Shown piece by piece: positions 1 through 64,000 of a DNA stretch of 64,000 nt. A model generated the notes under the pieces. The model worked only from the letters and a program-made list of their open reading frames with translations. It did no database searches and had not been told where the DNA came from. This DNA comes from Artemia franciscana. Taxonomy: Eukaryota; Arthropoda; Branchiopoda; Anostraca; Artemiidae. Each line of letters begins with the position of its first letter. Positions within the stretch are counted from its first letter, which is position 1. The DNA is taken from positions 22,935,637 through 22,999,636 of the forward strand of contig NC_088883.1 in the NCBI RefSeq assembly GCF_032884065.1, written 5' to 3'. The position numbers and the translations under genes are program-made.

Positions 1-1160
1 TCGTTTTCGACAAAATAATACTACGTATTCTCAGCACCGTCTTCTTGATCGTTTTCGACAAAATAATACTATGTATTCTCAGCACCGTTTTCTTGATCGT
101 TTTCGACAAAATAATACTACGTATTCTCAGCACCGTTTTCTTGATCGTTTTCGACAAAATAATACTATGTATTCTCAGCACCGTGTTCTTGATCGTTTTC
201 GACAAAATAATACTACGTATTCTCAGCACCGTTTTCTTGATCGTTTTCGACAAAATAATACTACGTTTTTCAGCGCCGTTTTCTTGATCGTTTTCGACAA
301 AAAATACTACGTTTTTCAGTGCCGTTTTCTTGATCGTTTTCGACAAAACAATACTACGTTTTTCAGAGCCGTTTTCGACAAAATAATACTACGTTTTTCA
401 GCGCCGTTTTCTTGATCGTTTTCGACAAAATAATACTACGTTTTTCAGCGCCGTTTTCTTGATCGTTTTCGAAAAATAATACTACGTTTTTCAGCGCCGT
501 TTTCTTGATCGTTTTCGACAAAACAATACTACGTTTTTCAGCGCCGTTTTCTTGATCGTTTTCGACAAAATAATACTACGTATTCTCAGCACCGTTTTCT
601 TGATCGTTTTCGACAAAACAACACTACGTTTTTCAGCGCCGTTTTCTTGATCGTTTTCGACAAAACAATACTACGTTTTTCAGCGCCGTTTTCTTGATCG
701 TTTTCGACAAAATAATACTACGTATTCTCAGCACCGTTTTCTTGATCGTTTTCGACAAAACAACACTACGTTTTTCAGCGCCGTTTTCTTGATCGTTTTC
801 GACAAAACAATGCTACGTTTTTCAGCGCCGTTTTCTTGATCGTTTTCGACAAAACAATACTACGTTTTTCAGCGCCGTTTTCTTGATCGTTTTCGACAAA
901 ATAATACTACGTTTTTCAGCGCCGTTTTCTTGATCGTTTTCGACAAAACAATACTACATTTTTCAGCGCCGTTTTCTTGATCGTTTTCGACAAAACAATA
1001 CTACGTTTTTCAGCGCCGTTTTCTTGATCGTTTTCGACAAAACAATACTACGTTTTTCAGCGCCCGTTTTCTTGGTCGTTTTCGACAAAACAATATTACG
1101 TTTTTCAGCGCCGTTTTCTTGATCGTTTTCGACAAAACAATACTACGTTTTGTCAGTGCT
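1..1160 (+). repeat. 47-48 bp minisatellite array (about 24 units)
   Basis: Head-to-tail units begin with TCGTTTTCGACAAAA, continue with a TAATACTACG core and end CCGTTTTCTTGA. There are two variants: one with TATTCTCAGCA (48 bp) and one with TTTTTCAGCG (47 bp). The 48-bp type dominates the start and the 47-bp type the middle, with interspersed switches that suggest unequal exchange or conversion. Because 48 is a multiple of 3, open frames run through the first units (45-287 and 71-415), but these encode only the repeat and are not genes. The array runs off the left window edge. Its right end passes into a fold-back arm at about 1160, and the same unit forms the core of the element at 45090-45510. 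Confidence 0.95.
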
Positions 1161-1330
1161 AAAATTATATATAATAAGGTTTGCTTAGTTTAGGTCTAAA
1201 AGGGCCTAAATTTGAGTGTGCGGTAGAAGCGATTATTATATTCGTAAAGAAAATAAAAAAGGCATCGAGTGGTATGTTCACTTTATTGGTAAGTTAGTTA
1301 CATGAACTGCGAAAAATTTATCCCAGTAGA
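1158..1330 (+). mobile_element. Arm of fold-back (inverted-repeat) element flanking the minisatellite
   Basis: After the last array unit the sequence CAGTGCTAAAATTATATATA leads into about 150 bp containing GAAGCGATTATTATATT, GGCATCGAGTGGTATGTTCACTTTATTGG and a GAACTGCGAAAA-type end. The same succession occurs twice in opposite orientations at 45090-45228 and 45368-45510. This marks the segment as one terminal inverted-repeat arm of a fold-back element whose other arm would lie left of the window. No coding capacity is visible. The outer end is approximate because the similarity fades near 1330. Confidence 0.7.
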
Positions 1331-2480
1331 TGATACTACGGTGAAAAGGACGATTTTAGTTATGTTTACGCGCTTCCGCGTCATCTCCCACTGTTAAAGT
1401 TGTCTTCCGTGGCGACTGGTGGTGCTCCTTTAATTTTTGGGAAGAGTCAAGGCTTCATAGTTTCAGGGCATAATATTACTTCGCAAGCAGAAATCGGCGA
1501 AAAACTGACTTGTAATCTTGTAAGTGTAATCTAGACTTAAAAGAAATAAAAAAAAAAATCAAGGAAGTTTGTGTGCCTGAACTTTACAGATATCAACCTG
1601 TAAAATTTGGAATACTAGATAGTTAGGTAGGTTGATTTATGCGACCGTCGAAAATTCAACAATAACCTTGAACACTGAAAGCAGATGCATCATCATATAC
1701 CCTTTGCAAAGCTCTATGGCTGGGAATGCAGTCAGAAGAAACATAAGAGTAAAAAAAAAATGCATACACACTGACACTGCCGAAAACTAAGCCAGAGCTA
1801 AGTACCTTGGGCAAACAATAATACAAACATATATGGGTCAATTCCAAATTGACCCAGAGACATTCACCATACCAGGGCATACAAAAAAAATCCAGAAAAT
1901 AAAAAATGTTTTAGAATTTTTCTGAAGGCACCAAACGATTGACGCTTTTTAGCTGACTCAAATATAGTATTCTTGGCAGTGTGCCAGGAAGTCGAGGGCT
2001 ATTTATTAAAGTTAGGACATGAGATAATGTCTATATTTGAATATAAGCACTGGTACGAGGAGATACTTCTGTAGATGTCCCCACTCAAGCCAAAAGTTAT
2101 ATAATTCTTTGAACCACACTGGTGATTTCACTGGCTGCAAATATCCGCTTTTTTCTTCTTCACAATTTGCTTCATTTCTCTTAAAGTACAGTGTGTGAAA
2201 GGTATATTAGTAGTAATGAACAAACTTGGCTATTGAAAAGAGATCCAGCGTCAGGGAAGAAAAAGTAAATCAGAATTGAAGTAGAAATATGGTGTTTGTT
2301 TTTATTTTATAAATGCTTTACTTGCTCTGTATACTTTTTGTATTTTTATATATAATATGTTATACGCTAGTATATTTATTGTTATTAATATTTGTAATCT
2401 AAATAGAAGAAAGTTAACATATTTTCACTAATCTAAATAGAGGGCCACTATTTCATTGTGGCCCTCATAAACTTTGCTGT
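1330..2480. other. No gene seen; AT-rich unique-looking sequence
   Basis: Only short open frames occur here (for example 1656-1880 on the minus strand), with no recognisable domain and no convincing splice-bounded exon. There are A-runs and T-runs, and a 2300-2440 segment very rich in A/T. I see no repeat of other parts of the window. Confidence 0.6.
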
Positions 2481-2935
2481 TTACATTTTGACTGGTCATG
2501 CATATTTGACAAGCACGAATTTTATTTTTGACAGTTATGCATGACATTCAAGCATTCATATTTGACAGTCACACATGATATTCAAGCATTTTGTGTTTGA
2601 CAATCACGCACAACATTTACGATTTTTATATTTGACAGTCACACATTGATCTTGATGCCCTTAATCTAAATCATCAAATGATATATTTGAGAGTCATGCA
2701 TAAATTTTGTGTGTTTTATATTTGATAGACATGCATGACGTTCATGTTTTTTTGTATTTGAAAGTCACGTATTAATTTTGACATCTATAATCTAAATCGT
2801 CAAGCGATATATTTGAGAGTCATGCTTATTGTGCGTGTTTTATATTTGATAGTAATGCATGAAATTTACGAATTTTTTATTTGACAGTAATGCATGACAT
2901 CCGTGCATTTTATGTTTGAAAATTACGTAGCGTGG
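2480..2935 (+). repeat. Degenerate AT-rich tandem repeat (TTTGACAGTCATGCATGACA-like)
   Basis: About ten imperfect units contain TTTGACAGT or TTTGAAAGT followed by CATGCATGAC or CACGTATTGA. They alternate with segments like ATCTATAATCTAAATCGTCAA. The same units, in the same orientation, reappear at 9300-9490 beyond the LINE and DDE transposon block. The simplest reading is one array split by nested insertions. Confidence 0.8.
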
Positions 2936-3147
2936 AACAGGGTAACTGAACCAAAAATTGTGAAAAATCTAGGTTATTTTTATATGTTTTTTTAAACCAG
3001 AATTTACTCAAAACTATTGTTGGTGTTTGGGGAATATGTCATTCTGAGTCGAATGGCAACTGTCTGAAACTGCTGGTCTTCATGCTGTGAGAGCAACACC
3101 AATCTTAAAATGGTGTTCAAAGTTACCTCATGGAGTGACTTACTTGA

Positions 3148-5164
3148 CTAAGTCTCCTGCTGGGCACTGCTCGGCGTAGAGAGTGGTGTCTGCCTTCTCC
3201 ACCCGCTTCGGTCTATGGCGAGTATTGGCTCTTCGCCCTGTCTGTTGTTTGCCATAGCCAAGAACTCGGACAGGCTGTCGGACCAACGTTTCTTCGGTCG
3301 GCCGCGAGGTCGCTTCCAACCAACTTTGATAAGGTCGAAGTCATAGATCATCTTTGCGGGTAGATGTGGTGGCATTCGAAGCAGATGCCCGAACCATCGT
3401 AAGGTTCGCTCGGCTGCTTGAGTCGAAAACCAAGACTGCTTTGTGAGCTGCAGAAGCTTTTCATTGCTGACGAAGTCGGACCATCGTAGGCCCTCAATCC
3501 TCCTCAGGCTCTTTGCATGAAATACGTCTATTTTCTTGAGGGTTGTAGCTGATGCTTGCCATGTCTCAGCTCCGTAAAGCATCACAGAGCCGACTAGAGC
3601 GTTGAAGATCCGCAGTTTCGTTGTGCGACTGATATTTAGTTTTCGCCATAGGTGACGATTCAGTCTACCCATGACAGAAGACGCTTTAGATAATCTTGCC
3701 TGCAGCTCGGGGAGAAGTGAGCCATTTGAAGAAATTACGGAGCCCAGGTAGGTGAAGTCTTTAACAACCTCGATGCTAGTGGTGCTGTCCAGGCTAACTG
3801 GAGAGTTAACAGCAGGAGAAGACGGGTCTATGGCCATAATTTTAGTTTTGTTCCAGTTTATATGCAGTCCTACTTTGGCAGCCTCTTTTCGCAGAATTCG
3901 GAGCGCTTCCAGCAGCTGCTCCATGGAGTCCGCCAGAATGGCCAAGTCATCGGCAAAATCGACATCTGTGATGGTATGATCTCCGAATTTGAGTCCAAAG
4001 CTGAGACGTGAAGTGGTTTTTGTCATAACGTAATCTATGATGACATTAAAGAGCTCTGGGGCCACTGCACATCCTTGGCGCACCCCTGTCGTGATTTGAA
4101 AGAACGGGCTGCGCCGACCATTTACTTGTACACAGCTCTCCGTCCCATGGTGCAGCGCCTTGAGAAGTCTGCAATATTTCTCGGGTAGGCCAGTCAACTC
4201 TAGAATCTGCCAAAGAGCTTTTCGATCGACTGAGTCAAATGCAGCACGGAAGTCAACAAAGGCAATAAATGCTTTCTGTCGGAACTCTGTGGTCTTCTCT
4301 ACTATTTGTCGAATCGTGAAAATCTGCTCAATGATTGAACGATCCGACATAAAACCAGCTTGCTCCGGTCGCTAGATTTTTCGAATGATGCTCCGACATC
4401 GATCCAGCAGGATCATTGAAAACAGTTTGCCAGGGACTGACAGTAGGGTTATTCCCCGGTAGTTGGAGCAGTCGCTTCTCGAGCCTTTTCTCTTCCATAA
4501 GGGGATGATGACACCCTTCCGCCAATCCTCGGGGATTATCTCTGTTTGCCAGATTGTAGAGAACAGGGTGTGTAGAAACAGGAGCATTGCAGGACCTCCA
4601 TATTTTAGCAGCTCTGAGTTTAAGCCACAGATACCAGCAGCTTTATTATTCTTGAGTCTTTTTACTGCATGTCCAATTTCTGAGGGGCTGAAAGGCTCAT
4701 CTGGAGGAACATATGTTCCAGGTCTTTGACTGCAAGGTTGGCTGGGACTATCATTAGGAGGCACAGACGGACCAGTATTGTTGAGGAGCGAACAGAAGTG
4801 GTCCTTCCACCGCTCCAGACAAGAACCTTCGTCAGAGAGAAGTGCACCATCCCTGGACAGGACGGGTCCCAAGGTGGGAGTTTTATTTTTAGTGAGGTCT
4901 CGGAGATGCTTGAATAGGCTGCCCATGTCTTTCTTTTTTTGCAGCTAGCTCAATTTCATCGGCTTTCCTTGCGACAAACTGGGTTCTATCCCGGTGAATG
5001 AGTCTGTTCCGCACTCCATTGAGCCTCCGATATGTGGTCATGTCCCCAAGAAGTCTTGCCTTCCGTCTTTGCTCTATGACTTGCAGTGTTTCATTAGTTA
5101 GCCACGATTTCTTTGGATAACTCCTCTTGCCAAGCACTAGTTGTGCTGCTTCACTGGTCTGCAA
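3148..5164 (-). pseudogene. LINE reverse transcriptase domain, frameshift plus one stop
   Basis: The linker frame at 5164-4889 shifts at an A-run (about 4929-4936) into 4926-4372. That frame runs on to 3148 interrupted only by one TAG at 4372-4374, just before RPEQAGFMSDRSIIEQ. RT motifs in order: ITLLSVPGKLF, RPEQAGF, FVDFRAAFDSVDR, GVRQGCAVAPELFN and the catalytic VDFADDLAIL. The C-terminal region has MLYGAETWQ, FGHLLRMP and RGRPKKRW. The RT would copy the element RNA at the nicked target. Few disabling changes suggest a fairly recent insertion. Confidence 0.88.
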
Positions 5165-6077
5165 TTTAAAATGCTTCCAGAGATCTTCGCTGCTATAAGT
5201 GAGCTAAGGGCCTCGAAGCGATTCGATATCTCGATACTGTACTTCTGGCGAGTATTTGGTTCCTTTAGTTTCCCAATATCTGCAGCGACGGGTTTTCTTT
5301 TCGATCGTTGTGCATGGAGGCGAAGCCGAAGATCGGCGCACACAAGCCTATGGTCTGCGTTTCCAAGCTCTGCTGATCTGTAAGTTCTGCAGTTCTTCAC
5401 CAATGATCCCCAGCGTTTGGAAGTAATGACGTAGTCAATCATCTTCTTTGTACGACCGTCATTACTATACCACGTGTACTGATGAATAGTTTTGCGTTGG
5501 AAGTAGGTGTTTGCAATGTAAAGGTCGTGAGATCGGCACAGTTCAAGTAAGCGGAGCCCATTGTCGTTAAGTGGGTCGGGGGATACAGGACCAACTGTGC
5601 CACGCCATAAACCCGTATCATCGCGCACTGTCGCATTAAAGTCGCCAAGGAGAACAGTTATATCACGGGGGGTACTATTGCAAGGCATCTGGACAAAGCA
5701 GAGTAGAAATCCTCCTTAGTCGCATCATCAGAATCGTTGGTTGGGGCATAGCATACGATCACAGTCATCTTGCCATGCTTGTGTCCAAAGCGGGCCTTCA
5801 TTAATCTGTCAGATACAGCTTCGTGTAAAAGTAAGACCTTTCTTGTAAGGCTATTTAGTGCAAGGCCAACACCATTCCTTCTCGAGCTTCCTCCAGCCCA
5901 GAGCAATGAGTCACTGTTCCCTATTCGCTCTTCTCCGCTTCCGGTAAGACGTGTTTCTGTAAGACCTGCAATTGACACTTTATTCTTGCGAAGTTCTTCA
6001 GAGAGTAGGTTCTTTGACGCAGGTGCATTCAAAGTCAAGACATTCCAGGTGGCTATTCGTAGCCCCCTTTGGTCCAT
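5137..6077 (-). pseudogene. LINE endonuclease domain, frameshifted
   Basis: The N-terminus MDQRGLRIATWNVLTL is the start of an endonuclease/exonuclease/phosphatase fold (RIATWNVLTLN motif). GLTETRLTG follows, then, after a frameshift in a C-run near 5664-5670, LLGDFNATV (the GDFNA motif), and finally GNADHRLV (the catalytic DH motif). In the intact family this domain nicks target DNA to prime reverse transcription. A second frameshift near 5190 moves reading to the frame that continues at 5164-4889. The start at 6077 was chosen because the ATG immediately precedes the conserved WNV motif. Confidence 0.85.
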
Positions 6078-6329
6078 AAGGTTTAGTCTATCAGTCTTTC
6101 TGACGTCGTCAGCATGTCCATTGACGCGCGATGGTCGAGATCTTAAAAGGGAATCCGGGTCCGAGGCTATATTGTCACTTTTCGTAGCACTTAATTTTCG
6201 GGTGGAGGGTCGCTAGCCCAACCGACCCTAGGCCTGGAATCTGATTAGAGCTAGGTTAAACCTAGGTACTGAGATTCCAGGGGTGGGCTCCACCCGCCAC
6301 ATGAGGTTGCGGCCGTCCTGATCGGAGTG

Positions 6330-6586
6330 TTTAGTTAGGGGAGAAATCCCATATCCAGAGGCACGTGGTCAGCAGACAGAGTCTGCCTCATTCCGGACGA
6401 ACTCCATTCACCTCCAAAACACCTCATGGGGTGTTTAACTTTAAATACTAAACAATTTGACGGGAGACATTGAACAAGAGTTGGAGGAGTTGGAAGGCAT
6501 ATGGCATCAAACTTGAAAAACAAAATCGTTTATTGAGAGAACTACAACATTACTTCTAAAATAAAAAGGCGAACAAAAAGTCAAAT
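6330..6586. other. Junction between LINE 5' end and DDE transposon 3' end
   Basis: A short open frame at 6523-6335 on the minus strand has no recognisable domain. The two elements abut within this stretch. The sequence GTTTAACTT at 6434 has an inverted counterpart AAGTTAAAC near 8872, a possible but weak terminus pair. Confidence 0.4.
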
Positions 6587-8180
6587 TAGTGAAGTATCAG
6601 ATAAGCAAAGTCATAATCCAATAAAAATTTTCCGCCGTGAGTGAGTTGAGGGGCTGGAAGATCTTTCACTACCTGGTCGGGAGGGATGAATGCTGAGTTT
6701 TTCATCTTGGGAAAATAGAAGGATCCATCCTTGTTTTTTCGCAGGCATATCACGTTTAGCAAGTCGTCAGAAGAAGGAGCATCTACCTCTAAATCTACAA
6801 AATGCTTATAAATACGACCCATAAAGAATTTTTCAATGAACCAGCGTCCATCCACGGGTTTTAGTGTATTTTTGAACCCGTATTGACTGCTGCCTTGCTC
6901 GACAGATTAGAAGGGCCAGAGCTCGTCAACTCATCAACTTCAATTTCAGACTCACTCTAGCATCCTGATGCGTCAGTCATGTCAGACTCAGAACTTGAAT
7001 CTTCTGCATCCCGAATGCTTTTCCCTGGTGTTATGCTAAGACGTTTGCGCGTGACATTCCTTAAAGATTTTCCAAATCTGCGGACTTGCAGGACATCTAG
7101 TAAAACTTTGCGGCATTGTTCACAACCTCTTGTGGAGTTTGCTGGGCGAGAAGTGGATTTTCTTGGATGTCTCTGGTACGTGATAAACACTTGGCAAAGT
7201 CATTCTTGAGATTTTTCTTTCCATTCGATGCTACCCCTTCAGGAGTAGCTTCAGAATCTGGGGGAATTTGGCTTTTTTTTTCACTGAAGTATCTTTTGGG
7301 TTATCTATTTTGTAATCATCAAGAATTTTCCCCCACGCTCTTTTCATTGGAGTAATAAATGCAACATTAAGAGGTTGCAGTATATCTGTTGCGTATGATG
7401 GAAGGCATACAAAGCGAATGTTGTTTTCTCTACATACTTTAAACACTTTAGGAGAAAAGTGGGAACAGAGATTGTCACCTAAAAAAAATTTCCTCCCTGC
7501 TCTTTTCTTTAGGTGGGGGAGTGCCAGTGACATAAACGCTGTTCAAAAATTTCTCTCTCAAACCATACTGACTTAGATGCAGCATACCTAGCTCCGTTAG
7601 GGCCTCCTGTACGCCAAGGGCGAAACATGCCTTTAGCTTTGTAGTACACAAACGGTGGAAGCAGTTCGTTCAGTTCGTTCAGCATATCAGATGGAACAGA
7701 AGCTCTTTTTTTGGAGTAGATCGCCACGGTTCTTAATCGAAGCTTTGAACGATGTCGATTTAGAAAAGAATTGACAAAGTCTTGTCCAGGTATATTGTTC
7801 TTAAAGCAATTTACTGTCTTTTGAATGATAACTTTTGACTATGAGTTTCAGCTCGAACCGATCAGAAGGAAACCCCCACTCAGCAAATGTAAACAAATGG
7901 GAGATGATAGCTTCATCTATCATCTCCCATGCAGTTGGTCTTGCAGTTGGAATGCAGTTGGTCTTCCCACCTTTTTATTGTGCTTTTTGTTCATTCGGCG
8001 AGAAAGAGTACTCAAAGGAATCCCATCTTTCCCTGAAGCCTTTCTTATTCTTAGATCTCCTTTCTTTATTTCTTCCAGAGCTTTTTTCATCACATCCTCA
8101 TCATAGCTGGCATACTTTATTGCATTCACTGGTTTTGTATACGTTCTGGGCATGTATAAAAATTCTTGATCAAAAATCAA
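6586..8180 (-). pseudogene. DDE transposase of the pogo/Tigger/jerky type, broken
   Basis: Minus-strand fragments line up as a single transposase. At 8180-7920 an N-terminal helix-turn-helix region of psq type reads IRKASGKDGIPLSTLSRRM and KVGRPTAF. At 7727-7509 is a mid region (PPFVYYKAKGMFRPW). At 7533-7231 is the DDE_1 core, with FLGDNLCSHFSP (second catalytic Asp in GDN) followed by IRFVCLPSYATDILQPLNVAF and PMKRAW. At 7190-6957 and 6855-6586 is the C-terminal tail. At least three frame changes separate the pieces, so no functional enzyme is made. Such enzymes cut and paste their element, usually at TA targets. The terminal inverted repeats were not resolved by eye. Confidence 0.8.
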
Positions 8181-8189
8181 TTTAAAACG

Positions 8190-9300
8190 AATAATAACAA
8201 AGCAAAAAATACATGAAAAAATCCAGTCAAATGACTCTCCTCCTCAGTTTTTTGGCCATCGCTTCTCTACTAAGTGACTGAAAAAAAAATTGCACAATGA
8301 AGGCTTGTGGTCTTTACAACAGGCACCGGTAGAGCATTGCCACTGATAGGCTCAGTTCCAAGGATTAAATTATTTCTATAATTTTGTTTCCATTTTGGGT
8401 GCCCGTAGATAATATCACTTGCCCTGTATTGACTCTGCTAAATTGCGTGATAAACCGCGGCCTGATAAATAAACCTCTTAAGCGATAAAGCAGAAGGCAT
8501 GAGCCTTATCTGAAAATAATATTTAAAAAAAACATCATATTTTGAATGTATCAAATTAAATTATAAAAGACCCAAATTAAATTGCCTTAAATTAATTTTT
8601 CATATTTTTTTGAAGGCAAATCGTATTTTTCTTTTTCATATTTTGCAACTATAAGCAACTTTATGATCCTTTGTCTCTTCTATTGATTGTCAAATGACTC
8701 CCCCTCTCCCCACAAAAAGAAATAAAAGTAAGTCTGAAGGTATTAGGAAAAGGTCAAAATTTTTAACAATAGCTAAAGATATGAGCTTGATTTGCGCCTT
8801 CCTTAGGATCAAAAGAATAAAAAGGGTTTCCTGAAAGTATAAACAACAGAGTAAACCTCAATTCAATTCAAAGTTAAACAATTGGCCAGTATAGAACACT
8901 GAAATCAATATTAAAGTTACCCCGGACAAACAAAATATTTGCGGGTAATATTGAACACTGTTGCCATCTTGAATCCATGGGATGAGTAAATGATTTAACC
9001 TAAGAACCTAACCATCCGGCTCCTTGGCTATAGAAAAACTTAAGATTAAAAGGCCTAGTTTAGTTTATATAAGTAAAAAAGGGTAACTTACTTTTAGGAC
9101 TTTTTAACAATTTTGGATAGCTCAAATTCTTTTAAGAATGAAAAGCTAATGTTTCGTATTAATCTGAATGCAAGTATTCCCAACTGATTAAGATGCCATC
9201 TATGAATAATCTAGTAACAAGTACGGTCAAATAATTCCACTATTGTCTGCAAGAGAGCGCTTATTTTTCGTTACTGATTTTGTTCATAGCTACCCCGTTC
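8190..9300. other. No gene seen; remains of transposon flank
   Basis: AT-rich sequence without a credible exon. The motif GTCAAATGACTC(TCC/CCC)CTC occurs at about 8225 and again at 8690, so part of the stretch may be the 5' non-coding part of the DDE transposon or another dispersed repeat. No coding signal was recognised. Confidence 0.5.
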
Positions 9301-9490
9301 TACGGTATTGATTTTGACATCTATAATTTAAATCGTCAAACAATGCATTATATATTTGATAGTCATTAATGATATTTGCTAATTTTGTATTTGACAGTTA
9401 TGCATTTAATATTTGAAAGTCACGTATTGATTTTGACATCTATAATCTAAATCATCAAATGATGTTGTATATGTTTAACCGTCATGCATG
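9300..9490 (+). repeat. Second segment of the AT-rich tandem repeat
   Basis: Two or three units of the type at 2480-2935 recur in the same orientation: GATTTTGACATCTATAAT, AAATC(G/A)TCAAA, TTTGAAAGTCACGTATTG and CGTCATGCATGCAAT. The position just beyond the LINE/DDE block supports interruption of one array. Confidence 0.75.
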
Positions 9491-9662
9491 CAATAGTAAA
9501 ATTGTCCTACTTTGGCCTGTTTTTTATGCTTTCTCAACGTATTTTCCAATGAAAAAAAAGTTGCAAATATATTTCGAAAATGCAATTGATTGAGTCATTA
9601 AATCTTAATCTCAGATGTCGACTGATAGCAAATTTGTTTTCTTACGTTGTAACGTTAAAAGC

Positions 9663-9700
9663 GTACGTTTTTATCGTACGTTGCTACGATAAAAACGTAC
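9663..9700. repeat. Perfect 16-bp stem hairpin
   Basis: GTACGTTTTTATCGTA (9663-9678) and its exact complement TACGATAAAAACGTAC (9685-9700) are separated by the 6-nt loop CGTTGC. It lies outside any gene called here. It could be the remnant of a short fold-back element or a cruciform-forming site. Confidence 0.9.
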
Positions 9701-9709
9701 AAAAAACTT

Positions 9710-12435
9710 TCAGAGGAAATATTAAATTTTAAAGCAGTAGAAATCAGCAATAAACAATGGCTGATTGGATCGGATTGAGCCATTGGATTCATTTTGAGTA
9801 ACAAGCGAATGATGACTGTATACAATAGAAAATAGTTGGTATGTCAAAAGTGGGCGGTACACCAAGAAAATTCAAGGGGGGAGTACGTGCTTGATCCAGT
9901 GTGCTCAGTATGGGTTGGACTGGTTGAAAACTCCCCCCAACACCCGAAAAAAATCAACGACTTTTTGTTAATTTTTGCACAATTCAGGTTTGTGCTCTTC
10001 TGGTGAATTTACTTGGCTTTGGCTCTTTCTAGTCTAAATAGACTATTTTTTATTAATTCCCGAAACCGCGTTATCGACTACAAAATTCAGTTTCGCGAGC
10101 TTTGTAGAAAAATATAAAAAAAAAACAAAAGCAGAAACAATAGATAAAGTAAACCACAATCGCATTCATTACTACGAGGGAGATTGCTACCATTATTAAG
10201 TTCATTACCGCAAGTTAGTCTTAGTTTATTAGTTATTAGTTTATAATAAATCAGATATTTTTGAATTACTTATGTTCAAGTTTTATAATTAATTACAGTT
10301 AGTACAATTATTTTAGTTAGTTACATAATCTATCAATAAATTAGATTATGCTTGAATTCCAGTGCAGAGACTCTACACCGTCGATAATGTGCTAGCGAAT
10401 ATGGCGTTATTAAATATTATCCATAGATTATTCGGTCTAAGATGATTAGAGACATTGAAACTTGTTGTTAAAAATAAACACCCCACTGCCATCTGAATAT
10501 TTAAATTGCACACTTGCTAATTCAGCCTAGCAAATCCAAATAGGTTGCACATTGATAAGAGTGTCATCTCTTCCAAATTTGACGGTAGAGCTTTTGCATG
10601 AAAGGTCCTAATCAGTAATAAAAATGAAAAAATTGAAAAAATGTTCAATTGACTTGTTTTTTTAAGAAGAACGCACTAAAGTTAGAATCAACATTTCAGT
10701 GAAACTAGACAAGAACTAAGTGATTTTTTTCTTTTTCTTAAGAGAACGTTCACCGAAAAGGTTTTGTAGAAGTTCTTTGCAAGGACTTGACGTATAAGAT
10801 TTTGTTAGATGTGAATATCATCCTTAGCATCATTTTTCATCTTTTTATGTCATACTTTGCAATAACTCTGACATTTTGAAGGTCACTATTAAGATCCATT
10901 AATCAGATCAATTAAGATCCAGTATAAACTGTGGTTTATGTAAAGGTCTACAGATGGGACGCAATCTCATGGTGCCAATATCGGCCAAAATATGAACTAT
11001 TAAAACCATCATGTTCTGGGAGTCAGTTTGATAGCAAAGATCCCTCAGAGCTTAATAAGGAACAAAGCTTGATAGCAAATCTTTCATTTGATCCATCTAA
11101 AATTATGAAATAGAAGATATTTATAATATAAGATTAAGGATTTGAGTTTGAAAAAATTAGAAATTTTTGGGTTGGTTTACTTTTTCAAGGGTAGTGTCGC
11201 AGTCGCTGTGATGAACAAATATACTAGTAGTAGAACAACTTTTATCATCAAAACAATGATATATCATATTAATAGAACAGCAAAAGCATAGCTTGCGGGG
11301 CTGTGCTATTAGACAACAAACAATCACGAGAAAGTTCATATGAATATTGCCAAAATTGTGAAAAGAGCATTAGTAATACTGATTATGTTATTTATTATAT
11401 AAAATCGATAAAAGCCTGAAAATGGTTTTCTTCACCAGATTTATCTTTAGAGACATAAAAAAATGTTGAAACTTATAAAGTTATCATAGTTTTTGATTTG
11501 AGAACGAAAAGCTTACCGATATTTATCCCCTCCTACCGGTTTTCTAGGCTTGCAAATAATGTCGCCGTGTTTAAAGCTAGTGTGTACCATAAACTCTTGT
11601 TGTGTAGGTCAAAATGTGATTTGATGTATATTCAGCGTTGCTGGTGATCTCACCAGCTGCTCTGTCACTGTTGCATGGAGAGGGCCTTTTATAATTTAAT
11701 GGTCGTTTTCTAGGCTCTTTTTGTTTTTATTTTGTTCTGAGGATGGTCGATTAGGGGTCTTGCCCGAAATATTTGTATATTTATCCTTCCCTTTTTCACT
11801 ACTCCTACCGCTACTAATAACTCACTGCAGCACCAAGCCGTGTGATGCCAACAAACCTTCTCTATCCCAATCTTTCTTTACACCCTTCCAAGAAGTTTTC
11901 ATTCCCTTAAATCTTTCCTTACTAGCTCCTCGCACCTCATTCGGGGACAATCTGCTTTTCGTTCGGGACAACCTTTCTCTCTTTAAAGCCCTTTTTTTCA
12001 CTGTCTGGGAATATCCTCGTTTTTTCCCTCCACAATTTCTTTTTCATTTCTTGATGTTTATATCTGATCTGGAACTGGTAAGGCCATCCGATATAATATT
12101 ATTTTTTTACCTAGTACCCAAGGACTGATTACTGAAAAATGAAAGAAGTTGCTAGCTTATACACTATCATGAATAACAAAAACGAAAAAATTGTCTCTTT
12201 CCCCCCCCCTCTCCTCCAAAAAAACCTTTCTTGAAAGTTCTTAATTGGTTTACCCGGCCATGAAAGGAAACAGTGTGTAATCTCTTGTAATGATGGTAAA
12301 CCGACTGGACTTTGATTGTAAAACTAGTTCTAATAAATGTTGGCTTCAGCTGCCTTTTGTATAACCTAGATGTTGTGGATACAATTTTATAAAGTATTAT
12401 TAAGAAATGCACTAAAATAAGTTTTGTTCTTATAG
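9710..12435 (+). other. Probable intron or upstream region of the RYBP/YAF2-like gene
   Basis: No second RYBP-like exon (zinc finger or linker) was found here, so the stretch is intron or contains unrecognised exons. An open frame at 10931-11113 (+), ending in SFDPSKIMK then a stop, looks mildly protein-like but matches nothing I know. A dispersed-repeat segment at about 11790-12010 is related to the units of the array at 13740-14960. Confidence 0.5.
11790..12010 (+). repeat. Single dispersed copy related to the 150-bp array
   Basis: ACTAATAACTCACTGCAGCACCAAGCC, then AAGAAGTTTTCATTCCCTTAA and GGGGACAATCTGCTTTTCGTT match the last unit and tail of the tandem array at 14800-14975 in order. No coding function; an open frame at 11721-12128 is incidental. 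Confidence 0.65.
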
Positions 12436-12643
12436 AAAGTCAAGAACCCGGCTTAAAAATATCGACAGGAAATCAGCCCAAAGTAAGGAAATAACAGTGA
12501 ATAACGTCACAGTTGTAATAACAGAGTATAAACTTAAAAAGGAAAAGTCGGACACGTCCAGTCGTTCGAGTAGTAGTCGAGCGAATTCCGATGGACCAAG
12601 TGGAGATTTTTCTGATACAAGTAGTGATACTAATGATATTTAG
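12436..12643 (+). CDS. Rybp: RYBP/YAF2-like protein, terminal coding exon
   Basis: A TTGTTCTTATAG acceptor (AG at 12434-12435) is followed by an open frame of 68 codons, phase 1, ending at TAG 12641-12643. It reads SRTRLKNIDRKSAQ then EITVNNVTVVITEYK, which closely follows the conserved C-terminal segment of RYBP and YAF2 (RLKNVDR, then a VTVGNVTVIITDFK-type stretch). A Ser-rich tail (DTSSRSSSSRAN, ending SDTNDI) follows, as in the family. Known role: RYBP/YAF2 are subunits of non-canonical Polycomb repressive complex 1; this segment binds the RING1 C-terminal domain, and a separate RanBP2-type zinc finger binds ubiquitinated H2A. That zinc-finger exon is not visible in the window. Orthology to a single RYBP/YAF2 gene is inferred. 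Confidence 0.85.
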
Positions 12644-13740
12644 TTTTTTTGTATCTTATTTAATTTAATTTATCCTGCCAACAACTATCTGGATAAGTGC
12701 AGTAATTTACCGAGTGATATTGTTCTGGTGCTTAATCTAGATGGGACATTTTGACAACTCTCCATGGATTGTGATTTGATATAAATTATCGATTTATTTA
12801 TGATAAAGTGAACCATAGTGTTAATGCATGTGATCAGTTTAAGTTATGCTAGAATCTAATTAGCTAATTTTTTTTAGGATTTTAATTCCCACATTTTGTT
12901 TAGCCTTTTAATGCTTTAAGGATTTTTTTTTAATTTAAGCTTACTATTTAACGAAGAAGAAGATAAATAAGACCTAGGAGAATCTTGATGTCATTGAATG
13001 TCCTCAAGATGAAAAATATACTGGTCTAAGTCTTGGGGAATTTTATAAGCTTTTCTGGAGTTAGGTTTATAAAACTACCGACTCTAGTACGTAGGCCTAT
13101 AGGTTTTCATGTGTGGTTGTAAACACAAAAAATGTGCGTTTTTAGTTTTTTTTTTTTTTTTATTTCCTTAGGGGTATTCCCTTACGATCATTGCGTAGGG
13201 TTTGAGAGAATTATCATGTTTACATATACCATACAGCGCTGCCAGTGCTTTGAAATAAACTTTCCAGTTTTATGACTAAAATTGTACCACAAAAGATTAA
13301 TTTCTACAATCTGAACAACAGCTAAAACATTTGCCGTAACAAGAACTAAAATTTATATAAATTGAAACTTGAACAAATGTTCAAGTCAGAAAGGACCAAG
13401 TAAAGCCAAAATGCACCGACAAATTTCCAAATCTACCACGGCCTCTAAATCGTACCAAAAACGGTACAAGGTACCGTATTGGCAACGCTGATGACATATG
13501 TTGTCCAGTTGTTGCAATTTTGTATTTTATTGTTGATGTTTGATACTAGACCGGGTTAACAACCATATTGGTTATTCTTACAGGTCCATTACAATTGTAA
13601 ATCTGTGGCAGGATTAGTCTATATCAATTTTGCATTTAAAAAACAAAGGTTAAAAAGTAAGTGAGGATTTCTCTCTGTAAAAAAAAAGAAGCTTATTACG
13701 GTTTCAATTACAACATTACTTCTGCATGAGCGTATAAATT
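12644..13740 (+). other. Probable 3' UTR and downstream region of the RYBP-like gene
   Basis: AT-rich non-coding sequence follows the stop codon. An AATAAA hexamer at about 13252-13257 is a possible polyadenylation signal, but other A-rich sites exist. No other gene is seen. Confidence 0.45.
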
Positions 13741-14960
13741 GAGATTGAGCAAACCTTTACTAACACTATTAACAACTCGCTTAGATAGAAAGCCACATGA
13801 GGTGACCACAGCTGCACACCCTCTCCGTTTACTCCCAAGTTTGTTCGAAGCTTTACTCTTTACACCCTGCTATTCCCAAGCATATGAAGTGAGGTCAAGC
13901 AAAGCTCTACTGCTGGTACTAACAGCTCACTGAGGCAGCAAGTCCTATGTGGTGAACACAGTTGTGTAACCTCGCATTCCACTCCCAGTCCATTCAAGGC
14001 TTTGCTCTTTACTCCCTCCCGTCCCTAAGCATATGAGGTGAGGTCGAGCAAAGCTTTAATACTAGTACTAACAGTTCACTGAGGCAGCAAGTCCTATGTG
14101 GTGAACACAGTTACATAACCTACTCCTCCACGCCCAGTACATTCAAGCCTTTACTCTTTAATCCCTCCTGTTCTCAAGCATATGAAGTGAGGACGAGCAA
14201 AGCTTTACTACTACTACTGACAGTTCACTGAGGCAGTAAGTCCTATGTGGTGAACACAGTTACGCAACCTCCTCCTCCACTCCCAGTAAATTCAAGCCTT
14301 TACTCTTTAGTCCGTCTCGTTCCCAAGCATATGAAGAGAGGTCGAGCAAAGCTTCATTACTACTACTAACAGTTCACTGAGGCAGCCAGTCTTATGTGGT
14401 GAACACAGTTGAGTGACCCCCTCCACTCCCAGTCTATTCAAGTTTTTACTCCCTCCCGTTCCCAAGTATATGAAGTGAGGTTGAGCAAAGCTTTACGACT
14501 ACTACTAACATCTCACTGAGGTAGCAAGTCCTATGTGGTGAACACAGTTGCGTAACCTCCTCCTCCGCTTTCAGTCCATTCAAGTCCTTACTCTTTACTC
14601 CCTCCCGTTCCCAAGCATATGAAGTGGGGTCGAGCAAAGCTTTATTACTACTTCTAACAGTTCACTGAGGGAGCAGATCCTGTGTGTTGAGCATAGTTAC
14701 GTAACCTTCACTCCCAGTCCATTCAAGGATTTACTCTTTACTCCCTCCCGTTCCAAAGCATATGAAGTGAGGTCGAGCAAAGCTTTACTACTACTACTAC
14801 TAATAGCTCACCGAGGCACCAAGCCACATAAGGCCAACACAGCTCGACACGCTGCTCCTCCTCCCCCAATCAATTCAAGGCTGGACTGTTTACCCCCCTT
14901 CGACGAAGTTTCCGTTTCCTTTAATTCCTTTCGTATGACTTCTTCGCATTTGGCGACGAC
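13740..14960 (+). repeat. About 150-bp tandem repeat array, roughly eight units
   Basis: The phrase GAGGTCGAGCAAAGCTTTA or a close variant recurs near 13745, 13890, 14039, 14191, 14338, 14478, 14628 and 14770, about 140-152 bp apart. Each unit continues with ACTACTAACAGTTCACTGAG, a GTCCTATGTGGTGAACACAG box, a C-rich stretch and CCCTCCCGTTCCCAAGCATA. The last unit runs on to GCGACGACCTGCTTTTTGTT and resembles 11790-12010, so the array probably grew from one end of a dispersed element. Trinucleotide ACT runs at unit starts vary in length. Confidence 0.9.
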
Positions 14961-15099
14961 CTGCTTTTTGTTTGGGCCCTGATGGATTATCGAAAACTAC
15001 AATATTTGGTGATTGGTCATTTTTATCCGTAAAACGTGTCCTAGTCATCTTAACCTTTCTGTTATTATAGCCCCAGGACATGGGGTCAAACTACTTTTT

Positions 15100-15350
15100 T
15101 GTACAGCTTACTCTTTGACATATGGCCAGTTAAATAAGAAGGCTATCGAAAACTACCCGTTGACAGTTCCTCGGGAAAATATTTAACAAATCTCTTTCTA
15201 CCTTTCGAAGCATCCAACTCCTTCATACAGTTTATTATTTGATATATGATCAGTCAAGTGAATTTCTAAAGGCATCCTGAGACAATTCCTCTGGAGGACA
15301 TCTAATAAACTTAATTTAGCTTTTTCGAAGCGCCCACGTTTCAAATTCAT
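15100..15350 (+). repeat. Direct repeat pair of about 120 bp
   Basis: Two adjacent diverged copies, roughly 15103-15222 and 15223-15345. Each contains TACAG(C/T)TTA(C/T), a GACATATGGCCAGT or GATATATGATCAGT box, a GACA(G/A)TTCCTC box and TTTCGAAGC. They continue the repeat-rich tract after the 150-bp array. Confidence 0.65.
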
Positions 15351-16357
15351 GCTTAAGTACTTTCATTAGTACTCACGCACAATAGGCAATGTTTAACTGC
15401 TATAAGCACTCAGGGCACAAAAATTGAAAAAAAATATAACATTTTTTGTCAAAATTGAGAAAATGTCACATAGTTTTGTCAGAATTGAAGGAACGTCATT
15501 TTTTTGTCAAAAAAAAAAAAATCAATCTCACTAAGCATCATGAAATATAGCCATACGACCAAGTCCAATATGAGATATTGGCACGCATTTAGTGATTTAT
15601 TTTGGGACAGAGATGGTAGGGGGGACATTTTGTGGTTGCTCAGAAGTGAAAAATAACAAAGCAAGTAAATGAGTAAAATTATAAGAACACTTAATTAAAT
15701 TCATCGAAGAAGTGTTTTTCGAATTCTCCCATTGAAATTCTCCTGTGCATCACTCAAACCAATGCGTCAAAATACATAATAAGAATCGATAGCACAATGC
15801 TCAATAAACATCATTGAAATCACCTAAATAAATTTTATTATGCTCTTTACTCTATTCTGTTTGTGTTGATGTGATTAATTTGCAACTGAAATTGAACGAA
15901 CCTCGAGTTTGCCTACGAATTAATTCAGATAATTTTCTGAATTTTTAGTAAGCGAAGTATTCTTTTTGATGTCTCTCTTCTGTCTTCTTCTCGAAAAAGA
16001 TCTGAGTGTCTCCTCTTTTTCAGTGGGGAGAATACACTGCCTCATTTCCCGATATGGTTTTGTAACCTCATTCTGCAAAATTTCATTTCGAACCATATTA
16101 GTAATGTCTGCTTGGAAGCTACAAAAATCTCTGCTGTTAAAGGCTTTCAATCTTTTAGGAATTTCTCATTTATTGCAAGTGTTTTTTTCTCTTAAATAGT
16201 CCAGATAGTGATATATCCCAACTATTAACCTATTTCTATTCAATCACAATGATAGGGCTTAGGGTTTTGTATTAAAAGTACTATTTCCGTAAAAAACTGT
16301 GTGTATCGAGTATACTAACGTCTCTTGTAAGCGCACAGCCGTTTTTGTAGTAGTCAC
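15350..16357. other. No gene seen; simple repeats and AT-rich sequence
   Basis: At 15420-15515 three short units of the type AAAATTGA(G)AAAATGTC or TTTTGTCA are repeated. A minus-strand open frame at 16150-15920 (MKAFNSRDFCSFQADI...) looks mildly protein-like but lacks a clear splice site or known domain, so I do not call it. Confidence 0.45.
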
Positions 16358-16689
16358 TTTACTGTCCTGGCCGAGTGGGTTGGTGCGCTGGATTCGGGAT
16401 CCTTTGTATGAGAGGACACGGGTTCGAATCCCAGTGTACCCAATTCTTCGGTTTGGGACGGGGGTCAGTGGTGTGACTCTGTAAGCTTAGCCAGAGTCGA
16501 CCCAGCTCTAAATGGGTACCTGGAGAAATCTGGGGAAGGTAATCAGGAAGGGTGTGCGAAAGCACAGGATGGCTGGCCCCCAACCCCCCATTGCACTTCC
16601 TGGCTGAAGGGCCAAGAAACGGAGATCAGCACCACCGGTAAGGACTGTAAAGTCTAATGCCGTATCCTTTACCTTTTTACTTTACTGTC

Positions 16690-16690
<1 letters not shown>
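16358..16690 (+). mobile_element. tRNA-derived SINE, full-length copy
   Basis: The head reads CCTGGCCGAGTGGGTTGGTGC, with the internal Pol III A box TGGCCGAGTGG, and 50-60 bp later the B box GGTTCGAATCC followed by CAGTGTACCCA. This is a tRNA-like module with a longer variable region. The tRNA-unrelated body contains CACTTCCTGGCTGAAG and GAAACGGAGATCAGCA, ending AAAGTCTAATGCCGTATCC. A second copy is at 18506-18735 and a fragment at 49900-49995. It is not a functional tRNA gene because it continues into the shared body and sits in a dispersed family. It would depend on a LINE for mobility. Confidence 0.85.
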
Positions 16691-17352
<662 letters not shown>

Positions 17353-17551
17353 GCAAGAAATGTTTTTAAAAAACTTTTAAGAAGCTTCCAAAAAAGCAAA
17401 ATTAGCTTTAAAAGTTAGAATTTAATCATTTTTTAAATGAATCTATCATCTCACATCATTTGATTTATCAATCCTGGTTGAACTTCGTTGAAGTAAGGAG
17501 GTTAGGGCTGTTTCAAAACATTTCCAAATTCGCATTTTAATGTAAGTTTAT

Positions 17552-17596
<45 letters not shown>

Positions 17597-17597
17597 T
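17552..17597. repeat. (TA)n microsatellite, about 45 bp
   Basis: A second short TA tract with one TGTA interruption, about 200 bp after the first. Confidence 0.95.
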
Positions 17598-17599
17598 TT

Positions 17600-18505
17600 G
17601 GGATGGGGGTTTGTGCTGAAGACCACTGTCTTGAGGAAATTTCTCTGTTGTTTCTAAGTTGTGTTTGTTTGTTATGGAAAGGCGGTGTGGTCTTCGTCGC
17701 TATTTACCCTCTTAATTATGGCCTAAGAAGGAATCAAAGGTCAAATTTCAAAATTCCTCTCTGAAATCTGCATTCGAAAGTTAGTACTACATAAAATTAT
17801 GTACCATTTTCACTTCCACTAAATTTAATTTATTAAATTTAACAACTTATGTCTTCTATGAGCATGTTACAGCGCCACAAAGTTAATTATCCACCTAATG
17901 CAGTGCCGCATTATTGTGACATCCATCAATCATTAGCATCACAGTAATTACACAGCTGGGTGGAGAAAATCGCACGACTACCGTGCCAGCAGCCCAACCG
18001 TAATTTGATGAGTTGAGTTATGCTCAAATTTTAAGCTCATTCTGTACGATTGACCAATCATAGTGAAGAGTTAAGGAATAACTTTATGGAATTAGAAAAG
18101 ATTTGAATGGCATTTTTCAAAATGTTTGATGAATCTGGCAGAATGTGTCTAGCCATTGTGTTAAATAATGGTTAGGACAGTGTTGACTTAGGATTTCAAA
18201 CCAATTTCTTATCAAAAAAACCGCGATATTTAAATCAAGGAAAATGGCAAATCATTTTTAAATCTTGGCTTTTTCCCCAGCAGGAGTAACTTTAAGGAAG
18301 TTTGTATAACTCTCATTTTACTGGATGTAATTTTTCTGAGATAATTACGATTGCTTATCTATCCTCCCATTAGCTGAAATTTGGATTAACCCAAAAGCAA
18401 AATGATGTGGGTTATCCTTATTTATATTTTGGGAAATAATTTGGCACTTGTAGGTCGTCAACCTTTCTTTTGTTTAATGTAATAATTCAAATAGTAGAGA
18501 TAATA
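17600..18505. other. No gene seen
   Basis: AT-rich sequence with no recognised exon, repeat or RNA gene. Confidence 0.5.
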
Positions 18506-18735
18506 ACCAAGTGGTTGGCGTGTTGGACGTGGAAACATGTGTCTGTAAGGGAAGGGTTTCATTCCTGGTGTACATAGAGAAACATGGGGAAGGTAAACAG
18601 AAAGGGCTTGCAAAAGCGGAAGATAGCTTGCCCCCAACCCCGCATCGCACTTCCTGGCTGAAGAGTCATGAAACGGAGATCAGCAACGCCGGTCTGGACG
18701 ACAAAGTCTAATGACGCATCCTTTACTCTGCGCGC
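18506..18735 (+). mobile_element. tRNA-derived SINE, second copy with decayed head
   Basis: The body from ACATGGGGAAGGTAAACAG through CACTTCCTGGCTGAAG, GAAACGGAGATCAGCAACGC and AAAGTCTAATGACGCATCC matches the copy at 16358-16690. The head keeps CAAGTGGTTGGCGTG, but the B box has degraded to GGTTTCATTCC. The conserved AAAGTCTAATG...ATCCTTTACT ending marks the 3' end of the family. Confidence 0.85.
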
Positions 18736-18739
18736 TGCT

Positions 18740-20080
18740 GCGATCTCAAAAGAAAGGACATTCAAGGACACAACAACACATTGAAATTTATTTATTTTAG
18801 AACTATTTATTTATTTATTCGTGTGCTTTTGGATATTCACTAATTTTTTTTTCGTCTAATGTGTACATGAATAGATCGGAAAGTTTTTGCCACGCTTTTA
18901 GTCGCTATATACAGTTGTCTATGTGAGAAGCACGGGTTGTCCAAATCTATTGCAAACACTAGTAACGATTGTCCTTGTTAGTTACAATCATATTTGGAGG
19001 TTCGTAAAGATAAGAACCTCTCTTATTAGTTTAAATAGCGATTGTATTTTAAATTTAAAGGCATCTGAAAAATTAAATAAGGATATCAACTTAACCATTG
19101 GACGTTGTTGTGTGAAAAGTATTCAAAAGATTTAGAGGGCGTTGGGTTGGGGGTACGCTTTAAACCTATGCAAGAGCTCATTAAACAACTTCTGCATTTC
19201 TTGGCGATTGGATGAACAGTCTAGGAATGCATACAAGAGAGACTGACATCTATTCGTTTTTATCTATATAGATTGGCGGTTATGCAAGGGAAGGTACAAA
19301 CGTAAAAGTATAAACTAATTTCCGACACTCAATTTTAGAACGGCTTATAGAGAATAAACCTAACATGCTGAAACGCACTTTGTACTATCGCTTCTTTCCT
19401 TTCCCTTCTCCTCTTCTTTTAAAAAAAGAGATGTGAAAGGAGGGTTTCAGAATTAGGCATTGCTATGGTGGTTTATTTCCTTGTTCGGTTTGTATGTTGA
19501 TTCTTTGTTTGTACGTGAAACGGGCGTTTCTTTGAAATTAGATTTACAGTTTGCTAAAGCTTTCAATAAAGTGTATCCATTACGATATTTTTATATTTAT
19601 TTTGGGGAGTTTTTTCCCTGTCTTGAAATTCCTAATTGCAACCTCTTTGTGGAACACAGTTTCTGATTTAATTTGTTTAGTTCCATTTTTTTGAAGTTAT
19701 TATAAAGAAAGTTCTTAAGTTTATTATAATTAAACGTTAGGTTCAAATCGAAATAAAAAAAAAATGTTGTATTCTATAGTTTTTGGACGAAAACAATATT
19801 TTGTTATGATTTATTATTGTTTTATATTTTTATTTATTTAGATGTCGTATTCTAATTGTATGTATGTCTTTTTATAGTGTAATTGAAACTAATTGCATTT
19901 ACCTTTTTTTTACTTGTCGTAAGTTATGAAAGATGTTTTATTGGAAATCTACAGATTTTGAAAGAATTAAAAGTGGTATAACATACATATTTCTTGTCGT
20001 CTTTTTGTTTGGATTGTTATAAAGATGCTTTCGCATAACCCCATCATTGAAATCGAGTTTCAAGTCCTTCAGCTGGGTAT
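18740..20080. other. No gene seen
   Basis: AT-rich sequence with short open frames (19460-19666, 18923-19135) lacking recognisable domains or splice context. No repeats shared with other parts of the window were noticed. Confidence 0.5.
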
Positions 20081-20081
20081 C

Positions 20082-20526
20082 ACTGCAACTCTGCAGTACA
20101 GCTGTTTAGCTGCAATTCTGCAGTACAGCTCTTCAGCAGCCACTCTGCAGTACAGCTCTTCAGCTGCAACTCTGCAGTACAGCTCTTCAGCTTCAACTCT
20201 GCAGTACAGCTCTTCAGCTGCAACTCTGCAGTACAGCTCTTCAGCTGCAACTCTACAGTACAGCTCTTCAGCTGCAACTCTGCAGTACAGCTCTTCAGCT
20301 GCAACTCTGCAGTACAGCTCTTCAGCTGCAACTCTGCAGTACAGCTCTTTAGCTACAACTCTGCAGTACAGCTCTTCAGCTTCAACTCTGCAGTACAGCT
20401 CTTCAGCTGCAACTCGGCAGTACAGCTCTTCAGCTGCAACTCTGCAGTACAGCTCTTCAGCTGCAACTCTGCAGTACAGCCCTTCAACTGCAACTTTGCA
20501 GTGCAACTATTCAGCTGCAACTCTGA
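20082..20526 (+). repeat. 27-bp minisatellite, about 16 units
   Basis: The unit is CTGCAACTCTGCAGTACAG followed by CTCTTCAG. Variation is low, mostly single substitutions such as GCTTCAACT or ACTCGGCAG. As 27 is a multiple of 3, long open frames exist on both strands: 20025-20594 plus encodes TLQYSSSAA repeats, and 20506-20069 minus encodes ELYCRVAAE repeats. Neither has a non-repeat domain, signal peptide or splice context, so I treat it as a minisatellite rather than a gene. Nearly every unit holds the palindrome CTGCAG. Confidence 0.93.
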
Positions 20527-20599
20527 CTCCTGTATTATCAAGCATAGATCAATTTCTCTGCACCACTACAGGACCAGATTATTTTTATTGTTAAAAAAA

Positions 20600-21740
20600 G
20601 AGAAAAAAAAAAATCTGTTGAGCTCAACTCTATTGCAATATTTGGAACAAATACTTATTTCACCAAGTGTTGATTGGAACATTATAGAGTTTATTTTCGA
20701 GTTACTAAGATGCGAAAGAATAAACTGTAAAAACAGAAGAAACCAAATATAAAATAATAACAAGAAAAAAAGCATGGAAAAGTGATCTATTCACACACAC
20801 AATAACGTATTGTTTATGCAGCAACACTTTGCACATATTGTATTCAAATAATATGTTCAGTTTTCTCCATGGCTTATGGGGACTGCTCATCAATGATCGA
20901 TTGACCTAACAATTCTTTTAGTTACTACTGCTAATTCATGCAAAAATAACACATAGCCTTGGTACTTATTGTTTGGAACTCCTAGACTTTATCCAATATT
21001 TGTTGTTAGGGATCATAGCAGAAAACATTGCAGTGGCGAAAAAAAATTGAAACATGGGGGTTGGGTTGAAAATATTTTACAACGTAGATCAACGAGTAGT
21101 AGGGAGATATGCTTCCGAGAAAGGATCGTTATAATTATCGTGGGTAAACAAGACTTTCGGGAATGGTTTTACGGCTAAAATTAGGTATTGGGATGATATT
21201 TAAAATATCTTGCGTTGTTAGATACACGTTAATTATTATTTAATTTTAGGTCATTGCTACGCAAGGTCTCTTTTTTTAGTTCACAAATAATGCCAATTGC
21301 TAATCGAAATTACTTAAGTTGACTAAACTATAAACAGGTAGGGAGGGAGGGGGGAGCTCATAGTGTTCAAATTTATTTTCTCCATATTTTGACCCGTCAC
21401 CAGTGAAAAACGCATCAGCGTTCTAAAGAGTAATCGGCTCTCGACTTCTTGGTTCTGACCGACAACACTTCCTCAGGAATGGATCAATGTTTTTCGCTCT
21501 CGATGTTAGTTTATAAGAAATTAGACTATCTTAATTAGATATTTTTGGTACCAGTTGCAGCCATAATTTAACTTACGACAGAAACAGAAGCTCTACAATT
21601 AGCGAAAGAAGAAATATGAGATTAGGTCCTAAATTGCAGGGGCCCCACCCCTCCTAACTAGAAAGCGAATGCCGATGAAATTATCCTCAAAAACTTAAAG
21701 GTTATCTCATAGGTGGCATGTACTGTTTATAGCATAATTG
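20600..21740. other. No gene seen
   Basis: AT-rich sequence with short open frames only. Nothing recognised on either strand. Confidence 0.5.
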
Positions 21741-21744
21741 GTAA

Positions 21745-21930
21745 TCATAAAAAGTCTGTGGCCAGAGTTGCCACTCGGCTGAAAAAAAAAATTCAGAGCT
21801 GGTTTCTAAGATAGTCATAACCAACGTCGATTAGTATCATTCAAGAAATTAGCTACTTGTGATGCTTCGTATTGTTTACGACTTTCATTCTTTATTGCCG
21901 TGTCCAAAATTAAAGGTTGTTTCTAACATT
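21745..21930 (+). repeat. Dispersed repeat with GTTGCCACTC(G/A)GCTGAAAAAAA
   Basis: The sequence AATCATAAAAAGTCTGTGG, CCAGAGTTGCCACTCGGCTG, an A-run and GATGCTTCGTATTG...TTTACGACTTTCAT occurs again twice in tandem at 23887-24180. The family function is unknown and no coding capacity is seen. Confidence 0.8.
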
Positions 21931-22680
21931 TTCGTAATTTATATGAGAATTGAGTATTCAAGCTTTTTTGGGGAATAGTTTCTTCTTCTAGTGGTTTAAA
22001 TCAGACAAATATTTAAAATATATTGCTAGTAATTAAATCTGGATAAGTTATATAGCTTCAATTACAAAATAGGATCGTGCTAGCAAGTCTTAATCAAGCT
22101 TACACTTATACAGATAATTATCTATGCTTGGTGCATGTTAATTTTTATCTTTCATCTTAAGTTTTTTGTTGTTGAAAAATTATTAGAAAAGAATCAGATT
22201 TGAATTCCAATTTTTGTTATTTCTTCACATTATTTACCTGTTTTAGAACCCAACTTAATCCTAACATCGATTTCGTATGGACTAAATTCTAGAATCCATC
22301 TATCAATAACTTGGAATCATACTACATATCCAAATTGGCTATTGAGAGTGAACTAGTTTTTAAAGTTTTTTAAGAAGCCAATTTAAAGTTTCTCTGAATC
22401 GTTTTACGCGGACGTCTTGGTTTTGACCTCATTTCTTTGCCTTCAATTTTGATTGTGCAGCGTGTGTAACATGAAAGTGTATCACAGTTTTAGCGGAGAC
22501 TCAGGTCGAATTGATGAATGTGATATTACATTTTGTAAAGCTACATATAATACTTGCCTGAGGCCAAAAAGTATAGTTTCTGCATGTTTTATCTAGAGCC
22601 TACAGTGTATGAACTGAAGAGGAGTTCTATGGTCTATGCTTAAATAACATCGAAGACCACACTGCCTTTCCATGATGAAA
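21930..22680. other. No gene seen
   Basis: AT-rich sequence. Part of 22530-22570 (AAAGCTACATATAATACTTG) resembles 31858-31876, so some of it belongs to a dispersed repeat. No exon recognised. Confidence 0.45.
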
Positions 22681-22912
22681 GTATTACACTTCAAAATAGG
22701 GATGAAACCTTTTAATCGACAGTGAACACATTTAAAAAATTTTTAACTGGATATTACGAACACATATACAGTGTCCATCATCAGCAGTAAAACTCCAGCA
22801 GGTTTTACTGCTGATGATGAACACTGTGTATGTGTTCGAAATATTCAGTTAAAAAATTTCATATCTGTTAACTGTCGATTAAAAGTTTTCATCCCTATTT
22901 TGAACTGTTATA
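22681..22912. repeat. 232-bp near-perfect palindrome (hairpin / fold-back element)
   Basis: The left arm from GTATTACACTTCAAAATAGG through GATGAAACCTTTTAATCGAC to GCAGTAAAAC is complementary, with few mismatches, to the right arm from GTTTTACTGCTGATGATG to CCCTATTTTGAACTG and TATAC. The loop is only about 8 nt (around 22794-22801). Arms are about 110 bp. It could be a fold-back MITE, an inverted duplication, or the source of a long hairpin RNA. Confidence 0.93.
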
Positions 22913-22979
22913 CTTACGGTCTCTGCTGTAGAGGATCATCTAAAGTTTTTCCGCCGAGCTTTCTTTGCAGAGTTACGGT

Positions 22980-23420
22980 TTTGACTCCGAGTAGAAAGCT
23001 CTGTTTGTGGTATAAGAAAGTTAAACCAATGATAAGAAAGTTAACTTTTGAACAAGGAAAGATAATATCTTTTTAATACTTATCAATAATCCTTGACGAG
23101 CTGATATGACACGAGTTTGAATAACACTCAATAGTTGCAAAAAACTAACTACTTCCTGATTCAACGCAAATTACGAGTTAAGTCGAAGCCGCACTTAGAC
23201 ATTCTTCAATGCGAATTGTTTAGAAGAAATGTAGGCAAGAAAGACCTTGTTTATTTGAAAACTTAATTGATTGGATGCACAAAGTGGACCTTCTTCACTG
23301 TCCCTCAAACGCATCATTAACTCTGTCACTGAAAGATGGGCATTTCCCATATTTTCGTAAGCACAATCACTTAAGGATTGGTCAGTCGATATAATTAGCA
23401 GTAGAGTGAACCAAGCCCCT
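22980..23420 (+). repeat. Dispersed repeat, copy 1 (pair with 31930-32400)
   Basis: Shared phrases in order: AAGTTAA...ACCA, TCAATAATCCTTGACGAGCTGATAT against TCAAAAATCTCTGACGAGCTGATATA, an ACCTTGTTTA(A/T)TTGAA box, and a GGATGCA or GTATGGATCCA segment. The tail includes GATTGGTCAGTC or GGATGGTTCAGTCTG followed by AACC(A/C)...CCCC. No protein domain recognised. Confidence 0.6.
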
Positions 23421-23886
23421 TAACCCCGCAAACTTTTTAGCAGAAAAGTACTTGTGAGCAGTAATATATGCATGTTGCATCTTGCGTAAGGCAAAAGTAC
23501 GAGAGCATTGTTCAATGTGAATTGTTTTGGAAATTATGTTCATCAGGCTTCTCCAACTAGCCTCGCTTCTTCCATCGCTAACTTTTTACCGGTTATATAC
23601 TCACTTTGTGCAGTTTGAAGCAGAATTACGCAAGAATTTTCAACTTCCGATAACTACTAAAAAATATTCTAGTACAAAATGCCTCGAAAGCAACTACTGA
23701 CTCCTCATAAAAAAGTTGTATAATGTAAACAAGTTTCAAGGAAATTAGAGTCCAAAAAAACAGCTGCCCTTTTGGTGTCCCAGGGGCATGAATAATCTTC
23801 TTTCCAATACAAGTAGACACAGATGTTCACGGGAGAACTGCTTGTCAAGACAGTGATGTTGCCCACTTTAGCAATTTTAGTTAATT

Positions 23887-24180
23887 TATGAAGCAATCAT
23901 GAAAAGACTGTAACCAGAGTTGCCACTCAGCTGAAAAAAAAATCGAGAGCAGGCCTCTGAGATAAATTCGAAACGAGTGTCGATTAGTTGCGATCAATAA
24001 ATTTGCCGCTTACAAGGCTTCATTGGCAATCATGAAAAGTCTGTTGCTGGAGTTGCCACTCTGTTGGAAAAAAAAATCTGGAGCAAGCTTCCAAGATATT
24101 CGTAATCAGCGTCAATTACTTGCGCTCAAGAGTTTGCCTGTTATGATGCTTCGCATTGCTTGCGATTTCCATCTTATATA
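23887..24180 (+). repeat. Tandem pair of the GTTGCCACT repeat
   Basis: Two adjacent copies (about 23887-24030 and 24031-24180) each begin GCAATCATGAAAAG(A)CTG and contain GAGTTGCCACTC, an A8-9 run, a GTCGATTA or GTCAATTA box and GCTTC(A/G)TT or GCTTCGCATTGC. They match 21745-21930. Confidence 0.8.
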
Positions 24181-24249
24181 ACATCATTCAAAATGAAAGT
24201 ATGTTTTTAACGTAATTTTGCAGGAAAGCGAAAATCAAGTTTTAAGCTA

Positions 24250-24570
24250 TTATACTTGTTAATTATTCAGAACACGCTTAAGTTCTTGATCTGAATGTAA
24301 GGTCTGAGAAAACTGGTTTCGTAGCAACAAAGATAAGTGATGGGTGACAGAATACATTTGACTTATATAATTTAAGCTATGAATTTGCAAATTAGGGGAT
24401 TGGGGGTAAAGTATAGCGGGGCTGGATGCAAAATGTGTTAGCTACAGTGAAGTGAGGATTGTTTTCTAGCTTCACGCTGTCCAAATATTTTACCCCCCTC
24501 CCTACTGATATGCAAATATATAGCTCAAATTACACAAGTCCAATACATTGTATTATCCAAGAAAACAGTT
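24250..24570 (+). mobile_element. MITE-like inverted-repeat element, copy 1
   Basis: The core AAAGTATAGCGGGGCTGGATGCAAAATGTGTTAGCTACA is shared with 45830-45875 and 51795-51835. The preceding GTGATGGGTGACAGAATACA is shared with 35425-35445. Flanks such as AAGCTATGAATTTGCAAATTAGGGG and, inverted, CCCTCCCTACTGATATGCAAATATATAGCTC make an internal inverted repeat. There is no coding capacity, so it is a non-autonomous element whose parent transposon is not identified. Confidence 0.6.
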
Positions 24571-24737
24571 CATATAGATCTACAGATCAACATTCGTTAA
24601 ATTAAGTTATAAAGTGATTAACTTCGGTCATATGTAGTATGATCATTATGTAGTACGGTCCTATTACCATGTCTTTCATCTAGCCAGCACTTTACGCAGG
24701 AAATTTGTAAAGTTTAATTTTTATCCCACCTGTCTCC

Positions 24738-24783
24738 CACTTGGTACATGGGCATCCACTCCTGGATGCCCATGTACCAAGTG
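24738..24783. repeat. Perfect 20-bp stem palindrome at LINE 5' junction
   Basis: CACTTGGTACATGGGCATCC (24738-24757) and its exact complement at 24764-24783 enclose the 6-nt loop ACTCCT. The LINE coding sequence becomes recognisable immediately afterwards. Confidence 0.9.
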
Positions 24784-26665
24784 TACAAATACACAAACAA
24801 AATGATTATAGGAGGATCAACAAAGAAATCAAGAAAAGTGCATGGACAGATAAGAGAAACTACATTGAGCAAAAAATAACACAAGCCGAAGATGCAGCGA
24901 AGAGAGGAGACTCGAGGACCCTTTATAAACTAACGAATGAAATAATAGGCAAGAAACCGATTCAAGATGGACCTGTAAGAAATCCTGATGGCGTTCTCAT
25001 CACCAAGCGATCGGCTATTGATGAAACATGGGCCAACCATTTTGAACAGCTTTTGAATAGACCACCGCCTGATGAGCTTCTAGTTGTACCCTCTATAGCT
25101 TTCCTCAAGCTTGACATCAATACAGAACCCCCGACTCTTGACGAATTACTAACAGCCGCAAAGAAATTAAAAAACGGCAAGGCACCAGGCGAAGACCGTA
25201 TCACGGCGGAGTTGATAAAGGCATCAATCAGTTCATGCATATCTATATGGCTGTCCTTGTTCCGAAAAATTTGGATGACACAAAAAGTACCAACAGATTG
25301 GAGGCGCAGCACACTCATAAAACTCTTCAAAAAAGGCGATAAGACAATACCTGGGAATTGGAGAGGTATTAGTCTCTCATCCACACATGGCAAACTTCTT
25401 TCACTAATAATCCTTCACAGAATACAGAGTCCACTTGACAAGTACTTGAGAGAAAAGCAACATGGTTTTAGACCAGGACGTTCGGGTACCGATTTGATCT
25501 TCACACTAAGGATGTTAATTGATGATAGCCGAGAATGGCAAAATAAATTGTACATGGCATTTATAGACTTTGAAAAGGCCTTTGACTCGCTGCATCGGGA
25601 GACTCTATGGAAACTACTAACCTTTTATGGGATCCCTGAGAAGTTAATAGCCCTGAGAAGTTAATAATGGCTCTATACGAAGAATCTGAATGCTGTGTTA
25701 AAACAACAGAAGGAAGGACAAGATACTTTCGTGTCCTTTCCGGTGTTAAACAAGGCTGTGTCTTGTCACCTTTCCTGTTTGCGTTAGCCATTGACCATCT
25801 GCTCCGTAACACTGGCACCAGAAGCATACAATTAAACGTAGAACACCAAATTAATGATCTAGACTTTGCCGACGATATCACGCTTATTGAGTCCCGTAAA
25901 CAAAGACTACAAAAATTTCTAGAAGATGCACGTGGCAGAGGCCGACTTATGGGACTAAGAATCAACGCTGATAAAACAAAAAGTATGGCAGTAACCGATT
26001 CGCCTCTACACCTGAGATGCGATAACCAGGACATTGAGCAGGTTCTAGAATTTAAATATCTCGGGAGCACAGTGTAAAATACGGGATCAACTGAAAAAGA
26101 TACATCATGCCGCATTGGGCAGGCCTCCGGCACATTCAATAGACTGAAACCGATATGGAGGTCGCAGAATTTCTCCCTCCGACTCAAGCTTCGTCTATTC
26201 AATAGCAACGTCATCCCCGTCCTGTTATATGCTTCCGAAACCTGGCATCTGAATAACACGCAAGAAAGGCGAATTCTAGCTTTCGAGAATATATGTCTCC
26301 GGAGAATACTAAACATCCATTGGTCACAAAAAATATCTAATGAGAAGGTGAGACGGATGACGGGACAATCCATAGTGACAGATATCATTAGGAGACGTCA
26401 GTGGAAATACTTGGGGCATGTACTTCGTATGGACGATTCCCGGATCCCGAAAGCGATGTTCCAGAGGCAACCAGAAGGAAGAAGAAGAAGAGACAGGCCG
26501 CGCAATACACTGCGGCTCACCTATCAGACGGACCTGCGAAACATAAATGCTTCCCTTCAACCGGCGTGGGAAGTTGTCCTTGCTGCGGCGCACATGAGGG
26601 ATGGCTGGCAGCTTCTCGTTGATGCCCTGGGCGCCTCTGGAGGCACAGGAGGATCTAAGGTCTAA
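24784..26665 (+). pseudogene. LINE reverse transcriptase, one duplication frameshift and one stop
   Basis: Motifs in order: KNGKAPGEDRITAELIK, VPTDWRRSTLIKLFKKGD, NWRGISLSSTHGKLLS, KQHGFRPGRSGTDLIF and AFIDFEKAFDSLHRETLW. After the shift come VLSGVKQGCVLSPFLF, LDFADDITLIES (catalytic Asp pair) and EFKYLGSTV. At 25632-25664 the 17-nt segment CCCTGAGAAGTTAATAG is tandemly duplicated, changing frame between IPEKLI and MALYEE. A TAA at 26075-26077 interrupts the frame after YLGSTV, and reading continues with VLLYASETWHLNN and the tail to 26665. Only two lesions suggest a relatively young copy. Confidence 0.88.
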
Positions 26666-26690
26666 GGTAAGGTGTCTCTAGTTTTTTGTT
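24784..26690 (+). mobile_element. 5'-truncated LINE (reverse transcriptase, no RNase H)
   Basis: A plus-strand element contains the RT and C-terminal domains but no endonuclease. The 3' end is marked by GGAGGATCTAAGGTCTAAGGTAAGG just after the last codons. Its RT motifs differ from those of the LINE at 2936-6330, so it is another lineage. The C-terminal LGHVLRMDDSRIPKA and GRRRRDRPRNT motifs are typical of endonuclease/RT elements that lack RNase H. Confidence 0.88.
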
Positions 26691-27148
26691 GTTACAAAAC
26701 CAAAACAATCCTTTTTGACAGAAAAGGATAACATTTGAATTACGATGTATTATTTATTTTTTGATAGACTAAGGCACTTTGTATAGAAGGAGTTGTCACA
26801 AAAAATTCAAAAGGGGTTCATTTGATTGGAAATTGAAAGGGCTAGTTCTCTTTTTAATAGTCAAAAGTGTCTGGAGGGCAACCCCTCCCCCCAAAATCCA
26901 TAATTTTTAACGAAGAAGCGACGGGAAATACTGCAACTGGCTCGTGATAGGTTAGGTAACCATAACGTATGGTCCGATGACGGCTGTATTTTCGCTCGAT
27001 CTGGAACTGACACTCTGTCACGCCGATTTTGATGACATCTAATCTGAATGTTTTTTTTTCATTATAGTAGTTACAAATGTGTTCTTTAGTATTTATATTC
27101 TTTCATAGTCATAGTTCTTCAGTAGAAAGTAGGATGATTTATTTATGA
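26690..27148. other. No gene seen; short dispersed repeat
   Basis: AATAGTCAAAAGTGTCTGGAGGGCAAC at 26855-26885 resembles TAAGAGTCAAAAGAGATTGGAGGGCAAGC at 30765-30795, which marks a dispersed repeat family. The rest is unassigned. Confidence 0.5.
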
Positions 27149-29601
27149 ATGTTTTCGCGACTACCACAGTTAGAAAACAATCGTTTTTCGTTAGATAACA
27201 TTTCATCGAGTTATGTTGGTAGCCGGTCGGAATTTTTGGATAAACAGTCTGCAAGGCTTAGCAAATATGTTGCAGTAGATGATGTGAGTGCGCCCGTTAT
27301 GCTGTCCAGATTCCAGACTCTCAACTGGAATTGCCGTTTAACTACTTCAAATGAAGATGTAGTTGATATAATTAACAAACTTAACAGTGAGGTGTAAGTG
27401 ATAGGTACTTGTGAATCATTTATTAATCAACAGTGTCCTGCTTCGTTACTCAATTTTCCAGGTTACACACTTATTTCCAAGAGCTGGTCAGCGATAGGAA
27501 GAGGAGGTTTAGCATTTATAATCAAGGATGATGTGAAAATTTAAAGTAAGGGAAGATTTGTCTTTATGAATTAAAGCTAAGATTGAAACTTTTGCTATTG
27601 AAATAGTGACAAGTAATAATGATCCACTTCTTATTTCATCGGTGTATAGATCCCCTAGTGCTAGCCTGGATTTTTTCCGAGACGAATTTGAAATCCTAAT
27701 TTCTGAAAAAATTCAAAATTTTGATAAAATGTTAATCGTGAGTGACTTTAACTTTGATTTATTATATCTTTAAGGCAATAAGTTGGATTTCCTTAATGTC
27801 ATGCTTTCATTTGGTCTTTTCCTGTTAAATTCTATCTCATCCCGATTAACGGACCATTCTGCAACTTTGATTGATAATGTTTTTGTCAGTTAAGTTTTCG
27901 TGGAAGATAGCACGTGTGACGTATTTAACCCATTCTGGTTCAGACCACTTTCCGCTTCTTTGTTCGTTGCAGAAGTAATCAGAATGTAAAATTAAAAGAA
28001 AAAATAAAATTCTTGAGCGTGACATGGAAGAAGTTAATCTGGCTAAATTTAAAAATGAAGTTAGTTCGTTGGATTGGGAGGTGGTTTACAGTGAATAGGA
28101 TGATGCTTCAAAAGCTTTTAATATTTTTTCAGATATCCTTTACCCTGTGTTTGAGAAAAATTGCCCATTGAAAGAAATTAATCGTAAGAAAGCTAAACCG
28201 AGAAAGCCATGGATTAGTGATGAAATTTTGAGTTTAATACGCCAGAGAAATAAATTGTATTGTCAGGTTGACAATCACCTTGATAACCCATCTGAAGTGA
28301 TTTTAAATGAGTTTAAAGAGTTGAGAAATTACGTAAATAAATCAAGAGGAAATGCAAAGAATGAGTATTAGTTAAACGGTTTGAAGAGTGAGGAAGGTAA
28401 TATAAAAGATACTTGGGGAATTGTCCGTAAAGTGATAGGGTGTGAAAAAAAATATACGAGTATAACCTGATTAAAAGCTAAGAATAGAGTTATTGATGAT
28501 AATTTGGAAATAGCAAATTACATGGGTGACTATTTTTTGAAGATTTGTAGTGATATGCGGAATGAAGTGTCTAGAGGTGGCGGTGCCTACAATATTAACA
28601 CACATCCTTTAAGCATGCAGGATGGGTTTGAATTTGTACAATGTACTGTTGAAGATGTTGAAAAAATTGTTTGTGGTCTTAAATCAAATTCTTCCGGTGT
28701 AGATGGATTGAACCTAAAGGCTGTTAATTTTGTGTCGGTGTATCTTTTGCCGGTACAGGTTTATTTAATTCATCTGTCAATTGTTAAAGGACATTTTACC
28801 ATCGGAACTGAAACAGTCTAAAATCATACTTTTACATGAAGGTGGGGATCCCTCGGACCCCTGTAACTGGCGACCGACTTCCATTTTACATTTATTTAGT
28901 GAAATTTATGAAAAAGTTATTTATAAGCGATGGTATGATTTTTTTTTGATTCGAAGAAAATATTGTATGATGGCCAGTTTGGTTTCAGAAGTAAACATTC
29001 CACTAGTCATGCGGTGCACCATCTTTTAAATTTTGTTGATAATGCACATGAAAATAATATGGTTTCTTTCGCTGTTTTTGTAGATTTCCGTAAGGCTTTT
29101 CACACTGTTGAATTTAATACTCTTCTAAGTAGACTAAGCGGGCTTGGGTTAGGTAGTACTTGTGTAAAGTGGTTTTTATCGTACTTGCATGGCCGCACTA
29201 TCAAAGTTGCTTTATCAGATATGTTAAGCAGAGAGTTCGGTGTTAAGTGTGGAGTGCCTCAAGGTTCCGTGCTGGGACCTCTATTTTATCTTATTTATGT
29301 TAATTCCTAGACTTCACATGTTGGAGAGGAGGCGCTGACCTCTTTCGCGGACGACACTGCGATAACCGTAATTGGTAGTTGTTTGGTGCAGGTTGTACAC
29401 AAGGCTAATTTAGCACTTGAACGTTTGCACAGTTTAACGGTTGGTAGTTCCCTAGCAGTTAACGCATCTAAAACAAATTACATTATTTTTAGTACGACAG
29501 GTAGGTTACTTAACGATAATGATAATATATTTTTTGGACATTCAATCGAATTAGCTCCTTTAAAAGTTTCAGTGATATTTCCAGCTGTTACAGAGTGGTA
29601 A
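27149..29601 (+). pseudogene. CR1/Jockey-type LINE, endonuclease and reverse transcriptase, heavily mutated
   Basis: 27149-27397 gives FQTLNWNCRLTTSNEDV near the start of the endonuclease region. Fragments at 27398-27960 include ISSVYRSPSASLDFF, IVSDFNFDLLY and LTDHSATLIDNVFVS, with several stops. The RT region includes KPRKPWISDEILSLI (28190-28240), NSSGVDGLNLKAV, DPSDPCNWRPTSILHLFSEI, GQFGFRSKHSTSHAV, FVDFRKAFHTVEFNTLL, CGVPQGSVLGPLFYLIYVN and, after a stop, TSFADDTAI. The C-terminal end is lost at about 29601, where another repeat begins. The GVPQGSVLGP motif and order fit the CR1/Jockey group. It is more decayed than its neighbour at 24784-26690. Confidence 0.85.
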
Positions 29602-30130
29602 TGCCTATCCAACCGTATGAGCCCTTTCTGAAGTTTCTACGGCAACAAATGGCCACCTCAAAATTTCTATCAGACATTTCGGGAAAATACGGCGTTTGGG
29701 GGGGGATTATCTGCCCTCCAATCAGTTTTACACTTAAAAAGGGAACTAGGACTTCTGATTACCAATCCAATAAGCCCCTCTGAAGCTTATACGACCACCC
29801 TTTAAAAAAACCTTGTATGCCCCTAGGGCATAACTTACAACTCTTGCCCTGAGGGCTGTGGTGGGGTATCATCCTCAAAGACATAATTTCCGGACCTTAC
29901 AACTATGCTGAAGCAAAATGACTGTCTCGAAATTTCGACTGGATGTGTTTGGGTAAATGATAGGCGTGATAGGGGGGTTGGCTGGCCTTCAATCACATTT
30001 GACTATTAAAAAGCGCATTAGCCCCTTCAATTTCCAATCAAATGAGCTCTTTTAGGAGTTTCTTCGACAACTCCTTCTATACGAAGTGCCCTGGTCTAAA
30101 AAAAAAAATAATAATACTTGTTGTCCACAT
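29601..30130 (+). repeat. Dispersed repeat related to the 39290-40030 family, two part copies
   Basis: Two related blocks: CTCCAATCAGTTTTACACTTAAAAAGGGAACTAGGACTT near 29715, and CTTCAATCACATTTGACTATTAAAAAGCGCATTAGCC near 29990. Both continue with a CCAATC(A/C)AATGAGC or AAGCCCCTC segment and a CGACAAC or CGACCACC box. The same phrase (TTTTGGTCACTTAAAAAGGGCACTAGAACTT) is in 39530-39600 and a variant at 42185-42225. Non-coding. Confidence 0.65.
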
Positions 30131-30930
30131 CGCTCTTTGCTTAGGCAGCGTTGTATAGCGCTGAATACGATACTACTACTATGACTACTATTACAACTAT
30201 GCGTAAGAGTATGAAGGTGAAGAGTATGAAGGTTTTTTTTTTGGGGGGGGGGGTAAACTTAATCACAATACGCCGTCTGTATGCGGGTTGTCAAAAGGGT
30301 GTAACAGCAATATTTTTGAAACAGTTTAGTGTGTGAAGTTGAAACTAACAGGTCTTGTTGTGGGGGATGTTAATTAACCAAGAGAAAATATTTACACCCT
30401 ATTGCTACTGATTCTACTCACACTACTGCTACTACTATCACTACTTCTACTGGTACTACCAAAACTAAGGGTAATGAGGCAAAAATTTGGAGATATTGAA
30501 ACTGTATGGAATTAAATCGAAACTATGTCTACACAGGTTGTTAAGACGACGTATCAGAAATGCTTCAGCAATGGTTCATGGTATTAAGTTTAAACTTTCA
30601 GCGTCTGTTGAAGGGGATGTTGAAGAAACTAAAGGTGCTATGCGCATACTGCTACTAATGCTGATGCAACTACAGCTACTACACAAGCTAAGAGTATTAA
30701 AGGGAAGCTTTCAAGGAATATTTAGGTGGACGTTGAACTAAATAAAAAAGTTCTAGTGTCATTTTTAAGAGTCAAAAGAGATTGGAGGGCAAGCAACACT
30801 CCTCCCAAGCCCATTTATTTTCCATACACATCGAATCAAAATTTGAAGACAGTCATTTTATTCAGCATCGTAGAATGGTCCAGTAACTATGTCTCTAGGA
30901 TATTGGATATCTGAACCCCCCCTCCCCACA
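30130..30930 (+). repeat. Dispersed repeat with ACT trinucleotide tracts
   Basis: Imperfect ACT/TAC tracts at 30165-30200, 30410-30465 and 30645-30690 alternate with GAAACT(T/A)TCAG-like and GGGGATGTT boxes. A run of 9 T followed by 11 G starts at 30232. From 30765 the segment resembles 26855-26885. Open frames inside are incidental. Confidence 0.6.
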
Positions 30931-31930
30931 ATTATGTAATCGGCCCTAATTTTTTTTATAAATAAATCAAAAGGCACTGTGTGCATATCTGAACGATAGG
31001 GGGTATTAAGTTGAAATTTTCGGGCTAGTATTATTACTACTTCTGCTCTTACAACTTAAATAAAAAAAGAGTGTAAGAGTATACAAGTTGTCAAAGAGCA
31101 CAGAAAGAACTTTTTGGAATGAGATTATATTTTTTTTTTTTTTTTTTAGTCAGCTTGAGGATGTATAAAATTAAAGTGAACAATAATGATCGAGCACTGT
31201 TCATAAGCATTCATATACAGAACATAATTTGCATTATACAAAAAAAAAACGATAAACGTGGATTGTCAGTTTAATATACATATTGTGATATTTATTCCAT
31301 AAGTTTCAATATTTTTTTATTTATTAAAGTCAAAAAAGTGAAAACATTTAAACATATTATTTTGCTTTCATTAAAGTGCAAATTATGTTCTGCTCTTGAG
31401 AAGGCATGGGGGCTGTCTGCACTACTCATGTTAATTTTTGCTCGTTATTAGTTTGTCTCGGTTATTTATTGTAATTTCTGTTCGTTTTGGGTTTCATTTG
31501 TGGTAGTTTTACGCTTGGAAGATTATTTGACCTTATTTCCCTTTCTTTCCTTTTTCCTTTTCTTTGAAAAACCCGTTTTGTGGAAAAAGCTTTAAAAATT
31601 AATTCTAGAATGGGCTTCGCCGAATTAGCTAAAAACTTAGAAGCCAATCACATGTCTAAATTGGCAACTAATTTTTAGAAGCTAATTTAAATTTTCCCTG
31701 TATTGTGTTGCGCTTGGAATAATTTGGATTTGTCTCCTTGTATTTTGTCGGCCACCGATTTTCGTTTACTATTTGGAAGTATTTTAGGTCTAGTTTCTGT
31801 AGTTTCTACGGAAAGTTCGGTCCTCAGACCGGAATGATGGATATGAGATCTCTTTGGAAAGCTACATATAATGCTGGATAAAACCATTATATATCAAAGC
31901 ACTGTATAGCTATGTAAAAGGATACTTTTC
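30930..31930. other. No gene seen
   Basis: AT-rich with T-runs (31126-31148) and A-runs. Minus-strand open frames at 31647-31462 and 31887-31687 lack known domains. The part around 31858 shares AAAGCTACATATAAT with 22540, so it probably belongs to the start of the 31930-32400 repeat. Confidence 0.45.
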
Positions 31931-32400
31931 TCTTGAGAAAGTAAGACCGAGGCAAGAAAATAAACTTATAACCAGAATAGACAAGATCTTTTCAATGTTT
32001 ATCAAAAATCTCTGACGAGCTGATATACATGACACCTGTTTTTCATACGAAAATGCATTCAGGATTTGTACCATTTTCAATATTTCAGCAAGTCACGGCC
32101 CCTCACCTAATTCACGCCAATGGCCCTTATTGCCAATTTAATGGCCCGTTGCCAACTTCATTGCAGAAATGCAGGGGGGAAGCACCTTGTTTAATTTGAA
32201 GACGGACAGTGATTTTCAATAGGTATGTTCGGATGTATGGATCCAATCCTTGTTGTCCTTTAAACTCACCGCCATCTCTTTTTTCAAAGAGATAGGCATA
32301 TTCCGTCTTGTTCGAAACGGGATCACATAGGGATGGTTCAGTCTGTATTATTGGAGGCATAATGGACCAGATCCCTTCAGCCCTCCCAACCCCACTGTCC
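31930..32400 (+). repeat. Dispersed repeat, copy 2 (pair with 22980-23420)
   Basis: GAAAGTAAGACCGAGG...TCTCTGACGAGCTGATATACATGACAC, then ACCTTGTTTAATTTGAAGAC, a CCTTTAAACTC box and GGATGGTTCAGTCTGTATTAT follow the order of the first copy. A minus-strand open frame at 32555-32127 spans part of it and has no known domain. Confidence 0.6.
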
Positions 32401-33060
32401 GAATTAAAATTCAATAAAGTATTTTTTGAAATATAACTTAAACCATGAAATAGGTAAAAAATAATTAAACGATGGATTTTTTTATTAAACACCAATAAAA
32501 CAAAATAATAGAACGATGAATTTTCAAAACAAGAATCTTCTTTGATGAACTTCACTCAGCACTATAGACACCCTTTAAAAAAAAACAAAAAAAACGCATT
32601 AATTAATAATAACAGCAATAGCTTAAATTATGTATAGGGTCTATCACAATGAGGTTTAATTAATACTCAGATCTAGTGAGTGCAAAATTGAGCCAATCAG
32701 ATTTCTCATAGTATTTCTTACTGGCTAAAAAATTAATGAAAAAATTCCAAAAGGGTCAAATTAGCGCTAGTTAAATCTCAGTATTAGTACAGTATCCTTG
32801 CAAATGGGCCTTAAAACAATTAAGAACGGAGAAAAGCTCCATACACAACTATACAGTTTTTGGAAGTAGCAGGTGCCGAATTGTTAGAGACGTGGATGAA
32901 GAATTAAAAAAACAAAGCTGAAAACATACGGCGCGAAAGAGCTTAAGAAGATGCAACTTTGCTTTGAAGGTTTGGTTGTTTTGAGAATCAGGAGGCTATT
33001 AACGTTTGAATTTTTAGTGACGAAAAGTGTCGTCAAATTTCACTAATTTTGCTCATTTAT
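32400..33060. other. No gene seen
   Basis: AT-rich sequence without a recognised exon. AACAATAAAA-like and ATTAATTAAT runs occur. Confidence 0.45.
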
Positions 33061-33179
33061 TTTACAGTCCAACGTGGCAACGCTGACAAAAATTCGGGAC
33101 TGCCCTAAACTTCATAATTTTCGAACAATAAAAAGAAAAAATCTTAGAAAGGCGCGGTTTTTGGGGGATGAAGAAAAGA

Positions 33180-33800
33180 GCTAAGATGGGGCAAAAAATC
33201 GCATTATATTGATATCCCTGGTACTTAAATAACCGTGAAACCCTAATAGTCCACTCACACAGCACCATCTAAGTGAGTTAAGTCATTCAAAAAGTTCTTT
33301 CACTAACTATCATAAAGTACTTATTTGCCAAGAAAAAGAAATTTAGCGCGGTGAAAAAAAGAAGGTCATTGAAAAAGAACTCATATCATAGATTATAAGC
33401 ATTTAGGACGCAAAAATAAAGAATCCTTCTGCCCCCCTGGAACAATTTCTGGTCTAGTCAACAGGGTTGCCACCTTTAACACGAAAGCGCTATTTTCATG
33501 TGTAGCACTGTAGCATGTGCTACATTGAAAATAGCGCTTTTTCTCTTATATGGCCAAATAGAAAATATAGACGTATAAAATGCAATTGCATGATGTGTCT
33601 CACATGAAAATATTTGTCAAAACATTTTTTATACCTAAGATAAGTCCAGCGGGCAAAAAGTTTTATCAGTTTGATATCCTTGGTACTAAATAGTCTTGAA
33701 ACCATCATAGTCCACTAACAAAGCACCAGTTAAGTGTGTTAAGTCATTCAAAAATTTCTTCGACAAACTTTTATAAAGTACTTATTGGCATAGGAAAAAA
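33180..33800 (+). repeat. Direct duplication of about 160 bp around a short hairpin
   Basis: The 33195-33350 and 33655-33800 segments share, in order, GATATCC(C/T)TGGTACT(T)AAATA, TGAAACC, ATAGTCCACT, CAAGCACCA-type, GTTAAGTCATTCAAAAA, TTC and TATAAAGTACTTATT(T/G)G. Between them lies the palindrome at 33484-33541. Confidence 0.8.
33484..33541. repeat. Hairpin with AAAGCGCTATTTTCA arms
   Basis: AAAGCGCTATTTTCATGTGTAGCA and its near-complement TGCTACATTGAAAATAGCGC (ending TTT) pair across a loop of about 10 nt. It lies between the two direct copies of the 33180-33800 duplication, so it may be the junction or terminal repeat of a small element. Confidence 0.85.
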
Positions 33801-34066
33801 GTTAAGCTCTTTAGCTTTTTCGAAAAGTTTGAGCAACAGCAAAAGAAAACTGAGGCTAAAATTTCTAATTCAAAAACATTGAATTTTGAAGCAAAAATCG
33901 ATTTTTTTTTGTCAAAGATACGTGAACCGAATGTACATAACGACCTGAAGGAAGATGAAAGTCTTGTCACAGATTTATTTTTAGCCGCAACCGAATTAAA
34001 ACCCAAATTGTTTGACAAGGATTACTTCCTTAAGGTCAATCCAAATTTCTTGTCTGAGCAGAGGTA
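33795..34066 (+). CDS. Possible exon of unknown gene
   Basis: An open frame runs from the TTAAGCTCTTTAG acceptor-like site (AG at about 33801-33802) to CAGAG then GTAAAC at about 34066, which is either a splice donor or the stop AGG TAA. The peptide (FEKFEQQQKKTEAKIS, LNFEAKIDFFLSKIREPN, DESLVTDLFLAATELKPK, LNPN-like NPNFLSEQR) has the charged, amphipathic look of a real helical protein. No family is recognised. It lies 270 bp downstream of the last visible V-ATPase F exon on the opposite strand. Open frames of this length can occur by chance in such DNA. Confidence 0.35.
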
Positions 34067-34333
34067 AACCTTGCAGCATATTTGTTTTGGATAAGTTCAT
34101 AAACGGAATTTGCGCAACTAGTAATATAAATGGCAAGTCTCAATAATTTTTGGACAACATATAGTATACATCTTTCATCTTAGTTTACGTGGTTTCCCCC
34201 TAGTTAATGGTGGATCAATCTTACTTGCAGATCTCTCCTAGACTTCCGAGTTTATGAAATTCCTCCATTGAGAATTCCTCATCTATATCATACACACTAT
34301 AAGCAAATCGAAGCTAAAAACAAAAAGAAGTAC

Positions 34334-34456
34334 CTTGGCTCTTCGCAATATCGAATCTTTTGATGCATCATATGGGTGATCTTTAGAAGGAATTTCCAAT
34401 ACTGCTGGAATTGGCTCAGTATGAGCATCTATTACATATCGTATCATTTCTGCTAC
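34334..34456 (-). CDS. Vha14: V-ATPase subunit F exon 4
   Basis: Acceptor TTTCAG (AG at 34458-34457), then 123 bp encoding [36 protein letters not shown] and LRRAK, with donor AAG|GTACTT. This is the conserved nucleotide-dependent stalk segment of subunit F. The following exon (about 10-12 codons) was not found. Confidence 0.95.
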
Positions 34457-37400
34457 CTGAAATAGAATCTTTTTCTACTTAATAGATTTGGATACTTGAT
34501 ATTTGAAAACGTCTATTTATCTCAACCACAGAGAAAAGTTATATAGGTGTCCAAACGGCCTAAGCTCCAATGGAGACAGGTATTACTTACTTTCGACGGG
34601 AACCAGAAGAAGAAACTGACCTGCCCAGCAAAATGGGCTTAGGAATTAATTTGTCGGCTGCAGCTTCTCAAGCGACCTTCAGCCAGTCTCTGTCACATCT
34701 CCTACTATGCCTCCAGAAGTCTCCCCATCGTTCAAGGTCCTCTTTGAATTTCTACCAAATATGTGTTTTTTGTCCTCTTCGATGTCGTCTTCAGGATGGT
34801 ATTGGCTGGCATATAAGAACGTCTCGACGTATCGTACCTTTGGGGCGACGCAAGGTATGACCGAGGAGTTTGAGGCGACGCCAAAGGATAGCTCTTCAGC
34901 CTTACCACAGGGGCTCCTTACTTCGCTATTGGAAATTCTAGACCATCTGTTGATTCGGAGTATATTGGGAAGGCAGTGGTTATCGAACACGTTCAGAGCT
35001 CTAACCTCCTCAGTCTTGAGCCGCCATGTCTCGCAGGCGTACAGTAGTAGAGCTCACAGATCAAAATACAGCGGATAATTTTGATTTGGATTATAAAGCT
35101 AAAGCAGTGGTGATAGAATGCGTTCAGAGCTCTAGTCTCTTCAGGCTTTAGTGGCCATGTCTCACAGGCGTACAGTAATACAGCTCGCACGGATGCTATG
35201 CAGACTGATTTTTGTCGAGGTCTTACGTCTGGCCTAAAGCACCTTTTTTGGACTGGTAAAGACTCCCCAAGACTCAGGTATTAAGGGTGCATTGAACCTA
35301 TTCTTGAAGATGATATCGGATCGAAAAAGCTTAAGATTTTTTCACAAGTGATTTTTAACACGCAACATTCATGAAGTTTGCTGACTGTAAGATCTCAGAA
35401 ACGGGTTCCATAGCCATGAAGACAAATGACGGGTGACAGAATGCATTGAATTTGAATAATTTGGGCTATATATTTGCTTATTAGGAGGATGGGGGTTAGG
35501 TTAGGTAGCTTAACCCCCACCCCCTAAATTTGCAAATATATAGCCCAAATTAAATCATTATTTGTTTGATTCAAAACAGGAGAAAGCCATAGGCTTGTCG
35601 CAATACAAACACAAGAAATGACAGCTCAACAGCAACACTGCAAACACAAAACAAAAAATAAAAAACAAAACATATTCTTAAGTAAAAACAACTATATAAC
35701 TGACTATATTCCTAAAACTGCTTTTGATAGAACTCAGTTTCAACGAGACCACTCTATGTTTGCACCGTTTGCGCAGAAACTATGGTATCAGGTAATTCAT
35801 TCCGAAGTTTTGTTGCTCGGTTAATAATGCTACATTGACCTATTTTCTTGTGCACTTGCAGCTAATACAGTTTATACAATTTTTGTTGAGTGGCTGAGTA
35901 ATGACTAAGCTTAAAGAAATCAGCCTGGTCCACATTATCAGCACCTTTCATAATACAGAACTATAGTATTCAATGTTGGTCTTTCTAGAATTCTAAACCA
36001 TTGCTGATGCCTAAATACACCCCAACTCTGGGTAAAAACCCAGGGAAAATTCTGGGAAAATGAAAGAATATTTTTTCATGACTACTTACATTGCAAAATG
36101 ACATTATATTACTGAAAACCAAGATACTTGGGGAATACCTAGGATGCCCAAAATACCCAGGATTTTGTTTAGCAGGCTTAAAAAATCCATTGGTGCTAAG
36201 CTGATCCTGTCTTCCCATAATTCCAAAGTTCTTTAAACTTCTCATTTAAAATTAATTCCTCGTCTAATTTTTTTTCTTATCTTTAATATACTTCCCATTA
36301 AGTTTAATTCTACGTTTCCTTCTTTCTTCTGTCAGCCAATTTGTAATTTAAGGTTATTCTGTAATATTTTCTTACATCAGAATAAATCATTGAGATCAAT
36401 CCTGAAGGAATGGAAGAAATTGTCAAATTTCTTTGGCCATATTTTAAACAGTAGGCTGTACGAAAAGTTTGGTTCAATTCCGCTTTTCAGGGCTATAATA
36501 AAAAAAAGGTTGACATGACTAGGGCAGGTTCTGCGGATAAAAGATGACATATTGCCGAAGATTTTCCTTTTCAGCCAACCACCTAGGGCTAAACGGAAAG
36601 CAGGTCGTCCATAGTTGGGGTGAGAGGATGTCATAAAGAAAGATTTAAAGGAAATAGGAACTACGTAGGAGGATGTAAAGAGGGAGCCTTTGAATAAACT
36701 GGGATCGAGGAGGAGCGTGCGTAGCTGTTGGCCTCAGGCGGCTTTGTGCTTTGGTGAGTGGTTAGAAGTAGCAGTAGTAAAATGCTTTGATCGTTTAAAA
36801 CTCACCTAAAACGCTCGGAGCGTTTAAAATTAGCCTAAAATATCAGCTAAAACTGAAGTCCTAATTAAAACTTATATTGCAGTTTAAGGATGTTCATATT
36901 ATAATTTTAGTCACTTCAACCTACAAACCAAAAATGTGGACTGTCATGCAAATAACAAGATGTTTAATATGTTAACTGGTTGGGTGCACTGCAGTGGAAC
37001 CCCCTCCGTGTCAAAATTTTTCAATCAAAAATCCGTGTAAAAAAAATCCGTGTAAAAAAATCCGTGTCAAATCTTGTTCAAAATCCGTGTCAATCAAGTC
37101 ACTTGTTGCTCCAAGCACCCCGTGATACATCCAACTTTATTCCCAAAGCCATCCCAACATATTGCAGGCGTGATATTTTGATAACCTGACAGCACAGAGT
37201 ATCTCCTGTTGGAACAAAACACTTTCGTGTAGATCAAAAATTTATTTGAGGTTTCAGCTAGTTTTTGCATGTAATTAAAATTTTTTTTTCATTTTCTGTT
37301 GCAAGTGGCTTGCATGAAAATTATTATAGTATAAAACAAAAACCACAAAAAGTATAAAGCATAAAACAACAAGCACAAACTAAAAATTAGCAGATGAGTA

Positions 37401-40400
37401 GCGGAGAGTTTTGTGGCCACCACAAAAAAACGAAGTAAAATATACATAAAAATGTATAATATCTATCAGATTTCACTTTTTGTGTTTACATGATAAACAA
37501 AATTTTGTGCACTGCAAAATATAAAATATGAATTTTCTTTCTCTTCCTCCTTAAGGAGTGTTTAATTTTTCAATACATATACATGATTGGACTTACATTT
37601 TGGTTGATTAGAATTATATCAATGTCATCCCGCTTGACAAAACGTTTGAAACATTCTTCGATATCGTTTATACTTGTACCTAAAAAAAAAAAAAATGATA
37701 TGATACACTAGGTTGCAACTGCACCTTTACCAAAGAATACCAAAGGGGGGAGGGTCCCCGGAGGAACCCAAAGGTTGGGTTTTGGTGATTCCGCCGACAT
37801 TATGGAAATCAGTTTAACCTAGATTTTCAATTCCTCTTGGATAAGGTAACCATCAAAATTTCATAAATATGCATAAATTACATTCTTTCAAAAATCGTTA
37901 AAAATATAAAGTACTCAGGGTTCCCCCTGGACCCCGCTTGGTACACAACGTTACAAAAGTTTTCATTTATTTTTATTTTTTTACAGAACATGAACAGACA
38001 TTTTGTTTTGTACATAAAGTAATATATCTCCAGACCCCCAAAAACGTATTTTGAACCATCTTGCAGACAAATAGTTAGGAAATAACAAAAAGGGGTTACA
38101 ACGTTGACAAAATAGGCTTGGTATGTGAGTGGGTGCTTTGAAATTACTCACAGTAGTTTTTTAATTGAAGTGCATCTCCAGGCAACCAACAAAAAAAAGT
38201 ATTTTGAACAATCTTGCAGAATAAATATTTGAGAAAAAAAAAAAAAAAAAAATCAGGGGTTTTCGGAAGACCCCAGCCAGGTAAACAATGCTGACGAGAT
38301 AGGCTTGGTATGTTAATTGAAATTCCCAAGATGTTGCTTATTATGGCTAAGCTATCTCTAAAAAAATAATAATAATGGTTTTGTTATCAAGGACTATTTC
38401 ATCTAATCAAGCATGAAGAAGTAATCAATATTGCTCCAGTATATAAAAAAAAACACAGCAACGCCACTTTAGAGATGGCCAGAGAACCATGTCTTCCTCA
38501 GCTTTGTAAAGCCACAAATCCTTCGAGAACTTGAAAATATCAGGAAAATGAATTAATTATAAAGGAATTCTGCATTCTTACCCACCCAGGAAAAATCTTG
38601 GTCCCTGCTTCTCCTCTCTCTACTCAACAGCTTATGAAACAAAAATAGAAGCCAAGGCAAGAACAAACAATAGGCAGGAAAATAGGGAAACCTTTGACAG
38701 CTAACTTTTATCACATTTCAACAGTAAATTAGAATTTAAACCACGAAATGCAAATGAATCTTAATTAATATTTACAAAAAGAAAAAAAAATACAAACAAT
38801 GACACTGAAAAAAGCAAAATGTGATGGATAAACTAGAATTTTCAGTGAAACTATATATGTAGTAAAGAGACATACTTTTATTAACTACCATATAATTTGG
38901 TTGTCTATGTTTATTCATTTCTCCAATCCCTCCAAGCAAGAATCCAACACAAGTGTCCTAGAAAGAATAAAAACTAAAAAGAGAAAACTCTTAACAGTTC
39001 ATTATCACTCCCAACTTTGTATAAAGGCAATTAGGCCTACATGTAAAATAATCTATGGCTAGTTTGAATACTCTGGGCAGCAACTCTAGAAAAAAAAAGC
39101 AGAATAAATCCTATATATGATTTCTTTAACATTAGAGCTTTAAAAGGTTCCAGTGTATTTATTTCCTGCTTCTTTACAACTATTTTCTAAAAAGTGTCTC
39201 TTTAAAACCTGCTTTTTGGTAGAATGACTCACTGTACATCAAACATTAAGGTGTATGAAAAAGCTGCTTTGATCTTGCTTTCTATGGCTATTAAATAAAA
39301 AAAAACAATTTTTGTTTATATGAAAGTAAGGAGCAACATTAAAACTTAAATGAACAGAAATTACTCCATTTATGAAAGGGGCTTTTCCTCCCCAATGCCT
39401 TGCTCTTTACGTTAAAGTTTGACTCTTTCTTTTAACTCTACTTTTCAAAACAGTAAGAAACTTTAGTGTAAAGAGATCCCAGAATTTTGGGTGTTGGGAA
39501 AAAATGAGAGTGGGAGGGGGCCTAGGTGCTCTCCAATTTTTTTGGTCACTTAAAAAGGGCACTAGAACTTTTAATTTTCGTTGAGAATGAGCCCTCTCGC
39601 GACATTCTAGCACCACTCAGTCAATACAATCACCCCTGGGAAAAATAACAAAACAAAAAACAAATAAACACGCATCCATGATCTGTGTTCTGGCAAAAAA
39701 TGCAAAATTCCACATTTTTGTAGATAGGAGTTTGAAACTTCTACAATTAGGTTCTCTGATATGCTGAATCTGATGGCGTGATTTTCGTTAAGATTGTATG
39801 ACTTTTAGGGGGTGTTTTCCCCTATTTTCCAAAATGAGGCAAATTTTCTCAGGCTCGTAACTTTTGATGGGTAAAACTATTCTTGATAAAACTTATATAT
39901 TTAAAATCAGCACTAAAATGCGACTCTCTTTTGATATAACTATTGGTATCAAAACTCCGTTTTTTAGAGTTTTGGTTACTATTGAGCTGGGTCGCTCCTT
40001 ACTACAGTTCATTGCCACAAACTGTTTGATTTGTTACCACAAACTGTTTGATAATGAAAGAAAGATTATATGTCATGCATTGCAGACAAAGGATGGACGA
40101 TTGCAAAAGATTAGGTTTTGTGGAAGAGGTCATAAGAAAGAATATAAAGAAACCTTGAAACCACACAGGCAAGTAAAAAAGAAAAGCTTAGAATAGATAG
40201 GAGTAAAGGTGGACCATCTGTAGCTTAGGCTGATGCAGATTGGTGTTGCAGGGAGCTAATTTCTTTAGTGTAACAGTTTTCTTTTATTTTCTCCTTTTCC
40301 CCCTTCTGTTGTTTTCCATCATTTAGGGGCTCTGTGCCCTTTTTTGTTTTGACATGTTATAAACAAATTGAATCGAAGTACTGTGGCGAGGTTTGTTTTA

Positions 40401-43400
40401 GAAGCTCCAAGACGTCTATTTGCACAAATGTATTTATTTATACATATATACATAACACAGAAGGTTGAACCCCTTTCTGTGTCAGAGTAGAAAAGGGACT
40501 GGTACAAAATAAGAATGAATTCAAAAATAAAACTAGAATTAATTAAACAGTTCTCATTAGAAACACACAGTAACCAGCAAATAGATAGAAATCCCTCAAT
40601 TTCTGTATGTGTTTAAAAATTGGAAAGTAAACAAGCCATGTAATTCAAACTTCAAATCTCTCAAATATCAGCACATACATGAAAATCCAGCTATAAATTA
40701 TAAGTCTGTCAAATAGCCACAAGCTTCAAATTAGGGTTGTCAAGGGCTTGGCTCATAAGTTTGAAAATTTTGGACCAAAAGGGACCTTTAGCATCACTTC
40801 CATTTTTCTTTCAGTGTTGCATGCGGTTATGAAAAGTTTTCTAATGGCAAGAAAGAACATGAAAACAATGTAAAACAAGAGCTAAGAGCTCATGTGGCAC
40901 TTGTGATAAGGTCAGAAGAGCCAAGAGCTCATATTGTATGAGCTCTAGCAAAATTCTAAGAATCAATAGATTGCTTTAAAAGGAAAATCACAGGCTTAAT
41001 GCCGGTCAGGATTTGAAATAAGAGCTCTGAGTCACGAGGTCCTTCAAAATATCAAAATTCATTAAGATCTGATTGCCTACTTGTAAGTTAAAAATACATC
41101 AATTTTTCTAATTTTTCCTCTCCCTTCAACCCCCCAGATGGTCAGATCAGGGAAAACAACTTTATCAAGTCAATTTGTGCAGCTCCCTGACACACCTACT
41201 AATTTTCATCATCCTAGCACATCCAGAAGCACCAAACTCGCCAAAGCACTGAACCCCACCACCTAACTCCCCCAAAGAGAGCAGATCCAGTCCAGTTACA
41301 TCAATCACATATCTACAACATTTATAAGTGCTTTCCTAGATTTCTGGTTTCCTCCTCACACTCTCCCCAATGTCAACCGATCTGGTCAGGATTTGAGATA
41401 AGAGCTCTGAGACATGAGTTCCTTCTAATTATCAAATTTCATTAAGATCCAGTCACCCATTCTTAAGTTAAAAATAACTCAATTTTTCAAATTAACAACC
41501 CCCAGCTCCCCCAAAGAGAACAGATCCATACCAATTATGTCAATCTCAAATCTATAACTTGTGGTTATTCTTCCCATCAAGTTTCATCCCAATTTCTCTG
41601 CTCTAAGCGTTTTTCCAAGATTTCTGTTTCCCCTTCCAACCCTATATGTCCCTGGATCCAATTCAAATTGAAATTGGAGCATCTGAGATATAAGATTCTT
41701 CTATATATCTAGTTTCATTCAGATCAGATCACCCATTCATGAGATACTTCAATTTTCAAGTTTTCCAAGAATTCCAGTTCCCCCCCCCCCTTCAATGTTA
41801 CTGGATCTGGTTGGGATTTAAAATGAGAATTCTAAAGCACAAGATCCTTCTAGACATCACATTTTTTTAAGATTTGACCCATTTGTAAGATACAAGTACC
41901 TCATTTTTACTAATTTAGCCAAAAAAAGGTTGCCAACCCCTGTTGTCCCATAGATCATCTGGCTTATATTATTTATTTATTTTCACAATTTATTATTTTT
42001 TCATGTTTCTGGGGGGTTGAGTTATCATAGAAGGTTAAGATAAAGTTTTATACTGGGAATGTGGGTGTGATATCAGCTTCAGAGGCAAACATTTTGAACA
42101 AAATAATGTCTCAAATTTTGATTCAATATCATAAGGGTTCTGCTAAATAGCAGAAAACAAACTGAATGAAGGCTGATTGCTCTCCAGTAGCTTTTGGTCT
42201 TAAGAAAGGGCACCAGAACATCCAACTTTCAACTGAATTAGCTATTGAAGCCATGGTTTCTAAGATAGCCCTTTCTATTTATTGGGGGTGGAAACATGTT
42301 TTTTGACACTTTTCTCGCCATTTTTAGAGGAAGTAATATTTTCATTCATTCTCCTTCCCCATAGGGGTTCCATTATCTTAATGTTTCATATAAATTTCAG
42401 ACAAATGAAAAATTTGCCGTTTTTTGGAGCCCTCTTTCCTAGAGAAGGAAACAATCCTTTGCATAGTTACTTTTGCTCATTAATCCCCTTTGCCCAGGGA
42501 CTTATGGCAGCAAATTTTTAAATTGACCAGGAAACAAGTTTTGTGGAAACATGAAAAAAAAGAGAAAATTGTAAAACAAATACTGTAGGTTATTCTGCCA
42601 CATATTCTGCCTATACTTGGAATATAGGTAGATTATTCAAAAATTCCCCTTTTCTTCATTATTTTTATTTGTCATACTTCAGTTCTAGTTCAAAAAATTG
42701 TAGAAGTATTTGGACTATCATCAAGTCCTTTCACTTCTTTGACTCCTTCATTGGACAGACTAGCCACGGGAATCACTATTCTCCTCCAGTCAGCAAACAA
42801 CAAATATACACTATTATATACAATAATACACTATTATTGATTATGGGAAGTGCAGGTACCTGAGCTACCTGTCCCCAGCAGTTTGAGGCCACTAGGCTGG
42901 CCAGTACCAATATGGCTCTTCCTACTCATTCCTGCATAATCAAAATCTATAAGTAAATCATCTATTTTAAATTGACATCTTCATTCTTTAATAATCACTA
43001 AACAGTTTTTCTCTTCTTTAAGATATCAATAGATGCCTTAAATATCTTATGATCAATATCCCAGGACAGGTTAGAATTCAGGATAACTGTATAAGTATTT
43101 GGAATCTTAACCAAGGAGCACAAAAGCTTTAGATAAATAGTCTCCTCACTCAGAACCTGGCAATCAAATAATAAATGCCGAATTGTTTCATCAATTGAGA
43201 AGCAGACTCAGCATAAAGGGTAATGATGTAGCTTCCAATTAAATAACAAGCTATTTAGAAGAAAGGCACCTGATTTCAGCCAGTAATATAGCACAGTATT
43301 TAATCTAGTATGAAACAGGGATAATTAATATACTGTAATTAACACTGGATCTTTGCCTGATAATATCTTGTGAATTGAGGTCAGAGGAAGGACAAGGGAT

Positions 43401-46151
43401 TAACATGGAAGCCTCTGCTGCTAAAGAATCAGCCATATCATTATATTTGATGCCTTTATGACTTGGAACATGTTGGAAATAAATCTGATTGCCATTAGTC
43501 TTAAGATTAAGAAGTTGTCTTCTAATATTATATGAATCCTTGTCATTGGTAATTCTATTAATATTTTGGAGCAATAGTAATGCTGATTTGCAGTCAGAGA
43601 GACAGAGTATATTTTCAGATTCTATGTTATAATTTAGAAGTGCATCCAGGGCCAGGTGAATGGCACATAATTAAGCAAATAAAATAGAATATCCCAAATG
43701 GGAGCAGAGAATAGATATTCAAATTCAGGGATGGGATACACGCTCCTACTCCATCTCTCTTCCTCTGGACAGATCCATCTATATATATTTTTCTATGATT
43801 AGGGTACACCTTTGAGATCTGTTCAGCCAAAATACACTGGATCTCATCAGCCAGACCTAATCATGGGCATACTTCTATCTTTTGTCTAGCCCAGTAGCTA
43901 TTTCATTGATCATGAGGACAAAGCATAAGAAACCAATCACTGTTCCTTGTAAAACACTGCTTAAAACTGGCAAATAGAGGGAAAATTATTTTTAAAATTT
44001 GTTTCTAGTTTATCTAAAAAAAAAACTGTTTAAATATCAATAAGATATTCAGGAATATGTATCTTTGTCAGATTTTTCAGTAGAATCTTGGGATAAACAA
44101 AATCAAAGATTTTTCAGATATATTACAATCAAATTTATCCCTTTCCTAGGCTTGTTTAGATGTTTTAAAATGAAATCAATTAAACTAATTATATAGTGAA
44201 CAGTTGAGCACTTCAGAATGTTAATAAATTACTTTTTATTAATTAGTTCTGAAAGATATTTTTTCTTAACCTTAAAGCAACAAACTCTCATAAACTCCAC
44301 TTAAGACCATTTTGAGAGTCATTCAAATTGATAAAGTTCTAGTTGATGGGCTTCATGTAATCATGGAAAGTAGCCAGGTTAGGTGATGAAAAGGTTAGGA
44401 AAAGTAGCTAGGTCTGAATCTATGGTCTAAAATATACCTGGGAAAGTTGCTATCAAGCTAATCCAATCTTTACCCTTTCCTTATTTCCAAAGCTTAGAAG
44501 ATTACATAGATGACAGGTCTAAATCCATCTAAATTTTGACAAAAGAAAACAAACAACATTTTACTTCAACTTTGGGTTTTTGGTCTCTTTTTCACTGGCA
44601 CAAGTTTTTGAAGATATAGTTTCTGTTATTTCAGCAGAATTTTAGATAATATCAAGTCTTTTCCTTTAAGTTAAAGAAATTGATTCTCTGATCTTTAATA
44701 CCTAATAGGCACAGGCTAAATGAGGACTGAGCAAAGATATAAGGCTAAAACAATTTCCTTGTATCTCATTTCAGTAGTAGCCCTTATGTCTATTTCTCCA
44801 TGTTTCACTTTTAAAACAAAGATTCTAAATGGTCATCAATAGTCAATGCTGTATGAAGAGGAGAGGCATGGAGGTTCAAAGGTATGATTAAGGCTCTATG
44901 AGAGTTTTATTCACTTTCCTGAACTGGGCTACTTCCAAAGATGGACAAAAGCTATCTTCTTAATTCTATCAGCCAAATTTATCCTGATTCCTCATCTGCA
45001 CTTGCTTCATAACACTAAACAAAGCCAATTTGAAAAAAGTACCAGCATTGGCCTAGTTTTGAATATAAGCCAAGGCTACACAATACTAGGGTGAAAGGTA
45101 ATTTTTTTGCAGTTCATAGGCTATAAAAGTGAACATACCACTTGATGCCTATTTTTATGTTCTTTACAAATATAATAGTTGCTTCTAGGTGCAAATTCCA
45201 ATTTAAGCACTTTTTGACCTAACCTTATTATAAATAATTTTAGCAGTGAGAAAATGTAGTATTATTTTGTCAAGAACAACCAAGAAAACAGCACTGAGAA
45301 AACATAGTATTATTTTGTAGAAAAATAAGTGATAGGCTACTCATACTTTAGTTGAAAATTCATCATTTTTAAGAGCTTAAAAAGTGCTTAAATTTGAATT
45401 TGCAGTGGAAGCAATTATTATATTATTGAAGAACATAAGGCATCAAGTAGGCTATTATGTTCACTTTATTGGTAAGAAAATTATACAAACTGTGGAAATT
45501 TTACTGGGTGTAGGTCTAGTTTAGTGGCTATGTGATAAAAGCCTGTTAAGATAATTCTTTTTACTTCATAGTATGCAGAATAATTATAGCTAATGCATTC
45601 TTGATATATCTCTGCTATACTTTACTACCTCCCTAAAGTACAAACATATAGCCAAAGTTAGATATTTCCCTTTCATTCACCCAATGTGTCTTTCTTGTTT
45701 CAACCCATGACCAGTAAATTAAACAACCACAACAAAAAAGATCCAGAAAACAGGTGACAAGTGGCAAAATGCATAGCAAATAAATAGGCTAATTTTGATT
45801 AAATATTTACTCACTAGTGGGGAAGAGGGTAAAGTCTAGCAGGCCTGCAAGCAAAATGTGTTTGCTACAATTATTCTGCATAACATATTATGAAGTAAGA
45901 ATAGTTTTTTAAACATGTTTCCTTCTCAATAGCCCCCAATCTAGACCTATATCTAGCCCCATAAAAGATAGGGGGCAGATATGTAAGTGCAATGACACCA
46001 ATTATTATATTTAGAAAGATAACTGAATGGAGGAATTAACAACATGTTTGTCTTAAGCCACCGTTTAACCTAACCAAACAAGCGTTCTTTCTACCAATTT
46101 TACCTCATCCCCAATAACTGCAATTAATCTTCCTCTAGCAACTGTAGCCAT
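34334..46151 (-). CDS. Vha14: V-type proton ATPase subunit F, four of probably five coding exons
   Basis: Coding exons on the minus strand: 46151-46104, 38957-38876, 37679-37597 and 34456-34334. All have AG acceptors and GT donors, and the phases agree (0, 1, 0). Joined they give 112 residues, against about 120-125 in the family; only the short C-terminus (usually GMFNPEDMVR-like) is missing and may lie below 34334 or outside the window. Subunit F is part of the central stalk of the V1 sector. It couples ATP hydrolysis to rotor movement and so to acidification of endosomes, lysosomes and secretory vesicles. Introns are about 7.1, 1.2 and 3.1 kb, and intron 1 carries many transposon fragments. 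Residues are strongly conserved throughout, so this looks like a functional gene. Confidence 0.93.
34650..35230 (-). pseudogene. LINE C-terminal fragment with internal duplication
   Basis: The minus strand encodes [19 protein letters not shown] followed by a second copy of the same phrase ([16 protein letters not shown] in the shifted frame, near 35060-35000). [21 protein letters not shown] and a region ending [11 protein letters not shown] come next. The ETW...LRILRI-type succession is the post-RT region of LINEs. The roughly 100-bp segment carrying it is present twice (35110-35190 and 35000-35070). It sits in intron 3 of the V-ATPase F gene, same strand. Confidence 0.7.
35330..35570 (+). 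mobile_element. MITE-like inverted-repeat element, copy 2
   Basis: GACAAATGACGGGTGACAGAATGCATTG matches the 24330-24350 segment. TTTGGGCTATATATTTGC (about 35458) and its complement GCAAATATATAGCCCAAAT (35532-35550) form an inverted repeat around TAGGAGGATGGGGGTTAGG and CTTAACCCCCACCCCCTA. No coding capacity. Confidence 0.65.
36365..36785 (+). pseudogene. LINE 3' end (post-RT region), plus strand
   Basis: Read with frame changes, the plus strand gives [16 protein letters not shown], then [45 protein letters not shown] and [21 protein letters not shown] followed by K(R)GRP is the C-terminal signature of LINEs without RNase H. It is oriented opposite to the V-ATPase F gene, in its intron 3, and is a 5'-truncated dead copy. 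Confidence 0.75.
36790..37596. other. V-ATPase F intron 3, no other gene seen
   Basis: Contains a short palindrome AACGCTCGGAGCGTT near 36810 and four repeats of AAATCCGTGT(A/C)AA at 37020-37095. No exon recognised on either strand. Confidence 0.5.
37597..37679 (-). CDS. Vha14: V-ATPase subunit F exon 3
   Basis: A T-rich tract and AG at 37681-37680 precede 83 bp encoding (S)[19 protein letters not shown] and DIILINQN, followed by the strong donor GTAAGT. The [18 protein letters not shown] segment is almost invariant in animals. Confidence 0.95.
38020..38315 (+). repeat. Direct repeat pair in V-ATPase F intron 2
   Basis: Segments 38026-38130 and 38170-38315 share ATCTCCAG(A/G)C, a GTATTTTGAACCATCTTGCAG or GTATTTTGAACAATCTTGCAG box, AGGGGTT and GA(C/G)(A/G)A(A/G)ATAGGCTTGGTATGT. 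The second has a run of about 19 A at 38233. Confidence 0.8.
38876..38957 (-). CDS. Vha14: V-ATPase subunit F exon 2
   Basis: Acceptor TTTCTAG (38960-38958), then 82 bp encoding [17 protein letters not shown] and [10 protein letters not shown], ending phase 1 with donor A|GTATGTCT. The [10 protein letters not shown](I/V)GE box is a hallmark of subunit F. Confidence 0.95.
39290..40030. mobile_element. MITE-like element with GTAAGGAGC(A/G)AC terminal inverted repeats
   Basis: GAAAGTAAGGAGCAACATTAAAAC near 39320 and, inverted, GGGTCGCTCCTTACTACAG near 39987 bound about 680 bp. Internal phrases such as ACTTAAAAAGGGCACTAGAACTT recur at 29715, 29990 and 42190, so it is a dispersed family. I recall similar sequences from brine-shrimp DNA but cannot verify this. 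An open frame at 39864-40196 overlaps the right end and is incidental. It lies in intron 1 of the V-ATPase F gene. Confidence 0.7.
40030..41010. other. V-ATPase F intron 1, part; no gene seen
   Basis: 40860-40950 has AAGAGCTCATGTGGCACTTGTGATAAGGTCAGAAGAGCC, the reverse complement of a segment at 58290-58345. It therefore belongs to the dispersed family at 41010-41940 and 58090-58350. The rest is unassigned. Confidence 0.55.
41010..41940 (+). repeat. Three diverged tandem copies of a 250-380 bp dispersed repeat
   Basis: Copies start at about 41010, 41390 and 41810 with (GTCAG/GTTGG)GATTTGA(G/A)ATAAGAGCTCTGAG or a variant. They continue with CCTTCTA, ATCA(A)ATTTCATTAAGATC, a CCATTCTTAAGTTAAAAATA box and a TTTCCAAGATTTCTG...CCCC end. 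A further partial unit begins near 41650. One inverted copy lies at 58090-58350. Non-coding, within V-ATPase F intron 1. Confidence 0.8.
42040..42540 (+). repeat. Dispersed repeat related to the 39290-40030 element
   Basis: CTCCAGTAGCTTTTGGTCTTAAGAAAGGGCACCAGAACATCCAACTTTCA matches the CTCCAATTTTTTTGGTCACTTAAAAAGGGCACTAGAACTTTTAATTTTC phrase at 39530. Open frame 42282-42521 is incidental. Confidence 0.6.
42950..44170 (-). pseudogene. LINE with RNase H domain (I/Jockey-type), 5'-truncated
   Basis: Upstream on the minus strand an RT end is recognisable ([11 protein letters not shown] region near 44040-44080). 43830-43627 gives [21 protein letters not shown], the first RNase H1 motif with catalytic Asp. 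43574-43305 gives [25 protein letters not shown], the later HVPSH.GI..N..AD motif. Below this, 43240-43130 encodes a C-x2-C...[13 protein letters not shown] zinc-knuckle-like tail. RNase H would remove the RNA strand after reverse transcription. Stops and frame changes make it non-functional. It lies in intron 1 of the V-ATPase F gene, same strand. Confidence 0.8.
44170..45088. other. V-ATPase F intron 1, part; no gene seen
   Basis: AT-rich unassigned sequence. No repeat of other window parts noticed except at the right edge, where the fold-back element begins. Confidence 0.5.
45089..45510. mobile_element. Fold-back element: inverted arms around two minisatellite units
   Basis: The left arm 45089-45228, read on the minus strand, and the right arm 45368-45510, read on the plus strand, both give AAAAAGTGCTTAAATT(G/T)GAATTTGCA, a GAAGCAA(C/T)TATTATATT box, AAAGAACATAA, GGCATCAAGT and TATGTTCACTTT. 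Between them, 45241-45330 holds two units identical in type to the 47-48 bp array at 1-1160 (minus orientation). Arms are about 140 bp. It has no coding capacity and lies in V-ATPase F intron 1. Confidence 0.85.
45530..45935. mobile_element. MITE-like inverted-repeat element, copy 3
   Basis: CTTTTTACTTCATAGTATGCAGAATAATTATAGC (about 45568-45600) is inverted at 45868-45905 (GCTACAATTATTCTGCATA, ATATTATGAAGTAAGAATAG). Internal phrases CTTTCTTGTTTCAACCCATG and TAAAGTCTAGCAGGCCTGC, AAGCAAAATGTGTTTGCTACA are shared with 51525-51890 and 24370-24440. No coding capacity. Confidence 0.75.
46104..46151 (-). CDS. Vha14: V-ATPase subunit F exon 1 (start codon)
   Basis: ATG at 46151-46149 in the context TCAAAAGATGGC begins [16 protein letters not shown], which matches the family's GKLISVIGDED start. 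The donor GAG|GTAAAA follows at 46103-46102. Exon length is 48 bp, phase 0. The 5' UTR presumably extends into about 46152-46200. A hAT element begins only about 270 bp further upstream. Confidence 0.92.
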
Positions 46152-46418
46152 CTTTTGAAGAAGATTGTTCTTTCTGGAGATTCTCAAAACACCAAAAATA
46201 ACCTATTTAGAACTTGAACTTGTGATTAACGTTTTTGTAGTATTAGAAAAAAAAATGTGTCAATACTGCGAAATCATATCGAAATTTGGGAGAGTCTAGA
46301 AACAAACTTTTTACAAGAAAACGTGGAGACGTAAGTTAAGATCACAGACAAAAGGTATATGAACCAGATGCCTAACAGTCCAATCTTTCAATGTTAAGAA
46401 AGGGTTGGGTATCCGGAT
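46152..46418 (-). promoter_or_regulatory. Presumed 5' flank of the V-ATPase F gene
   Basis: The roughly 270 bp between the V-ATPase F start codon and the hAT element should contain the 5' UTR and core promoter by position. I see no clear TATA box or initiator that I would commit to. The hAT insertion therefore sits immediately upstream of the gene. Confidence 0.35.
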
Positions 46419-48081
46419 CAGGGCTTCCACTTTTAGGGAGAAATCACTTTTTTGAGGGATATTTGTTTTGAATATAGGGAGAATCTGGGGTAAAGTAAGG
46501 ATTTTCAGGGAAACCTGAGGTAAAGTAAGGACAAGTCACTGCATCAAACAAGTCATTGAAAAAAGCTCGATTCCCTAGCAAAATATTGCTGGATTTTGTG
46601 CAGATACTGCTAAACGTTATGTTTGGAGCCAATAAATCTGCTTAAGCACTAATGAAAGCCATCGTGCCTCATATCATGAATATGAAATGCTCGTGCCATT
46701 TTATTCACTCATGTTCATCCTATGCATGCTTGTCACCTCTCCAGACACTAGAAGACTTGGCACGAAATATGTATGCCCGCTTTTTCCAGGAGTGCTTCCA
46801 GGCGAGATAAGTATGCAGAATTTCAATAGTTCTTTGGATGCAAAGCCCTCCCAATTTTTTTCACTAGGACAGACCCGTCGATTATCCCTTCAAGCCTGCA
46901 TAAAGAGGCTTATTGAGCACCGGGTTGCTCCTACTGATTATTTCATAGAAACCACATCTGACGACCCAACTATAACCAATGACCTTATCTTGTCAACATT
47001 ACAAAGCTAGTTGACAAAGCCATACCTTGAATTTATGGACTACTCTCTTGGCCTCTCTAATGAACTCAATACAGTTTTTCAATCTGAGCTTCCACTTCTG
47101 CATTCCCTAAAGGGAAGTGTCAGCAAACTTGAATGATGTTGCGTCTAACTTCATAGAACTAGACTATTTTTACAGTGTTGGTTTGTTCACCAAATGAATC
47201 CTTACCTTTCAAGTGAGTAACTGCCTTTAAACCAGACATATGTGGGAATAGCTGCAACCGATTCAATGCAAGAACTCGTAGAAGCTCAAAGGCCAAGTGA
47301 TAATATTTATCTTTTTTACCGGTCGTGTCGAAACTATTATATAGTCTAATGAATCAGGTTCGAGACCGTTTCAAGTTTGAAGACGAAATTTATGAGATTT
47401 TGGCATCGGTTAAACCAAGGAGTGTAAGAAATTTGAAGCCAAAATCTCTAAGGCCACTATTCGCGAGACTTCCTGTTCTAACAGAAAAGTGTTGCGTCCA
47501 AAACACTGACATAGAATGGGGATCTCAGGTAATGCCCAATGTCATTGAGCTTTATTTGGGAGACACTCAAGTTGAAGACCTGTCAGTTGGGCAGTACTGG
47601 ATGAAGATACTTAGTCTGAAGACTCGCATTGGGGAAATCAAGTACCCAGAATTGCGAAAGTGCATATCAATGATCTTTTCGTTACCCTTTAGCACTGTAC
47701 CAGCTGAGCGTTTGTTTAGTCTCCTGAAATTAATCAAAACAGACATTCGAAATAGTTTCGAGAACGTTACACTAGTCTCACTTATTCGATTCAAGACGAA
47801 AGCAAACGCTACGTGCGATGAAGTGCTGGAGATGACACTTACTTGAGCTTTTTTATGCGTTCTCGATAGTGTAAATCATTTTATGTATATCATTATCTGA
47901 AGTAAAAAATAACACTTTGATTCTACGTTACGTTTTTCGTGTAGATTGTATGCAAATCTAAGGCAAAATATCTCTTTTTTCTTGGGAGAAAAATAAGGAG
48001 AAATCAGATCTAAAGACAAGGAATTTTAGGGAAAATTGATATAAAAAAAGGGAAAATTGAAACAGAAAAGTGGAAGCCCTA
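46419..48081 (+). mobile_element. hAT-family DNA transposon, 1.66 kb, with ends and target-site duplication
   Basis: The left end CAGGGCTTCCACTTTTAGGG starts at 46419, and the right end AAAAGTGGAAGCCCTA stops at 48081; they are inverted repeats differing mainly at the outermost base. The element is flanked by ATCCGGAT (46411-46418) and TTCCGGAT (48082-48089), an 8-bp target-site duplication with one mismatch, as expected for hAT. GGGAGAAATCA inside both ends extends the inverted similarity. It carries a broken transposase and is shorter than autonomous hATs, so it is an internally deleted or decayed copy. Confidence 0.9.
46687..47846 (+). pseudogene. hAT transposase C-terminal half, frameshifted
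   Basis: 46687-47010 encodes RRLSLQACIKRLIEHRV...LILSTLQS. A frame-shifted middle follows (KPYLEFMDYSLGLSNELNTV, FQSELPLLHSLKG). 47325-47846 then encodes the hAT dimerisation domain: YPELRKCISMIFSLPFSTVPA, ERLFSLLKLIKTDIRNSFEN, VTLVSLIRFKTKAN. The N-terminal BED zinc finger and the first catalytic Asp region are not seen. Confidence 0.85.
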
Positions 48082-48089
48082 TTCCGGAT

Positions 48090-49184
48090 GCCTTTTGTCT
48101 GTAGCTGATGACGTTACTGCGTGCTCGGGGCCTGAAAAACTATGGATAGACAAGCGCAAAACACCAAATAAATGTATTGGCACGAAAAAACTATTTAGTT
48201 CGACGTTTGTATTACATACATTTTGTCTGTAGTTATGATTTGTAATTCGGCTTATTGGATGAATATGTTAGCCCCTTTAACAAGGAATCTTTGGTCAGTT
48301 CAATTATGAAGATTTTATTAAGAAAGATTTTTACTGTGATAATCACTTTTACGACATGCTTCAAGCTGAAAAGTCTCCTCCATGGAAATCTGTTGCGTAA
48401 ATGTGCTATTTAACTTCAAGAATTATTGTTGCCCTGTACCAACACTTCAAAAAGAAAGCATAAATTCAGACCCTTCTTGTTCTTAATAAGGCATCATCTG
48501 TTATTTTGAATCTTTCCAGTTTTCAGCCGATAATAATCATCTTCAGCTAAGGAGAGGCTATTTTAAATATTGTAAATTCTTGCTATATCTTCCAAGAGGG
48601 TAAAGAAATCAAAGTTCATACGACCCCCCTCCATATGAAGTGCCTCTGGAAAAAAACAGATAAATAAATAATAAAACATTAGAGCCTTATGGCCTTTACT
48701 AAAGGCAACGCTATAGCGTTGTCCATGCAATAGAGACGCACGATTATTAGCCCATGTGTCCTCTTTTTTTTTCACCAAAGATTGGGATGTGAACTACCAT
48801 ATGATTATAATGCATTCTGATTAGATCATATTTCTTTTTTAAGAAATCTTTGTCTTCAGTCACCCTTTGGGAGTTGAAATCAAAACCAACGTTAGGTCTT
48901 ATCTGTAAAAATTTAGTATTTACTAATAATTGATGATAGATGATGCCGAACAAGATGGTTTTAACAAAAAAAGTGGCATTTATTCGCTAAAGTTAATTAT
49001 TATCCTTTTCCAAAACCTATCAAAGCTAAACCTTTAGATTGTATATTACAGTAACGATAGTTATCAATCAATTTATTTATAATTCATCTACAAAAAAGAG
49101 GGCGAGACGCCCATAAGATGGAGTAATAAGAGAAAAAAAGAAAAGAAAAGCTACAAATAAATACGAATCAAACCCAACAAACAG
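48090..49184. other. No gene seen; probable dispersed repeat
   Basis: Minus-strand open frames at 48953-48747 and 48778-48563 lie in the sequence CTTTACTAAAGGCAACGCTATAGCG and CATGCAATAGAGACGCACG, which looks like a repeat, but no second copy is in the window. Coding not supported. Confidence 0.4.
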
Positions 49185-49720
49185 TTAAATAAATAATGCT
49201 GACCATGGATGAGATACTATCGACATAGAAGAACGAAAATCATGTAGCCTGTTATCAATAACGCATATAGGTGAATCTAAATGGTATTTAATCGTTAAGC
49301 AACTATTTTTAGTCCAAGGAGGGTAACAGATAAGGAATTTAGCACAACGAAAAAATACTCTACGAACAGATAGTTTCAGAGGTTCACTAAAAAACTGCCA
49401 AACCAGACAAAGAGAAAGGAGATGAGGTACAACTAGGCTATTACAAATTTTCGCAAGATTTAACTTATCTATGTGTTTAATATCAGATGCAATTGAAGCA
49501 TAAGCAATTCTCAGTTTTTTCTTCAAATTTTCAAGGGATAATTTCACAGTTTCTTTCATATTTTTTTTCCAATATGCATTCCAGGTAAACAAATTTTTGA
49601 GAAAGGGACAAAGACCATTTGTCTCTTGAAAATTGTAAGCTACAACACAGTTTTTTCAACATTGAAGGAAAGCCCAATATCTTTATATTCATTGTAAAGC
49701 TGATTAAACACGTTTTCACT
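49185..49720 (-). pseudogene. LINE post-RT fragment, separate lineage
   Basis: The minus strand gives YKDIGLSFNVEKTV near 49690-49640, then VYLEC or LPGMHIGKK, NLKKKLRIAYASIASDIKHI and LNLAKICNSLVVPHLLSLC. FFRCAKFLICYPPWTKNSC comes last. The GLS.N..KT, then NL..L..A, then L..K...SLV.PHLLYG-type order is that of the region after the LINE RT catalytic box. Frame changes and truncation show decay. Confidence 0.6.
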
Positions 49721-49900
49721 GTATAGTTCTATATACTTCGTTTTAAACTTGATTTGCATATTCAATTCGAGCTGTACTTGTTTTAAGATTTGTTCATTCA
49801 TTTATATTAGTACCTATTTTGTTTGCTTGCTATGACCGTTTATTTAATTTCAATTCGTCTTAAGTAAGCATGATGTAAGTATGATGTAAGCATGATGGCA
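49720..49900 (+). repeat. Short TAAGCATGATG repeats
   Basis: Between 49862 and 49920 the 11-13 bp motif (G)TAAGCATGATG or TAAGTATGATG is repeated four times, next to a SINE fragment. Confidence 0.75.
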
Positions 49901-49995
49901 AGCAAGTAAGCATGATGGCACTAGACCCTTAAGGTCCAAACCAGCGGTGCTGATCTCCGTTTCGTGTGATCTCCGTTTAATTTCCTGTGGGACAG
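49900..49995 (-). mobile_element. SINE 3' fragment
   Basis: On the minus strand, AAACGGAGATCACACGAAACGG and AGATCAGCACCGCTGG, followed by TTTGGACCTTAAGGGTCTA, match the GAAACGGAGATCAGCACCACCGG-type tail of the SINE copies at 16358 and 18506. CCAGGGGGAAGTGGGTCTGGGGG upstream may belong to the body. Confidence 0.7.
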
Positions 49996-50144
49996 GGGGC
50001 AAGTTTCCCCCAGACCCACTTCCCCCTGGCTTGATGCTTGCCCCCCAGGCAAAAATTTAGCGTCTACGAAAATTTAGTCAAAATAAGAAAGGCCTGAATA
50101 ATTCAAGCATCCACAGAATCAGGTTAGTTTTCTATTATAATATT

Positions 50145-50376
50145 TTATTTGTATCCATCAAAAACAAGACCAAACAAAGGACATTGGCATATATCATTTT
50201 CCCCTCTGAGACGTAATGCTTTCACAATTGCACTTGCAATTTCAGGATGTATAAACAAACTTGTATCAAGACAAGCAATGTCATTCAGACATCGTACATA
50301 TTCAATTGTGTTGCATCAATTTAAACGAAGATTAGCAAAAAAATATTGAATTTTGAATTGATCATTAGCATCCAAG
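50145..50376 (-). CDS. Possible terminal exon with one in-frame TGA, unknown gene
   Basis: A good acceptor TTTGCTTTTTCAG (AG 50378-50377) is followed by LDANDQFKIQYFFANLRLN, then a TGA at 50318-50316. The same frame continues as CNTIEYVRCLNDIACLDTSL, FIHPEIASAIVKALRLRGE and NDICQCPLFGLVFDGYK to TAA at 50147-50145. The second part has the CL..L..L...I...I...L+.LR spacing of small helical TFIIS-N/LEDGF-type domains, but that is only a faint resemblance. The TGA makes it a pseudo-exon, a sequencing error, or less likely a recoded codon. Confidence 0.3.
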
Positions 50377-50379
50377 CTG

Positions 50380-51524
50380 AAAAAGCAAACAAAATTGAGG
50401 TTAATCGCGCTGTGGACAAATTTTGCAAATTTGAAGAAGCGTCGTTTCACTTTTGGTCGATTAGTGAAAAATCTCTTGGTTCTTTGTTCTTATTACGTTT
50501 TTATTCCTATAAAAAACTGCTTGTTATTGCTTGACTTGGAAAAATCATTTCCAACTCTGCCGGTCACAGGATTTTGAAAAATCAACACTTTCCGTTTTCC
50601 TCTGTAAAATCTACAATGCCTCAGAAAAACATTAAGACCCTCAACTTCGATGGTTTGTATAGACAGTACAGGTTTCTTGTTTGCAGCAGCAGGGATGATT
50701 CTCGAGCTAATATCTCCAAGCTACTTTTGCTAGTTCCTAAAGAATTTTCAAAATACTTTAATTTGTATTGCTCTCTTATGACTTTATTAGTTAGTCAAGA
50801 CTATCCGGTTATCTTTTGTTTTTATTTTAAGAATTACGTGCGAGAAAAATATCTTTTGACTATCTATTATTGTTTGAGATGGCTACTATTGAAGATGTAA
50901 AAAAGACAAGGCAAAAAAAGCAATAAAATATGGAAGGTTTATTGAGATTGCGAAAAATGTTTTCTGGCAGCTAACACTATTTATTGTCCTAGGTAGAGAG
51001 ACAAAAATATGTTTTCTAACGAACTCGGCTGTTTGATTTTACCATTAATCCGTAGTTACTAATTTTTAACATAAAAGAATGACAAAAAGTACCTCCACAC
51101 CTTTTACCTATGGGCAGAATGGAAATAAATAGCATAATGTAGCGCACATGTCTTTTATTCTTTTTACCTTTATTGTCCTGGGTAGTAAAGATTGCTGTGG
51201 CAATGTTAATTATAAAAATTTGAATCTTCGAAGCATGTTTAGTTTTCTTCTAATACTGACAGTGAAGTAATTAAGCAAACTTAACATTCTTTCTTAAGTA
51301 GTCCAGAAAGACTTTTTTCAGCAAATGCAAATTTTTAACTGTACCATGATGAATTCTCTTGTTTACTTGTGGCTTTAATATTAAAGTTCTGATATAGATA
51401 AAATAATGAATAGGCTAGTAGCCTGATGTACGCCTATGCCTAAACAATTGGATGATTATGATTAGAGATTCCTTCTCTAAAATTAATACTGTAAAAATAA
51501 ATGCTGTATGCCACGAGAATAACC
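50380..51524. other. No gene seen
   Basis: AT-rich sequence with several open frames (50574-50900 plus strand, 108 codons) that lack recognisable domains. TTTATTGTCCT(A/G)GGTAG occurs at 50980 and 51170, a short direct repeat. Confidence 0.45.
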
Positions 51525-51890
51525 TTTAGAGAAGGAAACATGTTAAGAAAACAATTCACACTTCATGGACTAACATGCAGAATAGGCTAATTGTTGCTTA
51601 CATGTTCTGAAATTATATATTTCACATCTATTCTCCCAATATTTATCTCTTGTTTCAACCTATGTTGTATAAGCTGAATCAACTGTAACTAAACAAGAAC
51701 CAGAAAAAAAGTGATGGGTAGTAGAATAGGCCAACATTGCAAATAGGCTACATAACTTAGGCCATACTTTAGCCTATTAAGGGGAGTTGAGGACAAAGTG
51801 TAGCAGGGCTGCATAGAAAATGTGTTAGCTACAACTACTCCTTGTTGAAGCTCCAGAGCTGATAATACATGACACATAGTTTCACTTAGC
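51525..51890. mobile_element. MITE-like inverted-repeat element, copy 4
   Basis: GAGAAGGAAACATGTTAAGAAAACAATTC, ACTTCATGG and CATGCAGAATAGGCTAATTG are the inverse of 45868-45930. CTCTTGTTTCAACCTATG, GTGATGGGTAGTAGAATAGG and AAAGTGTAGCAGGGCTGCATAGAAAATGTGTTAGCTACAAC match the other copies. Confidence 0.7.
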
Positions 51891-52149
51891 CTAGGTGAAA
51901 CTAGCCTAAATTAAATCACCCTTTCCAGCAATAAGGACAAATCCTGAAGACACCAGTATATGATGATTATGACTCAGCTCATTGGGTGCATTCAAAATTG
52001 TGAACCATGACTTGCCACACCAATCTTTATCAACAGCTGACTTAAAGGCATTAGTACTATGAGATATGACTATATTTTGGCTGAGAGAGTTCTATAGCCA
52101 CCAAAGGCATTGACAGTTTATGCAGTCAGCCCTACTGCAGAAGATTACA

Positions 52150-52430
52150 ATCTGTTAACCTCCCAACACTTGTTTTTCAGCATAGGCGTAATGACATGCT
52201 GCTCACCTACAGGTACCTCCAGCAAGCAGATCAGAAGCTGTTCACTTTCTCTCCCCACCAAAAGCAAACACGAGGACTTTCCAAAAAGCTGTTCAAATCC
52301 AGCATTAACACCAAAGTCCAACTATATCTTTTCAGCCAGAAAGTGGTGAACATTTAGAACCAACTAAGCCAAGAGACAGTCTCTGCAACCTCGCTCAAGG
52401 AATTCAAAAAGAGGTTTGACTAGGAATAGG
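52150..52430 (+). pseudogene. CR1/Jockey-type LINE C-terminal end, plus strand
   Basis: The plus strand reads RRNDMLLTYRYLQQADQKLF, TFSPPKASTRGLSKKLFKSS and INTKVQLYLFSQKVVNI, then after a TAG NQLSQETVSATSLKEFKKRFD. The series R.RNDMLLTY.YL, TRG..KKL.K, FS.+VV..WN.L...V..A.S...FK..LD is the standard C-terminal tail of these LINEs. It faces the minus-strand LINE at 53100-55200. Confidence 0.75.
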
Positions 52431-53100
52431 AGGCCAAACCATGGAGATTCCAGTGGGAAAACCCCTCCCAGCCCTCACTACCATAACAGTTGTGGAAGAC
52501 AATAGAGAGTTAGCTTGGAGGATGATGTGGCTTGTCATACCCAACCATCTCACACACTCTATCTGAAGTTTTTGTTGTGTGGTGGTGCCAACTCTAAATC
52601 GCTGGAGAATGGTCCTTGAACCATACCTACCATGTGATCACTGTTACCAAGTGGGCTTAAATTGCATCTCTCTAGCACTCTCTAGTCCCTATGGTTTGTT
52701 GCTTGACCTTAGCACAGCAACCAGATCTATCACCATCATCAACTACGGAGCATCACAGTTCTCACAACTAATTTGCTCTGAAGTGTGAATTAATGTAATA
52801 GGCCATTCACATAGTTAGAAAAAAAATTTGTTTTGCAGCCTATTATTAGCACATTTTCGGTTAAGATTCAGGGACTTGTTCAGTTAAGATTCATTTGGTT
52901 AAGATTCAGATCTTGTTCTTGAAAAATTGTCCATCTAGAATATGTTTATGATAAAGTCTTAGTTACAAATCAGTTTACATGCTGTTAATACATCTTTATG
53001 CCAACACTGGTATGTAATAGTAGGTTTTTTTAGTCTTTGGAGCCTGTTAGGATATGCCAAGTTTTGGAAACCCCTTATGCATTTTGTTACTCACCACTGC
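52430..53100. other. No gene seen; probable LINE 3' UTRs
   Basis: Lies between the ends of two oppositely oriented LINE pieces. Moderately GC-richer than the flanks up to about 52790. No domains recognised. Confidence 0.45.
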
Positions 53101-54045
53101 ACCAGATTGTAGAATCAATTGATCTTGCTTGTTAACTGGCTTAGTAATGGACATCCCAAATTCTAATTTAGGTTGGATCAGGCCTTATAGAAGTGGAGAA
53201 ATCACTACTGAGAATCTACAGCAGAACATTATCTGTATTATTCCAAAAGTTTTATTAGCTTTGGCAATGACAGGCTTACATGTGTAACTTGAATCAATCA
53301 AGACTGCCAGGTCCTTTTGTAGTGACTGTTTGGGTACCATCATTGGAGTCCATAAAGTAGTGTCTCTAGGGGTTATTTGCTCCAAAGTGTATGCATGATG
53401 TTGCATTTAGGGATATTAAATTCTAGCTGCCTGGTTTTTGCTGACATTAAGAGTGTTGAGATCTGCTTAGAGGTCATTGGTACTTTGGGGTCATAAATTA
53501 GACCATTTTTTTGTAATCATCCACATTTAAGCAAATTTTTTTTTATGACTGAAGATGCATCATTTATATAAATATTAAATAAAGTTAGGCCCAAAAACAT
53601 ACCTTGAAGTATCCCACTTTCTATATCTGCTGCTTCAGAGAGGAAAATGAATCCACCATCCCCAAATACTTTTACTATCTGCTTCCTGTTAGTGAGAAAT
53701 GACATTTTCGAATTTATGACTTCATCATGGAGGCCTATGGCATGGATTTTACAGTTAAGTCTCCTGTGGCATTTTTATCAAAAGTTTTGCTAAATTTAAT
53801 AATATCATGTTAACAAGAGATCCTTTGTCCATAAGTTTTTTGACATGCTCGCAAATTTCAATGAGGTTTGTGTCAATTGATTGACTAGGACAAAAGCCAG
53901 GTTGGCAAGGCTACATTAGCTTATTCATATTTAGATGTTCTACAATGGCTGAGTTTACTATGCCTTCAAGGAGTTTCCCCACTCATGAAGTAAGACTATG
54001 TGGTTGATATTTGCTGGCTTCATCCCTGCTGCATCTGTTTTGAAA

Positions 54046-54125
<80 letters not shown>

Positions 54126-55200
54126 AGTGTTCTTTCAATCTTGTGGGATAGATTTTGTATTTAGGGGTTTTTGGAATAGTAGGGTGAAAGGATCAAATAA
54201 TACTGCATACATCTGCTTTGAAATCTGGGTGGGAAGTACTCTGTCTGGTCCTGTTCATTTATTAGGGTTAATCTTCTTTATTTGAGTCTCTACATCTACT
54301 CTGGTAATATTAATGGGTGGCTTACTTTTTAAAATTCTATAATGTGGGGGCTCTGGAAGTGGACTACTACCTGCAGCTAGGGATGCTGAGATGAACTACT
54401 TAATTAGTGCATTAGTTATTGCCCTCAGGTTTTAGATTTTTGAGCCATCTTGTACAAGTTGAGTGACAGAATGCCTTCTTGGCTTACTCTATGATGTACA
54501 CCTCCTAAATTTCTTAGGATTGTTTTTTTTTGTTGTTGCAGCTGCCACTGATTCCTTATATTTGTCAATGGTCCTTCAGATGAGACTTCTCAGCTTGTTA
54601 TGTACCTGCTTATATTTCATGTGATAGCCTGCCTGGTTTTGATTCTTTATGTATAGTTTCCAGCATTTCTTTTTTTCTGTTCCTAGCCCTTTTAACTTGT
54701 TTTGGAATATATGGGAGGGTTTTTGGTTTTCTTTTCCATTTTATAGAAGAGTGATTTTCAAAAGCTTTCAATAGTATTCTTTTCATAGTTGAGCATGACT
54801 TTCCAACATCTGTATTCTTAATGAAAGACCAATCACATTGAGTCAGTTCATGACAAAGTAGAATGTAATCAGTGTACATGTGTTCTTAAAATTCTAGTCT
54901 GGGGATTCAGTCTAAAACTGCAACTTATTGCAATGTGGTCACTAGCACCAAATGGTGGTAGGGGGTCAGTACTTATTATAGACTCTTGGTCTTTGGCTAG
55001 TAGAAGATCAAGCAGCAAGTGGTTCTGACCATTTCTAAATCTTGTTGAGAAATTAACTGCCAGGTACAAAGAATGATGAAACAGGCACTCCAGGAATAAT
55101 TTTATTAAACCATCTTCAGAAAAAGCAAATCCATCAACCCATTGAAGATTTGGGAGATTAAAGTTACCACCAATAATCACATTTCCTTGTAGCTTCATTA
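53100..55200 (-). pseudogene. CR1/Jockey-type LINE, endonuclease and RT, degraded
   Basis: 55198-54869 encodes NVIIGGNFNLPNLQWVDGF and PPFGASDHIAISCSF (endonuclease GDFN- and SDH-like motifs; the Asp of GDFN is Asn here). 54879-54610 encodes RKPKTLPYIPKQVKRARNRK, the linker before RT. RT pieces follow as GKLLEGIVNSAIVEHLNMNKL and PGFCPSQSIDTNLIEICEHV, then 53705-53517 with GILQGMFLGLTLFNIYIND. 53406-53185 reads KDLAVLIDSSYTCKPVIAKANK then VISPLLYKA. The FADD box is not recognisable. A TA microsatellite lies inside it. Upstream similarity may extend to about 55460. Confidence 0.8.
54048..54126. repeat. (TA)n microsatellite inside a LINE relic
   Basis: About 75 bp of pure TA. It interrupts the minus-strand LINE at 53100-55200. 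Confidence 0.97.
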
Positions 55201-55706
55201 TATTAAATTATATCCATTTGAAATAAAAAACCTGTTTTGCGAAAGAACTAATAATGTATCACCTGATCAGTCAAAGTACAAATATATTGTTGATGCTATA
55301 TATAGGACCACAAGGAGGGGGGGGTTAATGCTGGAAAAGTGAAGATGATATTTAGAAATAGTATAAAATAAGTAATCTAATGGTACTACTTTTATCTGTG
55401 TAACATTTTTCAAAAAATTTGTAGAGAATGTAATTTGGGCTTTATATTTTACCATAATGAGTAAGAGTAAAGTGATTTGCTTATAAGAATCATGTGTGAA
55501 TAAGTATTATAGAATACATTGTAGAATTGTTTTGAAGTATTTTTTTAGTTTTATAGTGTTTCCATCTGAAGAGGCAAACCACCAAATTTATTTCCATTAT
55601 ATTTGCTAATCTGACAATGCACTCTCCTGATAGTGTCAGATATAGGCTTAAATAATATACCTGGATATACCAGGAGACTGATTGCTTCATCACCAGTCCT
55701 CAGCAC

Positions 55707-56838
55707 ATGGCTACACTGCAGGCTTTTATATACTCGATTCTTGTTGTTGCTTGTCTTCTAAATAAGACTGTTGTTGCAGTGAATCAGCAGGTTGATGTAT
55801 ACTTTCCTCCACTTCTTGCATTTTCATGCAACCTTTGGCATAGTTGTCTGGGTCTTGCAATATTTCTTCCAAGAAATCCCATAATTTAAAGGATATGCTA
55901 GGAATTATGCAACAGCTTTATTGGGGTCTAAAAAGTATATTTGGCTATATAAATATGGTTCAAAATAACCTTCAGGGGTTTGTGATCAATTTGCTGCTAA
56001 ATTGATTTTTTTGATAAATTTGTCCAGCTACTTTGAAGCAGAAAACATTACAACTATTGATTGTCAAAGTTTTGGATTCGTTTTTGGGACTCTTTAAAGA
56101 GCAAGTGATCTATTCGGAAAACAACTCATTGGAAAATTGCTGAGTTTGCAATGCAATTTGACTAAGCAAGCAACAACCTCTAGATGAATCACCTTTGTTG
56201 ACTACTTTTACCTTGGGAGAATGGACAACTCCACAGTGAGTACATTCAACCTTGAAGTGTCCCAATGACTTTTAATCAGCACTTGCGTAGTTTAATGCAT
56301 TAGACTTGTACATAATTTGGCACCAAAGTTTGTTGGTGTCAAAGATTGCAATGGCATTATTCTTCTAATATAATATTTCTTTCTTCTCCATTTTAATTTT
56401 TAACTTTCTGATAATTGCTGTTGCTTGTCATCTAATTGCACAATTCTTTGTTTCTTGCTTCTTTGTTCTTCAATTTAGTTTTGACTCATTGTTATTGTTG
56501 TTTTTGAAAGTATTCTAACCACATATTTTTTTATTCTTCATTTTCATTTCCTTTACCTTGGCTGCTTGGATTGGTCTTGTCATATTTGATGCTCTAGATT
56601 GTTCATTTTCACCTGTGAATTTACATTTGTCATGTTGTCCTCTTGATCTTCTCTTATTTGATGGTTCAAAACAGCTCAATATTTTTTTTTCGGAAAATTT
56701 GTATCTTGTGATGTTCTTGCATAAAAAAAAAGATCTAGATAGGTCAGAAGTCTGAGGAAATTCGTTAAGAGCCTTAATTTTGGAAAAATTAGCTTCAATA
56801 ATCAAATATCTTTGAACAGATTTAGTATGAAAACACAT
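55707..56838 (-). pseudogene. Helitron N-terminal region fragment
   Basis: Minus-strand pieces in order: 56838-56515 (TKSVQRYLIIEANFSKIKAL, SRGQHDKCKFTGENEQSRAS), then about 56260-56110 CTHCGVVHSPKVKVVNKGDS, RGCCLLSQIALQTQQFSNEL, a Cys/His pattern as in the start of Helitron proteins (C.HCGA.H...CC..G...L). About 55990-55900 gives TPEGYFEPYLYSQIYFLDPNKAVA and about 55880-55770 EEILQDPDNYAKGCMKMQEV and EESIHQPADSLQQQSY, matching the Helitron_like_N pattern (QIYHL...N..DPYA..F..M.EVE). Stops and frameshifts abound. The replication initiator (HUH) and helicase domains are absent. Confidence 0.6.
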
Positions 56839-58080
56839 TAAATTGTTGAAAGAGAAAAAAGCAGGTAATTGTATAATAATAAACTATAATTATATAAACT
56901 TCAAAAAATATTTATGGTGCATGAGCAATAATTTTAATGTTTCAATTCAAACTAGAAAAATGCCTGACAATTCTAAAATAAGTTTATTTTTTGTTAGATA
57001 AAATCCACTTGCTACATGATTAACTTACAGGTTTGAACGCAACCAGTTACATAATGTCAGTAGGAAGGCAGAAAAAATAAAAATTTGTAATTATTACAAA
57101 TGATTTATTTGATATTTGACAAGGGTATCAACAATTCTAAAACATTAAAAAAGAAACCCAAAAGTTTGAAGCTTAGTAGAAATTGTTGTTAGAAAAACAT
57201 CATTACTGAATTTCTTTTCTTATAAGTATAAGCAATGTCTTTTTCAGACATAAAAAAAGTCGAAAACAATTTTAAGTTCAGTTAAGAAATGCTAAAGTTA
57301 TTATGTAAACTGGAGTTCAATAATGATGTTTTTTTTTTAAATCATCATTTGTAATAATTGCAAATCTTGTTCTTGGTCATTCCTACTGACATTATGTAAC
57401 TGGTTGCATTCAAACCTGTAAGCTTAATCATGCAGCAAGTGGATTTTATCTAATAAAAAAAAAAAAATAGAATTGTCAGGCATTTTCTAGTTTGAATGAA
57501 AACATTAAAATTATTGCTCATGCACTATCAACATTTTTTTTGAAGTTTATATAATAAGTTTATTTTTGTAATTACCAGTTTTTTGCTGTTTACACAATTT
57601 AATGTCTTTTCATACTGACTCTTTTCAAAGATATTTGATTATTAAAGCAGGTCCAATTTCGAACACCAATTTCTACTAAGCTTCAAACTTCTGGTTTTAT
57701 TTTTTAAGGTTTTTGAATTGTTGTAGTCCCTTGTTAAAATATATACAAATATTTTTGCAACTACCTGTTTTTTGCTCTTTTGGCAATTTAATGTCTTTTC
57801 GTACTAAATCTGTTCAAAGATATTTGATTAATGAAGCTAATTTTTCCAAAATTAATGATGCTCTTAATGAATTTTCTCAGACTGCTGACCTATCTAGATC
57901 GTTTTTTTATGCGAGAATATCCCAAGATACCAATTTTCCCCAAAAAATTTGGGGCTATTTTGAACCATCAAATAGGACAAGATCAAGAGGACAACATGAT
58001 ACATGTAAATACACAGGTGATAATGAACAATCTAGAGCTTGAAATATGACAAGACCAATCCAAGCAGCCAAGGTAAAGGG
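56515..58080. repeat. Large complex inverted repeat including the Helitron 5' part
   Basis: 56880-57068 is inverted at 57370-57560 (shared ACTGACATTATGTAACTGG against CCAGTTACATAATGTCAGT, and AAGTGGATTTTATCTAATAAA against its complement). The open frame 56838-56515 (minus) has an inverted second copy at 57790-58050 (plus) with the same protein phrases: TKSVQRYLINEANFSKI, DLSRSFF, EPSNRTRSRGQHDTCKYTG. A third partial copy lies at about 57590-57645. 57110-57190 is inverted at about 57650-57745. The order is not a simple palindrome, which suggests stepwise nested copying. Confidence 0.85.
57790..58070 (+). pseudogene. Inverted second copy of the Helitron-linked open frame
   Basis: The plus strand encodes FGNLMSFRTKSVQRYLINE, ANFSKINDALNEFSQTADLS, RSFFYARISQDTNFPQKIWG, YFEPSNRTRSRGQHDTCKY and TGDNEQSRA. 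This aligns along its length with the minus-strand frame at 56838-56515. It ends at a TGA before the MTRPIQAAKVK continuation seen in the other copy. Family assignment depends on the Helitron reading of that copy. Confidence 0.6.
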
Positions 58081-58089
58081 CATCGAAAA

Positions 58090-58350
58090 AATGAGATATT
58101 TCTAACTTACGAACGCGTTATCAGATCTTAATGGAATTTGACATTTAGAAGGATCTTGTGTCTTGGAGCTCTTATTTTAAATCCCGACTGGATCCGGTGA
58201 CATTGGGGGAAGTTGGAGGGGGAAACTAGAGATTTTGGAAAACGCCTAGAGTGGAGAGATCATATTGAAACTTGGTGAGAAGAAGCTACTGGCTCTTGGC
58301 TCTTCCGACCTCGTCACAAGTGCCATATGAGCTCTTGGCTCTTGTTTCTC
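58090..58350 (-). repeat. Inverted single copy of the 41010-41940 repeat
   Basis: Plus-strand text CAGATCTTAATGGAATTTGACAT, AGAAGGATCTTGTGTCTTGGAGCTCTTATTTTAAATCCCGACTGGATCC, then GGCTCTTCCGACCTCGTCACAAGTGCCATATGAGCTCTTGGC, is the reverse complement of phrases at 40870-40950 and 41390-41480. Confidence 0.8.
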
Positions 58351-59284
58351 CCCTCCCCTAAAAAGCTTCTACATTAGCTATAGTAGCTATTTTTAGTAGC
58401 TATATTTATTCTGTAGTAGCTATTTCAGGCTTTTTCTTTCAAATTTGCTCCTTCTGCCCTGAAAAAGCTTCTATATGCATGCCAACTGTTCTTACAGGAG
58501 CAAATCTAATTAAAAAAAGCTTCAAAAATAAACCATTGGACTTCAAATAAAGTATCACATTTCAAGTACTACCTATATTTAAGCACAATTCATGTATTTG
58601 AAACAAAAGGACCTTTTAAGTTTGTTTTCTCTGGTTGTTTGTTAAGAATGTTAGCTGGCTAGCCTGTACAGCAGATAAGAATTCTCCATACATACCATGA
58701 CCTTCAAGCCCAAAAAATCGTCATTTACCCTGTATAAGCCATCACAAAAGGTGCTAAACAATCCTCAAAGGGATACTTAACTTCTTGAAGAGTATATCAT
58801 GCGCAACTTCAGTAGGTAGGATTACCAACCTCTTCATAGCTGTTCAAAGAATATCATGGGGTCCGTAAAATATGTCAGATGCTGAATAAGGATTGTAGTA
58901 GCCTACCAGTGGTATCAGTTTGCAGTGGTGGTGTTGGAGCGCAATCCCCTGATTTAAAAAACGCTTGTGCAATAACGTATTTTACCCTGTTTTTTAGGTA
59001 TGTTTGCTAATTGTTATTATGTTGTTTTTTATATTTTGTCAAAAAATCCCCTTGACACCTTAACCTTTTTGAGGATTTTTTGATGCCATTTAGTGATAGC
59101 TATTTATGAAGCATTCTTGGTGTAGTAATCTTTTTATTGATTTTATTTTTAATTTTTATTTTGCTTAATTAACTTAATTTAACTTTCAATTAACTTAATT
59201 TAAAGTTAATTAATTAATTAATTTAACGTAATTAACTTAATTTAACTTAATTAACTTTTATTTAACTTAATTTTTTTTTTGAAG
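58350..59284 (+). other. Upstream sequence or intron before the WDR70-like exon
   Basis: TAGTAGCTATTT is repeated at 58383-58427. 59160-59270 consists of irregular repeats of TTAATTAACTTAATTTAA. The tract ends TTTTTTTTTTGAAG, the acceptor of the next exon. No other exon recognised. Confidence 0.5.
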
Positions 59285-59761
59285 GAAATGTTGAAAAAAG
59301 GGAAGCCAATTCAATTTGGCAAAATATCCTTGCCAAAATTGGTGAATGATGAAACAGAGCCTGAAAAAGAGCATCCAAGTTCAACAGTCCCATCTGACGC
59401 TATAGGGTTTGGTTCATTTGGAAAAGCTGAGGTAGAAACTTCAGAGTCTAAAAACACAGAAACTCCATCAAGCTCTTTTTCTTTGGATAAAAAGGCAAAA
59501 CAGTTTGACATTGATGAGCTTGTTACTCAAGCTCGTGAGTCAATTGCAGAAATGAAAACGGCTGAAAAAGAAAACACAGAAGATAATAATGATGAGGAAG
59601 GAGAAAACATTGGAACCCCCTTTCCCTCTGGCTTTAAAGAAGAAGAAGCTGAGTTATCTGATGTTGAAATAGGTCCTCCACTGCCTCCTGGCTTTTCAGC
59701 CGCCAGTGGAATTAGCAGAGTAGAAGATGAAGCTTCTTCTGAGGAAGAAGAAGACAAAGAG
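59285..59761 (+). CDS. Wdr70: WDR70-like protein, N-terminal acidic region exon
   Basis: The acceptor is T10-GAAG (AG 59283-59284), and 159 codons end with donor GAG|GTAGTA at 59762. Features: GKPIQFGKISLPK at the start; SFSLDKKAKQFDIDELVTQA about residue 70, which resembles the FGKKARTFDLEAMFEQTR box of WDR70; a Glu/Asp-rich stretch; VEIGPPLPPGFS, which resembles the DELIGPPLPP box; and a final EEEEDKE run before WD repeats would begin. In the family, WD40 repeats follow. WDR70 is a nuclear WD40 protein that has been linked to the CUL4-DDB1 ligase and DNA-end resection. The WD40 exons are not visible, so identity rests on this region. The first ATG (59288) may be the start codon or internal. 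Confidence 0.6.
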
Positions 59762-60460
59762 GTAGTAATTTAAAATAGATTCCTAGTAGTAGCTGCAATT
59801 TAAATCGAAATTTTATTCTGGTTTTCCATGTTCCTTTTGTTGGTTATTCGAAGTTTTTCTAGTGGAAAATATGTGTTCTATTTCATTTTTGAAAAAATAA
59901 GCAAATGCTAGAAGCTATAACTTTCTCAGAGTAAATCCAATAGCCTTATTCCTTCAAAAAAGTAAAAGAAACGATAAACAACATGTAGATTAAACTTACC
60001 ATACTAAATTCATCTTTGTGATAAGCCACAAAATACGGAGGAAGGTGGAATGAGTAGAACACAACATTTATTACTGACAATCTCAAGATAGTTCTTGTTT
60101 TTCTAAAGGTTCTAAAATTCCTTTAAAGTCTTTAATATGCCTTTTTTTCTTCTCTTTTACAAAACTGGATGTATTTTCGCAAAAGAAAAAAGAATTAAAT
60201 AATTCTTGGATTGATAATTAATGCTTTTTGAGTCATCCATTTATTTATCCATACTCAAAGGTAGATATAAAACTTGTATGATTCAACTATTGTTTTTACT
60301 AGTTGTTATCTTCCTACAGTCTGTTCTATATCCCCATGCTTTTTGCTTTTGGCTTTCATTCTCAATTACTCAGTTCTTTTTTATTTCACAAAAATTAAAA
60401 TATATAATTCAGCTATTCAAATGCTGCTGTTAAACCGTTAATAGAGACAGGAAAAAACTC
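59762..60460. other. Presumed intron of the WDR70-like gene
   Basis: AT-rich. The only coding-like signal is the minus-strand stretch at 60085-60000, listed separately. A plus-strand open frame at 60221-60433 has hydrophobic residues only and no family match. Confidence 0.4.
60000..60085 (-). CDS. Weak exon candidate, minus strand
   Basis: The minus strand reads INVVFYSFHLPPYFVAYHKD, EFSM and then the consensus donor ATG|GTAAGT (GT at 59999-59998). The acceptor side is unclear (TTGAG or GTCAG). No family recognised; could be chance. Confidence 0.2.
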
Positions 60461-60763
60461 ACAGGATTTCATGAGAAAACCAAATGAGAGTGTAAACGAT
60501 CAAAAAATAGTAATAGGAATAGCAAAGATTACTAGTAAAACTAGGCCAGGAAAGGTTGTTACGGAACTAAAACAAGATACACAAAAAAAAATGGAAAACA
60601 ATCATGATTGTTCAGCACCAGACAGCACTTATGTGTGTAAAAAAAAAGAAAAAAGGATATGCGCTAAGCACTTGAGATGTACAACAGAAAGACGACAGAC
60701 AAGAATTCATTCTAATTCCACTTGTGCTTATACTTTATTTTCCAGTTTTTTTCCCTTTCAGAA

Positions 60764-60930
60764 TTTATAAGGACACTGTGGAGCCGGAAAATAGTTGCGA
60801 TATGAGCGAAATAGTAGGATTTCTAACTAAGCGATTAGTAGATTTTGTGAAATCTGGCCAGAAACAAAAGAAGTTCTTGACCAAATTTCAATACTGCCTA
60901 AATTCTACTAACTTTCAAAGTTCTTATTAG
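60764..60930 (+). CDS. Possible terminal exon, unknown gene
   Basis: A strong polypyrimidine acceptor TTTCCAGTTTTTTTCCCTTTCAG precedes IYKDTVEPENSCDMSEIVGF, LTKRLVDFVKSGQKQKKFLT and KFQYCLNSTNFQSSY, then TAG. An upstream open frame at 60471-60770 (IGIAKITSKTRPGKVVTELK...) could be the preceding exon. The peptide looks ordinary, but I recognise no family and it does not resemble the expected WD40 part of WDR70. Confidence 0.3.
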
Positions 60931-62020
60931 TAAAATTGAACTGGTTATAAAATGTAAAATTAGGGTTTTTTGTTGTTGTTCAGACTGCCCAACTCAAAAT
61001 TAAATAGCTTTTTTCAAAATTAAACAACTAATTAAATTTATTTAAATTGGGTTAGAAATTAAATAGATTCCTTGAACTGAAATTTTGTGTATCCAATTGT
61101 TTGTCCTATATGCTTGAAAGGAATGGATTTAAAAGAAAGAAAACATCAATGAAAACTAGATGCTTGTTAGACTAGTAGAACTTAATTGATTTCTAAAAAT
61201 AAACTGACAACTTTTGCTTCTCATAGCTGTTGTACTGAATAGTAGTGACTAGAGTTGTTGGGATTGGAGCTTTGATGATCAGGACTGCCACCAAGATACA
61301 TTTTTGTTTCATCAAAGTGTGAAAAATGTATTGTTTTTTCATTAAAAGACACCGTATTCGAAAGCAGTAGTAAGAACAAAATTCATCCAAGAAAAAAATG
61401 GCTAATAATCCAGAGAAAATATATACTCACCATTATGGAAAAAACTGAATTTGTCAGGATAGACATAGAAAAGATTCTAATATTTTAGAAGAGGCTAATA
61501 GATGGACACATTGATCAACAAAGCGTTAGTTTAGATTATGAAAGATAAATGGTTACCAACTTTTGGCCATTTTTAAGTAGATGAATGATCAAAATTTTTA
61601 ATTATGAGCAACTGTTGTCTACAAGAAACAAATTTCCACTTTTTTTTTTATTTTGATGTGGCTCAAAAATCGAAATGGAGATATTTATTCTGGATTTGTG
61701 TTGAATATAGTAGTAAAAATGAAACAATAACTAAAACAAAAGGTATCATTTTCTGTAAGTTCTTGCTAATGGTACTAATATGCCATTAAATGTTGACCAA
61801 CATTTTCCAAGTCACTTTAAAAGCCAGGATCATGCAACTTTTCTGAAGTGCACTCAAACTTTATAAGGCTGTTATCATGGATAATCATGATATATGCTGC
61901 TAAGCTAATCAAAAGTAAATGTGGATTGTTGCTTTTTCAGTAATGTTCATTTTTGACCTAGACAGAAAGTGCCATAACATATAATTAGCACTGGAACGTA
62001 CCATAGATGGCACGTTAGTA
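60931..62020. other. No gene seen, one weak minus-strand mini-exon
   Basis: At 61476-61431 the minus strand gives NLFYVYPDKFSFFHN with the donor AATG|GTGAGT; too short to call. The remainder is AT-rich and unassigned. Confidence 0.35.
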
Positions 62021-62300
62021 CCATTTGTGACAGCCTTAGTCACGGTATGAGTTGTAATGAATAGTCGTTGTTGAGGAATGCTGATTCTAGGAGCTATGGC
62101 AGAAGCAGTTATTCTAGAACTAGTGTCAAGTCAAAGCTACTGAATAAGGGTCTTAAAGGACTGGGAGTAGTCGCTGTTTGTGCTCAGAAGTATATTTTTT
62201 AGGGCTTGATACGTTTTATTAATATGGCCGCCTTTACATTTTGATCCAATACCAAATGGTGCCTTGGTGTCGCCTGGGACCGTAATAAGCCCCTGACGGG
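62020..62300 (+). repeat. Dispersed repeat, copy 1 (pair with 63030-63360)
   Basis: Shared in order with 63030-63360: CACGGTATGAGTTGTA or CATGGTATAAGTTCAA, AGAAGCAGTT, CTAG(A/G)A(C/A)TAGT(G/T)TCAA(G/A)TCAAA, a CTCAGAAGTATATTTTTTAGGG or CTTAGAGGTATATTTTTGAGGG box and TACATTTTGA. The tail of the first copy has CCTGACGGGGTGAAAGTGCGCGCGG. Confidence 0.65.
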
Positions 62301-63030
62301 GTGAAAGTGCGCGCGGGTGCTGTCTAATTTGATCACAAGACAAAAAAAAACATAAAGAAGAGAGAAAGGAAAATAATAACAACCAGTGAAGAAAACGAAG
62401 AGGACAGTGCAAATATTTTGGTCAAGACCTCCGCTTGACCTTCAGAACTGCAGCGCACAATAATAAAGAAGAAAATACCGATAAAATCCAAATGATAATA
62501 TAAAACCAGACTTAAAAACGAACGCTAAAACTAAATTAGGAAGAACCTCTCAAAGCAACGATGAAAGGGTAAATGTATAAAAGATACTGTACTGAATGGC
62601 ATTTCAATCTTTTAATTTATGTAGAGCCTTCTTAAAAGCTAATTTCTTACCAGTAATGGTATTTTCAGGGATTCTGTTAGGTTGCAAAATGATTTCGTGA
62701 ATGGATATAAAAACAATTGGAATGAGTAAGTTCATTATAAGTGGGGCTTGGATAGGTTTCTCCAGTGCATCTACTGAGGGCAACCCATTGGTGAAGGTGC
62801 TTATTTTTACTTCAACTACCTCCCTGAAAACTTACATGAGCACTTTAAGAGGGACAATAACGGACGTGTTATCACATAAAATGAAGTGGTGTAGGTTACC
62901 ATGGAAGTGTTGAGCAAAGGCGGAATCAACCTTTGGTGTATCCCCATTTCCTTGTCGATTGAGGACCTGTGATCCGATAACCTCTCTATTAGAATAATGA
63001 GGGAGAGCCCTTGTGATGGTGCAAGTAGTC
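62300..63030. other. No gene seen
   Basis: Unassigned sequence. Open frames 62412-62137 (minus) and 62701-62913 (plus) carry no known domain, and the first lies mostly within the repeat. Confidence 0.45.
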
Positions 63031-63360
63031 ATGGTATAAGTTCAAGTGAATAGGCGTGATTACAACAATTACGATTGACACAGTTTAGTTAGAAGCAGTT
63101 GTGCTAGGAATAGTTTCAAATCAAAAGCTAATTTAAGGATAGTCCTGGTCTAAGGAGTAACCCTAGAAATTGTACTCTTAGAAGCAGTCAGGATGGATGT
63201 AGTCTTTGTTTAAATTCATGTATTAGAATTTATCTCACACATTATGTTGTCCTTAGAGGTATATTTTTGAGGGTTCAAAAGCTCAAAACTACATTTTGAA
63301 ATCTGGCCAAAAGCTTATCTGTGCGTCATCAAGGAGGCACACTCGTGCCTCTATAAAGAG
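63030..63360 (+). repeat. Dispersed repeat, copy 2
   Basis: Matches 62020-62300 as described there. It ends with GGAGGCACACTCGTGCCTCT, a short palindrome (GAGGCAC...GTGCCTC) near 63330-63350. Confidence 0.65.
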
Positions 63361-63394
63361 GCGACACACGACAATGTTAAGCGATCTTCGGTTC

Positions 63395-63975
63395 CAGTGG
63401 TCGCAGACGGATGGGGAGGGATGCATTTCGTAGCCCGAGCTCCAACTAAGAAACCTGCAAAATTTCATCCCCCTCCAACTTTTTCTTCATGGGGAAAATC
63501 TGGCCGAAAGTTTCGACCTGTCAACCCAAGCCCCCCTTTAACGTTGTCCGATCGGGCTGAAATTCACAAGTTAAGGTCCCCTAGGGCCCAGGAGCTTATC
63601 CGCGAAATTTCAGCTTGATCCGATAACTCCTTCCCTGTTTTCCAGAAACCACGCATAGCCACTTAAAATTCATTTACTTTTTTTTCCTAGACGCCTACAG
63701 GTCACATCCGACATCGGATCTGGGTGTACGAAGACTCATTCGATGCGGAATTCTCCGAGTAAGTGCCCATGAAAGTTTCGTAGGAAAATCTTAACCCCCC
63801 GAAAGTTTCGACCCTCCAACCCCCCCCCCCCCCCCCCCCACCCCTTTTAACGTTGTCCGATCGGGCTGAAATTCACAAGTTAAGGTCCCCTACGGCCCAG
63901 GAGCTTATCCGCGAAATTTCAGCTTGATCCGATAACTCCTTCCCTGTTTTCCAGAAACCACCCATTAGCTATTTA
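63395..63975 (+). repeat. Two direct copies of a 190-bp repeat
   Basis: 63500-63655 and 63785-63965 are nearly identical across AACGTTGTCCGATCGGGCTG, AAATTCACAAGTTAAGGTCCCCTA(G/C)GG, CCCAGGAGCTTATCCGCGAA and CCAGAAACCAC(G/C)CAT. The first has an upstream part (GAAAGTTTCGACCTGTCAACCCAAG) that the second also carries. The second has a long C-run at 63818-63839. Confidence 0.92.
63818..63839 (+). repeat. Homopolymer C run of about 21 bases
   Basis: CCAACCCC...CCCCACCCC inside the second repeat copy. The shorter CCCAAGCCCCCC in the first copy shows that the run expanded. Its exact length may be unreliable. Confidence 0.9.
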
Positions 63976-64000
63976 ATTAACGGATTTCTCTCCATAAGAG

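Follow-up and report, generated by a model that had tools for sequence, protein, structure and literature searches.

The window analysed here, a stretch of 64,000 nucleotides from Artemia franciscana at C21:22935637-22999636, opens inside a minisatellite and raises the question of how such an array came to be there. The first-pass annotation noticed that the array is followed by an arm that recurs, inverted, on both sides of a core at 45089-45510, and proposed that a MITE-like fold-back transposon was here linked to the birth of a minisatellite. The window, 8 kb to its left and a search of the assembled genome (1,270,528,402 bases in 6,468 contigs) bear this out, and we regard the locus as a clear example of a minisatellite born from a transposon. 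As an explanation of the whole, it is highly probable that a duplication common to the family was expanded at this one locus, probably after insertion and by repeated unequal exchange.

Within the window, the right-hand part of the array occupies positions 1-1156 (+), where TRF finds a period of 47 and 24.7 copies of a unit of 47/48 bp. With the left flank added (the stretch L009, in which window position equals L009 position minus 8000), the array extends 2,021 bp further left, and TRF gives 67.7 copies of 47 bp at L009 5980-9156 with no N, which places the array among minisatellites, with their tandem units of about 10-100 bp. Its content is 67 units and one partial, two of the 67 being shortened, to 35 and 37 bp. 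The focal right arm follows at 1157-1322 (+), ends CGAAAAATTTATC and shares 148 of its 162 aligned positions with the family consensus. The arm missing from the window, which the first-pass annotation had suggested seeking on the left, is present there (L009 5808-5979; 156 of 172 positions as in the consensus), and its portion at 5810-5932 is inverted with respect to the right arm at 88.6% identity over 123 bp. Outside the arms stand the two copies of an 8-bp target-site duplication, TCAGTAGA at L009 5800-5807, outside the window, and CCAGTAGA at window 1323-1330 (+), identical at 7 of 8 positions. Since this duplication encloses both arms and the array, they form one element: left arm, 67 units and a partial, and right arm are a single element of 3,515 bp (L009 5808-9322), the left end of which reads GT where the family ends read GG. 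The array borders lie at the same places as the borders of a normal core on both sides, with 3,095 bp added between them.

A normal-sized member of the same family lies in the window itself, at 45097-45505 (-), and is an ordinary copy of the MITE family to which the focal element belongs. It is 409 bp long, matches the family consensus at 356 of 396 aligned positions, has the unit twice in tandem in its core (at about 45247-45324; 1.62 units in the core count, where it is listed as L029) and is flanked by imperfect 8-bp repeats that agree at 6 of 8 positions, GGGTGAAA at 45089-45096 (+) and GGGTGTAG at 45506-45513 (+). The fold-back at 45089-45510 shows inverted pairs with 90% and 87% complementarity and a 29-nt repeat present twice at a spacing of 48 bp. 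Window 1079-1320 matches 45324-45099 with the core included (E 1.6e-45), and a second match pairs window 1198-1320 with 45380-45503 (E 3.7e-20). The focal right arm is thus found inverted on either side of the core of the normal copy, just as had been claimed.

The family consensus, built from 57 copies after setting aside six loci present twice (L040, L068, L077, L078, L081 and L083), is 419 bp long with inverted ends GGTAAATTT...AAATTTACC, and copies show a mean identity to it of 88.0%. It has the attributes of a MITE: it is short, has terminal inverted repeats, is too short to code for a transposase, is inserted with a target-site duplication of fixed length and, by the count of arm tags, is present in high copy number. 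Compilation of 112 arm ends gave ends of the type GGTAAA...TTTACC. The target-site duplication was examined in copies from L010-L058 minus L040, where 42 pairs were found and 34 used, eight having been dropped for an unrecognisable end or too short a flank. Flank identity at 8 bp was 0.768, against 0.315 in mismatched pairs, and was much lower at 7 bp (0.445) and 9 bp (0.422); the flanks were identical at 7 or more of 8 positions in 17 of the 34 copies (0.06 expected), among which L031/L038 and L052/L056 are probably duplicates of one insertion each and so not independent. A 36-bp arm tag had 1,975 genome matches at up to 3 mismatches and its reversed control none; each element having two arms, copies number on the order of a thousand or more. 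Sampling of this population was by a fold-back query (2,931 first-look candidates, 40 scored) and a right-arm query (2,282 candidates, 40 scored), in addition to two queries made from the array.

Several further observations concern the family at large. With the six duplicates again left out, 9 of 72 loci have two or three copies of the arm in tandem, 136-164 bp apart (L033, L043, L045, L051, L053, L054, L055, L072 and L086), which indicates that amplification can affect the arms and not just the core; two of these loci, L054 and L055, are an apparent segmental duplicate pair. Five exact arm-tag matches on one strand, 7.3-8.3 kb apart (C12:3625733-3657961), suggest a large tandem duplication carrying a MITE copy. 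Among the 57 dispersed copies, C-to-T or G-to-A changes occur at 30.4% of consensus CpG positions (542/1,781) versus 8.6% elsewhere (456/5,289), an excess such as CpG methylation would be expected to give. The array at L009 5980-9156 retains its CpGs, with an observed/expected ratio of 3.0; for the part of the window that starts at 1401 the ratio is 0.58.

Arm and unit occur together elsewhere in the genome, the unit being present in 80 of 83 arm pairs at other places; the three remaining (in L030, L048 and L057) scored below 40, had no recognisable core and were left out, the six loci present twice are the same as above, and no arm pair came from L016, L022, L059, L062 or L066. Of these cores, 52 came from loci found with a query containing the unit (array or fold-back), with a median of 1.85 units, and 28 from the right-arm query, which lacks the unit, with a median of 1.80. 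The first-pass annotation had set 2 copies of the unit against 24 or more; the two states stand, and the figures become about 1.85 for the usual copy and 67 plus a partial for the array. Eight of the 80 cores were listed above 2 units, with a maximum of 2.69; the two of these that were checked, in L019 and L076, proved to be stretched alignments and were rejected as longer cores. In L061, counted as 1.71, a further partial unit may be present, which would give about 2.4 in all. A five-unit query (40 of 764 candidates scored) matched at full length only in the focal array, and all 39 of the 39 matches outside the focal locus spanned 81-93 bp. There was no second long array, and no array of the unit devoid of arms, among the candidates scored with the array query (40 of 717) or the five-unit query (40 of 764). 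The two states, about 2 units versus many, are thus real, with the many-unit state at one locus so far, and with 40 candidates scored per search, by which further long arrays may have been passed over, what is seen is a single expansion event as opposed to a graded series.

These counts bear on whether the direction of change might be the reverse, i.e. that a minisatellite existed first and was taken up by the MITE, as has been proposed for miDNA4, and that short copies are contractions of long ones. Contraction does occur, as shown by six cores at 0.85-0.94 unit, one unit fewer than usual, but the usual state is about 1.85 units, the array borders coincide with those of the core, and the candidates scored included no arm-less array; we consider this reading highly improbable. 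Another possibility is that the copy had already expanded before it transposed to this site, the array having arisen in another copy since lost or unassembled. A target duplication around the whole expanded element fits expansion before or after insertion alike, and would allow this, but no other long copy was found among the candidates scored (40 of 717 and 40 of 764) and sequences of the array's own B type match by tag in the focal array only, so that prior expansion appears very unlikely. Expansion after insertion is the timing that we consider probable.

The internal structure of the array gives some indication of how it grew. The 67 units comprise 19 of type A, mostly 48 bp, and 48 of type B, mostly 47 bp, and mean identity among units is 91.6%. 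All 37 genome matches of a 59-bp type B tag (up to 3 mismatches) fall inside the focal array; a shorter B-type motif was found in 1 of 57 short copies, as was an A-type motif, so these motifs are not wholly private to the array. A derivation of B from A was considered and dropped, because a final A is present in 63 of the 67 array units but in 2 of the 37 short copies that could be read, and because each of the two types has changes that the other lacks. Both types therefore seem to derive from a single ancestral unit. Adjacent units resemble each other more closely than they do when the order is shuffled (3.44 differences versus a 1% bound of 3.71). Among 49 lags tested, the 1% bound is passed at 32, 33 and 34 as well, and three pairs of units with the same rare haplotype lie 32 units from each other (P 0.0065, 2,000 permutations). 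For the string of A and B types at lags of at least 2, P was 0.066, and long duplicated blocks, defined as at least 5 successive units with no more than 1 difference, were absent at any lag tested. Support for block duplication within the array is accordingly moderate.

The number of units itself could be an artefact, given that a tandem array of 3.2 kb may be mis-sized in an assembly made from PacBio Sequel reads. This we hold to be highly improbable, for the stretch is without N, the changes borne by the units are many and varied, and the array has a normal border on either side; a wrong length would in any case leave the arms and the target duplication untouched.

Taken together, the history that we favour would run as follows. 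A 419-bp non-autonomous DNA transposon, a MITE whose asymmetric core is enclosed by long inverted arms, would already have carried in that core a 48-bp tandem duplication of about 1.85 units, and the family would have spread by transposition with 8-bp target duplications, as are seen in the sampled copies. One copy would have inserted at the focal locus, where out-of-register exchange between its two units, over many rounds, probably added about 66 units and may also have produced the local unit types, while the borders, arms and target duplication, which are observed in place today, were kept throughout. The pattern in the array is what repeated unequal exchange between two family units would leave; gain by slippage or rolling circle is also compatible with it, and unequal exchange is the mechanism that we infer as the probable one. 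Most simply, the array is a by-product of the duplication that every normal copy carries.

It is also conceivable that the inverted arms take an active part and make the core expand, by forming hairpins, stalling forks and causing template switching. In the computed fold of the consensus (RNA parameters) the arms pair with each other over some 130-140 bp, and the tandem repetition of the arms themselves in 9 of 72 loci would be in keeping with such activity, but just one long core occurs among the copies sampled, and we regard an active role of the arms as unlikely. A related and rather improbable idea is that each normal copy constitutes a seed of two units, ready for expansion and set between arms able to form a hairpin. 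Such seeds would number on the order of a thousand per genome, of which one has been seen to fire, and firing may be made more frequent by the arms. If this were true, a comparison of individuals and of Artemia species would allow one to measure the rate at which a seed gives rise to a minisatellite. The locus has value first because the state before expansion (about 1.85 units, in most of 80 cores) and the state after it (67 units and a partial) coexist in one genome, which would permit estimating how often two-unit duplications run away. Secondly, the expanded copy has kept its borders and target duplication intact, which makes it a clean example of the birth of a tandem array. Transposon seeding of satellites and minisatellites being already accepted, the gain is one of resolution and not of concept.

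The superfamily of the element was approached through its ends and target duplication, with hAT, Mutator and Merlin as candidates. Transposons of the hAT superfamily have ends of the CA..TG type; the family shares the 8-bp target duplication of hAT elements, but its ends, GGTAAA, differ from theirs. Mutator elements (MULEs) make target duplications mostly of 9 bp, with a range of 8-11, within which the 8 bp of this family falls. Merlin elements are marked by target duplications of 8-9 bp and a terminal 5'-GG (PMC8101967), and the family carries both, with 8 bp and GG ends, the focal left end itself being GT. The Merlin transposase profile PF12762 has 59 matches in the genome. Three of the 59 loci (L089-L091), each read over 2.8 kb, match one another over long stretches; in none of these stretches of 2.8 kb does the MITE consensus find a match at E 0.1, and weak matches at E up to 10 occur in L089. 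Rfam gave no match in the 64-kb window. By eye, open frames at 3148-6212 (-) and 24711-26665 (+) of the window resemble pieces of LINE reverse transcriptase/endonuclease, and a 180-aa open frame at 47304-47846 (+) resembles the C-terminal dimerisation part of a hAT transposase. The window also holds tandem arrays at 13850-14823 (about 149 bp x 6.5) and at 20083-20525 (27 bp x 16.4, open in more than one frame).

General-term literature searches found no paper on this Artemia element. Long inverted repeats that hold tandem subrepeats characterise the FB/Galileo/Tetris fold-back elements; the Artemia units lie in the core, and the element resembles that group but is not filed among it. Xstir repeats of Xenopus MITEs were reportedly described by Hikosaka and Kawahara in 2004. 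The general link between such transposons and the birth of tandem arrays was already in print (PMC4079207, PMC12628747, PMC9659126). Tetris of Drosophila virilis is a fold-back element with internal repeats of roughly 220 bp in arrays of up to 66 copies (PMC4079207). Like the Artemia element it has a non-autonomous fold-back form, target duplications (8-10 bp) and internal tandem arrays, for which unequal crossing-over was proposed; unlike it, Tetris has its repeats of about 220 bp inside the terminal inverted repeats, whereas the Artemia unit is 47-48 bp and lies in the core between the arms, in an array still enclosed by arms and target duplication (PMC4079207). The miDNA4 MITE of Xenopus tropicalis similarly contains an internal satellite unit as one monomer or a variable array, but is of Tc1/mariner type, and capture of a pre-existing tandem repeat was proposed for it (PMC12628747, PMC9659126). 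The Xstir repeats too are tandem repeats from the inside of a MITE, for which a different mechanism was proposed, excision and joining at a stem-loop formed by two nearby elements (PMC9659126, PMC12628747). Modular MITEs of the pearl family in bivalves (DTC84, CvA) have short satellite-like arrays within the element, but of up to six monomers, and are set beside the Artemia element by description and not by sequence (PMC5139131). BrickBuilt of Porphyromonas gingivalis is likewise a minisatellite within a MITE, but is bacterial, with a 23-bp unit, and forms of the element were found 19 times in one strain (PMC4596501). Seeding of tandem arrays by MITEs or transposons was thus already known from Tetris, miDNA4, Xstir and pearl; the Artemia case is distinct in that the unit lies in the core instead of the arms, that arms and target duplication are kept, and that one expanded copy stands among copies of two units.
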